A DNA stretch of 48,215 bases from assembly GCA_025352065.1 (NCBI GenBank), contig JANXUC010000148.1:1-48215 (forward strand), written 5' to 3'. The notes below the pieces were generated by a model that worked only from the letters and a program-made list of their open reading frames with translations, did no database searches and had not been told where the DNA came from. Both the position numbers and the translations under genes were made by a program. Numbering within the stretch: the first letter of the stretch is position 1; each line of letters starts with the position of its first letter. This DNA comes from Acidobacteriaceae bacterium. GTDB lineage: Bacteria; Acidobacteriota; Terriglobia; Terriglobales; Acidobacteriaceae. Shown piece after piece: positions 1 through 48,215 of the stretch.

Positions 1-22
1 CTCCGTGGCTCCGTGGTGAAAT
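1..22. repeat. CTCCGTGG micro-repeat
   Basis: Two back-to-back copies of CTCCGTGG followed by TGAAAT at the very start of the window. The same kind of sequence (CTCTGTGG units ending in GGTAAA) recurs at 46202-46230. The rest of 1-142 is spacer before the first gene, with a GAGGG ribosome binding site about 7 nt before the start at 143. No function can be assigned. Confidence 0.35.
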
Positions 23-142
23 GAATTGCACAGGCTCCTGCTGTTTCCAGAACATCCCGCAGGATTTCCTTGCGCCATCCTGCAGTTTCTCTGATAATCC
101 CTGCAGCGCCAGAGCACGTAGTTCCGATTTCGAGGGCCTTCG

Positions 143-2140
143 ATGTTTTCCTGCAGTATTCGTCTGGAAGTGTTGGCTGGCTTATTTCTCCTTCTCTTGA
201 CTGCGCCATTCGCGAAGGCGGTTGACTGGCCTCCCATTGATCCCGCCGACTTGGCGATGAAGGATGTCCCGCAGCAGCCGGGCGCGCCGGGCGTCGTCTT
301 GTTGCGGGAGGAGATTGACAACGACCTTCTCCATTTCCACTCCACATACATGCGGCTCAAGATTCTGACGGAAGCGGGGCGCGACGGCTATTCAGACGTG
401 GAATTGCCTTACTCCCGCCGCATCGATTCGATCAGCGGTCGCACGATCCACGCTGACGGTTCCATCGTGCCCTTCGAAGGCAAAATATTTGAAAAGACCA
501 TCCTGAAAGGGCGCGGCTTCAAGTATCAGGCCAAGGCCTTCACTATGCCTGACGTGCAGGTTGGTAGCATCATCGAGTTCCGCTACAGCCTGCGTTACGA
601 CGACAACAGATTTTACTCGCCGGAATGGGAAATCCAGCTTGATCTTTTCCAAAAACATGCATCTTTCAAGTACATTCCTTTTCAGTTTGATTCGGCGTCG
701 CACTATCTCACGGTTTCGCATGATCGCGCTGCGACCGGCGTCTCCTGGACGTCGTATGTCCCGAACAAAGAGATGCAGCCGAAGGAAGTGAAAATGCCGA
801 TTCAGTATTCCATTGAGCTTTCGACCTTCGATGTCCCTGCGTTTCTGGAAGAGCCGTATTCTCCTCCGCAGCGCGCGATGCGATACAGGGCGAATTTTTA
901 CTATACGTCTGGATCAAAAGAAGAAGACTACTGGAAGGATGAAAAGAAGTTCTGGAACAAGGATGTTGAGAGCTTCGTGAACCACCGCAGCGGGGTGCAG
1001 GAAGTTTTGGACAAGACAATCGCACCGGGGGACACGCCGGAGCAAAAGGTCCACAAGATCTACGCGTTGGTCGCGAGCCTCGAAAACCGCAGCTACATTC
1101 CAAGGCGCGCTACGCAAGAGGAACACGCGTTGGAGATCAAGCCGAACAAGAATGCTGAAGACGTCTTGCAGCAACACAGCGGCTACCACGACGATCTCAA
1201 CCGTCTTTTTGTAGCTCTGGTGCGAGAAGCGGATATTCCGGCGTGGCTGATGTGGGTGCCGGACCGCTCGGAAAACTTCTTCCAGTCCCACTATCTCAGC
1301 ACATCGCAATTCGACGCTGAGGTTGCCATTGTGCAGTTGAACGGCAAGGAAGTTTTTCTCGACCCGGGAACCAAGTATTGTCCTTACGGCATGTTGAACT
1401 GGCGCTCTGCCGGAAACCAGGGAATGCGCCAAAGCGCGGAGAAGGGCACGGAATTTGGCGAAGCACCCATCTCCAATTACAACGACGCGATGACGCAACG
1501 GGTTGCCCGCATCAGGCTGACGGAAGACGGCAAGTACGAAGGCACAGTGACGGTGGGATGGCTTGGTCTGGAAGCTTTGAGCCGTCGCCGCACGGCCGGG
1601 CTAACAGACATCGAGGGTCGCAAGAAAGACCTGGAGGACGAAGTAAAGAAATGGCTACCGCCAGGCAGTGAAATTGCGATGAGCAAGTTCCCCAAGTGGG
1701 AAGACACGGAATCGGCCTTTACGGCTGAATTCAAAGTAAGCGGGCCGCTGGCCACCAGCGCGGGCAAGCGCTGGATGGTGCCAATCCATTTTTTTCAGGT
1801 CAATGAGAAGCCCAAGTTCCCTTCTGCAAAACGGGCGAATCCTGTGTATTTGGCCTATCCGTATCGTGAAATTGACGAAGTCCACATCATAGTGCCAACG
1901 GGCGCGTCGGTGGAAGATTTGCCGCACGATGATATGGTGAAGCTGGATTTCGCCATCTACAAAACGACGCAGAAGATGGAATCGCCCAGCACGATTTTCT
2001 CCCGCCGCGACATGGCGATTAACGGGATGCTGTTCCCGGTAGCGAGTTACAAGGAAGTGAAAGAGTTCTACGACAAGGTCAAGGCTGGAGACGACCAACC
2101 CGCACTCCTGAAGGTGCCCGCCCATGCGCAAGGCAACTAA
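143..2140 (+). CDS. DUF3857 / transglutaminase-fold exported protein, catalytic residues lost
   Basis: 665 aa. A hydrophobic segment at residues 8-26 looks like a signal peptide, so the protein is probably periplasmic or envelope-associated. Residues about 45-250 resemble DUF3857 and about 290-420 the transglutaminase-like core, followed by a C-terminal beta-rich part. Aligning by eye with the downstream paralogue, the catalytic Cys position holds His349 and the catalytic His position holds Ala392, while the Asp (Asp407, in FLDPG) is kept. The fold is therefore likely present but without thiol catalysis. The start has a GAGGG ribosome binding site. The 3' end overlaps the next gene by 17 bp, so the two are co-translated. 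Substrate and role are unknown; a binding or structural partner of the intact paralogue is inference. Confidence 0.85.
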   Translation: MFSCSIRLEVLAGLFLLLLTAPFAKAVDWPPIDPADLAMKDVPQQPGAPGVVLLREEIDNDLLHFHSTYMRLKILTEAGRDGYSDVELPYSRRIDSISGRTIHADGSIVPFEGKIFEKTILKGRGFKYQAKAFTMPDVQVGSIIEFRYSLRYDDNRFYSPEWEIQLDLFQKHASFKYIPFQFDSASHYLTVSHDRAATGVSWTSYVPNKEMQPKEVKMPIQYSIELSTFDVPAFLEEPYSPPQRAMRYRANFYYTSGSKEEDYWKDEKKFWNKDVESFVNHRSGVQEVLDKTIAPGDTPEQKVHKIYALVASLENRSYIPRRATQEEHALEIKPNKNAEDVLQQHSGYHDDLNRLFVALVREADIPAWLMWVPDRSENFFQSHYLSTSQFDAEVAIVQLNGKEVFLDPGTKYCPYGMLNWRSAGNQGMRQSAEKGTEFGEAPISNYNDAMTQRVARIRLTEDGKYEGTVTVGWLGLEALSRRRTAGLTDIEGRKKDLEDEVKKWLPPGSEIAMSKFPKWEDTESAFTAEFKVSGPLATSAGKRWMVPIHFFQVNEKPKFPSAKRANPVYLAYPYREIDEVHIIVPTGASVEDLPHDDMVKLDFAIYKTTQKMESPSTIFSRRDMAINGMLFPVASYKEVKEFYDKVKAGDDQPALLKVPAHAQGN

Positions 2141-4076
2141 AGTTCTGGTTGGCTGGTGTTTTTTGCTGCTTCTCGGCTCCACGCTGGGGGCGGTCTCCGT
2201 TCCAGATTGGGTCCATCAGGCCGCCAGCCAGACGATTCCCAGCTATCCGCCGGATACCAACGCGGTCGTACTGCTCGTCGACGAGATTGATACGGTAACC
2301 GGTTCCGGAGAGTATGTGGAGCACTATCGGCGCGTGGTGAAGATTCTGCGCCCCGACGGCCGCAACGAAGGCGACCTCGGCGTGTATCTGGGGCAGAAGG
2401 AAAAGCTGCTATCCCTGCACGCGTGGAGCATCGACAAGACTGGCCGCGAATTCGAGGTTAAGGAAAAGGACTTCGTCGATTCGACTCCTTACACCGGAGA
2501 GTTCTACAGCGATATCCATCGGCGCTCGGCGAAAGCGCCGGTTCCGGAACCAGGCTCGGTGATTGCGATCGAGTACGAAGCGCGCCGCAACAGTTGGTTC
2601 AACCAATTCCATTGGTTCTTGCAGGAAGACATTCCGGTTCGCGAAACGACCTTAACCGTGCAGCTTCCCAGCGGTTGGGAATATAAAGATTCGTGGGCGG
2701 GGACGCCTGCCGTCAAGCCGATTGCGGCGGGCGAGAATCGCTGGCAATGGACGCAACGCGAACTGGCCCCCATTGAGGAAGAGCCTCGAAGTCCCGCGTT
2801 CCTTGCGCTTTCCGCACGCGTGACAATATCTTTTCTGCCGCCTGGCGCAATCAACGCAGCCTCTTGGGAGGGCATGGGCCGCTGGGAAACGGAACTGGTC
2901 GCAGGTCGCAGGACGCCGACTCCCGAGATCGCCGAGAAAGTACGCCAACTCACCGCCGGGACGACAGACTTCGATGGCAAGCTGCGCGCCCTGGCCGCTT
3001 TCATGCGTACTGAAATTCGCTACGTTGCGATTGAAATTGGGATCGGTGGCTGGCAGCCGCATCGGGCTGGCGACGTGTTCCATTTTCGCTATGGCGATTG
3101 CAAAGACAAGGCTACCCTGCTGAGCAGCATGCTTCAAGAGACGGGGATTCACTCCAACTACGTTGTCGTCCACACGGAGCGCGGGATTGTCGATCCAGCC
3201 ACACCTTCCCGCCTTTTCAATCATGTAATTCTGGCGGTTGAGCTTCCGGATGCGACGCTCGCCAGGAACTACCGCAGCGTCATCACCGCCAAATCCGGCA
3301 AACAATACCTGATTTACGACCCGACAGACACATACACGCCGGTTGGGACCTTGCGTTCAGAGCTGCAAGACAGTTACGCGCTCTTGGTCACCGATTCCGG
3401 CGGAGAAATATTCCACACGCCGCTGCTTCCGCCGGAGACCAACCTGCTTACTCGCACCGGACATTTTGCGTTGGCCGTGGATGGGACTCTCACAGGAGAG
3501 CTTCACGAAACGCTGAGCGGCGAACACGCAAACTGGCAGCGCGCCTACCTGCTCCATGCTAACGAAAAGCAGCGTACCGAGCAGTTCGAACATACGCTGG
3601 GGCGCTCGCTCAAGGGCTTTACCCTGGAAAGCACGCAGATCGAGCAGTTGGACAATATTCAGAAAGACCTGCAGCTGAACCTGAAGTTTTCTGCCCCGGA
3701 CTATGGCCAAGTTCGTGGCCCTCTAATGCTGGTGCGCCCGCGCGTGATGGGCGAGAAGAGCTTCGACCTCGACCACCGCAAGCCTCGTAAATATCCGGTG
3801 GTATTTGATGGCACGTCGAAAGAAACCGATGTTTATGAAATAGAACTACCTCCGGGTTACGCGGTAGACGATATTCCAGGACCTACGACAATCGATGTCG
3901 GTTTTGCCAGCTATCAAAGCAAGATTGAAGTGAGCGGCTCAAAGCTGCGATATTCCCGCGAGTACACGCGGCGCGACGTACAGATCGGACCGGAGCGCAT
4001 GGCTGACTTGCGGAAATTTGAAGGCGCGATTGGCGCAGACGAAATGGCGGCCGTGGTGTTGAAGAAATTGCCGTAG
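2124..4076 (+). CDS. DUF3857 and transglutaminase domain protein
   Basis: 650 aa with an N-terminal signal peptide or anchor (hydrophobic residues 8-24). DUF3857 spans about 40-240 and the transglutaminase-like domain about 265-410. The papain-like triad is visible: Cys326 in GDCKDKA, His367 in FNHVIL and Asp399 in YDPTD. This is the intact form of the family, whose members are exported in Gram-negatives and whose substrate is generally unknown; transamidase or cysteine-protease-like chemistry is expected. It overlaps the upstream degenerate paralogue by 17 bp and is followed 26 bp later by a small exported DUF4440 protein, so the three probably form one transcription unit. Confidence 0.88.
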   Translation: MRKATKVLVGWCFLLLLGSTLGAVSVPDWVHQAASQTIPSYPPDTNAVVLLVDEIDTVTGSGEYVEHYRRVVKILRPDGRNEGDLGVYLGQKEKLLSLHAWSIDKTGREFEVKEKDFVDSTPYTGEFYSDIHRRSAKAPVPEPGSVIAIEYEARRNSWFNQFHWFLQEDIPVRETTLTVQLPSGWEYKDSWAGTPAVKPIAAGENRWQWTQRELAPIEEEPRSPAFLALSARVTISFLPPGAINAASWEGMGRWETELVAGRRTPTPEIAEKVRQLTAGTTDFDGKLRALAAFMRTEIRYVAIEIGIGGWQPHRAGDVFHFRYGDCKDKATLLSSMLQETGIHSNYVVVHTERGIVDPATPSRLFNHVILAVELPDATLARNYRSVITAKSGKQYLIYDPTDTYTPVGTLRSELQDSYALLVTDSGGEIFHTPLLPPETNLLTRTGHFALAVDGTLTGELHETLSGEHANWQRAYLLHANEKQRTEQFEHTLGRSLKGFTLESTQIEQLDNIQKDLQLNLKFSAPDYGQVRGPLMLVRPRVMGEKSFDLDHRKPRKYPVVFDGTSKETDVYEIELPPGYAVDDIPGPTTIDVGFASYQSKIEVSGSKLRYSREYTRRDVQIGPERMADLRKFEGAIGADEMAAVVLKKLP

Positions 4077-4102
4077 GTTTGAAGAGGAACTGAGGATAAC
4101 TC

Positions 4103-4573
4103 ATGAGACGTATTTTGCAGGCGACTGTTGTAACGGTTTGTTTAACCTGCTTGCTAGTCCTTCTGCCCGCCCAGTCCAAGGCTGGTATCGGCGTAAAGGA
4201 AAACGTTCAGAAAACCATTGCCGCCTTGGAATTCAAGTGGGCGGAAGCGCAGACAATCGGCGACGCCAAGGCTGTAACTCCACTGCTATCCGAAGATTTT
4301 GTGAACACGGATACCGATGGAAACGTTTTCGGGAAGATCACGTTACTTTCGAATTTGAAAGGTGGCAAGTGGGAGCACAACGAAATTCGTGACGTGAAAG
4401 TGATCGTCCACGGAACTACCGCCATTGCGACGGGAACCTGGGAAGGCAAAGGCGCGGATGGCGACGGCACAAGGATTGATCGCCGCGAACACTGGACCGA
4501 CACTTGGGTAAGGGCGGCCAACGGGAAATGGCTTTGCGTGGCAAGCCAGCAGACTGAAATCAAAAGTAAGTAA
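4103..4573 (+). CDS. DUF4440 / SnoaL-like (NTF2 fold) exported protein
   Basis: 156 aa. Residues 1-27 are a signal peptide ending in an AQSKAG-like cleavage region. The rest matches the small NTF2/SnoaL-like DUF4440 pattern: an N-terminal helix (VKENVQKTIAALE), a D-A-x-x-V-T-P-L-L-S-E-D-F segment, and a final beta strand W-L-C-V-A-S-Q-Q-T. Proteins of this family are often ligand-binding or enzyme-like; no substrate is evident here. A GAGGA ribosome binding site sits 7-8 nt before the ATG. It follows the DUF3857 pair at 26 bp and is convergent with holA. Confidence 0.8.
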   Translation: MRRILQATVVTVCLTCLLVLLPAQSKAGIGVKENVQKTIAALEFKWAEAQTIGDAKAVTPLLSEDFVNTDTDGNVFGKITLLSNLKGGKWEHNEIRDVKVIVHGTTAIATGTWEGKGADGDGTRIDRREHWTDTWVRAANGKWLCVASQQTEIKSK

Positions 4574-4593
4574 CGGCGCTCGACTGGCCGCTC

Positions 4594-4698
4594 GACTGTT
4601 TTTCGTTAGACTGTTTTTCGTTAGACTGTTTTTCGTTAGACTGTTTTTCGTTAGACTGTTTTCCGTTAGACTGTTTTCCGTTAGACTGTTTTCCGTTA
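4594..4698. repeat. 15-bp tandem repeat, seven units, abutting holA stop
   Basis: Seven uninterrupted head-to-tail copies of GACTGTTTTTCGTTA. The first four units have TTTTTCG and the last three TTTTCCG, so the array has two homogenised blocks. The last unit supplies the holA stop codon (TTA on plus, TAA on minus). Because the unit is 15 bp, every unit puts a TAA in the holA frame, giving seven successive in-frame stops. Just before the array, CGCTCGACTG occurs twice with a 2-nt gap (4577-4598 region). The array lies between two convergent genes. Confidence 0.95.
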
Positions 4699-5817
4699 GA
4701 CCAGCAACTCTTCCTGCTGCCAGCCAACTTCGGCTTGCGGGGCAGCCGTTAAATCCAGAACAAGCTTTTCGAGGACCATGCGGCGGCTTACAGGATTGGA
4801 GCGCAGGGCTAGGTCGGCTTTGGCGATCAAGCGGATTCCCTTGGTCAACTCGCGTTTCGATTTGTAGCGACGCGCTTGCTTGATGATGTCTTCCGCGGCA
4901 AAGGGAGGCACGCGGAAGCCCTGCCACAGCGCGGCCCACAGCATACGCTGGTCGCGGACGTTGCGTTCCAAGATGACCAGCATCTGACGGAAGGTTTTGG
5001 CCAGCATGTAGAGATGCCCGATAGCGGCTTCGTCGCCTTCGGCCGTGCTGAGTAGTGCGTCTAAGACCAGGAGAGCTTTCTCGCGATCCTTGGCGGAGAT
5101 GGCATCCGTGAGTTCGTAGAGCGAACGCTGTTTGGCAGCTAGAACCATGGTTTCGACGTCGCCGAGGGTGATTTTCTTTTTGTCGCCGACGTAAAGTATC
5201 AGCTTTTCGAGTTCGTTGGAGACCATCATGAGGTCGCCGCCGAGGGCGTCTACCAGTTCGCGGGCGGCATCGGCGTCCATCTTCACGTCGCGGGTGACGC
5301 AGTATTCGCCGATCCAGCGCACCGCTTCGCTTTCTTCCACGCGAGCGAGTTCAACGATTCCGCAGAACGGGCCCATCGCTTCTCGGATCCGCTCGTAGCG
5401 GTCTTTGTCGGTCATTTCCATTTTTCGAACGTCGGCGGGGATGGAAATATGGTCGGCGATGAAAATCAAGACCGCGGCGGGGTTCGGATTCTTTGTGTAG
5501 GCTTCGATTGCAGCCAACTTTTCTTCGTTGGAGCCGCGTCCGAAGAGCGCTTTGACGCTGCGAACAAAAAAAACCTGGAAAGGCGCCATCAGGGATGGAG
5601 TGCGAGCGCGATCAAGAACTTCGACGAGATCGGTGTCGGCGAGATCGAGGTCGTAGAGGCTGAAGTCCCGCATATCCAGGGGGACCAGATGTTGCAGAAT
5701 CGCCTCGCGACAACGGCGTCGAAAAAAGGCTTCGTCACCCACGAATACATACGCGGGACGCAGCTTCCCTTTTTCAACTTCTGCTACGAAGCGTTCCGTT
5801 TGCGCGAATGACCGCAC
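4696..5817 (-). CDS. holA: DNA polymerase III subunit delta
   Basis: 373 aa, the usual length of the delta subunit, which opens the beta clamp during loading as part of the clamp-loader complex. The N-terminal AAA-like region is recognisable from R-P-A-Y-V-F-V-G-D-E-A-F (about 18-29), the middle domain from the E-L-E-K-L-I-L-Y segment, and the C-terminal helical collar follows. The start is GTG at 5817, sharing one base with the lptE stop (TAGTG). The stop TAA falls in the first unit of a 15-bp tandem repeat. It is last in the psd-pssA-asd-like-lptE-holA run; lptE followed by holA is a common bacterial arrangement. Confidence 0.92.
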   Translation of the reverse strand: MRSFAQTERFVAEVEKGKLRPAYVFVGDEAFFRRRCREAILQHLVPLDMRDFSLYDLDLADTDLVEVLDRARTPSLMAPFQVFFVRSVKALFGRGSNEEKLAAIEAYTKNPNPAAVLIFIADHISIPADVRKMEMTDKDRYERIREAMGPFCGIVELARVEESEAVRWIGEYCVTRDVKMDADAARELVDALGGDLMMVSNELEKLILYVGDKKKITLGDVETMVLAAKQRSLYELTDAISAKDREKALLVLDALLSTAEGDEAAIGHLYMLAKTFRQMLVILERNVRDQRMLWAALWQGFRVPPFAAEDIIKQARRYKSKRELTKGIRLIAKADLALRSNPVSRRMVLEKLVLDLTAAPQAEVGWQQEELLV

Positions 5818-6359
5818 TAGAAGCCCTCCAGGATATTGGACACTAGAGTGTGGGCAAAATCTCGTGAAAGCCTTTCCAATGCCGGGGAATCCTCCTGAAA
5901 GAAACTCGAAAGCTCCTGTGAAATCTGGTATTGCTCGCGGAACTGGTAAGCCTCGTTTTCGAACAGCACTTTACCGTCGCGATCCGTGAGAGCTACTTTC
6001 ATGTTTACAGTTACCAGGACCGTCGCAACTTTTCCAGTCGTAGAATCATAGTTGGAAGGCGCTGTGGTTGCTGAAAGCACTACGCCGCGCAAAGTAGCGT
6101 CGGCACCGGTATCGGAATTTGAAACGATGCGGTAATTGGCTCGCGTTGTGAACTCACGCACTACGGCTCCTGTAAGCATCTGCTCGATCTTGTAGGTTTG
6201 AGTTTCGTTGACAAACGCCGGAATGGCAATTGTCTTTACATGGTCGGGGAGAGTGTTGGATTTTCCAGCGGTGCGGTAGCCGCAAGCGCTCAGACCCAAA
6301 TTCAAAAATACGAGCAGCAGCGCTCCGTAAAAACCTTGGCGCCTGCTGAGCCGCCTCAT
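5817..6359 (-). CDS. lptE: LPS-assembly lipoprotein LptE
   Basis: 180 aa. It has a signal sequence and lipobox with Cys26 (L-S-A-C-G-Y). The L-x-A-C-G-Y start of the mature protein and the following I-A-I-P-x-F-x-N-E-T segment are typical of LptE/RlpB, the plug lipoprotein of the LptD translocon that places lipopolysaccharide in the outer leaflet of the outer membrane. Its position directly before holA supports the call, as this pair is conserved in many Gram-negatives. It overlaps the upstream asd-like gene by 4 bp and holA by 1 bp, indicating translational coupling. Confidence 0.88.
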   Translation of the reverse strand: MRRLSRRQGFYGALLLVFLNLGLSACGYRTAGKSNTLPDHVKTIAIPAFVNETQTYKIEQMLTGAVVREFTTRANYRIVSNSDTGADATLRGVVLSATTAPSNYDSTTGKVATVLVTVNMKVALTDRDGKVLFENEAYQFREQYQISQELSSFFQEDSPALERLSRDFAHTLVSNILEGF

Positions 6360-7432
6360 TGCACCGTCCGTTTTGGACGGGATGCTGCGATGATTTCGGC
6401 CAGTTCTACGGCAGTCCGCGCCGACACCCGTAAGTTATCGGCAGCGGCCCAAATCCACACGCCTTTCGGATTGCTGGCATCTCGTGCGACGGAAACCAGA
6501 ATGTCATCCTGCCCAGATGCGGCGACCGTGGTGGGAGGCTCTTCGGCGGTGCGCATGATCGTTACATGCTCGCCTTGCAGTGCCTGCACCATATCTCCGA
6601 GAGCGACCGGCTCTTCCGTCTCCAGAAAGAGCAACAAGGAATGGCCATGAAATGCCGGGGCCTGCAATAAGGCCAGCGACAACATCGGAGCACTCTCTCC
6701 GGCAATGCGCCAGCAGTGTCTGGCGGCGACGCGCTGTTCGATGTTTTCCAAATACGTAACGAGTTTTCCGCCGTAGCGCGTAACCAGATTGAATTCGACC
6801 TGGGCGTCGAAGACTTCGCGAGGTAGTTCCTGAAATGAAAGCAGGTAGACCGACTGCTCTTGTAGTTCGTCGATGCTCTTGCGTCCGCGCTCGGAAACCG
6901 GCTCAAACACTGTCGCTACTGCGCTGCGGATCGAACCCGCCTGCTGGCCTCTGAGTACGAGTAACGCCAGAACAACGGCGGCTGGATGCGCCACAACTAC
7001 GGCGGGACCGGGTTGAAGTTCCAATTGGATATCCTGCCCTAGTTGTTTCTCGATCCAAGGCGACCGAACGCGGGTTCCCGACTCGTCGTCTAGCGCACAG
7101 GAAAGATCCAGCATGGAAACACCGGCATCGCGCGCCGCAGCCCAGCTTTTGCGGGTGGTGGCAGGGTCGCCCGCGAAAGGCGCAAAATCCAAATTCTCAA
7201 ACTGGTCGATTCCCACGCTTCGAACAAAAGTAATTTCATCGCCTACCGCTTCCATCTGGCCAAGCGAATCGTCATCGTCGTCCAGCAGCTTGACGTCAAC
7301 CGAAGGAAACTTGCGCTCGTCGAGGACATCGGCAACTTCTTTGCCTTTGAGGGTGCCTCCGCCGACCAGAGCGAGGCGAAAGAAGCCGTCGGTTGGACGG
7401 GGGACGGTGTTGGTCTTTTTCTGCATACTCAT
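6356..7432 (-). CDS. Aspartate-semialdehyde dehydrogenase-like protein lacking catalytic Cys (Usg-like)
   Basis: 358 aa. The N-terminus has a Rossmann start (L-A-L-V-G-G-G-T-L-K-G), and the later region has the Asd/ArgC dimerisation-domain layout, including an AFHGHS segment like the substrate-binding His region of the family. At the position of the canonical A-N-P-N-C-S-T active site the protein reads A148-H-P-A-A152-V, so the nucleophilic Cys is replaced by Ala. It therefore probably does not make aspartate semialdehyde and resembles the E. coli Usg type of paralogue. Its position between phospholipid synthesis genes and lptE, overlapping both neighbours by 4 bp, suggests co-expression with envelope functions; its role is unknown. 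Confidence 0.75.
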   Translation of the reverse strand: MSMQKKTNTVPRPTDGFFRLALVGGGTLKGKEVADVLDERKFPSVDVKLLDDDDDSLGQMEAVGDEITFVRSVGIDQFENLDFAPFAGDPATTRKSWAAARDAGVSMLDLSCALDDESGTRVRSPWIEKQLGQDIQLELQPGPAVVVAHPAAVVLALLVLRGQQAGSIRSAVATVFEPVSERGRKSIDELQEQSVYLLSFQELPREVFDAQVEFNLVTRYGGKLVTYLENIEQRVAARHCWRIAGESAPMLSLALLQAPAFHGHSLLLFLETEEPVALGDMVQALQGEHVTIMRTAEEPPTTVAASGQDDILVSVARDASNPKGVWIWAAADNLRVSARTAVELAEIIAASRPKRTVQ

Positions 7433-8304
7433 GAGGGCTGCGATGCCTCTTTATATGGGGGCGGGGATTGGGGGCCACCGCGGCGACGGAATATCCATTG
7501 CAGCCGCCAGAGGATTCCAGAAAACATGTAGGTCAGCGCCACGACGAGCAAGAAGGGTCGTGAAAGCTCCCACGCCAGCGCCATCATGACCGCCACCACA
7601 ATCACTACCCAGAAGGGATGCCGGCTGCGAACCTTGATTCCCTTGGTGCTGAAAAAGCGCCATGTACTTACCATCAAAAGCGCACAAGTCACCATCAACG
7701 AAGTCCAGATCGTGGCCTTCCACCAAACTTGAACGGGGTCTCCTCCAGTGAAATGCACAACAGCCGCCAGCACCCCAGCCGCCGCAGGAATTGGCAGACC
7801 AACAAAGTATTTCTTCCCCGGGCGTCCAGGGTTTGATGGTTCCGGATTCATCTGGATATTGAAACGAGCCAACCGGCTCGCACCTGCAATCAGGAACAGG
7901 AAGCTGGCGACCATGCCGATGGCGGCCAAACGAGACCGCATCAAGGGAACCACCATTGCGGGTAAAAAATGGAAGCCCCAGAAAAAGGCCAGCATCGCGG
8001 GCGCGACACCAAACGTGATTACGTCGGCAAGCGAGTCCAACTCACGCCCAAAATCGCTGCTGGTATTCGTCGCACGCGCTACCGCGCCATCCAAAGAGTC
8101 GAACATTACTGCAAAGCCAATCGCTTTCGCCGCCAGGTTGAAATGCTCAGGAGCCGACGGACTGCCTTGGGTCGTCTGCACAATGGCATAGTAGCCAGCC
8201 GCGATATTCGCGCATGTAAACAGTGAGGGCAGGATGTACATCCCTCGGCGCAGGCGGCGTTCGGCGCGATCTTCGAGACGACGCATGGGATGAGGAAACT
8301 TCAT
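7429..8304 (-). CDS. pssA: CDP-diacylglycerol--serine O-phosphatidyltransferase
   Basis: 291 aa integral membrane enzyme of the CDP-alcohol phosphatidyltransferase family. The diagnostic motif DGx2ARx8Gx3Dx3D is complete: Asp72-Gly73, Ala76-Arg77, Gly86, Asp90 and Asp94. Several hydrophobic segments follow. It makes phosphatidylserine from CDP-diacylglycerol and serine, which the adjacent psd product decarboxylates to phosphatidylethanolamine. It overlaps psd by 4 bp (ATGA) and the asd-like gene by 4 bp. The basic C-terminus ends in a Pro-rich stretch. Confidence 0.92.
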
Positions 8305-8966
8305 GGTCGCCCTCGAATTTCCGCCATAGCGCCGGCGGCAACTAGTTCCCCCGCGCCAGCCGTGATGGCGACAATGCTGGCGCCGCCACGAACTCGGTCT
8401 CCAATCTTCACCTGCGGGGTGGCATCGGCATCCAGCACAACATCGACGCGGGAGCCGAACTTAATCAGTCCAACGCGCTCACCTCGTTCGACGCGGTCTC
8501 CCGCTTTTTTCGTGAAGACGATGCGCCGAGCGAGCAAGCCTGCAATCTGTTTAAAGACGACCGTGTGACCTTCGCCTTCCACGGTGACAATGTTTTGCTC
8601 GTTCTCGGCGGCGGATTCCGCGCTCATGGCATTCAAGAACTTTCCGCGCTGGTAACGTGCGTCCCGAATGGTACCGGCAATCGGCGAACGGTTCACGTGA
8701 ACATCAAACACGCTCAGGAAGATGCTGATACGCAGTTTCTTCGACCCGTCCACAAGGATTTGCGAAACATCGGTTACCTTGCCGTCGCCCGGAGAAACTA
8801 CGGCACCCGCTGCGACGGGAATTTCACGTTCCGGATCGCGAAAGAACCACAAAAAGAAACAGGCCAACAGGACAGCGGGAATCGCCCACCGCGAACCTGC
8901 AATCCAGCGCAGCACGAGCGCCGCTAAGCCACAACCCGCGCCGTAATAGTAGCCATCAGGAACCAT
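8301..8966 (-). CDS. psd: Phosphatidylserine decarboxylase proenzyme (short type)
   Basis: 221 aa, the short form of the pyruvoyl-dependent enzyme. Hydrophobic N-terminal segments (about 8-42) anchor it to the inner membrane. Conserved parts are F-F-R-D-P-E-R, S-P-G-D-G-K-V, F-L-S-x-F-D-V-H-V-N-R and L-I-K-F-G-S-R-V-D, where Ser172 of the Phe-Gly-Ser site is the expected self-cleavage residue that becomes the pyruvoyl group. It makes phosphatidylethanolamine from the product of pssA, next in the operon. The ATG at 8964-8966 is the only start possible before an in-frame TAA 18 bp upstream; no clear Shine-Dalgarno sequence is seen. Confidence 0.92.
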
Positions 8967-9050
8967 AGGGAGGTAATAAAATTATAGAGCAGAGCTCGAG
9001 TCCGCACGCGGCTGTAATGAGAAATATACGCCGAGGAACCATACCCGCCA

Positions 9051-9080
9051 AAAAGAAAAAGGCGCCGCTTCCGACGCCTT
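9051..9080 (-). terminator. Rho-independent terminator after the ydcH-like gene
   Basis: On the minus strand AAGGCG (9080-9075) pairs with CGCCTT (9064-9059) and is followed by a T-rich run (TTTTTCTTTT). It lies about 55 bp after the stop of the 75-aa gene and before psd, so psd must have its own promoter in the 8967-9050 spacer; no convincing -35/-10 pair was identified there. Confidence 0.75.
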
Positions 9081-9134
9081 GCTATGCGCGAATTCAAACA
9101 GGGACGCTGCGGGGCCCGATTACGAATCGGTACG

Positions 9135-9362
9135 CTAGGCTACCTGATTTTGTTGGACACGATCTTGCCGCTCAATGCTTTCCATCTGGTCCTTGAGCCG
9201 CAGTTTAAGTTTCTTGAGTCGGACTTCTTCTAATTTCTCGTCGTCCGTCAAAAAACGCTTTTCTGTAAGTTGTTCGAGCCTGTGGGAGTACTGAGTGTGT
9301 TCCATGGCGAGCTTTTGAAAAACCTCGTGACTTGTCATCAACGACTCGTGCGGAGATTCCAT
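9135..9362 (-). CDS. YdcH-like DUF465 protein
   Basis: 75 aa, highly charged and predicted fully helical. It has the DUF465/YdcH pattern: an N-terminal helix with F-x-x-L-x-x-x-H-x-x-Y, then E-x-L-T-E-K-R-F-L-T-D-D-E and a basic L-K-x-x-K-L-x-L-K-D-x-M helix. The family is widespread and of unknown function. The ribosome binding site AGGAGG lies about 8 nt before the ATG. It is monocistronic, with a terminator at 9051-9080. Confidence 0.85.
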   Translation of the reverse strand: MESPHESLMTSHEVFQKLAMEHTQYSHRLEQLTEKRFLTDDEKLEEVRLKKLKLRLKDQMESIERQDRVQQNQVA

Positions 9363-9485
9363 CCAGCAAACCTCCTAACCGGATTCTTAAAGCCAGATAA
9401 ACGTACCACAGCCGTCAAGCCCGGAGCAACGCCAGAATTTCCACACCTGTGATTATCGCGGCACAATAATAAATCCTTTCGTATC

Positions 9486-9983
9486 TTATTGAAATGAATA
9501 GCGATACAAGATCGCGTCTTCTTCAGGATTGCGATAATACGCGGTACGGCTTCCCGCGATAGTAAAGCCAAATTTCTCGTACAACCTGCGTGCAGCTAAG
9601 TTCGATTCGCGCACTTCGAGAAAAACCGCTGCAGCCTCAGCTCCGCTGTTTTCTATTCTTTTTGTGGAACAAATAGATAACTGCAAGAACGTTTCTACCA
9701 GACGCGCTCCAAAGCCCAGTCTGCGCGCGCCTTTTGTGACGGCAACGTTTTCGATTTCCCATTCTTCCTGAAGAAATCGCGCAACCAGAAATCCTTGCAC
9801 AAGCTCGGGCGTGCCAGCCACCAGTACGATGCGACGAACTTCGGCCTCAGTATTGTCGGACGCCAAAGCTCGCTGATAATCCGCTTCTGAGAAGTGCGCA
9901 GCTGCCTCCGCCTCGCGCTCAATTTCGAGGATTCGTGGGATATCCCCCGGGACAGCCGGGCGAACGTGAGTGACGGGCTTCAT
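9486..9983 (-). CDS. rimI: Ribosomal protein S18 alanine N-acetyltransferase (GNAT)
   Basis: 165 aa GNAT. The acetyl-CoA binding loop R-R-L-G-F-G-A and the RimI-type C-terminal motif E-V-R-E-S-N-L-A-A-R-R-L-Y-E-K-F-G-F are clear. RimI acetylates the N-terminus of S18 (and possibly other proteins). Location 6 bp after tsaB, as in many genomes, supports the name over a generic GNAT. Between residues 105 and 115 there is a short Ser/Cys/Lys-rich insertion not typical of the core fold. Confidence 0.85.
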   Translation of the reverse strand: MKPVTHVRPAVPGDIPRILEIEREAEAAAHFSEADYQRALASDNTEAEVRRIVLVAGTPELVQGFLVARFLQEEWEIENVAVTKGARRLGFGARLVETFLQLSICSTKRIENSGAEAAAVFLEVRESNLAARRLYEKFGFTIAGSRTAYYRNPEEDAILYRYSFQ

Positions 9984-9989
9984 CTCGAA

Positions 9990-10658
9990 TTACTTGCCGT
10001 GGAGAAGAATTTCAGCGTCCGTCCGCCGAATGTAGTTGGCTTCCAGTTGAGCAATGTCGGAGACGAATCCGCCTGCCAGCTTGCGCCATCCAACGCGGGC
10101 GATGGCATCGGCGCAAGAGCGTTGGATTTCCATAAATGAGGTTCGGTTGGAATCGAGAAATTCAGCTACTTTCTTGTCTGGAGTGACGATGGTCCGGCTC
10201 GCTGCGTAGGCGTTCAACTCTTCCCACAAAAGCAAACATTCTTCCTTGCAAGTGGCTGAGTCATCCGCAATCTCGTAATCTCCGGCGAACGCTTGCCGAC
10301 GCCCCGCATCGAGAACGGCGATCACGCTTCCCTGCACTCCTGCCGCAGAGGCAACTACTTCAAGCAGCGATACCGCCACAATCGGCTTCTGCAGAATTTC
10401 CGCCAATCCTTTGACTGCGGCCAAACCAACCCGCAATCCCGTAAACGATCCCGGACCGGAAGCAACTGCGAAACTGTCAATATCTTTCTTCCTGATCCCG
10501 TGCTTCGCAAGCAAGGCAGCGATTTTCGGCACCAGTTGGGCTGAAAAATTTCCACCTTCGAGGGGGTGAGTTTCGAGAATCGCGCAATCCGCCGCTTCGC
10601 AACGAGCCAGCGCGATGCTGCCTGAAGGACCCGATGTATCGATGGCAAGAAGAATCAT
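9990..10658 (-). CDS. tsaB: tRNA threonylcarbamoyladenosine biosynthesis protein TsaB
   Basis: 222 aa, the usual length. It has the ASKHA-fold start I-L-L-A-I-D-T-S-G-P-S-G-S and the G-P-G-S-F-T-G-L-R-V-G-L motif (about 69-80). TsaB is the non-catalytic partner of TsaD in the complex that makes the t6A37 modification in tRNAs reading ANN codons. It is directly followed by rimI (6-bp gap), a common pairing. Confidence 0.92.
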   Translation of the reverse strand: MILLAIDTSGPSGSIALARCEAADCAILETHPLEGGNFSAQLVPKIAALLAKHGIRKKDIDSFAVASGPGSFTGLRVGLAAVKGLAEILQKPIVAVSLLEVVASAAGVQGSVIAVLDAGRRQAFAGDYEIADDSATCKEECLLLWEELNAYAASRTIVTPDKKVAEFLDSNRTSFMEIQRSCADAIARVGWRKLAGGFVSDIAQLEANYIRRTDAEILLHGK

Positions 10659-10743
10659 AGGGGTGCCAAATCTACAAAAAATGGAATGATCTACGGCAAA
10701 GAATTTCCACTACGAACCTCAACGCTCTCGACGCATCCAGAAC

Positions 10744-11139
10744 CTAGGGACCTTCGACCAGTTCCAAGAGCACGCCACCGGCACTCGAAGGATGCACAAA
10801 AACGTACCTGTGACCGCCAGCGCCAATTCTGATCTCCTGGGACACCAGCCGCACACCATCTTTTTTCAGCTTCTCGACGGTCGCAGCCAGATCCGGCACC
10901 CGCAGGGACACGTGATGCAACCCTTCGCCGCGCTTCGTCAGAAACTTCGCAATCGCCGAGTCTTCCGAGATCGGCTCCAACAATTCGAAACGGCTCTCTC
11001 CAACTGGCACCATCACAAGCTTCACGCCTTCCGCCGCAACTGTCTCTTCCGGAGAAACAGTCAAACCCAGCTTCTCGTAAAAACTCTTCGCAGAATCCAA
11101 CGACTTCACTGCAATTCCGAGATGATCAATCTTGAACAT
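10744..11139 (-). CDS. mce: Methylmalonyl-CoA epimerase
   Basis: 131 aa from the chosen start. Vicinal-oxygen-chelate fold with the family start F-K-I-D-H-L-G-I-A-V (metal His), the R-G-E-G-L-H-H-V-S segment and the V-F-V-H-P-x-x-x-x-G-V-L-L-E-L end with its metal Glu. It interconverts the (R)- and (S)-methylmalonyl-CoA epimers in propionate/branched-chain amino acid breakdown. The ATG at 11137-11139 has a GAGG site 6 nt upstream and begins exactly at the family consensus; an ATG four codons earlier (11151) lies over that site and is less likely. It follows meaB, which serves the mutase of the same pathway. Confidence 0.92.
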   Translation of the reverse strand: MFKIDHLGIAVKSLDSAKSFYEKLGLTVSPEETVAAEGVKLVMVPVGESRFELLEPISEDSAIAKFLTKRGEGLHHVSLRVPDLAATVEKLKKDGVRLVSQEIRIGAGGHRYVFVHPSSAGGVLLELVEGP

Positions 11140-11175
11140 AAGACACCTCATGACACTGCAACCTGCACAAGAGCA

Positions 11176-12147
11176 TCAAGCCTTTACGTACGCGCTGACC
11201 ATTTTCTCTACCAGAGAATAAGGATCTTGCTTGTGCTCCGCTACTTCTGCCGCGCATCGCGCAAGTTCGCCATCCCCCAGTCGAGCCCTCACCACTCGTT
11301 CCAAAACCGCATCGCGCAGCATTTCGGTCAATCGCGTCTCCCAATTGTGGGTAGTCTTCGCTAGCAGCCGATTGTCCTGCGCAAGATACGCCTCATATTT
11401 TTCGATGGCCGCACCCAACTCCGCAATGCCCTTCCCCTCGCTCGCAACTGTCTTCACTATTGGTGGAGTCCACGCATCGGCCCCGTTCTTCCTAGAAGAC
11501 GACGCCAACGACTGCATGGAAAGAATCTCTCGCTCCACCCGCTCGGCACCTTCGCGATCGCTCTTGTTGATGACAAAAATATCGGCGATTTCCATAATGC
11601 CAGCCTTGATCGTCTGGACGTCATCCCCCATGCCGGGCACCAAAATCACGATCGTCACATCGGCCAATCGCACAATGTCGACTTCATCCTGACCGACGCC
11701 AACCGTCTCAATCAGAATTACATCGCGACCCGACGCATCCATCACAGTTGCCACATCTGCGGTCGTGTGCGCCAATCCACCCAGCGCCCCCCGGGTCGCC
11801 ATGCTGCGAATGTATATTCCGGGGTCCGCGTGGTGGCTCTGCATCCGAATGCGGTCGCCCAAAATCGCGCCGCCTGTGTAAGGGCTCGTGGGATCGACTG
11901 CCACAATCCCCACCGTCCGCTGCGCCCGCCGATAGTGATGCGCCAGTTGATCCACCAGCGTGCTCTTCCCCGCCCCCGGAGGCCCTGTCAGCCCGATTAC
12001 CCGCGCTTTGCCGCTGTGCGGGAAGACCGCTTTCAATAGCTCATAGGCGCCTTGCCCACGATTCTCGACCAGAGAAATCGCGCGCGCCAAAGATCGCACG
12101 TCGCCGGAGCACAGCGCTTCTATCCAGGATTGAAGTTGGTTATCCAA
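11176..12147 (-). CDS. meaB: Methylmalonyl-CoA mutase-associated GTPase MeaB
   Basis: 323 aa G3E-family P-loop GTPase. Walker A G-P-P-G-A-G-K-S-T is near residue 55, then the V-A-V-D-P-T-S-P-Y-T-G-G-A-I-L-G-D-R-I-R-M signature, E-T-V-G-V-G-Q-D-E and the N-K-S-D guanine-specificity motif. MeaB protects and reloads adenosylcobalamin on methylmalonyl-CoA mutase. The mutase itself is not in this window; the epimerase follows 36 bp downstream. Confidence 0.93.
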   Translation of the reverse strand: MDNQLQSWIEALCSGDVRSLARAISLVENRGQGAYELLKAVFPHSGKARVIGLTGPPGAGKSTLVDQLAHHYRRAQRTVGIVAVDPTSPYTGGAILGDRIRMQSHHADPGIYIRSMATRGALGGLAHTTADVATVMDASGRDVILIETVGVGQDEVDIVRLADVTIVILVPGMGDDVQTIKAGIMEIADIFVINKSDREGAERVEREILSMQSLASSSRKNGADAWTPPIVKTVASEGKGIAELGAAIEKYEAYLAQDNRLLAKTTHNWETRLTEMLRDAVLERVVRARLGDGELARCAAEVAEHKQDPYSLVEKMVSAYVKA

Positions 12148-12212
12148 GCAGTCCAGTGTAAAGCAGCGGGAGGAATCGGAGAAATCTCAAACGGGTGCTT
12201 CACAAAAAAGCG

Positions 12213-12434
12213 CTACCATTCATCTCGAAGAACGCTCACCGAAAATCCGAGCCAAGCCAGTGCCGATAAAATTATGGCCGCTTTGAGTGACAGGGGATAG
12301 CGGCTTCGATGTCCTCGCAGCCCTACCATAGCGAAGACAACCGGGACGAACACCAAAAGCATGATTACCACAGTCAGACGTTTCCGCGTTTTAGCACGTC
12401 GAATTAAACGTCGTCGGGAGCCAGTTCTTGCCAA
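12213..12434 (-). CDS. Small two-helix membrane protein, unknown
   Basis: 73 aa: a strongly basic N-terminus (R-R-R-L-I-R-R-A-K-T-R-K-R), a hydrophobic helix at about 21-39, a short basic loop (R-G-H-R-S-R), and a second hydrophobic helix at about 48-67. The positive-inside pattern suggests a real inner-membrane hairpin with an inside N-terminus. No family is recognised. It lies upstream of meaB on the same strand (65-bp gap). Coding status is plausible but unproven. Confidence 0.5.
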   Translation of the reverse strand: MARTGSRRRLIRRAKTRKRLTVVIMLLVFVPVVFAMVGLRGHRSRYPLSLKAAIILSALAWLGFSVSVLRDEW

Positions 12435-12504
12435 TAATTGTAGCGACCTTGGCGCTATTCTAATTCAGAAACCTGAGAATTAAGACTTCAAGCCGCTATG
12501 GACT

Positions 12505-12828
12505 TCAGTATAAATCCAGAAATCCCTTCATGGCCTGATCAACGGCTCGCAACGTCACCGAATCCACGCGCCCAATCCGCTGTCCCACCTTAGCCCGCAG
12601 CACGGTCGTAGTCTTGTCCACCATGACCTGAGAGATTTTCCTAAGGCCAGTATTTTTCCCCGGCTGAACCGTCACGCGAAATAGCGGAGTATCGTGGATC
12701 TCGCTGGTGAGCGGCAACACCGTCACCGACGGATGAGGGTCAAAAGCATCCGCCTGCACAATCAACGCTGGTCGTGGTTTGCCATAGTCGCCGGTGACCG
12801 CAATCGTCACCAGGTCTCCGCGTTTCAC
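12505..12828 (-). CDS. MazF/PemK-like toxin (type II toxin-antitoxin)
   Basis: 107 aa of the PemK/MazF SH3-like barrel: an R-G-D-L-V-T start, G-K-P-R-P-A-L-I-V-Q-A (the family P-R-P motif), V-L-P-L-T-S and the C-terminal G-R-V-D-x-x-T-L helix. Family members are usually sequence-specific mRNA interferases. Its ATG overlaps the antitoxin stop by 4 bp (antitoxin first), the standard translationally coupled arrangement. Confidence 0.87.
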   Translation of the reverse strand: MKRGDLVTIAVTGDYGKPRPALIVQADAFDPHPSVTVLPLTSEIHDTPLFRVTVQPGKNTGLRKISQVMVDKTTTVLRAKVGQRIGRVDSVTLRAVDQAMKGFLDLY

Positions 12829-13097
12829 TTCCAGCCCTCTGTATCGCTCACATCCTGCATCCAGCGGAAGACTTCCGTTTCATCCGACGAGGCGGCAAGG
12901 AGTTGGGATTGCCGGTGCGCCTCAGCCGCGAACTTGCGCCGCTTGGCGTGTTCCACATAAGCGCGCATCAAGTCCCGCAGGATTTCTGCGACGGGCTTGT
13001 TCTCCGTCTCCGAAGCGGCCAGAAACTCGGCCTTCAAGACGGGATCGATGCGAAGGTTGAGGGTCTCTCCCTTGGGGTTTTGCGTCGTTCTGGGCAT
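12825..13097 (-). CDS. Ribbon-helix-helix antitoxin
   Basis: 90 aa. The N-terminal T-L-N-L-R-I-D-P-V-L-K-A-E-F strand-helix, followed by P-V-A-E-I-L-R-D-L-M-R-A-Y, matches a ribbon-helix-helix DNA-binding domain. The C-terminal part (from about residue 55) is the likely toxin-neutralising tail. It is first in the operon; two adjoining palindromes 15 bp upstream of its ATG are probably its operator, so autorepression is expected. Confidence 0.83.
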   Translation of the reverse strand: MPRTTQNPKGETLNLRIDPVLKAEFLAASETENKPVAEILRDLMRAYVEHAKRRKFAAEAHRQSQLLAASSDETEVFRWMQDVSDTEGWK

Positions 13098-13111
13098 AGG
13101 CTATCTCCGTA

Positions 13112-13137
13112 GTGCATTATGCACATACATAATGTAC
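13112..13137 (-). promoter_or_regulatory. Operator of the MazF/RHH toxin-antitoxin operon
   Basis: Two adjacent palindromes with centres 13 bp apart: GTGCATTATGCAC (13112-13124) and TACATAATGTA (13126-13136). Together they also form a larger inverted repeat, GTGCATTATG (13112-13121) against CATAATGTAC (13128-13137) with one mismatch. Pairs of RHH dimers bind such tandem sites. It lies 15 bp upstream of the antitoxin start. Confidence 0.7.
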
Positions 13138-13193
13138 TTACACTATAACCCTACATGCCCGGAAAACCCTTGAAACTTGAAACTTGCTTGCAT

Positions 13194-14336
13194 CTATCCC
13201 TTCAGCAACTGCCGCGCAATGACCAGCCGCTGAATCTCGCTGGTACCCTCGCCAATCGTGCAGAGCTTCACGTCGCGATAAAATTTTTCCGCCGGATAGT
13301 CTTTGATAAACCCATAGCCACCATGAATCTGCACGCTCTCGTTGGCGCAGCGCACCGCAACTTCGCTGGCATAGAGCTTTGCCATCGACGATTCCTGCGT
13401 GGTTTTCATACCCGCATCTTTCATCGACGCTGCACGCATCGTCAGTAATCGCGCCGCATCCAGCTCGGTGGCCATGTCGGCGAGCTTCCATTGGATCGCC
13501 TGAAATTCCGAAATCGCTTTTCCAAACTGCTTACGCTCCTTGGAATACTTGAGCGCACACTCATACGCGCCCTGCCCGATTCCCAGCGATAATGCAGCAA
13601 TCGAAATACGTCCGCCATCCAGAATCTTCATGGCGTCGATAAAACCGTCGCCCTCTTTTCCCAAAAGATTTTCATTGGAGACAAAGCAGTCTTCAAAAAT
13701 CATCTCCGAGGTATCGCTGGCTCGCAGGCCAAGCTTGTTTTCTTTTTTCCCGGGGCGAAATCCCTTGGTTCCCTTCTCGACCACAAACGCGGACAATCCG
13801 TGCGTTCCCGCCGCGCGGTCGGTCACGGCGATCACCACCATTACATCCGCATAGCGGCCATTCGTGATAAACGTTTTCGTTCCATTTATGACGTGCCCGC
13901 CGGTGGTGCGCACGGCGGTGGCTCGAGCGCTGCCCGCATCCGAGCCGGACGACGGCTCGGTCAATCCCCAAGCCCCAATGAACTCGCCCGACGCCAATTT
14001 CGGGATGTACTTCTTCTTCTGCGACTCGTTCCCTGCCACAAAAATGTGATTTGATCCCAGCGATGTATGAGCCGCCACGATGATTCCAACCGACCCATCC
14101 ACGCGGGACAGCTCATCAATCGCGGTTACGTATTCCACGTAGCCCATACCGGCGCCGCCATACTCCGCGGGGAAAATAATGCCGAGCAGCCCGAGCTTGC
14201 CAAGCTCCTTAACCGTGCTGAGCGGAAACTCGCTGGCCTCGTCCCACTTCATTACATTGGGAAGAATTTCGTGGGCGGCAAATTCGCGCACCGTCTTCTG
14301 CAAGTGCAGCTGTTCGTCATTGAGCTGAAAATTCAA
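13194..14336 (-). CDS. Acyl-CoA dehydrogenase (short/branched-chain type)
   Basis: 380 aa from a TTG start at 14334-14336, which has GGAG 7 nt upstream and gives the usual family length beginning F-Q-L-N-D-E-Q. The frame stays open upstream to an ATG at 14483, but that adds about 49 residues unlike the family. FAD-binding and substrate motifs are present ([18 protein letters not shown]) and the catalytic Glu lies in G-E-G-T-S-E-I-Q near the end. It oxidises an acyl-CoA to the 2-enoyl-CoA and passes electrons to ETF; the chain length cannot be fixed from sequence. Proximity to mce/meaB fits branched-chain amino acid or fatty acid breakdown. Confidence 0.9.
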
Positions 14337-14486
14337 GGTCGTTCTCCAAATGAAATAACCGCGCGGAAATATCAGTCGCGGACCCACAACTCGAACTTTT
14401 GGGGGATGACCAACTATTACAACACACGGATGCGTCTCTGCGAACACCCGCAGGTAACTGAAGGCCGCATAAATACTGAACAAAAT

Positions 14487-14502
14487 GACTGACCGGTCGG
14501 TC
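14487..14502. promoter_or_regulatory. Putative TetR-type operator upstream of the acyl-CoA dehydrogenase
   Basis: GACTGACCGGTCGGTC is a 16-bp palindrome with a single mismatched pair, centred on GACCGGTC. ACCGACCGGTCGGT-like sites are typical of TetR-family regulators of acyl-CoA metabolism. It lies about 150 bp before the chosen dehydrogenase start and 25 bp after the end of the small gene following hemW. No regulator gene is present in the window. Confidence 0.5.
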
Positions 14503-14527
14503 TAACAGGTCGCGTCGTCCGGGCGTT

Positions 14528-14752
14528 CTACTTCTTCACTACGATCTTGACCAGATCTTCCACGCTCGGCATGCTGCCGGATTTTTGATAAGAGAAGATT
14601 TCAACCCCGTCACGAAAGATATCCATCTGCCCGCCGCTTCCCCAGGAAGTCTTGGCGTTCACATCGGGCAATTTGCTCAGCGCCTTCCTCAGGCGACCCG
14701 CCTGAAATAGAATTTCGATTCAAAGTGGGCACCGCTTGATCTCGACGTCCAT
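14528..14752 (-). CDS. Candidate selenoprotein, SelW/Rdx family, with in-frame TGA as Sec11
   Basis: 74 residues if TGA at 14720-14722 is read as selenocysteine. The ATG (14750-14752) follows the hemW TAA with no gap, and GGAGG sits 8 nt upstream, inside hemW. The frame runs beta strand V-E-I-K-R, redox motif Cys8-Pro-Leu-Sec11, an amphipathic helix (I-L-F-Q-A-G-R-L-R-K-A-L), then G-S-G-G-Q-M-D-I-F-R-D-G-V-E-I-F-S-Y, a short S-G-S-M-P-S-V segment and a final helix. This is the complete thioredoxin-like Rdx layout (SelW/SelT/SelH relatives), where C-x-x-U or C-x-x-C follows the first strand. A hairpin fitting a bacterial SECIS lies just downstream of the TGA. Family members are thought to be thiol redox proteins. 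The alternative is a pseudogene with a nonsense mutation, but the stop lies exactly at the redox position and the rest of the frame is intact. Confidence 0.8.
14684..14710 (-). promoter_or_regulatory. Candidate bacterial SECIS hairpin
   Basis: Starts 9 nt after the TGA. The 5' arm CUAUUUCAGGCG pairs with the 3' arm CGCCUGAGGAAG: nine Watson-Crick pairs, two G-U pairs and one A-A mismatch, with a GGU apical loop at 14696-14698. The loop is 21 nt from the TGA and begins with G, within the spacing and loop rules known for SelB-recognised bacterial SECIS elements. The hairpin lies inside the coding sequence, as bacterial SECIS must. Confidence 0.72.
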
Positions 14753-15952
14753 TTACTGTGCCTCCACGGTTAGAAATCTCTGAAACACTTCGTTCGACAA
14801 CATTCGCCCTGCCATGGTCAGGCACAGGCGCTGGTCGTGTCGCTGCAACAAACCATCTTCTACAAGTTCTTCGATGACATTCGTAAGGTTCTCGATTCCA
14901 GATTGGCCGAATTCCTGCCCAAGTTCCTGCAGACACACGCCTCGCGTCAATCGCAAGCCCAGAAAGAAACTCTCTTCCAGCGCTTCGCGTCGACACACCG
15001 CAGTTCGCACCAGAGGTGCATTCTGCAAAAACGGATTCAGTTCATCCGCGCCCGCGAAGCGCACTGCAACCGCATCGCCACCTTGCCTCGAAGCATTTGG
15101 AGCCGCCAACAACATCGAATGCGCATCCACGCCGAATCCGAAATACGGTTTACGTTCCCAATATTTCAGGTTGTGCCGAGACTCCGAACCTTCTCGCGCA
15201 AAGTTCGAGATCTCATATTGATGGACTCCCGCTTGCTCCAGGCGGTCACACGCCGCTATATAAAAGTCCGCGCTGAGATCGTCTTCCGGGACAAAATGAG
15301 CGTGATACTTCTGGCCACCCGCCATTAGCTCACGCCCCAGCCGCGAATCCCCATCCACTTCCAGCATGTAGACGCTGACATGGGGGACACCCGAAGCAAG
15401 TGTTTCTGAAACGGAATATTCCCAGCTTTCCGCCGTTTGGTGGGGTAGGCCTGCGATCAAGTCCACGTTGATGTTTTTAATGTCAGACTTGCGCAACTGA
15501 GAAATGTCTTCCAATACCTTCGCCCGCGTATGCAAACGCCCGACCGCCGCTGCCTCTGTGTCCACCCAGGACTGCACGCCCAAGCTGACGCGATTCACGC
15601 CGCATCGCAGAAAAGCCGTCAACATTTCTGGAGTCAACGTTCCCGGAGCGCACTCCACTGTGATCTCGGCGTCATGGTCAACCTCGAATTTGTCCCTCAG
15701 CGCCCGAAACATTCGCTCCAGGTCCGCTGGCTCAAGAATCGTTGGTGTGCCGCCACCAAGGTAAATCGAGTCCACCTGCCGCTCGAACCGCCCTCCCATA
15801 GAAGCAGCCGTCTGGTCCGCTGCGGCAATGTCCGTGCAAACATGGTCGACGTAACGCGAATACATCGCTCGCGACACCACTCCGGTCGAAAAGTTGCAGT
15901 AGCTGCACTTGCTCTTGCAAAACGGAATCGAAATGTAAATCCCCAGCGGCAT
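14753..15952 (-). CDS. hemW: Radical SAM heme chaperone HemW
   Basis: 399 aa. The radical SAM cluster motif is Cys12-x3-Cys16-x2-Cys19 in I-P-F-C-K-S-K-C-S-Y-C-N-F. The HemN/HemW features G-G-G-T-P-T and G-V-Q-S are present, and a HemN C-terminal domain follows. The extra N-terminal cysteine region of true HemN oxidases is absent and the protein starts right at the motif, which favours HemW, a heme-trafficking protein, over coproporphyrinogen dehydrogenase. The stop codon is immediately followed by the ATG of the candidate selenoprotein, so the two are probably one transcript. Confidence 0.88.
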   Translation of the reverse strand: MPLGIYISIPFCKSKCSYCNFSTGVVSRAMYSRYVDHVCTDIAAADQTAASMGGRFERQVDSIYLGGGTPTILEPADLERMFRALRDKFEVDHDAEITVECAPGTLTPEMLTAFLRCGVNRVSLGVQSWVDTEAAAVGRLHTRAKVLEDISQLRKSDIKNINVDLIAGLPHQTAESWEYSVSETLASGVPHVSVYMLEVDGDSRLGRELMAGGQKYHAHFVPEDDLSADFYIAACDRLEQAGVHQYEISNFAREGSESRHNLKYWERKPYFGFGVDAHSMLLAAPNASRQGGDAVAVRFAGADELNPFLQNAPLVRTAVCRREALEESFFLGLRLTRGVCLQELGQEFGQSGIENLTNVIEELVEDGLLQRHDQRLCLTMAGRMLSNEVFQRFLTVEAQ

Positions 15953-15990
15953 CCGTCTTTCATTATCCCATTTTCAATCGCCTCCTTCAT

Positions 15991-16030
15991 TCAAAACAGA
16001 ACGGGCACAGCCTGGAGGATGTGCCCGTCG
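15991..16030 (-). terminator. Rho-independent terminator
   Basis: ACGGGCAC (16001-16008) and GTGCCCGT (16021-16028) form a perfect 8-bp stem with a 12-nt loop. On the minus strand the stem is followed by TCTGTTTTG. It lies about 20 bp after the stop of the exported unknown protein and just before hemW, so hemW is transcribed separately. Confidence 0.8.
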
Positions 16031-16048
16031 TTCATGGTTGGCCAGATT

Positions 16049-16600
16049 TTAGTGCAGCGCCAGACAGTTCTCGGTCAGCGGCCAACTCGTCCGGCTGGGA
16101 TCTTTCTTGCTGAGAACCACGCCAGGATCGGTCGCCTGCGTTTCGTAGGATAGGAAATACGAAGTGTTATTCGCTTCGACTGCGCCATTGGCATTGGCCG
16201 TCGAAACTGTGGTCACGGCATATCCGTCCAATCCCGTATCCTGGCTTTGCGGCACGTTCGTCGCAATCAAGCGGAACACGCCTAGGGTCGTGGCCAAAGA
16301 CAAGGTCGAACTCATATGCGCGCGCGGTGTTGAAGAGTTTACAAACATACGGGCCGGATCGAAGTTGAAGTTCACTTTCCCTTGCCGGTTATCCAGGTCA
16401 TGCACCTTGAACAGGACGAAGGCCGCGTTGGGCCCGGCACTCACCAGGGACCCTCCATCCAGGTATCCGTTACAGGCGCCGATCTGCTCGAAATTCACCG
16501 TGGCTGTTCCGTTCTGGTTGCAGCCGTCAAACCCAGCGAGCACGCCTACCATTGCAATCAATAGCATCAGCATTCCCATCTTTGGCAATCTGCTGTTCAT
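16049..16600 (-). CDS. Exported protein of unknown function
   Basis: 183 aa from the ATG at 16598-16600, which has a strong GGAGG site 5 nt upstream; a longer open frame to 16669 has no such support. Residues 1-27 form a signal peptide (M-L-M-L-L-I-A-M-V-G-V-L-A). A Cys follows at F-D-G-C, but the -2 and -3 residues do not fit a normal lipobox, so simple secretion is as likely as lipidation. The mature part is Asn/Ser/Thr-rich and probably beta-sandwich, with two further cysteines, one near each end (G-A-C-N-G and E-N-C-L-A), that could form a disulfide. No family is recognised. It is monocistronic with its own terminator. Confidence 0.72.
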   Translation of the reverse strand: MNSRLPKMGMLMLLIAMVGVLAGFDGCNQNGTATVNFEQIGACNGYLDGGSLVSAGPNAAFVLFKVHDLDNRQGKVNFNFDPARMFVNSSTPRAHMSSTLSLATTLGVFRLIATNVPQSQDTGLDGYAVTTVSTANANGAVEANNTSYFLSYETQATDPGVVLSKKDPSRTSWPLTENCLALH

Positions 16601-16861
16601 AGCTCCTCCATGTTGAAACGATTTGAAACACGCTGGACCGCGCGCAGCCAAAAGGGTGTCGCGCCCCAAGTGTCTTCTTCTTCGTTAAGCACTGGAATAG
16701 CCATCACCGCCCTTACCTTGAAATCTTCTCTGGCACAGGAAATACAGACTTTTATGCCCTGCGGGTGAGTCTCTCAATCCATCATTTCCTGCACATAGGC
16801 CCCCCTTTCGGATAGTCGCACTATCCAAACTGTTAGAATCCTCAGGCAGCTTTGGAGACAC

Positions 16862-18112
16862 ATGCTTCCTCGCGTCGTGATCACTGGAATGGGCGTCGTC
16901 AGCCCGAATGGCATTGGCAAACAGGCCTTTGCAGAAGCCGTGCTGTCAGGCAAGTCGGGCGTGAAGAAGATTACACGCTTCGATCCGTCTTCTCTTCCCG
17001 TACACATTGCGGGAGAGATTCCTGAGTTCGACGAACTGGCGTGGATCGACGCGCGTGAGCGCAAGCACGTCTCCCGCGTGGTGCCGCTGGCAATTGCGGC
17101 GTGCTCGGAAGCCGTCAAGGACGCTGGCCTCGACCCGGGCAAAATGTCGATGGAGGAAAAGCGCGAGATCGGCATCGTGCTCGGCTCCGGCGGCGGCGCG
17201 CAGGAATTTTCCGAGGAGCAGTATCGGCTGTGGCATTCGGGGAACATTAAACAGGTGAGCCTGTTCTGCATCCCCAGCGGGACCATGGGCACCCTGTCGA
17301 GCGAAGTGCAGATGCGCTTCGGCTTCCGCGGATATAGCCACGTCATCACGACTGGCTGCACGTCCTCCACCGACGCCATCGGTTATGCCTTGCAGCATAT
17401 TCAAGCCGGCATCCAGCCGATGTTTCTGGCTGGAGGCGCGGATTCGACGATTACACCTGGCATCATCAAAGGCTACACGCTGTTGCGCGCTTTGACCCAG
17501 TCCTGGAACGATGAACCGCAACGCGCCTCGCGACCCTTCTCCGCCGACCGCGACGGGTTTGTGCTGGCGGAAGGCTCTTGGATGTTTCTGCTGGAAGAAT
17601 ACGAACATGCCAAGGCACGCGGCGCGCACATCTATGCCGAGGTCGCCGGGTATGCGTCGAATTGCGAGGCCTTCCACCGGGTCCGCATGAGCGAAGACCC
17701 GCAGGAGCCGGCTCGCGCCATCAAGCTGGCGCTGGAAGAAGCGCGGCTGGCTCCCAGCGACGTTCATTATGTGAACTTGCACGGCACCGCGACGCCCATG
17801 AACGACCGCGTGGAGACTCGCGCACTCAAGATTGCCCTAGGCGAACACGCCTACACGACGCCAATGTCGTCGCTGAAGTCGCAGATCGGTCACGCTCAAG
17901 GCGCCTGCGGCAGCGCCGGCGTGGCCGCTACGCTGATTGCCATGGAGCGCGGCCAGTTGCCTCCGACCATCAACCTGGAAGTTCCAGATCCGGATTGCGA
18001 TTTAGATTACATTCCGAAGGCAGGACGCATGGCGCAGATCGAGAACGCGATTTGCAACTGCGTGGGATTTGGGTCGAAAAACTCGGCACTCGTGCTGAAA
18101 AAGCTTGCGTGA
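16862..18112 (+). CDS. Beta-ketoacyl-ACP synthase, FabF type
   Basis: 416 aa condensing enzyme. The triad is complete: Cys166 (T-T-G-C-T-S-S), His308 (L-H-G-T-A-T) and His344 (Q-I-G-H-A-Q-G-A-C-G). The N-terminus V-V-I-T-G-M-G-V-V-S-P is typical of FabF/KAS II, which elongates acyl-ACP with malonyl-ACP. There is no fatty acid synthesis cluster (acpP, fabG, fabD) around it, so it may be a secondary synthase with a special role, for example in an unusual lipid; that is inference. It is followed 36 bp later by a parS-like palindrome. Confidence 0.85.
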   Translation: MLPRVVITGMGVVSPNGIGKQAFAEAVLSGKSGVKKITRFDPSSLPVHIAGEIPEFDELAWIDARERKHVSRVVPLAIAACSEAVKDAGLDPGKMSMEEKREIGIVLGSGGGAQEFSEEQYRLWHSGNIKQVSLFCIPSGTMGTLSSEVQMRFGFRGYSHVITTGCTSSTDAIGYALQHIQAGIQPMFLAGGADSTITPGIIKGYTLLRALTQSWNDEPQRASRPFSADRDGFVLAEGSWMFLLEEYEHAKARGAHIYAEVAGYASNCEAFHRVRMSEDPQEPARAIKLALEEARLAPSDVHYVNLHGTATPMNDRVETRALKIALGEHAYTTPMSSLKSQIGHAQGACGSAGVAATLIAMERGQLPPTINLEVPDPDCDLDYIPKAGRMAQIENAICNCVGFGSKNSALVLKKLA

Positions 18113-18144
18113 TGCCGAATGACGAGGCTTTTGAAAGAGTCGCG

Positions 18145-18168
18145 AAAATGTTCCACGTGGAACATTTT
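18145..18168. other. parS-like centromere site
   Basis: A perfect 24-bp palindrome whose 16-bp core TGTTCCACGTGGAACA (18149-18164) matches the ParB-binding parS consensus TGTTNCACGTGNAACA exactly. It lies 36 bp after the beta-ketoacyl synthase stop. No parA or parB is present in the window. Chromosomal parS sites usually cluster near the replication origin, so this hints at an origin-proximal location. Confidence 0.82.
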
Positions 18169-18290
18169 GCCGTAAGGTCCGTGGGCACAGTAAGTTAGAA
18201 AAACTGGACGTCCGCGAGACATAATCTGCGGGCTTGTTCCCAAAATGGAGATTCAAAAAGATTAGTTTTTGATTGACATAACAAGTGCTC

Positions 18291-18441
18291 GGTGCCCCAT
18301 GTTCGCGTACGTTTTTTGTACGCTAACATGGGTGGAAGTACACGCACGCAGGCCGACATAGATTGCCGAACATATTAGGCTAACTTACGTTCCCAGCACC
18401 ACCCAGGTTAGCGACAAAAAACGTCGCGAACCTGGGGCACC
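18291..18441. repeat. REP-like doublet: two inverted copies of a hairpin
   Basis: Hairpin 1 (18291-18335): arms CCCATGTTCGCGTAC and GTACGCTAACATGGG, one mismatch. Hairpin 2 (18397-18441): arms CCAGGTTAGCGAC and GTCGCGAACCTGG, one mismatch. Hairpin 2 is the reverse-complement image of hairpin 1, outer ends GGTGCCCCA and TGGGGCACC, and both keep the same C/A mismatch in the stem. Where they differ (T/A versus G/C) both sides of the stem change together. About 60 bp separates them. The arrangement is that of a REP/BIME or MITE-like element. The surrounding 18113-18487 spacer holds this, the parS site and nothing else recognised. Confidence 0.85.
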
Positions 18442-18487
18442 CGACAAGCTATAATTGGCTCGTTTTTTTCTGAGAAAGTTCTTTCTT

Positions 18488-18985
18488 ATGTCGCCAGGCT
18501 CTGAGCACGGAATGCACATGGGAGGCAATCTTCAGCTATGCGAGATAACTGGCAGCACAATCGTGCCACGCACATTCCGCTTGCGCTATGAAGTGTGGAA
18601 CCAAGAAGAGACAGAACTGCGCTCCGACATCCATGCACAAGGCCTGATCACGGACGGTCACGATGCTCATGCGCGGCATTGGGCTGTTTTCGACGGAGAG
18701 CGAATCGTTGCGGCCGCGCGGATGTGCATCCACCCCCATCAGGATGAGACTCCTGACTTCCCAGCATTTTCTCAGGTTCGGCTTGTAACTCCGGTTGTAA
18801 CAATAAATCGGCTTGTCGTTCACCACCTTGCGCGAAAGTTGGGATTAGCATCGAAACTGGACAAGTGCAGGGTAGACGCTGCCAGGAAGGACGGCGCAAA
18901 GTGTGTTGTCGGGACGGCGGTGGAAAATAGGATAGCTTCCCTTGAGAAACTGGGGTTTCGATTGGTCGGCGCTCAAGCTGAATAG
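18488..18985 (+). CDS. GNAT-like N-acyltransferase, orphan
   Basis: 165 aa from the ATG at 18488-18490. The pattern L-R-Y-E-V-W-N-Q-E (about 25-33), R-I-V-A-A-A-R-M (about 73-80), I-N-R-L-V-V-H-H (strand before the acetyl-CoA loop), and C-terminal G-T-A-V-E-N-R-I-A-S-L-E-K-L-G-F-R-L-V-G matches a GNAT fold of the type seen in N-acyl amino acid/autoinducer-synthase-like proteins. The usual Q-x-x-G-x-A acetyl-CoA loop is not clear, so the donor is uncertain. No Shine-Dalgarno is obvious. It sits alone in the accessory patch next to a REP-like element. Confidence 0.6.
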   Translation: MSPGSEHGMHMGGNLQLCEITGSTIVPRTFRLRYEVWNQEETELRSDIHAQGLITDGHDAHARHWAVFDGERIVAAARMCIHPHQDETPDFPAFSQVRLVTPVVTINRLVVHHLARKLGLASKLDKCRVDAARKDGAKCVVGTAVENRIASLEKLGFRLVGAQAE

Positions 18986-19077
18986 ATCCCGCACTATACA
19001 GTATCCACTGCGTTTCATGCGATGCTCCTAAACTTTTGAAGGACGATCTCCACTAAGCAAAACCTCGCCGTCCTCCA

Positions 19078-19166
19078 CCCCTGTAAAGACATCTATTCAC
19101 CAGCACCCAATCTGAACCCATGGCCGCGGAAGAGGAAGTTCTTGGAAAAGCGTATGACAATCGCCT
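19078..19166 (+). repeat. Direct repeat copy A: duplicated promoter and first codons of the ABC exporter
   Basis: 89 bp matching 19870-19958 with about eight substitutions and no indel. It includes 42 bp upstream of the ATG and the first 15 codons of the exporter at 19912. The sequences diverge abruptly outside both ends. Copy A lies before the ParDE-type module and copy B is the true gene start after it. Confidence 0.92.
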
Positions 19167-19224
19167 AGGCAACCGGCGGGGGACGAGTCACCCGCTTCAT
19201 TCGCGGGACACCGCAAAAATCTAA
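19120..19224 (+). pseudogene. Truncated 5' copy of the ABC exporter gene
   Basis: Starts M-A-A-E-E-E-V-L-G-K-A-Y-D-N-R-L, one residue different from the intact exporter (Ser14 to Asn), then runs into unrelated sequence and stops at codon 35. It is the coding part of repeat copy A and is almost certainly a remnant left by the rearrangement that brought in the ParDE-type module. Confidence 0.75.
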
Positions 19225-19268
19225 ATTCCTTGACACCTGCCGCTTGCTTCTCCTAGCCTTGATTCAGT

Positions 19269-19550
19269 ATGGAAGTCCACCTCACACCCGACCAAAAAGC
19301 CTTCGTTCGCCAAGCGATAGAAAGCGGACGCCTTCACCACGAGGAAGACGCGGTTCTCGAAGCCCTGTCTTTGTGGGAAGAGCGAGAGCGCAAGCGTGAA
19401 GAGCTTCTGGCATTCATCGACACGGCTGAGACGTCTCTTGCACGCGGCGAAGGGCGCATCCTAACCGAGGAATCCATGCGCCAGCTTGCAGAGAATGTGA
19501 AACAACGCGGCCGCGCTCGCCTCGCATCAGAGCAAGTCCCTCCCCGCTAA
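19269..19550 (+). CDS. ParD-like antitoxin
   Basis: 93 aa. The N-terminus E-V-H-L-T-P-D-Q-K-A-F-V-R-Q-A-I-E-S-G-R is the ParD-type ribbon-helix-helix variant, followed by a charged helical C-terminus (E-E-R-E-R-K-R-E-E-L) that would wrap the toxin. It should repress its own promoter. A TTGACA box at 19230-19235 with a weak TAGCCT 18 bp on could be that promoter. It overlaps the toxin by one base (TAATG). Confidence 0.82.
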   Translation: MEVHLTPDQKAFVRQAIESGRLHHEEDAVLEALSLWEERERKREELLAFIDTAETSLARGEGRILTEESMRQLAENVKQRGRARLASEQVPPR

Positions 19551-19846
19551 TGGCACACCGTTTCGCGCCGGAAGCCGAAACCGAAATTGAGGATATTTGG
19601 CGGTATATCGCTCAAGAGAGCGGCAGCTTTGACATCGCGGATCGGCTCATCGATACCCTCACCGAGCGCTTTTTCCTTCTTTCACGATACCCGCATATCG
19701 GCCGCCACCGTGACGATCTGCGCTCCGGCTTGCGCAGCTTTCCCGTCGGCGAATACATCATCATTTACCGAGTAGACGGCAAGGATGTACTCATCCTCCA
19801 TGTATTTCGCGGCAATCGTGACATCGAAACGCTATCGGCGCAGTGA
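19550..19846 (+). CDS. ParE/RelE-superfamily toxin
   Basis: 98 aa of the ParE type: R-F-A-P-E-A-E-T-E-I-E-D-I-W-R-Y-I-A helix, then F-x-L-L-S-R-Y-P-H-I-G-R, R-S-F-P-V-G-E-Y-I-I-I-Y-R-V and V-L-I-L-H-V-F-R-G-N-R-D. ParE toxins target DNA gyrase; RelE-like relatives cut mRNA, and the lack of the usual RelE catalytic basic/aromatic end favours ParE. It is coupled to the antitoxin by a 1-base overlap and followed 23 bp later by repeat copy B. Confidence 0.83.
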   Translation: MAHRFAPEAETEIEDIWRYIAQESGSFDIADRLIDTLTERFFLLSRYPHIGRHRDDLRSGLRSFPVGEYIIIYRVDGKDVLILHVFRGNRDIETLSAQ

Positions 19847-19869
19847 GTTCAGAACATCCAGCACCTTGT

Positions 19870-19958
19870 CCCCTGTAAAATCATCTATTCACCAACACCC
19901 ACTCCCAACCCATGGCCGCCGAAGAGGAAGTTCTTGGAAAAGCGTATGACAGTCGCCT
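19870..19958 (+). repeat. Direct repeat copy B: start of the intact ABC exporter
   Basis: Partner of 19078-19166. It contains the upstream region and first 15 codons of the exporter. Together the two copies bracket the ParDE-type module (19269-19846). Confidence 0.92.
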
Positions 19959-21783
19959 GATGCGGCGGCTGCTGACCTATCTGCGCCCTTACAAGGTGCA
20001 GACGGCGATTGCGCTGGTGGCCATCATTCTCAAGGCGCTGGCGGACACGCTGGGGCCTTACCTGACCAAAATTGCCATCGATAAATATCTGGTGCGCACG
20101 CCCGCATCGGCTGGGATGCTGGATCGCTACCTCAGTCCGATTCCTCTGACCGGCATTGCGCAGGTGGCGACGCTGTATGTGGGCATGATTTCGTTCAGTT
20201 TTATTCTCGAATTCGGCCAGACCTACTTCATGCAGTGGACTGGGCAGAAGGTGATGTTCGATCTGCGCAGCCAGATTTTCCGCCACTTGCAAACTATGCA
20301 CATCGGCTTCTACGACAAGAACCCCGTCGGACGCCTGGTGACGCGGGTTACGACGGACGTCGATGCCTTGAATGAGATGTTTACGGCTGGCGTGGTTTCG
20401 ATTTTTGAAGATGTCTTTGTGCTGGCCGGCATCATCGCCATCATGTGCAAGATGAACTGGCGGTTGGCGCTGATCACGTTCGCTGTGCTTCCGCTGATCG
20501 CATATGCGACGAATATTTTTCGCCATAAAGTGCGCGACTCCTATCGGCGCATTCGTACCGCTATTGCCAAGATCAATTCGCACTTGCAGGAACACATCAG
20601 CGGCATGGTGGTGCTGCAACTGTTCAATCGCGAGAAGCGGGCTTACAACAAATTTTCCGACGTGAACTACGCGCACATGGATGCGTACAAAGACGCGATC
20701 ATGGCGCATGCGGTTTATTACCCTGTTGTCGAAGTCTTGTCGGCGGTGGCGATCTCGGCGGTTATTTGGTTTGGCGGAAGCAGCGTCTTGAAGGGCATTA
20801 CGACCTTGGGCGTGCTGGTTGCGTTTATGCAATATGCGCAGCGCTTCTTCAAGCCCATTCAGGATCTGAGTGAGAAGTACAACATTCTGCAAGCGGCGAT
20901 GGCGTCTGCTGAGCGGGTGTTCAAGCTGTTGGATACGCCCGCGGAGATTACTTCACCCGCTGTCACCCAAAAATCAGACGGCCCGGGACGCATTGAGTTC
21001 GATCACGTGTGGTTCTCTTATAGAAACGATGGAACGCCAGATTGGGTTTTGCGCGATGTGAGCTTCACGGTCGAGCCGGGGACGACCGCCGCGTTCGTCG
21101 GACACACGGGAGCAGGCAAGACCACCATCATTTCCCTGCTGCTACGGTTTTACGACGTCCAGAAGGGTGCGATTCGGATTGACGGCGTCGATATTCGCGA
21201 AATGGATTTAGTCGATCTGCGTCGACGTTTTGGCGTCGTTTTACAGGATCCATTCTTGTTTTCAGGGACTGTCGCGCAGAACATTCGGCTCGGTTCGGAG
21301 TGGATTACGGACGCAGCGATTGAGAAAGCTGCTGGAGAGGTTAACGTCCTGGACTTCATTCGTACGCTGCCCGACGGCTTCAACGAAAAGGTGCGTGAAC
21401 GCGGCAGCACGCTTTCTACCGGCCAAAAGCAGCTGATTTCTTTTGCGCGCGCCCTGGCGCACAACCCGCAAATTCTAGTACTCGACGAGGCTACGTCTTC
21501 GGTCGACACCGACACAGAATTCAAAGTGCGCGATGCACTCACGCGCATGGTGGAAGGTCGAACGTCGCTGGTGATCGCGCATCGTTTGTCCACGATTCAG
21601 CGCGCGGACGCCATCATCGTCATGCACAAAGGACAGGTACGCGAGATGGGATCACATCAGGAACTGCTGGCCAAGCGCGGCGTGTACTGGAAACTTTATC
21701 AACTGCAATATAAAGATCAGGAACTACCAGCCGGGCCGGTTGAGGGCGTTACCCCGCAAGTCATCGCTGGAGCAAGCGATTGA
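19912..21783 (+). CDS. ABC exporter, fused permease and ATPase (MsbA/MdlB-like)
   Basis: 623 aa half-transporter. The transmembrane domain spans about 25-320 (six helices), the nucleotide-binding domain about 360-600. Walker A G-H-T-G-A-G-K-T is at 397-404, Q-loop Gln445, signature L-S-T-G-Q at 501-505, Walker B I-L-V-L-D-E at 521-526 and the H-loop His follows in A-H-R-L-S. It works as a dimer in the inner membrane. Nearby lpxB suggests lipid A or another lipid as cargo, but drug export cannot be excluded. The 5' end is duplicated upstream of a toxin-antitoxin module, so the native promoter may have been altered by that event. Confidence 0.9.
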   Translation: MAAEEEVLGKAYDSRLMRRLLTYLRPYKVQTAIALVAIILKALADTLGPYLTKIAIDKYLVRTPASAGMLDRYLSPIPLTGIAQVATLYVGMISFSFILEFGQTYFMQWTGQKVMFDLRSQIFRHLQTMHIGFYDKNPVGRLVTRVTTDVDALNEMFTAGVVSIFEDVFVLAGIIAIMCKMNWRLALITFAVLPLIAYATNIFRHKVRDSYRRIRTAIAKINSHLQEHISGMVVLQLFNREKRAYNKFSDVNYAHMDAYKDAIMAHAVYYPVVEVLSAVAISAVIWFGGSSVLKGITTLGVLVAFMQYAQRFFKPIQDLSEKYNILQAAMASAERVFKLLDTPAEITSPAVTQKSDGPGRIEFDHVWFSYRNDGTPDWVLRDVSFTVEPGTTAAFVGHTGAGKTTIISLLLRFYDVQKGAIRIDGVDIREMDLVDLRRRFGVVLQDPFLFSGTVAQNIRLGSEWITDAAIEKAAGEVNVLDFIRTLPDGFNEKVRERGSTLSTGQKQLISFARALAHNPQILVLDEATSSVDTDTEFKVRDALTRMVEGRTSLVIAHRLSTIQRADAIIVMHKGQVREMGSHQELLAKRGVYWKLYQLQYKDQELPAGPVEGVTPQVIAGASD

Positions 21784-21800
21784 ACATAGAATGTGGGGGC

Positions 21801-22448
21801 ATGTTTCAGCCAAGTATCCGTCGTCAAAAGATCAGAAAGGCCGGCGCTCTTTTTCTTGCCTGCCTGTCGTTGGCAGCCTTGATTGTTGCCCAGTCGAAAC
21901 AGAAAACGAAGGCAACAGCAGCGACGGCATTTGAAATCACCACACCGAATTATGCTTATCCGCAAACCATCGCGTCCATGTTGGAGTTTGACACCAAGAA
22001 TGCCACTCTGGCACTTTTTGATAGTTCGGGAAAACCTGCCACCACGGCCAAATTCCAAAATGGTGTTTTTGAAGACCGGCAGAAAGACGGTGGCTACACA
22101 AATATTCGTTTCACCGACTACCACTATTTTGAGTACTTTAACCAGCAGCCCAATCATTCCTTGGCTTCCATGATTTGGTCCACGGTTGGAGCTAACACAT
22201 CCAGTGCGACCTCCGTCGGCCTGCTGCAGGTATTCGAAGTCCGCGATGGCCACCCTGTAGTCACACAGCAGATCCGTTACAACCGGCTGGGTGACTTAAC
22301 CGGCGCGTCTTTCAATCCCGATACCCTGGCCCTCACCGTAAAAGCCAATCGCTGGTCGGACCACGGTACGGTTGCCGAAATTGAGGTCGGGAAATTCCGT
22401 TGGGACGGCAAGAAGTTTGTGCTGCAGCCCAGCACGATGCACAAGTAG
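21801..22448 (+). CDS. Exported protein of unknown function
   Basis: 215 aa from the ATG at 21801; a TTG at 21780 overlapping the exporter stop is an alternative. Residues 8-31 look like a signal peptide or anchor (K-I-R-K-A-G-A-L-F-L-A-C-L-S-L-A-A-L-I-V-A). The mature part has aromatic-rich segments (D-Y-H-Y-F-E-Y-F) and ends V-G-K-F-R-W-D-G-K-K-F-V-L-Q, a beta-strand pattern common in secreted proteins that assess a dry result against a template. No family is recognised. It lies between the exporter and lpxB on the same strand, probably in one operon. Confidence 0.72.
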   Translation: MFQPSIRRQKIRKAGALFLACLSLAALIVAQSKQKTKATAATAFEITTPNYAYPQTIASMLEFDTKNATLALFDSSGKPATTAKFQNGVFEDRQKDGGYTNIRFTDYHYFEYFNQQPNHSLASMIWSTVGANTSSATSVGLLQVFEVRDGHPVVTQQIRYNRLGDLTGASFNPDTLALTVKANRWSDHGTVAEIEVGKFRWDGKKFVLQPSTMHK

Positions 22449-22467
22449 ACTGCCCAACGCTGTTACC

Positions 22468-23655
22468 ATGCCGGACCGCTACAATACTCCCGTGCGAATT
22501 CTTATCTCCGCCGGGGAGGCCTCCGGTGAAATGTATGGTGCGCAATTGATGGAGGCGCTGCGCCGACACAACCCGTCACCCAATTCACCATTGGAATTTT
22601 TCGGCATTGGCGGAGATCGCATGCGCGCTGCCGGATGCGACGCCGTCGTCGATGCCAAAGACCTCGCGGTTGTTGGTATCACGGAAATCTTGAGCCACTT
22701 ACCGAAAATTTATGGCCTGTTTCGCAGGCTGATTGCCGCAGCGGACCGGCGGCATCCCGATCTCGCGATTGTGATCGACGCTCCCGCCTTCAACTGGCGC
22801 GTCGCAAAAGCCATGCGCAAGCGCGGTATTCCTGTCGTCTATTACGTTTGCCCGCAATTTTGGGCTTGGCGGCAAGGACGAGTGCGGCTTCTGCGGGAAA
22901 ACGTTACCAAGGCGCTGGCAATATTTCCGTTTGAAGAACAGTTCTTCCGCGAGCGCGGGGTGGATACGACGTTTGTAGGGCACCCGCTCGCTGGGCTTCC
23001 GCCGCCAACGATTTCTCGTGAAGATTTTGCGAAACAGTATCAAATCGATCCCGCGAAACCTTGGATCACGTTGATGCCGGGAAGTCGTCGCAAAGAAGTA
23101 GCGATGAACTTGCAGGTGATTCTAGAATCTGCGGCGCAGCTTGGAACCGGATATGAGTTCCTGTTGCCGGTCGCACCCACGTTGGACTATCAGTTTTTCG
23201 AAGAGACTCTGAATGAGTCTTTTTGGCCGACGGGGCTACATCTGATGCCCGAATCGCTTCCGGCGCTTTATCATTCGCGTGCCGCCATCGTCGCCAGCGG
23301 GACAGCGACTGTGGAAGCCGCACTGATGAACACGCCGTTCGTGATGGTCTATCGAGTTTCGCCGCTTACCTATGCGCTGGGACGATCCCGGATCAAGGTT
23401 CCCTTCTTTGCAATGGTCAATCTGATCGCCGGAGAGAAGGTCGTGCCGGAGCTTGTTCAGGATGACTTTACAGCCGAAAACGTCGCTCAACATCTTCAGC
23501 GCATACTTCCAGAGGGTGCCTCGCGGCAGCAAATGCTAGGTGGGCTGGAGCGCGTCCGCAAGCTTCTAAACGGAGAGGAAGGCGCAATCCCCGCCCCGGA
23601 GCGGGCGGCTGGGATTATTTGGTCCTTGCTCGATAACCATGCTGCCCAGCGCTGA
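22468..23655 (+). CDS. lpxB: Lipid-A-disaccharide synthase
   Basis: 395 aa from the ATG at 22468, which places the family start R-I-L-I-S-A-G-E-A-S-G-E at residue 11; the frame is open further upstream but overlaps the previous gene with unrelated residues. Conserved parts are the F-F-G-I-G-G-D-R-M region, Y-Y-V-C-P-Q-F-W-A-W-R, F-V-G-H-P-L and the G-S-R-R-K-E-V donor-binding loop. It is a GT19 enzyme joining UDP-2,3-diacylglucosamine and lipid X to form the lipid A disaccharide at the inner membrane. Only lpxB of the raetz pathway is in this window. Confidence 0.93.
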   Translation: MPDRYNTPVRILISAGEASGEMYGAQLMEALRRHNPSPNSPLEFFGIGGDRMRAAGCDAVVDAKDLAVVGITEILSHLPKIYGLFRRLIAAADRRHPDLAIVIDAPAFNWRVAKAMRKRGIPVVYYVCPQFWAWRQGRVRLLRENVTKALAIFPFEEQFFRERGVDTTFVGHPLAGLPPPTISREDFAKQYQIDPAKPWITLMPGSRRKEVAMNLQVILESAAQLGTGYEFLLPVAPTLDYQFFEETLNESFWPTGLHLMPESLPALYHSRAAIVASGTATVEAALMNTPFVMVYRVSPLTYALGRSRIKVPFFAMVNLIAGEKVVPELVQDDFTAENVAQHLQRILPEGASRQQMLGGLERVRKLLNGEEGAIPAPERAAGIIWSLLDNHAAQR

Positions 23656-23799
23656 ATCGCCTTGGATCGAGCACACTTCGTCGCCGCCCGATGTAGGCTT
23701 AACCCCATGTTTTCTGCACTTTCCTTGTGTTCAACACATCTTTTGCGCCACAATCTTCATCAGAGTTGTTTAGGGATTTTCCGAGGAGACGTTCACCGC

Positions 23800-25980
23800 A
23801 TGTTTCAGGCTCGACCGCGCCGCCAAGTCATCATCAGTTTTTTCGCGTTGATTGCGATTGCCGCTGCCAGTTTTGCAACGTTCTCCGTCCGAGCCGCGGA
23901 AAAGGCCCGCCTGCGGGTAGAAAACTACGAAATTGACGCCGATCTCAATCCTCGTGCCCACACGCTGACGGCCAAGGCGAAGGTCCGTTTTACTGCGCTC
24001 GACGATCTCAGCGCCGCCACCTTTGAGTTGCACAACGCGCTGCGCCCGACGAAAGTGACCGACGAAGCGGGCCAAACTCTACAGGTTGAACGAATTTCTC
24101 AGGACAACGCCATTCGCGTTTCGCTGCCCGCTGGCCTGGCCAAGAACGCAACCACAACACTGAACTTCGAATACACGGGCACGCTGGATTCGGCGGACGA
24201 CAGCCCCGTTCCTGGCATCAAGCTGGCCTCGGTTGGTGAGGATACTTCGTATCTGCTCTATGCGGGACGCTGGTTTCCGGTGAGCGGCTATGGCATCAAC
24301 CGCTTCACTGCGACGATTCGCGTTACCGTACCGGCGCACATGCTGGTCATCGGAAGCGGGTCACCAAATTCCGCGAATACTGGTGCCGCAGCTCCTCCCG
24401 ACGCCCCGGGCAAGATTGCTAACGACGCAGTTTCCGCGCCGCCAGCTCTGAAACGATCTCCGACTGCCACAAAGGGCACGGCTACGCAAGCAACTGCGGC
24501 TAACAAGACTGCGAAGGCCGCCAAGAAGCCGGGGGCGACGCCTGTTGTTCCGCCTTCGCCGAGCGCTCCGGGGCCGCGCAAAACTTGGACTTTTGTCTGG
24601 GATAAGCCTAGCTTCCCCGGCACCATCATCGCGGGCATCTTTACCGAGAGCAAGCCAACGGATTCCGGCGCCGGCATCAAGGTCTACTTCAAGCCTGCGA
24701 AGAAGGCATTCGTCAACACTTACGGCGAAACTGCGAGTAAAGAATTTCTGTACTTTACGGATTTGTACGGCGCGGCGCTGTCTCCCAATTTGAAACTGGT
24801 CGAGCTGCCGGATGACACTCTGCCATCGGCTTGGGCTCCGGAAATAGCGGCTATATCCAGCCGGGCCATCGGGGAGAAAACCAACTATCGCCTGCTTGCG
24901 AACACCATCGCGCGCCAGTGGTGGGGCACGATTGTGAGCCCCGCCTCGCGCGACGATTGGTGGCTCATGGACGGCTTTGCGCGCTTCTCGGAAGCACGGT
25001 ACGTAGAAAACGCAGTCGGCCAAACCGGCTACGACGAAGTCGCCAAGGACATGGCCGTCGGATCGTTGGCGTACGATACTGTTCCTCTATCCAGTCTGGG
25101 CAAACTCGACCCTTTTTCGCCCGAGTTCCAGTCGCTGGCGACCGACAAAGGCGCGGCAATTCTACATATGTTGCGTTACGTAATGGGCGAGGAGAAATTC
25201 GACAACACTATGCGCGGATTTGCCATCAAGCGCGCGCTGCAACCCTCAACTGGCGAGGATTTCCGCAAGGAAGCCGAGGCTCACCAGGGCTCTTCGCTGG
25301 TCTGGTTCTTCTCCCAATGGCTCGATTCCACAGGTGCTCCGGAGTTTAAGAGCAAATACACCGTCTACAGGCTTGGTAGCAACAAAGGCTTCCGCACGGT
25401 GGGAGAGATTAACCAGGATCTGGATCTATTCCGCATGCCGGTGGAACTCAGGATTGAAACAGACGGCAAGACCGAGCAGCGCACCGTCCAAGTGGTGGGA
25501 ACGAATTCCCCATTCACAGTGGAAACCTTCGGGCGCCCGCGCCGTATTGTGGTCGATCCCGACGATCATGTGCTGAAGAATTCACCCGACCTGCGGCTGA
25601 GAACCGCCATTCTGCGCGGCCAGCAGATGGTGCAGCAAGGCGACCTGACGGAAGCACTCAAGGAATTCCAGAAAGCGTTGGACGCCAACAAGAACAGTTC
25701 ATTAGCCCACTATCGCGTAGCTGAGGTGTTTTTCCAGCAGAGAAACTATCAGGCTGCCGCCAATGCTTACCGCGAAGCGCTCAACGGAGACGGAGAGCCA
25801 CGCTGGACGGAAGTTTGGTCCCACGTACAGCTCGGTAAGATTTTCGATGTAACTGGGCAACGCGAACGCGCTACGAACGAATACCGCCACGCTCTTGAAA
25901 CCAACGACAATACCGAAGGTGCGCAGGACGAAGCACGCAAGTATCTGAAGCAGCCTTTCGAGAAGGCGAAGACGAACTAA
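23800..25980 (+). CDS. M1-peptidase-fold protein without zinc ligands, with C-terminal TPRs
   Basis: 726 aa from the ATG at 23800 (GAGGAG 11 nt upstream); upstream in-frame ATGs lack a site. Signal peptide at 8-33. An M1 N-terminal beta domain follows, then a low-complexity Ala/Pro/Lys/Thr linker at about 185-260, an M1-like catalytic domain, and TPR-like repeats at about 615-710. The gluzincin motif is destroyed: H-E-x-x-H is replaced by Asn368-Thr-Ile-Ala-Arg372 before the conserved Q-W-W-G, and the third ligand Glu of N-E-G-F-A is Asp391 in M-D-G-F-A. The GAMEN motif is also missing. The protein is probably an exported binding or scaffold protein. It follows lpxB by 144 bp. Confidence 0.83.
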   Translation: MFQARPRRQVIISFFALIAIAAASFATFSVRAAEKARLRVENYEIDADLNPRAHTLTAKAKVRFTALDDLSAATFELHNALRPTKVTDEAGQTLQVERISQDNAIRVSLPAGLAKNATTTLNFEYTGTLDSADDSPVPGIKLASVGEDTSYLLYAGRWFPVSGYGINRFTATIRVTVPAHMLVIGSGSPNSANTGAAAPPDAPGKIANDAVSAPPALKRSPTATKGTATQATAANKTAKAAKKPGATPVVPPSPSAPGPRKTWTFVWDKPSFPGTIIAGIFTESKPTDSGAGIKVYFKPAKKAFVNTYGETASKEFLYFTDLYGAALSPNLKLVELPDDTLPSAWAPEIAAISSRAIGEKTNYRLLANTIARQWWGTIVSPASRDDWWLMDGFARFSEARYVENAVGQTGYDEVAKDMAVGSLAYDTVPLSSLGKLDPFSPEFQSLATDKGAAILHMLRYVMGEEKFDNTMRGFAIKRALQPSTGEDFRKEAEAHQGSSLVWFFSQWLDSTGAPEFKSKYTVYRLGSNKGFRTVGEINQDLDLFRMPVELRIETDGKTEQRTVQVVGTNSPFTVETFGRPRRIVVDPDDHVLKNSPDLRLRTAILRGQQMVQQGDLTEALKEFQKALDANKNSSLAHYRVAEVFFQQRNYQAAANAYREALNGDGEPRWTEVWSHVQLGKIFDVTGQRERATNEYRHALETNDNTEGAQDEARKYLKQPFEKAKTN

Positions 25981-25987
25981 CGCAGAT

Positions 25988-27226
25988 TTACTCGTACCGC
26001 AAGGCCTCAATCGGGTCCAGCCGGGAGGCTTTGATGGCGGGGACCATTCCGCTGATGATGCCGACAAAAATCAGGATAATCGTCGACGTCATCAAGGTTG
26101 CAGCGTTGATCTTCAGCTGAATATCTCCCTCGGCCGCATCTTCCATGAACGCGCTCCACAGTGTGAGCGAACCGACTGACCATGAAACAAGATAAGCAAG
26201 CACCACCCCGAACACTCCGCCCACAAACGTAATCGCTAGGGCTTCTGCAAGGAATTGAAACAGGATATGTCTCCGGCGGGCACCCAGAGCTTTTTCAACG
26301 CCAATCTCGCGCGTGCGCTGCGTCACCGAGACCAGCATGATGTTCATCAGTCCAACCCCGCCAATCCCTAGCGTTAGCAGACCGATAAAACCTAGAAGGC
26401 CTTTGATGGCGAGCGTAAGAATTCGCAATTCACCCAGCGCTTCGATGGAATCGAACACAAAAATCGCACGCTTGTCTTTCGGATCGAAACTGTGGTGGAA
26501 GGCCATGGAGGCGCGAAGAGCTTCGGCGACTTTTTCATGCGCGCCTTCGTACTCCACCACGATGCTATCTATGTGGTACGTATCGCGCAGGTTGCTCATA
26601 GAGCTGAAAGGCACATAGACCTTCGCGTTCATGTTGTCATCGCCGTTCTGAATAACTTTCTTCAGAATGCCGATAACCTGAAAAGACACCCCATCCACCC
26701 TTATGGTCTCGCCGATTGCATTCTGCCCTGAGAACAGTTTTTTCTTTACATCCGCGCCCAACACAGCCACGCGGTCATGCGAAAAGTCTTCCTGCTCGCC
26801 AAAGAACGTTCCTTCGGAAACATCCATATGCCGAATGCGCGCATACACCGAATAGACGCCGGTGACGCCATAGGTCGAGCTGCGGGTACCGTACGCCATC
26901 AACGACTGCTTTCCCGCTTCCGGCGAGACCCGCGTCAGCAGTGGCACCTCAGTCCGCACGTAATCAAGATCGTCCCGAGTGAGCCTGATTTCCGTACCGG
27001 CTTTGGTACCGCCCGCCTGCATCTCGGTACGTCCGGGAAAGATCGTAATCTGTTGTCCGCCAAAACTCTGGAACGCAACCATCAGCCCGCGTTCAAAACC
27101 TTCTCCGTATGCCAACAGCAAGACGACCGTCGCGATACCCCAGGCCATGCCCAACATGGTGAGCAGACTGCGGCGACGGTTGTGCTTCAAAGCCGCGTAC
27201 GATTGCTTGAGCAGATCGCCGAACAT
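25988..27226 (-). CDS. ABC transporter permease, MacB/FtsX type
   Basis: 412 aa. Layout of the MacB family: N-terminal membrane helix (about 20-42), a large periplasmic MacB_PCD domain (about 50-250), then three C-terminal helices (about 285-400) with the FtsX-like T-Q-R-T-R-E-I-G-V-E-K-A-L-G-A-R cytoplasmic motif. These permeases work mechanically on periplasmic substrates (lipoproteins, macrolides, peptides) with a separate ATPase and often an RND-type adaptor. Neither an ATPase nor an adaptor is next to it. It is 25 bp downstream of a paralogous permease on the same strand. Confidence 0.87.
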   Translation of the reverse strand: MFGDLLKQSYAALKHNRRRSLLTMLGMAWGIATVVLLLAYGEGFERGLMVAFQSFGGQQITIFPGRTEMQAGGTKAGTEIRLTRDDLDYVRTEVPLLTRVSPEAGKQSLMAYGTRSSTYGVTGVYSVYARIRHMDVSEGTFFGEQEDFSHDRVAVLGADVKKKLFSGQNAIGETIRVDGVSFQVIGILKKVIQNGDDNMNAKVYVPFSSMSNLRDTYHIDSIVVEYEGAHEKVAEALRASMAFHHSFDPKDKRAIFVFDSIEALGELRILTLAIKGLLGFIGLLTLGIGGVGLMNIMLVSVTQRTREIGVEKALGARRRHILFQFLAEALAITFVGGVFGVVLAYLVSWSVGSLTLWSAFMEDAAEGDIQLKINAATLMTSTIILIFVGIISGMVPAIKASRLDPIEALRYE

Positions 27227-27251
27227 CCAAAGCTCCCCATATGCGAACGAG

Positions 27252-28502
27252 TTACTCTTGCCGCAGTGCTTCTACAGGTTCGAGCAATGCCGCTTTGCGT
27301 GCGGGATACAGCCCTGCAATCACTCCCGCAACGGCTAACGAAAGAATCGCACCGGCCGCCGACGACGGCACCAGGCGCGGCGTATCAAACCCTTCCAGGA
27401 ATGGCGGCAACATGGCGAGTAACGCCATTAGTCCTCCCACCAGCACCAGGCCAATGCCCCCGCTGAACAACGTCAGGAATGCGCCTTCCACAAAAAACTG
27501 CGTCAGGATGTTGCGGTGCGTTGCGCCCAGCGCCTTCCGAAGGCCGATTTCTTTGGTTCGTTCCGAAACCGATATAAGCATGATGTTAACGATTCCGATC
27601 GCCCCCAGCCCCAGCGTAACGAACCCTACTACCCCAAGGAAACCATCCATGGCGTCAAAAATCTTGGCCACACGTTGGGCGCCTTCGATCGTATCCCAAT
27701 CCTCGAATGCATCTTCCGACTTCGGATCAAATTGATGATTGCGAGCGATGATCGTATGCAATTCGTCTTTGGCTTCAAGGTGCAAGTCTCGATTGATAGG
27801 CCGGTAATTCAAGAAGGAAATTGTGTCCTGCTGATTCTCTCCTTTGAGGGGAAAGAGGCCGCGCATCGTCTCAATCGGCATGAAGATTCGCGAGTTGGAT
27901 CCGTTGTTCCCTTCTCGTCCAATCTTTGCCAGAATGCCAATAATTTCGAACTGCACCCCGTTCAGTAGAATCGTCGAACCCACCGCGGGACGGCCGGGGA
28001 AAATATTCTTTACCAACTCCCAGCCTACGACCGCAACGCGGCGCCGGTCGGCATTATCTCGATCGTTCATCCAGCGGCCCACATCCACCGGAACATTCCG
28101 AATCTCGTTGTAGACCGGGGCCACCCCAAAAACCTGCCCAGCGGTCGAACCGTAATCGCTCACGGCGCGAATATCTTCCCGGTTGATGACCGCCGAAATG
28201 CAACGCAACTTGTGAGCCTGGTCGCGCACGGCGACATAGTCCGCGTAGGTAAAGTGGTAGGTGCGCCCGCTGAGCGAACTGCCTTCAACCCCAGGAATGC
28301 GCCCCGTAAAGGTAAACATGATGTCTTTACCGAGATTCGCCATGTTGCGCTCTTGCCCGCTGCGAAAGCCCTCGCCAAGTCCCACCAGCAGCAGCAGAGA
28401 TCCCACGCCCCAGGCGATCCCGAACATGGTCAAAAACGAGCGCAGCTTATGCGCCCACAACGTGGAAATGGATTGGCGGACGATTTCGACCAGGGTTCGC
28501 AT
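27252..28502 (-). CDS. ABC transporter permease, MacB/FtsX type
   Basis: 416 aa, paralogue of the next gene with the same arrangement: N-terminal helix, periplasmic domain, and three C-terminal helices with S-E-R-T-K-E-I-G-L-R-K-A-L-G-A-T. It starts the permease pair and probably forms a heterodimer with it. No ATP-binding subunit is encoded on either side in this window, so a MacB-type ATPase must act from elsewhere, or lies in an unlinked operon. Confidence 0.87.
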   Translation of the reverse strand: MRTLVEIVRQSISTLWAHKLRSFLTMFGIAWGVGSLLLLVGLGEGFRSGQERNMANLGKDIMFTFTGRIPGVEGSSLSGRTYHFTYADYVAVRDQAHKLRCISAVINREDIRAVSDYGSTAGQVFGVAPVYNEIRNVPVDVGRWMNDRDNADRRRVAVVGWELVKNIFPGRPAVGSTILLNGVQFEIIGILAKIGREGNNGSNSRIFMPIETMRGLFPLKGENQQDTISFLNYRPINRDLHLEAKDELHTIIARNHQFDPKSEDAFEDWDTIEGAQRVAKIFDAMDGFLGVVGFVTLGLGAIGIVNIMLISVSERTKEIGLRKALGATHRNILTQFFVEGAFLTLFSGGIGLVLVGGLMALLAMLPPFLEGFDTPRLVPSSAAGAILSLAVAGVIAGLYPARKAALLEPVEALRQE

Positions 28503-28695
28503 AAAGTTCGTTCTGGTTTACTTCCCTGCCGCCGCGCGCAGCGGCTTGGAAGCTCAACGCCGAGCGGGGGTCTCGTTTCCCGCCAGATCGCCTAGGGTTA
28601 GATACGCTGGATAAGGGCAGAAGGTTCCCGGCATCAGCAGGCTTAGACGCACGAACATGCCCTGCGGTTAGCCACCAGCGGACGGATTCAATTCA

Positions 28696-28720
28696 GCGGA
28701 GCAAGCTTCCGCTGCCACAC
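28696..28720. repeat. GCGGAGCAAGCT palindromic repeat, copy 1
   Basis: GCGGAGCAAGCTTCCGC folds into a short hairpin, followed by TGCCACAC. Similar copies, also with CCACAC or a variant, lie at 33221-33240 (minus) and 33341-33357. The rest of the 28503-28723 spacer shows nothing recognisable. Confidence 0.6.
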
Positions 28721-28723
28721 GAG

Positions 28724-29290
28724 CTAAGTCTCTTTTACAACTTCCACCTGTTTCCCTAAGCGACGTCCTACTTCGATCGCAGCCGCCAGCACTGCGTCTT
28801 CGGTTTCCCGAGCACGTACGACTTGCAGAACACGCATGGCATACACCGGCTGTGTAAATCGCATCCCCACACAACGAGAAGCACAGTGCGTAACGTCTGT
28901 GATATCGGTAATGCGCAGCGAAAACGTGCTGGAGGCCAGAATCGTGTTGGGCCGACTTATACGATCCAATAAACTAAAAATCTCAAGCTTGGATTCAATC
29001 TCGTCCGGCACGGCTTCGATCACAAATTCAGCCTGCCGAACCGCATCTTCAATCGTACTAGCGTATTCAATGCGGGCTAGAGCAGCGTCGGCCTGGCTGC
29101 GACTTACTTCGCCGCGTGCTACGGAATCATCCACCAGGACGCGGATATCCATTTCCGCATTCCGCAAGTTCGCCGGCAAAATGTCCTCCAAAACGGTTCG
29201 ATAGCCACCCAGCGCGGTCGCGTGGGCAATACCTCGCCCTACGTTACCCGCGCCGATTACAGCAATCGTCTGGATCGCAGCCAGAGCCAC
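28724..29290 (-). CDS. 3-hydroxyacyl-CoA dehydrogenase NAD-binding domain protein, probably inactive
   Basis: 188 aa, only the Rossmann half of the family. The N-terminus has V-I-G-A-G-N-V-G-R-G (NAD site). The usual catalytic His of G-x-H-F-x-x-P is Arg144 (G-M-R-F-T-Q-P), and the Asn of A-S-N-T-S-S is Ser121 (A-S-S-T-F-S). The C-terminal dimerisation domain is absent. The start is GTG at 29288-29290. It follows a 60-aa gene by 2 bp. It may be an NAD-binding protein of new function or a decaying gene; the intact NAD motif and lack of internal stops argue for function. Confidence 0.72.
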   Translation of the reverse strand: MALAAIQTIAVIGAGNVGRGIAHATALGGYRTVLEDILPANLRNAEMDIRVLVDDSVARGEVSRSQADAALARIEYASTIEDAVRQAEFVIEAVPDEIESKLEIFSLLDRISRPNTILASSTFSLRITDITDVTHCASRCVGMRFTQPVYAMRVLQVVRARETEDAVLAAAIEVGRRLGKQVEVVKET

Positions 29291-29292
29291 CG

Positions 29293-29475
29293 CTACTCGC
29301 GATCCAGCATTTCTAGAACGCCAAGAACGTTGGGGTCGGACTTACGGAAATATTCCGCCAACCGCTTGCGGTCTTCCGGGGTCAAGGAGGGCATGGAGGA
29401 ATGAATCCGCCGCAGCGTCGCGGAAATGTCATCTACATAGTTCATAAGACGAATAAGTTCACCGGTCGTTTGCAT
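29293..29475 (-). CDS. Small helical protein, unknown
   Basis: 60 aa from the ATG at 29473-29475 with AAAGGAC about 6 nt upstream; the frame is open to 29535 without support. Sequence features: helix T-G-E-L-I-R-L-M-N-Y-V-D-D-I-S-A-T-L-R-R-I, then S-L-T-P-E-D-R-K-R-L-A-E-Y-F and a last helix. It lies 2 bp before the dehydrogenase-like gene, so the two are co-transcribed. No family is recognised. Confidence 0.6.
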   Translation of the reverse strand: MQTTGELIRLMNYVDDISATLRRIHSSMPSLTPEDRKRLAEYFRKSDPNVLGVLEMLDRE

Positions 29476-29610
29476 GTTGGAAGTCCTTTCAAAATTGCTG
29501 GGGCCCGCGGAAGTATTGCGACAGCCTCTTTGCATTGTTCACGGTACGGAAGAATTAGTAAAGCGAGGGCCGAAGCTCGTTGGAACTATCGAACCTACGT
29601 ATGGAAATAG

Positions 29611-31140
29611 CTAGGCCGCGAACTCTTCGCCGGGGCCTAAATGAATCCCTTCCGGCAAGCGATCCGTCACTTCCGCCAAATGTGCCAGCCGGCCGGCTAA
29701 ATCGCCGCCAGTCGCTCCCGGAGAAAGCCGCCACGTCCAATTCCCTTCACTGACGCTGGGACGGTTCATCCGCGCTTCTGAGCCAAGTCCCAAAATATCC
29801 TGCATAGGGATCACGGAGAGCGACGCCATGGAATTGACCGCCGCCCGAATCAGCTGCCAGTGGATCCCGTCTTCGGAGCGACCAAGATAAACTTCCGCGT
29901 TGCGGCGCTCGTAGTCGCTCACAGTTTGCCACCAACCCACGGCCGTATCGGTATCGTGCGTACCCGTGTAGATGACGGTATCCGGCAGGCACTTATGCGG
30001 CAGGTAAATATGCGATCCTGCATCTCCGAAGCCGAACTGCAACACGGCCATGCGTGGCAGGGCCAACCCTTCGCGCAGCGCGTTTACGTCGGCTGTAATC
30101 ACGCCAAGGTCTTCCGCAAAAAACGGGAACGCCGGCAGCGCCTCCCTAACTCTATGAAATAAATCGTCTTTTGGACCATCCACCCAGCGACCGTTTACCG
30201 CCGTCGGCTCGTGTGCAGGGATTTCCCAGTGCTGCTGGAAGCCGCGAAAATGGTCGAGACGGATGTAGTCCACGTTCTGCGCGATCCATCGCAGTCTCTT
30301 GACCCACCAGTCGTAGCCATTTTCCTTCATCACATCCCAGCGGTACAGCGGATTGCCCCAGCGCTGGCCGGTCGGACTGAAGTAGTCGGGCGGAACCCCG
30401 CTGACGACGTAAGGATTCAGGTTCTCGTCAAGTTGAAACAGGCCCGGATTCTCCCAAACATCGGCGCTGTCGTAGTTCAGGAAGATCGCAATATCGCCAA
30501 CCACGCGAATCGAGCGCTCGGCAGAATAGCGGCGCAGAGCCTGCCACTGCTCAAAGAAGAAGAACTGCATCACGCGATCGGCAGCCAACGACTCTTTCAG
30601 CTCGCGGGCAGCCTTCTTCAGGGCTGCCGGTTCCCGGCGAGCCAGCTCACGCGGCCAGGTGTTCCACGTTTGTCGGTCATAGCGTTCCCGCAAGGCGCGA
30701 AAAAGGACGAAACCGTCCAGCCAGGACTTGTTTTCTTGCTGAAATCGATCAAAACGTTCCCGGGCGTTGCCAGAGGCATTTTTCACGAAATTACGAGCTG
30801 CTTCTTCAATCAGTGGAAGCTTTTGCAGTTGCACGGCCTCGTAGTCCACAGCCGACGACGGCGCCGCTAGATCCTGCAGACGGTCCCAGGCAATCCAGCC
30901 GTGCTCAGCCAGCCGCTCCAGGCTAATGAGCATGGCATTGCCTGCAAACGCTGAAATCGACGAATACGGAGAGTTGCCCAGCCCGACCGGGCTCAAAGGA
31001 AGTACCTGCCAGAGCCCCTGACGGGCCGTGGCGAGGAAGTTTACGAAACCATAGGCTTCGGGGCCAAAATCCCCGATACCCCCGCGGGAGGGCAAGGAGG
31101 ATGGATGCAGCAGGATACCAGTAGCGCGGGGGAACGGCAT
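29611..31140 (-). CDS. malQ: 4-alpha-glucanotransferase (GH77)
   Basis: 509 aa, the usual length for the bacterial enzyme. The family start (G-I-L-L-H-P-S-S-L-P-S-R-G-G-I-G-D-F-G-P) is complete, with Y-I-R-L-D-H-F-R-G-F (nucleophile Asp region), F-F-A-E-D-L-G-V-I (acid/base Glu region) and Y-T-G-T-H-D-T-D-T following. It transfers maltosyl or longer units between alpha-1,4-glucans in glycogen/maltodextrin use. It follows the foldase gene by 16 bp. Confidence 0.93.
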   Translation of the reverse strand: MPFPRATGILLHPSSLPSRGGIGDFGPEAYGFVNFLATARQGLWQVLPLSPVGLGNSPYSSISAFAGNAMLISLERLAEHGWIAWDRLQDLAAPSSAVDYEAVQLQKLPLIEEAARNFVKNASGNARERFDRFQQENKSWLDGFVLFRALRERYDRQTWNTWPRELARREPAALKKAARELKESLAADRVMQFFFFEQWQALRRYSAERSIRVVGDIAIFLNYDSADVWENPGLFQLDENLNPYVVSGVPPDYFSPTGQRWGNPLYRWDVMKENGYDWWVKRLRWIAQNVDYIRLDHFRGFQQHWEIPAHEPTAVNGRWVDGPKDDLFHRVREALPAFPFFAEDLGVITADVNALREGLALPRMAVLQFGFGDAGSHIYLPHKCLPDTVIYTGTHDTDTAVGWWQTVSDYERRNAEVYLGRSEDGIHWQLIRAAVNSMASLSVIPMQDILGLGSEARMNRPSVSEGNWTWRLSPGATGGDLAGRLAHLAEVTDRLPEGIHLGPGEEFAA

Positions 31141-31156
31141 GATTCGGTCGACTGCG

Positions 31157-33145
31157 TTAGAACCCCTGGGGACCGCGCCCTCCGGTTAGCGCTTTCAGTT
31201 CGCTTTGATTGACGACAATCTTGCCGGACTTCTCCAGTTGCTGGCGAAGATTTGCTACATACATGCCAAATAGTTCGTCGCGCTTGTTTTGCAGCAGGCC
31301 CTCGCGGATTTCGTCCTTCTTGGCGGCCAAGTCCGCAGCGGTCGGTTCTTCCTTGCTCACCAACTGTAAGACTGCGCCATTCTGCCCAGCCTGCGCCGGA
31401 CCGACGATGTCGCCTTCTTTGCCGGTAAACAGGCCTGCGATTTGTTCGTTCCCCATGGAACCCACATCGGGAACCTGCGCCGTCGGCAGGACAAAATCGC
31501 TGGTCTTGACGGTCAAGCCAAGCTCGCGAGCAGCTTTCTTCAAATCGTGGGTGGCTTTCGCGCGATCCCCCAACTCTGTCGTCTTCTTCGCGAGCAATTC
31601 GTTGCCGCGCTCGTTCTTGAACTGTTCTTCGAGCTTGCTGCGAATTTCGCCATAAGTAGGCGTCGACGGAGGCTGAATGCCCAGTACCTGATAAACGGCA
31701 TAACCCTGCGGAGTGTGCATCAGCTCGGGTTGAGCGTTCTCCTTAGCGCCAAAAACCACGCTCATGATTTCCGGAGCCACGCCTATCCCGGGCAGGGTAT
31801 CGGTGTTCGCAACAAAATCGGTGGTCACCGCACCGCCTGCGGCAGCCTTCTCGATGCCATTCGCGCGCGACTGCATCAGCAGTGTGTTGGCTTGCGCTTC
31901 GGCTTGGCGCTGGGCCACTTGCTGTTTCAAAACTGGCTCGATGTCGCCCTTCACTTCATCCAGCGGCTTCAGATGGGCGTCCTGCTTATCTTCCACGCGA
32001 ACAATATGGAAGCCATAGCTGCTTTTCAGCACATCGCTCGTCTGGCCCTTGGGCATGGAGAAAATAACTTTTTCCACGTCGGGAGAGCCATAGCGACCGC
32101 GCTGAATCCATCCCAACAGGCCAGCGGTGTTCGAGCTGCCGGAGTCTTCCGAATACTTGGCTGCCAACTGGCCGAAATCGCCGCCAGCTTTGATCTGCTT
32201 CGAGACATCGTCGGCCTTAGCGCGAGCCACATCCAGAGCTTTCTGGTCAACCTTGCCGTCCGCACCAGGAACCGGAGCTTTGATCAGAATGTGCCGCACA
32301 TTCACCTGCTCGGGCACACGATATTGGTCGCCGTGCTGCTGGTAGTAGCTCTTCAACTCGCTATCGCTCACCTGCACCGCAGCTTGTACCTTCGCTACAT
32401 CGACCAAGGCATAGCGCAGCTTGCGTTTTTCAGGAATTGAATTGACATAAGCGGCCTTATTCTTTTCGTGATAGGCCTTCAGTTCTTCTTCGCCAGGATG
32501 GACGCCTTTGCGAACTTCATCGGCATTGACAATGGCGTAATCGAACTTAACTTTCGTGTTCCTTTTGTGGAACTCGCTGTCGATTTCGGAATTGGTTACC
32601 ACGGCTGCGCCAGAAACGAGGGCGCGCAACTTCGTCGCCATCAGGCGATCCTTTTCCAGCTCTTCGAATTTAGCCACCGTCAGGTTGGCTTGCTGCAGCA
32701 CGTTTTCGTATTCCTTCTGTCCGATAAACTTGCCGCCGGGAAAAAACGTCTGGCTATATTGCCCGTGCTCAAATTCGTCCTTCAACTCCTCGTCGCTGAC
32801 TTTGATGCCCATATTCTGGGCAGCCACCAGCATGGCCTTGGCGCTAACCAGGTTCTCGTAAGCCCGCTGACTGAAGTACGGGAGCATCTGCTCCGCCATG
32901 GGGTTGCCACGCGGAAACTGCTGCCGCAACATGCCACGAGCAGTGTTGTAGACCTCCTGCGTGGTAACCTGCTCGCCGCCCACGGTAGCGACCACACCCT
33001 TGGTTAGAGGTCCGCCAGTCAATCCCATGCTGCTCCCAATACCTCCGGGAATGAGGGTGATCACCATCGCAACGCAGATGAGGGTAAGCAGCGTGCCGAT
33101 AACAATCTTCTTCGTCTTACCTTCAGTTTGGAGAAAGCGAATCAT
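31157..33145 (-). CDS. Membrane-anchored peptidyl-prolyl isomerase, PpiD/SurA type
   Basis: 662 aa. Single N-terminal transmembrane helix (about 15-35), a SurA_N-like chaperone domain with long helices (about 60-260), a parvulin rotamase domain (about 270-380, V-N-V-R-H-I-L-I-K and G-L-L-G-W-I-Q-R-G), and a C-terminal chaperone region. PpiD-type foldases help outer-membrane and periplasmic proteins leaving the Sec channel. A hydrophilic C-terminus ends G-G-R-G-P-Q-G-F. It is followed by malQ in the same direction, with 16 bp between. Confidence 0.87.
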   Translation of the reverse strand: MIRFLQTEGKTKKIVIGTLLTLICVAMVITLIPGGIGSSMGLTGGPLTKGVVATVGGEQVTTQEVYNTARGMLRQQFPRGNPMAEQMLPYFSQRAYENLVSAKAMLVAAQNMGIKVSDEELKDEFEHGQYSQTFFPGGKFIGQKEYENVLQQANLTVAKFEELEKDRLMATKLRALVSGAAVVTNSEIDSEFHKRNTKVKFDYAIVNADEVRKGVHPGEEELKAYHEKNKAAYVNSIPEKRKLRYALVDVAKVQAAVQVSDSELKSYYQQHGDQYRVPEQVNVRHILIKAPVPGADGKVDQKALDVARAKADDVSKQIKAGGDFGQLAAKYSEDSGSSNTAGLLGWIQRGRYGSPDVEKVIFSMPKGQTSDVLKSSYGFHIVRVEDKQDAHLKPLDEVKGDIEPVLKQQVAQRQAEAQANTLLMQSRANGIEKAAAGGAVTTDFVANTDTLPGIGVAPEIMSVVFGAKENAQPELMHTPQGYAVYQVLGIQPPSTPTYGEIRSKLEEQFKNERGNELLAKKTTELGDRAKATHDLKKAARELGLTVKTSDFVLPTAQVPDVGSMGNEQIAGLFTGKEGDIVGPAQAGQNGAVLQLVSKEEPTAADLAAKKDEIREGLLQNKRDELFGMYVANLRQQLEKSGKIVVNQSELKALTGGRGPQGF

Positions 33146-33220
33146 AGCGGTTTAAGACTCCGAGTCAACGTGCCAGGGGATAGAAACAGAAGCACTTAAT
33201 TATAAACGAGGAGTCGGTGT

Positions 33221-33407
33221 GGCGGCGGAGCTTGCTCCGCAGAATGTAGAGGCTCCGTCGAATCGCGCAGCGATGGGACGGTTTTGCAGCGCCAGCATCC
33301 TGCCGGCAGTCGCCGGGACGGCAGCGCTACAAAGACCTCAGCGGAGCAAGCTTCGCTCTTCAGAATCGAGACTGGCCTAACGTGAAAGAGCGGCGCTTCA
33401 GCGCCGC
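33221..33407. repeat. Cluster of short palindromic repeats
   Basis: Three short hairpin sequences in a gene-free stretch: GGCGGAGCTTGCTCCGC (33224-33240), GCGGAGCAAGCTTCGC (33341-33356) and the perfect hairpin GCGGCGCTTCAGCGCCGC (33390-33407). The first two belong to the same family as 28696-28720. The whole 33146-33695 spacer holds nothing else supportable; a 66-codon open frame at 33433-33633 (minus) has no family or strong start. Confidence 0.6.
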
Positions 33408-33695
33408 GTAAGCTGCTCACGAAACGAAAGCTTCAGCCCCAGTTTGCCGAGCTCTGCATTTTCCTTAAGTCCTGGGAGACCCTTCCACCTAGCCTGAAGG
33501 CCTTCTTGATCGGATCGGACGCGGCCCTAAAGAGCCGCTCTTTCACGCTGGGGCAAAAAATCTTGGTTTCTTCCAAGGCCAAAAAACTAAGGCTATGCCA
33601 CCACGTAGTGTCATTCCAAAAGTCAAGCGGCACTATCTGGAAAGAGAGTGCGGCTATCTGTTTGATTAGGTGAAAATTTTTAGTCCTGCTGCCGT

Positions 33696-33851
33696 TTAGC
33701 GTCCGGGGAAAGGCGGCTTAAACGGGCACGGCGGATCGGGGCAGTTTTTTGTCGGGCTAGCTTGGAGCGCGTGACTCTTGGGCGGTTTGCTGGCGGCGGT
33801 GAAGGTTAGGACGAGCGCTAGGGAGAACATCGCGAACAACATCTTTTTCAT
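33696..33851 (-). CDS. Small secreted Pro/Cys-containing peptide
   Basis: 51 aa, too short for most gene callers. ATG at 33849-33851 with GAGGAA about 8 nt upstream. Residues 1-20 are a standard signal peptide (M-K-K-M-L-F-A-M-F-S-L-A-L-V-L-T-F-T-A-A); the mature part has a N-C-P-D-P-P-C-P segment and a Pro-rich end. The two cysteines four residues apart could form a disulfide or bind a metal. No family is recognised. It is isolated between the foldase and the cupredoxin-like gene; 33852-34113 shows nothing recognisable. Confidence 0.6.
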   Translation of the reverse strand: MKKMLFAMFSLALVLTFTAASKPPKSHALQASPTKNCPDPPCPFKPPFPGR

Positions 33852-34113
33852 AAGATTTTCCTCGTGTGAATTTAGTTACAAATGCTTCCACACGACACGA
33901 CCCCTTCGATCAGGATTCCATAAGCGAAAAGCATGAGCCCACGCCCCAGTTTCCTCAACCGCGCCGCAAGAAAGCTGGGCAGAATCCTAGCGAAGTGCCC
34001 TTCCCCCCCGTCAAGTGAAAATGGAAATAGGTAAGACAGGGCGCGAGGCCAAACACGGCCTCGCACCCACACCTAGCCTGTTCTCCGCCTAGAATTGAAG
34101 GGATTTGCCTAAT

Positions 34114-34449
34114 CTAGCTTGGCGGCACAACGTACACCTTCGGATCGATTACCTTTCCGTTGACTTCGACGGAGTATTTGTACTCTCCACCGTTCGCACC
34201 CTCGCGGGTCTTACCGGATGAAGGGCTACAAGGATGGAAATGGAAGCTTTCAAAGGGCGTCTCATCACCAAAACAAATCGTGAAATTGACCCCTGGTTCA
34301 GCTTGCCACACAACCGTTTCGCCCTCGTGTCGGTTAATAGTGATGGAATCTGGTTCCACGCGTGGATAACCGTCCTCGCTCAGACACACCCGGACCACCC
34401 TTTCCTTTTCCTTCCTGCATTCTGGCATCTCAATTGGTAACGCGCTCAT
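34114..34449 (-). CDS. Small cupredoxin-like beta-sandwich protein, unknown
   Basis: 111 aa with no signal peptide. The frame starts with GGGAGGA 8 nt before the ATG. Strand pattern P-D-S-I-T-I-N-R-H-E-G-E-T-V-V-W, then F-H-F-H-P-C-S-P and a final K-Y-S-V-E-V-N-G-K-V-I-D-P-K-V resemble the small cupredoxin-like proteins in which a G-x-x-V-x-W strand precedes the sandwich; a full copper site cannot be shown. It lies 57 bp after the kinase gene on the same strand... i.e. downstream of it only by position on the minus strand it is next. Function unknown. Confidence 0.65.
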   Translation of the reverse strand: MSALPIEMPECRKEKERVVRVCLSEDGYPRVEPDSITINRHEGETVVWQAEPGVNFTICFGDETPFESFHFHPCSPSSGKTREGANGGEYKYSVEVNGKVIDPKVYVVPPS

Positions 34450-34506
34450 ACTTTTTTCCTCCCGAGTTGAATTAGCTTTCTAAAGAATCATTCCTGATAC
34501 ACACCC

Positions 34507-37131
34507 CTACTTCACCATCCGTTGAAACTGCAAGTTGGAGGCCAAACCAGCAAAAGCCGGATCATCCCGCACCCAAGCCTTCGGGTATCCCGCAGAGAGT
34601 GATTTCTCGAGTTCTCCGAGAGCCAGGTCATTCATGCCAAGGCGGTAGCGAATTTTAGCAGCGACGGACCACATCTCTGGTTCCCTTGGCGAGTCGGGAG
34701 GAATCCTCCCTAGCAAACTTAGGGCAACTTCCCGATTCCCCAGCATGGCTTGATACAGGCTCGCATAGTGGATAGCCTCAGTATCCCGTGGATTCACTCG
34801 GAGTACATCGCTGACAAGCCCTGCCGCCTTGAGATAGGTTGGCCGAACGTGAGCCAATTCCGTTGATATCTGCGAATACGCCTCTGCTAAATTCCCCCAG
34901 TTCCCGTAAGCGGCGTCGTCCCGCTGGACCGCCAATTCGTAGACGTGAGCCGCTTCAGAAAAACGGTGCTGAAAAAAGTACGCAGATGCAAGATTTGAGT
35001 AACCTTCCGTACTTGGACGAATCTCCACGGAGCGTTTGAATTCATTAACCGCCTCGTTGTACCTACCTTCGGCAAGATACGCGGCCCCCAAGTTTGTATG
35101 CCCGAATTCCCCGTCAGGAACCAACGAAGTGAGCTGGTGGTATTGCTCTTCCGCCTCCCCGTAGCGCGCATGGTTGTAGAAAAAGTTCCCCAAGATCGCG
35201 TATCCCCTCCAGTATTGCGGATGGAGTTGGATCGCCTGTCTGAACGACTTTTCGGCCTCTGCCGTTTTACCGAGCTTGTCATGGGCGGAAGCTAGCCCCA
35301 TCAGGGCGTCGTCATCATTCGGATCGCGGTCAACGGCGCGCTGGAACTCATCCGCCGCTTGCTGATATCCCCCGATTCCTTTGCTAACCATCCCCAGGCA
35401 GTTGTGAGCGATGGCCAATCCGTTGTCCAAATCCGCTGCGCGATTGCAAGCAGTGTCCGCCAACGCAACCCAGCTGCTGGCGTGCGTCTGCTCATACTTC
35501 CGCCAGTAGCTCTCCCCAAGCCCCGCATACGCCCGCGCATAGTTCGGATCCCGCTCCAGCGCGTGCTTAAACACTTCGATCGCGCTATCCACATTTTCCG
35601 GCTTGTGGTAATCCTGCAAGTAGCCTCGTCCGCGCAAATAGTAGTCATAAGCGGCTGGCTCGCTCGTGCCTTGTGCGAGCCTGTCTTCCTGCTTGGGTTC
35701 CAGACCTAAGAGCTTGGCCACACTGGCCACCACGCGGTCTTCGATCACGAGGCGGTCCGTGTTGCTGACCGTGATGGTGTCGCCGCCTACACTTCGTCCC
35801 GTACTTGCGTCGACCAAGCTATAAATTACGCGGGCCTGATTGCCGGACTCGTTAACCGTGCCTTCCAACACGCGATTCGCGCCGAAACGCTTGCGGGCAT
35901 CCTCCACGTTCAAAACCTTCTCGGCGCGAACCTCACTGGGTGGCACTACATCGACGCGGTTCTTATCGCCAAAATGGGCTAGCCACAGCGACAGCGATTC
36001 CGTCAGTCCGTCGCAGAACGCTTTCTGGCTAGTGTCGGTGGACGACGTACTGAGTGGCAGGACGACGAGATGAATCGACGGCGATTCCGGCGCGGCTCCC
36101 CAGAACTGCCCAATTCTCTCTTTGATGGCAGGAACCTGCGACAGTGCGGCCAGCAAGACTACAGCCAACGCTCCCCACAAAAGCCCCTTCCGCACGGGCT
36201 GCGGATCTTTTTGCGGAAGTAGCTTGATTCCGCGCGGGGGCGTAATCACGTTGCACAGGTTATCGAGATCGTTCAGCAACTCCAGCGCACTGGGATAGCG
36301 GTCGGCTGGCTGCTTGGCCAGCATGCGATCCAACACCTGATCGATTGCTTTGGAAACATCTGAATTTAAGCTACTTGCGGACGCGGGCTTACCGCCGACA
36401 ATGAAGCCGCTCCTGGCCTCAAATCCTTCGCTCTGAAAAGGATGCTGCCCGGTGAGCGCTTCGTAAAACACAATGCCCAAAGAAAAGATGTCGGCGCGGC
36501 CGTCAACTCCTTCGCGCAGGACTTCGGGAGCCATGTACGCCGGAGTTCCGCTTACCGTGCCCTTTCGATCAATCGTGTCCCGATCCATGAGCGAAACTTC
36601 TTCCGCCAAGGGCATCTGCTTGGCGACGCCGAAATCCAGAATCTTGACCTGCCCATCCGGCGTAAGCATGATGTTTTCCGGCTTGATGTCGCCATGAATA
36701 ATGCCGCGGCCGTGGGCGGCAACCAGCGCCTCGGCACACTGGCTGGCAATGTGCAGGAATTCCTTGAGTTGGATTGGGCGGACCAGGCGCTGGCGCAGAG
36801 TCTCGCCTTCCACGAACTCCATAATGAGACAGATTTCGTTCTGCTCTTCAATAACGCGGTAGACATGGGCCACACGGTTGCTGTGACGTAGTTGCACGGC
36901 GCGCTGGGCCTCTTCCTTGAAGCGGCGCCGGTAGATTGCGTCATTGCGCAACGCCGGGGGGAGGCGTTTGAGGGCGACAGCAACCTTCAGGCTGGTATCC
37001 AGGGCGCGATAGACCTCGCCGCCGCCGCCACTTCCGACGCGGTCGCCGATCTCAAACTCGCCCAGGACTTTGCCTGTCAGCGAATCCCGGGCGGGATCGC
37101 CATCCATAATAATGGGAGCGGACTCCGGCAT
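34507..37131 (-). CDS. Serine/threonine protein kinase with TPR repeats
   Basis: 874 aa from the ATG at 37129-37131; the frame is open to 37182 but adds a non-family segment, and neither start has a clear Shine-Dalgarno. Kinase domain about 25-295: glycine loop G-S-G-G-G-G-E-V, Lys55, catalytic loop His146-Gly-Asp148-I-K-P-E-N, Asp167-Phe-Gly and A-P-E. The Arg of H-R-D is Gly, so it is a non-RD kinase. A transmembrane helix follows at about 320-338, then a region with an adenylate-cyclase-associated-like alpha/beta domain (about 350-480) and a long array of TPRs (about 500-860). It is an inner-membrane sensor kinase with a repeat-rich external or internal scaffold; partners unknown. Divergent from the GH2 gene. 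Confidence 0.87.
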   Translation of the reverse strand: MPESAPIIMDGDPARDSLTGKVLGEFEIGDRVGSGGGGEVYRALDTSLKVAVALKRLPPALRNDAIYRRRFKEEAQRAVQLRHSNRVAHVYRVIEEQNEICLIMEFVEGETLRQRLVRPIQLKEFLHIASQCAEALVAAHGRGIIHGDIKPENIMLTPDGQVKILDFGVAKQMPLAEEVSLMDRDTIDRKGTVSGTPAYMAPEVLREGVDGRADIFSLGIVFYEALTGQHPFQSEGFEARSGFIVGGKPASASSLNSDVSKAIDQVLDRMLAKQPADRYPSALELLNDLDNLCNVITPPRGIKLLPQKDPQPVRKGLLWGALAVVLLAALSQVPAIKERIGQFWGAAPESPSIHLVVLPLSTSSTDTSQKAFCDGLTESLSLWLAHFGDKNRVDVVPPSEVRAEKVLNVEDARKRFGANRVLEGTVNESGNQARVIYSLVDASTGRSVGGDTITVSNTDRLVIEDRVVASVAKLLGLEPKQEDRLAQGTSEPAAYDYYLRGRGYLQDYHKPENVDSAIEVFKHALERDPNYARAYAGLGESYWRKYEQTHASSWVALADTACNRAADLDNGLAIAHNCLGMVSKGIGGYQQAADEFQRAVDRDPNDDDALMGLASAHDKLGKTAEAEKSFRQAIQLHPQYWRGYAILGNFFYNHARYGEAEEQYHQLTSLVPDGEFGHTNLGAAYLAEGRYNEAVNEFKRSVEIRPSTEGYSNLASAYFFQHRFSEAAHVYELAVQRDDAAYGNWGNLAEAYSQISTELAHVRPTYLKAAGLVSDVLRVNPRDTEAIHYASLYQAMLGNREVALSLLGRIPPDSPREPEMWSVAAKIRYRLGMNDLALGELEKSLSAGYPKAWVRDDPAFAGLASNLQFQRMVK

Positions 37132-37356
37132 AAGACCAATATTCCCGTGAAAATATAACCAGACGGAAAACGATGAAAACACTGCCCCGAGCAGCCCTTG
37201 GCGGGAATCTTATCCCGTTCCGTGACAAGGTGCAACAACAGGGTTTTGGCGGGGATTGCCTGGCAAGGGATACGCAAGAGCTGCCTCTTGGCGGTCTGGC
37301 GGGAAAAGAGTACAGTAATGAATCGTTTCAATACCATGAAAATGAGGATGCTTTCC

Positions 37357-40017
37357 ATGAGGATTTTTTCCACTCGACCCCTGCTGGCAGGCTTGAACAA
37401 GAGCGCTATCGCATTGATTCTGTTAGGAATGGCCGCTGCGGCGGCAGCCGCGCAAGAGGCACGGCGCCCCCTGCGCGACTGGAAGTTGCAGTCTTCCGCC
37501 AAGGTCGAGGCGCCGGGAACAGCAATTTCTCTGCCCGGCTTTGAAGCGAAGGCCAAAGATTGGTATGCGGTGCAGGTTCCGACCACGGTGACCGCCGCGT
37601 TGGTGAAGCACAAGGTCTATCCCGACGATCCCTACTTTGGAATGAACTTGCGCACGCTGCCGGGAGTGACGTATCCGCCAGGCACAAATTTTTCGAATCA
37701 GGAAATGCAAACCGATAGCCCCTTCGCGGTTTCCTGGTGGTACCGCACGGAATTCACGCTGCCCGCTTCGGATGCCGGCAAGACGATTTGGCTGAATTTT
37801 GGCGGCATTAACTACCGCGCTAACATCTGGCTCAACGGGAAACAGATTGCCAAAGCCGACGACGTAGCCGGTGCCTGGAGAACCTGGGAGTTCGACGTGA
37901 CCTCCGCTGCGAAACCCGGTGCCGCGAATGCACTAGCCGTGCAGGTGTGGGCACCGCAAAAAGACGATCTAGCTATCACGTTCGTGGATTGGAACCCAGC
38001 GCCTCCCGATAAGAATATGGGACTGTGGCGCAGCGTTTACGTCACCACGAGCGGGCCGGTCGCATTGCGGTATCCGGCGGTGCTTACTGAACTGAATTCA
38101 CCGGCCAACGACAGCGCAGCCCTGACTGCAACTGCGGTTCTGAAAAACGCGGCGGATCATTCGGTGAAGGGCAAGCTGCGTGGAAAGATTGAGAATATTA
38201 CTTTCGAACAAGACGTGGAACTGGCTGCCGGAGAAACAAAAGACGTTGACTTTGAGCCAGCGCAATATTCGCAGTTGAAGATGTCGACTCCGAAACTCTG
38301 GTGGCCAGCGCAGATGGGTGCGCAGAACTTCTATCCGCTGGAAATGGAATTCGTGGTTGATGGCAAAGTTTCCGACCGACTGAAGACTCATTTTGCCATC
38401 CGCAAAGTGATATCAGAATTTGACGAGAAACATCGGCGAGTATTTTCAGTGAATGGAAAGAAGATATTGATTCGCGGCGGTGGCTGGTCGCCGGACCTGA
38501 TGCTGCGAGAAAACTCGCAGCGACTGGAAGACGAAATACGTTACACGAAAGATATGGGGCTGAATACGATCCGCCTCGAAGGCAAGCTGGAGACCGAAGA
38601 ATTCTTCGATATCACCGACCGCGAAGGCATCCTGGTGATGGCCGGCTGGTGCTGCTGCGATCATTGGGAACACTGGCAGAACTGGAAAGAAGCTGACTTT
38701 AAGATTTCCGGCGAATCGCTGCGAGATCAGGCGCGACGCCTGCGAAACCATGCCAGCGTGTTTGTGTGGCTCTACGGCAGCGATGGTCCGCCTCCGCCGG
38801 ATGTGGAACAAAACTATTTGAATGTACTGAAGTCTTGCCGCTGGCCGAATCCAACTTCGTCGTCGGCCAAAGATATTCCGACGGCAGTGACCGGAGATCC
38901 CGGCGTAAAGATGACCGGCCCTTATGACTACGTTGCGCCTTCCTACTGGACTCTGGAAAAAGACAAGATCGGCGGCGCGTGGGGTTTCAATACAGAAACG
39001 AGCATGGGACCCGCGGTGCCTCCTGTTGAAAGCTTGAAGTTGATGCTGCCCAAAGACAAGCTCTGGCCCATTAACGAAGCCTGGAATTTCCATGCGGGCG
39101 GTGGACCGTTCAAAACGATTGAGCTCTACAAGACTGCGGTGGACAAGCGCTACGGCGCATCCGACAACGTGGAGGATTTCGCGCGCAAATCACAACTGAT
39201 TTCCTATGAAGGCGAACGCGCGATGTTCGAAGCCTTCAGCCGCAACAAGTACACTTCAACCGGCGTTGTACAATGGATGCTCAACAACGCTTGGCCCTCT
39301 GTGATTTGGCACCTCTATGACTATTACCTGCGGCCCGGTGGCGGATACTTCGGAACCAAAGTCGCTTGCGAAGCCCTGCATCCTGTCTACGGATATGACG
39401 ACCACTCGGTGTGGCTCGTCAGCAGCCAATACACGGACGCGAAGGGCCTGAAGCTGCACGCCCGCGTTCTAAATTTGGATATGGCGGAGAAGTTTTCGAA
39501 AGATGTCACCCTTGATGCCGCGGCGGACAGCACACAGAAGCTGTTCGAACTTCCACAGATCGACGGCTTATCCACCACGTACTTCCTGGTCATGACGCTA
39601 GAGAATTCAGCTGGCAAGCGCGTTGGCTCCAACCTTTATTGGCTTTCGACAAAACCGGAAACGCTGGACTGGGAAAAATCGACCTGGTACATGACGCCCA
39701 CTTCGGACTTCGCGGACTTCACCGCTTTGAGCACGCTTCCAAAGGTAAAGCTGAAGCTATCCGAGAAGACCGAGCATGCGGGTGAGGAATTCGTCACTCA
39801 CGTTACGCTGGAGAATCCATCGAAGAGCATCGCATTCTTCAATCGCCTCAAGCTCAATCGAGGCACTGGCGGAGAGGAAGTGCTTCCAGTAATTTGGCAG
39901 GACAACTATTTCTCGTTGCTGCCCGGAGAAAAGCGTGAGGTGACGGCAACCTACCGCGCAAAGAATCTCGGAACTGCCAAGCCCGCGGTTGTCGTCGAAG
40001 GATGGAACGCGGAATAG
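37357..40017 (+). CDS. Glycoside hydrolase family 2, exo-beta-glucosaminidase-like
   Basis: 886 aa from the ATG at 37357, which has GAGGA 8 nt upstream; other in-frame ATGs at 37318-37348 are possible but less well supported. Signal peptide at about 10-33. GH2 sandwich domain (W-Y-R-T-E-F-T-L-P, then I-N-Y-R-A-N-I-W-L-N-G-K), immunoglobulin-like domain, TIM barrel beginning V-N-G-K-K-I-L-I-R-G-G-G-W-S-P-D, and a C-terminal Ig-like glucosaminidase domain. The acid/base region W-L-Y-G-S-D-G-P-P-P and the G-F-N-T-E-T-S-M-G nucleophile region follow the CsxA-type exo-1,4-beta-D-glucosaminidase pattern. It probably trims chitosan-like or related amino sugar chains outside the cytoplasm. A mannosidase-like specificity cannot be excluded. 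A bidirectional terminator follows. Confidence 0.85.
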   Translation: MRIFSTRPLLAGLNKSAIALILLGMAAAAAAAQEARRPLRDWKLQSSAKVEAPGTAISLPGFEAKAKDWYAVQVPTTVTAALVKHKVYPDDPYFGMNLRTLPGVTYPPGTNFSNQEMQTDSPFAVSWWYRTEFTLPASDAGKTIWLNFGGINYRANIWLNGKQIAKADDVAGAWRTWEFDVTSAAKPGAANALAVQVWAPQKDDLAITFVDWNPAPPDKNMGLWRSVYVTTSGPVALRYPAVLTELNSPANDSAALTATAVLKNAADHSVKGKLRGKIENITFEQDVELAAGETKDVDFEPAQYSQLKMSTPKLWWPAQMGAQNFYPLEMEFVVDGKVSDRLKTHFAIRKVISEFDEKHRRVFSVNGKKILIRGGGWSPDLMLRENSQRLEDEIRYTKDMGLNTIRLEGKLETEEFFDITDREGILVMAGWCCCDHWEHWQNWKEADFKISGESLRDQARRLRNHASVFVWLYGSDGPPPPDVEQNYLNVLKSCRWPNPTSSSAKDIPTAVTGDPGVKMTGPYDYVAPSYWTLEKDKIGGAWGFNTETSMGPAVPPVESLKLMLPKDKLWPINEAWNFHAGGGPFKTIELYKTAVDKRYGASDNVEDFARKSQLISYEGERAMFEAFSRNKYTSTGVVQWMLNNAWPSVIWHLYDYYLRPGGGYFGTKVACEALHPVYGYDDHSVWLVSSQYTDAKGLKLHARVLNLDMAEKFSKDVTLDAAADSTQKLFELPQIDGLSTTYFLVMTLENSAGKRVGSNLYWLSTKPETLDWEKSTWYMTPTSDFADFTALSTLPKVKLKLSEKTEHAGEEFVTHVTLENPSKSIAFFNRLKLNRGTGGEEVLPVIWQDNYFSLLPGEKREVTATYRAKNLGTAKPAVVVEGWNAE

Positions 40018-40036
40018 CACTGCAGCGCTTTACAAG

Positions 40037-40070
40037 TTAAACAGGGTGCCGGAGACGGCACCCTGTTTAA
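40037..40070. terminator. Bidirectional terminator
   Basis: A perfect 14-bp stem TTAAACAGGGTGCC / GGCACCCTGTTTAA with a 6-nt loop (GGAGAC), A/T-rich on both sides. It lies between the convergent GH2 and amino acid permease genes and can serve both. Confidence 0.88.
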
Positions 40071-40083
40071 TTTAGCTCGCCAT

Positions 40084-41457
40084 CTACTCTTCCGCCGGCA
40101 CATCAAAGTTCACCAGCTCACTGCGGAAACCGCTCGTCTTCCAAGCGCCGTAAGCGATCCCAGCCACCATCCAGATCGATCCCACGATCAGTGCCAGATG
40201 CGACAAGTGAATCCAGATGAAGAAGCAAATGAAGAAACCAAGCAAGGGCGGAATCAACTGGCCTATAGTCCGATCGGCGCCGCGAATGAAATAGTGGGTC
40301 AGCGACGCCGCGTTCACGCCCATGAATGCGATCAGCGCTCCGAAATTAAGCAACTCCGCGCCGTTGTCGTAGCTAATCAGAAAAGCTCCGAGCAGCGCGA
40401 TCACGCCCACAAAAATCACGTTGTTGGCGGGAATGTGGGTGCGCGGATGGATAGCGCCAAAGAACTTCTTTGGGATCGCATTGCTGCGACCCATACCGTA
40501 GAGTAAGCGCGCAGCGCCGAGTTGCGATCCCATGCCGGAACCTATTGTCGCAATTAGAAGCGTGATGCTGATGGCCTTCGTCATCAGCGCGCCGCCCGCA
40601 ATCGCAGCGACATGACTGAATGCATTCTCCACTTCGTTGGCGGCAAACAAGTACTGTTTGCTCAGCAATTGCGCACCATAGACCTCGGCAGAAGCCAGCA
40701 CTCCCGTAATAACGCAAACCAGCACTGTGGCCAGGAAAATATTGCGCTTCGGATTTTCCACTTCTTCCGACAAGGTTGAAATACCGTCAAATCCTATATA
40801 AGTGAGCACCGCGACTGACGTCCCGTGAAACACTCCATTGATGGAAAAAGTTTCCGGGTTATAGAACGGGCGCAGAAAATAAGATTCCGGATATTGCGGT
40901 AGGTGAAAAATGTATCGAATGGTGTACCAGAAAAACGCAAGAATCACCGCGCCCATGACCGCGCAAAGAATGCTGTTGATCCGCGCAGAACTTTTCACAC
41001 CGCGCAGATTGAGCACTGTAAACAATACTGCGAAGATGATGGGCCAGGCCAGCGCAGGATAAGGAAGTTGATACCGTGTTCCCGCCAGCAAATCAGCCAT
41101 CGCCTTAGCGCACCAGATGGTGCAGATCAATGGATTCAGGATGTAATCCATGGTCATGCTCCAACCAGTAACGTAGCCGAGCGAAGGATGCAGTTCGCGA
41201 CCTACATACGTATACGCAGAGCCCGCGCTGGGATACACGCGCGCCATTCTTCCATAGCTCATGGCGGTAAAAACCATGGCGATCATCGCAATCAGAATGG
41301 AGGTGACAACGTGACCCTGACCCGCGTTGCTGAAAACTCCATAAGCGGGCATCGGCGCGGTCGGCTGAATCACGATGATGCCGTAAAGGATCAAGTCCCA
41401 AAGTGAAAGAGTGCGGCGCAGTCTGGGGGCGGAGGCGGTGGTTTGGGTTGTCGACAT
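40084..41457 (-). CDS. Amino acid permease, APC superfamily
   Basis: 457 aa with about 12 hydrophobic segments. The first helix begins with L-W-D-L-I-L-Y-G-I-I-V-I-Q-P-T-A-P; conserved G-R-M-A-R-V-Y-P-S-A-G-S-A-Y-T-Y-V of APC transporters and F-D-G-I-S-T-L-S-E-E-V in the later core helix are present. It is a proton- or sodium-coupled amino acid or amine importer in the inner membrane; the substrate is not set by sequence. It stands alone between terminator 40037-40070 and the large TPR/FG-GAP gene. No promoter was recognised in 41458-41612. Confidence 0.88.
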   Translation of the reverse strand: MSTTQTTASAPRLRRTLSLWDLILYGIIVIQPTAPMPAYGVFSNAGQGHVVTSILIAMIAMVFTAMSYGRMARVYPSAGSAYTYVGRELHPSLGYVTGWSMTMDYILNPLICTIWCAKAMADLLAGTRYQLPYPALAWPIIFAVLFTVLNLRGVKSSARINSILCAVMGAVILAFFWYTIRYIFHLPQYPESYFLRPFYNPETFSINGVFHGTSVAVLTYIGFDGISTLSEEVENPKRNIFLATVLVCVITGVLASAEVYGAQLLSKQYLFAANEVENAFSHVAAIAGGALMTKAISITLLIATIGSGMGSQLGAARLLYGMGRSNAIPKKFFGAIHPRTHIPANNVIFVGVIALLGAFLISYDNGAELLNFGALIAFMGVNAASLTHYFIRGADRTIGQLIPPLLGFFICFFIWIHLSHLALIVGSIWMVAGIAYGAWKTSGFRSELVNFDVPAEE

Positions 41458-41612
41458 GCTAGGGTAAGTTTTTCGAACGCAATAAGGACTGCGCGGATTG
41501 TTCTATGGTTGCCCCATCCGTGTCAACTCGAAAGAGGCCGTGGTTTCGATCTATCGAATCGTTTTAATTAAGTCTATTGTCGTGTTCGGGATTCCTTCAA
41601 TTTCACAGCTTG

Positions 41613-44600
41613 CTATTTTCCGGTGCCGTACTTATACGCGTATCCCTGCGGCTCTTTCCCGGAAACGTGACGCGTATTGTAGGTCAGTATGGCGTCGAGA
41701 TTTGCCGGGGTCAGCGGATACGACTTTCCCGGATAGGGATAGGTATTCATGGATTGGAACGGGAGCGGTTCTACCGTCGAACCTTCCGCGGCATAGAAAT
41801 CCATATCCTTTTCGTAGCCGTTGGCCAGGAAGAAGTAGTCGCGAGTCCAACCTTTGGCGAGTGGAGGAAGAGAGGCAGGATCGAACTCTAATGCAACTTC
41901 TTCGCCGGAACCGAACACGGTGAAACGGTCGTCGAAGCCCGTAAGTAGCGTGCGCACATCTCCGTAGCGTGTGTAGGTGCCGGCTTGGCGAGCATACGGG
42001 CCGGTCGCGCTCACATCTTCGTAAACGTACTGCACGTTCCCCGCTGGCGTTCCTTCAATCTGGCGAGGATAGCCATGGAAGTTGAGATTCGCTTGTTGCA
42101 GCTTTACCGAATGCAGGGAGACAGGGACGTTTCGCGCAGTACGATCCACCAATATCGAATCCCAATAAATTTGCAGATTCGTGGAAATGCGAATTCGCTG
42201 CGTACCCGCCGGAAGTTTCCTTGTGAAATCCGCAACCATCGTGCGCGGAAGCCCCGCTGGGAAGCCCATATCGTCGATCACCTTCACCCATTCGCCCTTA
42301 GCATTTTGCACTTCCACGTAGGGCGAAGTCGCCTGCACTCCAGCCTGTGATGCCGCGTACATGCCAGTCGCCGTAAAGTACTCAATCTCCCCATGCAACA
42401 GCAGTCGTAGCGGGCTGGCGCCGTCGTAGCGCTCGCCCAAATCAAGCTCCATGCTGTGCAGTTTGACGAATCCCTTGAAGGGGAGCAGATCGAAATTGCC
42501 AACATACTTATGCGCCAGCAGGTCGGGCAGCAAATCGTGCCCGTGATCGTCCCACACTCCCGCCGGAGGCTTTGCATTACGGCTGGCCACCACTTTGAAC
42601 GGCGGATACGGCGGGTTGGCGGCAAAATACTCGTTCGGATAAACCTCCGCGTCGGCAGGATGATCCACCGCCAGCAGCCGCACTTGGTCGAGATATACGA
42701 CTTCTTCCATCGGCTCCATCAGACGGAAACTTAGCTTGCCGTCGCGGAGTTGCATCGTGTCACGATCTAATTTCACATACTCGGTTGGACGCGGAATATT
42801 ACGCTCGCCCGCGCCCACCCAATGGCCCAGCACGCCCGCGCCCAATACGTCGGCGACCAAGCGATACCGCTGGCCATCCCATGCGAAAAGCGTGGGACAG
42901 GAGCTGCCGCGCCGGTCAATCTCCACGTAGGCCTGCTCTTTATCAGCGGCCACTTCGATTTCGTCTTGCAGAACGCCAGTCGGCCACAACATGCGCACGA
43001 TGTCAGCCTGCGTTGAGGCGCCCAGCCCGGCTGTAATCACCGTCGAACTCTGCCCCAGATAGCCGGAAGAACCCGCGATCTCCCACTTCTGGCGACTCGC
43101 TCCGGAGAACACCTCCACCTTGGTTCCAATAGCGCTGCGGTTGTCGTTCAATCCTCGGAACGCGAGTCGCAGCCAGTGATTCTTATTGCCGCCTTCGTTG
43201 CGCAGCAACACAGCCGGAGCATGATTCTGCGTGATAAGCAGATCAGTTGCCCCGTCGTTATCGTAGTCAGCCGTCAGCAAACCGCGCGGCGATTCCAAAT
43301 GAATTTTGTCGAGACCCACAGCGGCAGTTACGTCCTCGAATCCCTCGGCACCCTTGTTGCGAAACAGCCGCACTTCACCGCGCCCGTCCGCCGTTTCGCC
43401 TACAGCAGCCAGATCCATCCAGCCGTCGTTGTCGTAATCCAGCGCGGCCACGCCCCAGGCACGAACCCAATTCAATTTCGGAAGCGCAACAGGCTCAAAC
43501 GTCTTCCCATCCTTGTTACGCCACAGCGTAAACGCCGGAGACCCCCAATGCGTGAAGGCCAAATCCATCCGTCCATCTTTGTCGAAGTCGAGAACTGCTA
43601 TGCCTACCGCAGGCGCGGGCATCGCTGCCGACCACGGCTCGCGCGCAGGAAACTTCCCTTCCTTGGGATTCTCATAAATCGTCGGCGAAGCCACGTGCCA
43701 GGCCGTACTCACAAGATCGACTGCGCGGTCATTGTTGAAGTCCGTGCCTACTGCGGCAAAGCCAGGCCCGTTCCCTTGCAGCGCCAGTTCGGCGGTCACG
43801 TCGGTGAAAGTACCGTTACCATTGTTTCGGAACATGACGTTCGCGCCTGCAACTTTGGCATCCCGCGCGCCCACCGACGACTTACGCGGATCGAAAATCG
43901 CATCCGTGCTATAACGCGTGACGTAGAGGTCGATATCGCCGTCATGGTCGTAATCCACAAAGGTCATGCCAACGTTCACCAAACCCGCACCCACCCTGAG
44001 ATCCGCACCCCTGAGTCCAGCCGCCTCACTCACATCTTTAAACTTTCCATCTTTCTCGTTATGCAACAGCAGCACGCGATCTCGCAGCGTGACCGCCAAA
44101 TCGACGCCACCGTCGTTGTCGTAGTCCCCTGCCGTACACCCAATGCCGTGGAGTTCAGGAATTAGCCCTGCCGCCCGCGTGACATCCTCAAACTTTCCCC
44201 CGCCCAAATTGTGATAGAGGGACATACCGCCCTGTTTGCCGTGATCCGCTAGAAATACATCCATCCGCCCGTCGGCATCGTAGTCCAGAAAGCAGGCGCC
44301 GGGACCCAGGAATGCCGCAATATCGTTGAGGTCAATCACAGGCGAACTGTCCCCTGCAATCGCCTCGCCGCCTTTCAACCCCGCTCGTTGCGTTTCCTCA
44401 ACAAACTTCACCGGAATCGCCGCCGCCACCCGCTCCTTCACCGCTGGCGATTCCTCCACTCGCGAGTACTTCCCCTGCTCACCATAGGCAAGACTCATCG
44501 GAGAGCCGATCTTCGTTTGCGTGATCTGCTGAAAGCGGACCAGATGTTCGCGCGCCTTCGTAGCATCGCCCGACTGCTGAAAAGCGCGCGACAACCCGAA

Positions 44601-45158
44601 CCACGCCGACGCATGGGTAGCGTTCAGTTGAATCGCATGTTCAAACGCCGCAATCGCGTCCGGAAACTGGCGCGCCTGCAAATGCGCTGAGCCGAGGAAG
44701 TACCAGGTATCCGCGTCGTTCGCATCAATCTCCGTCACCCGCTTGAAGGCAGCAATCGCGTCGTCCAGTTCGCCACTGTTTTTATGCAGCAACCCAAGGT
44801 TGTACCAAATCGTCGCGTCTTTTGAATCTGCCTTGGCGGCCTCTTCTAATAGCTTCTTCGCCTCCTCTACACGCTGCAAGTTCAGTAACGCAATGCCTCG
44901 ATTCAGTCGCGCAATCGCACACTTAGGGTCGGCGGCGGCGGCGGCTTCAAAATTCTTGATCGCCCGCTCGAACGATTGCTGGTTCATGTAGGCCACGCCG
45001 AGATTGTTCAGGCGCGCCGCTTCAACGGACTTTGTTTCCGGAACGGAACCCGCCCCATCAGTATCGCTATTGAAAGACGTGGAAGATACCGCCGCCAGAC
45101 AGAGCACCATCAGGAAGGCCGCGAGGAGAACTCGTACAGTGCGCATAAGATTCTGCAC
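41613..45158 (-). CDS. Large TPR / FG-GAP (VCBS) / ASPIC-UnbV exported protein
   Basis: 1181 aa. Signal peptide at about 6-28. TPR repeats at about 50-230, then seven FG-GAP/VCBS beta-propeller repeats with calcium-loop motifs (for example D-Y-D-A-D-G-R-M-D, D-Y-D-H-D-G-D-I-D, D-F-D-K-D-G-R-M-D) at about 275-680, an ASPIC/UnbV domain (about 690-780, W-P-T-G-V-L-Q-D-E), and a C-terminal region of about 400 residues rich in aromatic residues. The FG-GAP/UnbV architecture is common in Acidobacteriota and Planctomycetes, with no settled function; extracellular binding is likely. It is 28 bp from the suhB-like gene upstream, so the two may share a transcript. Confidence 0.88.
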   Translation of the reverse strand: MQNLMRTVRVLLAAFLMVLCLAAVSSTSFNSDTDGAGSVPETKSVEAARLNNLGVAYMNQQSFERAIKNFEAAAAADPKCAIARLNRGIALLNLQRVEEAKKLLEEAAKADSKDATIWYNLGLLHKNSGELDDAIAAFKRVTEIDANDADTWYFLGSAHLQARQFPDAIAAFEHAIQLNATHASAWFGLSRAFQQSGDATKAREHLVRFQQITQTKIGSPMSLAYGEQGKYSRVEESPAVKERVAAAIPVKFVEETQRAGLKGGEAIAGDSSPVIDLNDIAAFLGPGACFLDYDADGRMDVFLADHGKQGGMSLYHNLGGGKFEDVTRAAGLIPELHGIGCTAGDYDNDGGVDLAVTLRDRVLLLHNEKDGKFKDVSEAAGLRGADLRVGAGLVNVGMTFVDYDHDGDIDLYVTRYSTDAIFDPRKSSVGARDAKVAGANVMFRNNGNGTFTDVTAELALQGNGPGFAAVGTDFNNDRAVDLVSTAWHVASPTIYENPKEGKFPAREPWSAAMPAPAVGIAVLDFDKDGRMDLAFTHWGSPAFTLWRNKDGKTFEPVALPKLNWVRAWGVAALDYDNDGWMDLAAVGETADGRGEVRLFRNKGAEGFEDVTAAVGLDKIHLESPRGLLTADYDNDGATDLLITQNHAPAVLLRNEGGNKNHWLRLAFRGLNDNRSAIGTKVEVFSGASRQKWEIAGSSGYLGQSSTVITAGLGASTQADIVRMLWPTGVLQDEIEVAADKEQAYVEIDRRGSSCPTLFAWDGQRYRLVADVLGAGVLGHWVGAGERNIPRPTEYVKLDRDTMQLRDGKLSFRLMEPMEEVVYLDQVRLLAVDHPADAEVYPNEYFAANPPYPPFKVVASRNAKPPAGVWDDHGHDLLPDLLAHKYVGNFDLLPFKGFVKLHSMELDLGERYDGASPLRLLLHGEIEYFTATGMYAASQAGVQATSPYVEVQNAKGEWVKVIDDMGFPAGLPRTMVADFTRKLPAGTQRIRISTNLQIYWDSILVDRTARNVPVSLHSVKLQQANLNFHGYPRQIEGTPAGNVQYVYEDVSATGPYARQAGTYTRYGDVRTLLTGFDDRFTVFGSGEEVALEFDPASLPPLAKGWTRDYFFLANGYEKDMDFYAAEGSTVEPLPFQSMNTYPYPGKSYPLTPANLDAILTYNTRHVSGKEPQGYAYKYGTGK

Positions 45159-45186
45159 TCTAAGATATCAGTTTCACCGCTGCAAT

Positions 45187-46098
45187 TCAGGACTGCGGTT
45201 TGGCTCCGGTGACAGGGTCTCGGGCGTATTCCAACGGGCTGGGCAAGGGTTCCAAGCCGCGTCCGGCAAAGATTTCGGCGAATTCCTGCTTCAACGCGTC
45301 ATGCACCAGGCCGTTGGTGGCGAAGACTTCGCGACTGGCAATGTCGAAGGGTCCGCCTGCAAAATCCGTCACTCTTCCGCCAGCTTCCTCCGCAATTAGC
45401 ACGCCAGCAGCGGTGTCCCACGGGTTCAGGTTGAATTCCCAAAAGCCGTCATAGCGACCGCAAGCCACGTAACAGAGATCGAGCGCCGCCGATCCAGCCC
45501 GCCGAACACCATGCGTTTTCATTGTGATCTGGTGGTAAAAGTGGATGTTCGGATTTTTATGCCGTTTCTGGCTGGGAAATCCCGTCGCAATCAGGCACTC
45601 AGAAAGTCGAGAAGTGGCGGAAACATTCGTTTTCACGCCGTTCAAAAAAGCGCCCCGTCCTAATTCTGCCGAGAAAAGCTCATCCCGCGTAGGGTCGTAG
45701 ACAACGCCAGCCACGCGCTTCGCCACGCCCGCAGCATCGGTATGTTCCAACCCCAACGAAACGCAAAACACAGGATATCCGTGCGCGAAATTTGTCGTCC
45801 CATCCAACGGATCGACATACCAGTGATAGCCCGCATTCTTCGTTCCTGAAACAGAACTTCGAGATGCAGCCAGGCTCCCGCTCTCTTCTCCAAGAATACT
45901 GTGAGTTGGAAACAACTCGCGAATCCGACCAACCACGAGTGCTTCTGAGTTTCGATCAGCCTCGGTGACCAGGTCGGCCTCGCCCTTGTATTCAATCTTC
46001 ACGCGGCGACGAAAATACTCCATCAGCAACGCGCCAGCTTCCCGCGCAATCGAAGACATCGCAGGTACAAATTCAAGTTCAGAGAAATTGGAAGGCAT
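45187..46098 (-). CDS. Inositol monophosphatase family protein
   Basis: 303 aa. Metal and catalytic motifs are complete: G-E-E-S-G (Glu ligand), W-Y-V-D-P-L-D-G-T-T-N-F (D-P-L-D-G-T motif) and the final W-D-T-A-A-G-V-L-I-A-E-E-A-G-G. Enzymes of the SuhB/IMPase family hydrolyse inositol phosphates, or related phosphomonoesters such as histidinol phosphate or PAP; which one cannot be told. It precedes the large FG-GAP gene in the same direction by 28 bp. Confidence 0.9.
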   Translation of the reverse strand: MPSNFSELEFVPAMSSIAREAGALLMEYFRRRVKIEYKGEADLVTEADRNSEALVVGRIRELFPTHSILGEESGSLAASRSSVSGTKNAGYHWYVDPLDGTTNFAHGYPVFCVSLGLEHTDAAGVAKRVAGVVYDPTRDELFSAELGRGAFLNGVKTNVSATSRLSECLIATGFPSQKRHKNPNIHFYHQITMKTHGVRRAGSAALDLCYVACGRYDGFWEFNLNPWDTAAGVLIAEEAGGRVTDFAGGPFDIASREVFATNGLVHDALKQEFAEIFAGRGLEPLPSPLEYARDPVTGAKPQS

Positions 46099-46114
46099 TA
46101 AATTGCACGTGTGG

Positions 46115-46134
46115 GGCGAGCCTTCTTGCTCGCC
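46115..46134. repeat. Short intergenic hairpin
   Basis: GGCGAGC and GCTCGCC, 7-bp arms, with a CTTCTT loop. No T-run follows on either strand, so it is not a typical terminator. The 46163-46186 stretch (CCCGAGCGCAGCGAGGAATA) after it looks like another dispersed motif. Confidence 0.5.
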
Positions 46135-46201
46135 AGCTCTTCGGAATACCGCATGAGTTTCTCATCCCGAGCGCAGCGAGGAATAGCATTCCCCCGCAGT
46201 C

Positions 46202-46230
46202 CCTCTGTGGCCTCTGTGCTCTCTGTGGTA
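46202..46230. repeat. CTCTGTGG micro-repeat
   Basis: Three near-copies of CCTCTGTGG / CCTCTGTG / CTCTCTGTGG in tandem, close to the stop of the Hfq-like gene. The motif is related to that at 1-22, about 46 kb away. Confidence 0.5.
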
Positions 46231-46237
46231 AATCGCC

Positions 46238-46501
46238 TTAGCCCTTCTCTTCCTGAATGTACATAATCTCGTGCTTATAAATAAATAAGTTCGGCGCACC
46301 TGTCCGTGTCAGTCTGATCATGTGCCTGTCGTAATACTCGACCCATCCATACACGACTTCGCCATCGGTCAGTTTCACACTAACCGGTTTCTGCTTCTCA
46401 CCCAGCAGCTTGAGATAAGACGCTTCTTCAAACGTATCTTCCGGAGGAACATTCTTCCCCTTCGGCGACCGATTGCTCACAACATCCATACGGGAGGACA
46501 T
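46238..46501 (-). CDS. Hfq-like Sm protein with N-terminal extension
   Basis: 87 aa from the ATG at 46499-46501 (the frame is open to a TTG at 46579). After a 22-residue polar tail comes the Sm fold: helix F-E-E-A-S-Y-L-K-L-L, Sm1 K-P-V-S-V-K-L-T-D-G-E-V-V-Y-G-W-V-E-Y-Y-D and Sm2 N-L-F-I-Y-K-H-E-I. Y-K-H in Sm2 is the Hfq signature, and the length fits a hexamer-forming Hfq. The classical N-terminal Q-D-P-F-L-N is replaced by E-E-A-S-Y-L, so RNA preference at the proximal face may differ. Hfq aids pairing of small RNAs and mRNAs. No clear Shine-Dalgarno is visible. Confidence 0.78.
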   Translation of the reverse strand: MSSRMDVVSNRSPKGKNVPPEDTFEEASYLKLLGEKQKPVSVKLTDGEVVYGWVEYYDRHMIRLTRTGAPNLFIYKHEIMYIQEEKG

Positions 46502-46575
46502 TTGGGTATTGTACAGCGGTAGGGAAGGAGTATTGAGCTCCTGCAAAATTAGAAGTACAAACTCGGATGCCTGGG

Positions 46576-46610
46576 CCAAAAAATAAGGGAGCCGGAAATT
46601 CCGGCTCCCT
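46576..46610 (-). terminator. Rho-independent terminator of the TonB-dependent receptor gene
   Basis: On the minus strand AGGGAGCCGGAA and TTCCGGCTCCCT form a 12-bp perfect stem (practical loop 3-5 nt), followed by TATTTTTT. It is about 20 bp after the receptor stop and separates it from the Hfq-like gene. Confidence 0.92.
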
Positions 46611-46629
46611 GAAAAACTCCAACAACCGA

Positions 46630-48215
46630 CTAGAAGGTAAACTTCACCCCAAAGCGGATGCTTCGTGCCAGCTGATAGTAAACTGGTGTCTTGTAGGCGC
46701 TGTTCAATGCCGCCGAGTAACCACGGCCCTTGAAGTTATTTAGCTGGGCTGCGACATCGTACGGACGCTCTGCTGCCGCGTAAAATGGAACTCCATCCCC
46801 GATGTAACAGGTTCCATGAAACGAGGCTACCGCTGTACAAGGCGTACTCGTGGTCGAATTTAGGGTTATGTACTGATTGCCAACGTTGAGTGAAGTTAAA
46901 TCCGCGTTATAGGCGGTTACAGAGCGCTGGTTCAGTAAATTGTTAAATGTGGCACTGAAGCTGAGCCCCATTCGCTCCCCAATCTTGACATTCTGCTGCA
47001 GGTTAAAGTCAGACTGGGTGTACCAAGGTGTCCGCTGGACGCGCGGAGCACCCAGCGTAATTAAGCCTGTGGTCGGATCCTGATGGGCATCGACGAACTT
47101 TCCACGCCCCCAAGCTTGGACTGCCCAACCTCCGCCGCCCGCACCCACGTCGATGTAGCTGGTTATAGGCGATCCACTGTACAGAACCTGGAATATCCCT
47201 AGGTCCGTCGTATACTTCTTCTTAAAGCCAAGCTCATAGTAGGCGTAGCCCTTTAAAGTATGCGGCCGATCCGTCGGCAACAGTCCGCTCGAAGAACCTC
47301 CATTGGCGTTCCATTGAAAATAAGGTTCATCGAACGCACGGCTGTTGTTCGGGGAGCTGCGCCCACCCGACTGACCGTCGGAAATATCCGAAGTGGTCAA
47401 CCCCGTGTAATTTCCGCGAAGTTTGCTGTACGTGTACGAGAACATTCCGAACCAATGCTGACTGTTGGTCTTGTTAAGGCGCAGTTCCAGCCCATCGTAA
47501 CTCCGCGCCGCCGGAAACATACCGGGCTGAGCGCAACCCGCGCCCGAACATGGCGGTGGTGGTGTCCCATAGAGGAAGTTATAGAAACTGTTGAACGTCT
47601 TTTCAGAGCCTTGGCCGGGATTGCCGATTACGAAGGTCTCGTTACCGTTGTTGATAATTGAGGAGTCTTCAATTGCGTGATCCAAACGGCGGCGGTCCCA
47701 ACGGGCTTCAAAGGCAAGGTTCTTGCGTATCTGGTAGTCCACACCGAACACGCTTTCGTGCTGGCTATACGGCTTTAGCCCAGGAGTAACGCCGGTTGAG
47801 GTCAAGCTGCAGGTAGAACAAGTTGTCGGGAAAGTGCGGTTGTTAATGTTCTCGATGAAGGTCAGTCCAGCGGGAGTATTTCCGCCCTTCCAAGTAGCTG
47901 GTGTCGTTGTATCCGTAGGCGAGGAGCCCACGCAATAACGATTGGCGGCATTCGCGAGGGGAGTAAGCTGGGTGATGTCGAAACCAGCATCCAAAGTATA
48001 GAAGCACTGGTTCCAGTACTGGCCGCCGAACGAACTGATAGCTACGTTCAACTTCATGATGTCGAAAAACTTACCGTAGCTGCCAAACACTTTCATGCGA
48101 CCGTCTCTAAAGACATCCCAAGCCGCGCCTATACGCGGGGCGACTTTGTCGGCCCAACTGAAGTCAATGGGGTTCGACTTTAAGCCCGCTTCAGAGCTGG
48201 CGGGCAGGTATTCCT
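46630..48215 (-). CDS. TonB-dependent receptor, Oar-like (C-terminal part; runs off window)
   Basis: The frame is open from the stop at 46630 to the window end, so the gene is partial (about 528 residues seen, N-terminus missing). The visible start of the fragment reads V-A-P-R-I-G-A-A-W-D-V-F-R-D-G, then K-V-F-G-S-Y-G-K-F-F-D, both typical of the barrel of Oar-like TonB-dependent receptors. Repeating aromatic beta strands and the last residues F-G-V-K-F-T-F, with terminal Phe, are outer-membrane insertion features. These receptors, numerous in Acidobacteriota, usually have an N-terminal carboxypeptidase-regulatory domain before the plug and probably take up oligosaccharides or peptides. Confidence 0.9.
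   Translation of the reverse strand, partial: EYLPASSEAGLKSNPIDFSWADKVAPRIGAAWDVFRDGRMKVFGSYGKFFDIMKLNVAISSFGGQYWNQCFYTLDAGFDITQLTPLANAANRYCVGSSPTDTTTPATWKGGNTPAGLTFIENINNRTFPTTCSTCSLTSTGVTPGLKPYSQHESVFGVDYQIRKNLAFEARWDRRRLDHAIEDSSIINNGNETFVIGNPGQGSEKTFNSFYNFLYGTPPPPCSGAGCAQPGMFPAARSYDGLELRLNKTNSQHWFGMFSYTYSKLRGNYTGLTTSDISDGQSGGRSSPNNSRAFDEPYFQWNANGGSSSGLLPTDRPHTLKGYAYYELGFKKKYTTDLGIFQVLYSGSPITSYIDVGAGGGGWAVQAWGRGKFVDAHQDPTTGLITLGAPRVQRTPWYTQSDFNLQQNVKIGERMGLSFSATFNNLLNQRSVTAYNADLTSLNVGNQYITLNSTTSTPCTAVASFHGTCYIGDGVPFYAAAERPYDVAAQLNNFKGRGYSAALNSAYKTPVYYQLARSIRFGVKFTF

Follow-up and report, generated by a model that had tools for sequence, protein, structure and literature searches.

The gene that lies directly after hemW in the window, by which we mean the whole 48,215-nucleotide stretch of Acidobacteriaceae DNA analysed here, is very probably a functional selenoprotein gene. 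Its in-frame TGA at codon 11 would be read as selenocysteine (Sec), and its product would be a member of the RCxxU clade of the SelW/Rdx family. This is the best explanation of the locus, and Sec insertion is argued from the machinery in the genome, from conservation and from a hairpin that follows the UGA.

Gene structure, Sec machinery and predicted fold

The minus strand reads ...GTGGAGGCACAGTAA ATG GAC GTC GAG ATC AAG CGG TGC CCA CTT TGA ATC..., and the read-through protein is MDVEIKRCPLUIEILFQAGRLRKALSKLPDVNAKTSWGSGGQMDIFRDGVEIFSYQKSGSMPSVEDLVKIVVKK. Table 1 collects the features of the locus. As the original prediction had it, the ATG (14752-14750) stands directly 3' of the hemW stop (TAA, 14755-14753) with GGAGG 8 nt upstream, the TGA at codon 11 (14722-14720) is the only one in the frame, and no further stop is encountered before the TAG at 14530-14528. 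Ordinary gene calling would end after ten codons. Between 14300 and 14800, a scan for promoters and terminators turned up nothing promoter-like, and its two terminator-like sites lie on the opposite strand. An SD-like tetramer within 20 nt before the start was seen in 16 of the 34 clade genes, which is uninformative.

Table 1. Features of the Sec-Rdx locus, with positions in the window
Feature	Position	Strand	Remarks
hemW	14753..15952	-	TIGR00539, 256.9 bits (cut-off 205.4); directly upstream, stop abuts ATG
GGAGG, ribosome-binding-like	14761..14765	-	within the hemW 3' end; 8 nt 5' of ATG
Sec-Rdx gene, RCxxU clade of SelW/Rdx family	14528..14752	-	74 codons + TAG
In-frame TGA, codon 11, inferred Sec of C8-P-L-U11	14720..14722	-	TGA in the same column in 34/36 aligned clade members
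Inferred bacterial SECIS hairpin	14687..14707	-	nine-pair stem with GGU loop in the window; five-pair core 14690-14704
Acyl-CoA dehydrogenase (ACAD)	13194..14336	-	Pfam N, M and C domains; downstream of the Sec-Rdx gene, same strand

The Rdx layout that had been claimed for the read-through product can be recognised, but the protein is a divergent member of the family. It matches Pfam Rdx (PF10262) over residues 3-71 with an E-value of 3.8e-4 and 21.0 bits, slightly missing the curated cut-off of 22.6. It also falls below the cut-offs of two NCBIfam SelT/SelW/SelH models, with 20.1 bits vs 34.2 for TIGR02174 (CXXU_selWTH) and 19.9 vs 88 for the other. The redox motif of the family, C-x-x-U or C-x-x-C, is present as C8-P-L-U11, with U11 coded by the TGA.

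The AlphaFold model built from the clade alignment has a mean pLDDT of 94.0 and a pTM of 0.80. The modelled protein has a thioredoxin-like fold, in which the CxxU redox motif is flanked by the first strand (residues 2-7) and the first helix (residues 12-26). When the model was compared with the PDB, ranks 1-21 were chains of six bacterial proteins (2p0g, 2obk, 2oka, 2fa8, 2ojl and 3dex); by their titles 2p0g and 2fa8 are SelW-related, and 2obk is named a SelT/selW/selH domain. The bacterial SelW-type structures 2p0g, 2obk, 2oka, 2fa8 and 2ojl are the best structural matches (TM-score by query length 0.66-0.84), although their identity to the window protein is 21-27% and they presumably carry Cys, not Sec. 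Mouse SelW (2npb) and human MIEN1 / C17orf37 (2ljk) have the fold in common with it (TM-score by query length 0.72 and 0.69) and differ in being eukaryotic and in their identities of 14 and 18%. Among solved structures, 2ljk is the top sequence match of the clade profile (E 2.2e-6).

The original prediction named selA, selB, selC (tRNA-Sec) and selD as the genes to look for, and all four are present in the window's genome (4.25 Mb in 183 contigs, 98.5% complete). The tRNA-Sec scores 75.4 bits (cut-off 47) and is called tRNA-SeC with anticodon TCA by ARAGORN, while selB, selA and selD score 383.6, 545.1 and 368.6 bits respectively, all above the curated cut-offs. Only the top match of the RF01852 search was counted because this search also picks up other tRNAs, the second match (47.3 bits) being tRNA-Ser by ARAGORN. 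TGA serves as the normal stop of 4 of the 11 window genes checked, namely MeaB, FabF, the ORF at 19550-19846 and the ABC transporter at 19912-21783. Besides, the selD gene of this genome (L018, C80:71799-72731) has one in-frame TGA in the context AAG-U-ASK, a further candidate Sec codon.

Conservation of the TGA codon, the frame and the hairpin

Relatives of the gene were searched at several levels. With PF10262 as the query against 392 genomes of the phylum, which we take to be Acidobacteriota, 125 matches were found in 114 genomes; exactly one TGA was contained in 113 of the matches and none in 12. The TGA stood at C-x-x-U in those match rows that were read. Since 113 of 125 Rdx matches carry one TGA, SelW-like selenoproteins are common in the window's phylum. 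The 12 TGA-less matches comprise 8 full-length (L027-L034) and 4 partial ones, and one of the partial ones is the part of the gene of genome G265 that lies 3' of its TGA. The full-length ones form a Cys-type Rdx group with the motif YCTQC; in G061, one genome of this group, the selA-type matches are weak only (best 6.2e-8).

At an E-value of 0.001 the PF10262 query missed the window gene itself. Single-sequence queries were too weak, as the search with P0001 matched 6 of 396 phylum genomes, and the first contig scan with a single sequence returned zero relatives; a three-row alignment (the window, G265 and G119 sequences) later reached the clade. Searched against 397 genomes of the order, the three-row profile gave 42 matches in 40 genomes, with one TGA in 38 and none in 4, of which 2 are partial. 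By reading, 27 of the 40 matched genomes carry the RCxxU gene or its non-Sec orthologue. In 12 others the match covers positions 1-52 or 2-52 only, and G408 is partial. Two of these 12 short matches were read (L104 and L105) and belong to another Rdx type with CPTU and a longer C-terminus. Together with L066, L067 and L073 they make up a group of Rdx proteins whose motif is C-[PD]-T-U and whose C-terminal part is longer; TGA occupies the Sec place in 5 of 5, and in the tree described below the group is set off by a branch with SH-aLRT 99. When the 36-row profile of the clade was run against 277 phylum genomes, three matches exceeded 80 bits (G265, G119 and the window's genome), and the next was G077 with 59.7 bits.

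A scan of contigs with peptide patterns from which codon 11 had been excluded returned 8 loci, and in 8 of 8 the codon at that position is TGA. These loci retain the Rdx C-x-x ahead of the TGA, and by name they come from Acidobacteriaceae (3), Bryobacteraceae, Terriglobia, Rokuibacteriota (2) and Nevskia soli. The 34 TGA-bearing genes used for the clade alignment (the window gene and 33 others) were chosen by the pattern RC..U and a profile score of at least 50 bits; because of this preselection, the share of TGA is taken from the order profile search and the pattern scan. The earlier argument that the TGA is not a random nonsense mutation is upheld by the single TGA in 38 of 42 order matches and by its same place in 8 of 8 pattern-scan loci. 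The original prediction also asked for a check of homologues for Cys or TGA at codon 11. It was found that TGA is there, and the lone exceptions without Cys or Sec are two orthologues (L098 and L102) among the 36 clade members. With the sel genes present and the codon kept in homologues, neither of the two outcomes named beforehand as refuting the prediction was obtained. Omitted from the clade set were L103 (from G408, a partial match whose upstream part is unreadable as the motif), a partial match in G503 (C72) and the second match in G462 (C49, one TGA).

The frame after the TGA was examined by substitution patterns. All pairs of the 34 genes were compared, and in the 15 closest ones the uncorrected pN/pS 3' of the UGA ranged from 0.15 to 0.38. 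By these ratios, purifying selection acts on the frame 3' of the TGA in close pairs of clade genes. Against L080, the nearest row of the tree though a distant one, the window gene differs at 26, 19 and 42 sites in codon positions 1, 2 and 3 respectively over the 63 codons that follow the UGA. This excess of third-position differences is in keeping with protein constraint.

In bacterial selenoprotein genes, a stem-loop with a small apical loop containing G stands just past the UGA, according to PMC1088965. The window has a hairpin of this kind at nt 16-36 (the U of UGA counted as 1), with a nine-pair stem and a GGU loop; the onset of the core stem is 15 nt past the UGA. The 34 stretches from the UGA on align without gaps. 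All five core pairs (columns 19-23 with 29-33) are formed in 24 of the 34 genes. When synonymous codons were redrawn 300 times with the clade family's own codon usage, the full core arose in 2.6 genes on average and in 7 at most. Counted by cells, 147 of 170 are paired, vs a mean of 98 and a maximum of 117 in the redraws, and the mean MFE of nt 16-36 is -8.8 vs -4.0 in 60 synonymous redraws. Pairing drops from 86.5% to 22-50% when the 3' side is shifted by 1-3 columns. The column pair 19-33 is C-G in 13 genes, G-C in 12 and unpaired in 9, and column 33 falls on the third position of a Leu codon. Loop column 25 is G in 34 of 34 genes, but this G also opens a codon that mostly specifies Gly or Val. 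Measured against the redraws, the hairpin is preserved far beyond synonymous codon choice, and part of the sequence conservation there may stem from the protein.

The full five-pair core in that register is missing in 10 of the 34 genes, 5 of which (L093, L094, L096, L097 and L099) have a bulged version in the MFE fold. In a plain shuffle test of 57 nt around the window UGA, the stability was no greater than that of the shuffles (z -0.72), and RNAalifold on the clade alignment returned 3 pairs only, at -2.3 kcal/mol. Three of the five measures of a pair-count test beat all 500 shuffles, while 29 of 500 shuffles reached the count of pairs changed on both sides and 500 of 500 that of further pair types. 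As the sequences are related, the hairpin counts are not independent.

The distribution of the gene was compared with that of the Sec machinery. SelA scores above the cut-off in 173 of the 397 order genomes; of the 40 that the three-row profile matched, 38 have it at an E-value of 1.9e-116 or better (Fisher p 5e-13, uncorrected for phylogeny). G497 and G674 have a clade-profile gene and no selA match; as they do have tRNA-Sec matches, at 63.1 and 64.9 bits, selA may be missing from these assemblies. In G453, selA is present and the best tRNA-Sec match, at most 49.4 bits, could be tRNA-Ser. The tRNA-Sec search covered 9 relatives, and the selB and selD searches covered the window's genome.

The RCxxU clade and its neighbourhood

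The clade set consists of the 34 TGA-bearing genes and 2 non-Sec orthologues, and a Cys form at the Sec site occurs in 0 of 36. The products of the 33 other TGA genes are 25-46% identical to the window protein, and those of the two non-Sec orthologues are at 23 and 25%. In the alignment R7, C8, U11, A18, G41 and G49 are nearly invariant and L21 is invariant, and all of them are present in the window protein. Pfam Rdx is matched at an E-value of 0.01 or better by 34 of the 36 members, the best being 8.8e-11.

A tree by quick search from 68 rows and 78 columns places the 36 RCxxU rows on one side of a branch with SH-aLRT 100 and the 32 other Rdx rows on the opposite side, the latter being canonical rows (a subset), YCTQC and other Rdx. 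Duplicates (L057, L068-L070 and L075-L077), L036, L037, L060, L103 and rows of fewer than 60 residues were omitted, and loci unmatched by the A2 profile are absent from the tree. The window protein sits on a long branch (1.14), with L080 (46% identity) as the nearest row. Both kinds are carried by the genome G119, which has a canonical SelW (L068) and an RCxxU gene (L069). The window protein has in common with the bacterial SelW-like selenoprotein (PF10262) the Rdx match, the thioredoxin-like fold, the place of C-x-x-U and a length of about 75 residues. It differs in that the RCxxU clade has R for Y before the motif and one extra residue after Sec, in forming a separate clade whose window member scores under the curated cut-offs, and in the frequent ACAD neighbour. 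By its sequence the gene is a member of an RCxxU clade apart from ordinary SelW, within the limits of a quick tree search on 78 columns that took in only part of the canonical rows.

The genes around the locus were annotated with curated models. HemW, MeaB, methylmalonyl-CoA epimerase and TsaB each score above an NCBIfam equivalog cut-off; FabF does so for the subfamily model NF005589 and falls short of the equivalog TIGR03150. The window ACAD is recognised as such by its Pfam domains and scores below all listed NCBIfam cut-offs. G265 encodes a Sec-Rdx protein (L057) with 37% identity, and FabF, HemW, ACAD, MeaB, the epimerase and TsaB surround that gene as in the window. By tblastn, an ACAD homologue lies 3' of the clade gene on the same strand in 18 of the 36 loci with 77-85% identity, the match at L078 being 68% over a 37-residue end piece. 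The match begins within 300 nt in 14 of the 18 loci and at 582-1385 nt in 4. No ACAD match was found in the other 18 clade loci, nor at any locus outside the RCxxU clade in the same search, and the link may be undercounted because the flanks were 1.5 kb at most loci.

The two non-Sec orthologues come from genomes with selA. In L098 (1501-1731, plus strand) the redox pair is lost (TPLFP), and in L102 (1477-1710, minus strand) Glu stands at the Sec site (CFWE). Both are among the 18 loci with ACAD downstream, which suggests one and the same gene with its Sec lost.

A few other neighbours were seen. A Polyketide_cyc2 gene lies 5' of the clade gene in L057 and L086. Between MeaB and ACAD the window has PemK/MazF-like toxin and MazE-like antitoxin genes (12505-13097, minus strand), and this pair is not among the listed ORFs of L057 at that place. 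Another small two-gene pair at 19269-19846 (plus strand) looks, by eye, like a type II toxin-antitoxin system.

Alternative explanations and meaning

If the locus were a pseudogene, a Cys codon would have mutated to TGA and the frame downstream would be decaying. The long branch of the window protein would fit such decay, as would its scores just below the Pfam cut-off and well below those of NCBIfam. Against it stand the single TGA in 38 of 42 order matches, the low pN/pS downstream of the TGA in close pairs, the concentration of the window-L080 differences at third codon positions and the preserved hairpin, and we regard this reading as highly improbable. Still less credit can be given to a TGA that is read as an ordinary amino acid in a reassigned code or suppressed by a non-Sec tRNA. 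Nothing but the open frame speaks for it, whereas 4 of the 11 checked window genes terminate in TGA, the genome has the full Sec system, and loci found without codon 11 keep the Rdx C-x-x before the TGA. Equally far-fetched is that the UGA is a stop and the ten-codon ATG-TGA frame a leader or coupling element for the downstream gene; an ATG abutting the hemW stop would suit this role, but the protein-level conservation after the TGA and the Rdx fold would be left unexplained.

A different question is whether the gene is just a fast-evolving orthologue of ordinary SelW with no separate clade. The fold and the Pfam family are shared, with nearly all clade members matching Rdx, and the tree has the limits given above. 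We nevertheless consider this unlikely, in view of the SH-aLRT 100 split, the coexistence of both kinds in G119, the extra residue after Sec and the R for Y before Cys in the RCxxU rows, and the ACAD matches that tblastn returned only at RCxxU-clade loci.

Taking the locus as a Sec-encoding gene of the RCxxU clade, ribosomes finishing hemW would start at the abutting ATG. The hairpin 3' of the UGA would recruit SelB, which would bring selenocysteinyl-tRNA-Sec to codon 11; the general mechanism of SelB-driven Sec insertion at a hairpin is described in PMC1088965 and PMC9312934. The product would be a 74-residue thioredoxin-fold protein with Cys8-Pro-Leu-Sec11 just ahead of the first helix. From the Rdx fold, the most likely activity is a switching of the Cys/Sec pair between thiol/selenol and selenenyl-sulfide; the pair would reduce a peroxide or a protein disulfide, and cellular thiols would re-reduce it. 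As the clade gene is repeatedly upstream of one ACAD, we may guess that its job is tied to acyl-CoA oxidation, for example redox protection of the pathway. A bolder and rather doubtful proposal would make the RCxxU clade a selenoprotein family of separate function, supplying a selenol redox partner reserved for an ACAD branch of acyl-CoA metabolism in the window's order, and so dependent on selenium that no Cys form evolved.

Descriptions of bacterial SelW-like selenoproteins go back to at least 2005-2006 (PMC1088965, PMC1794560). In the accessible part of PMC1794560, Cys homologues of SelW-like proteins are said to be very rare or absent among organisms that contain Sec, and 3 families with 4 selenoproteins are counted for Acidobacteria, with names not given there. 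Three known selenoproteins, likewise not named in the accessible part of the source, are mentioned for Occallatibacter riparius (PMC12013277), and one of them may be of the RCxxU kind. A 2026 review has an entry for SELENOW-like with PF10262 and CxxU (PMC13188914). In the open-access literature searched, within the parts of the sources that were accessible, we found no description of a SelW-like selenoprotein whose motif is RCxxU or whose gene is linked to an ACAD.

The 113 one-TGA matches in the 392-genome search make SelW-like selenoproteins a routine finding in the window's phylum. To our knowledge, the role of the SelW-like family in bacteria is still open. The RCxxU clade would be an added branch of Rdx, all of whose members seen here either carry Sec or have lost the redox pair, and it gives the SelW-like family a genomic link, to an acyl-CoA dehydrogenase.
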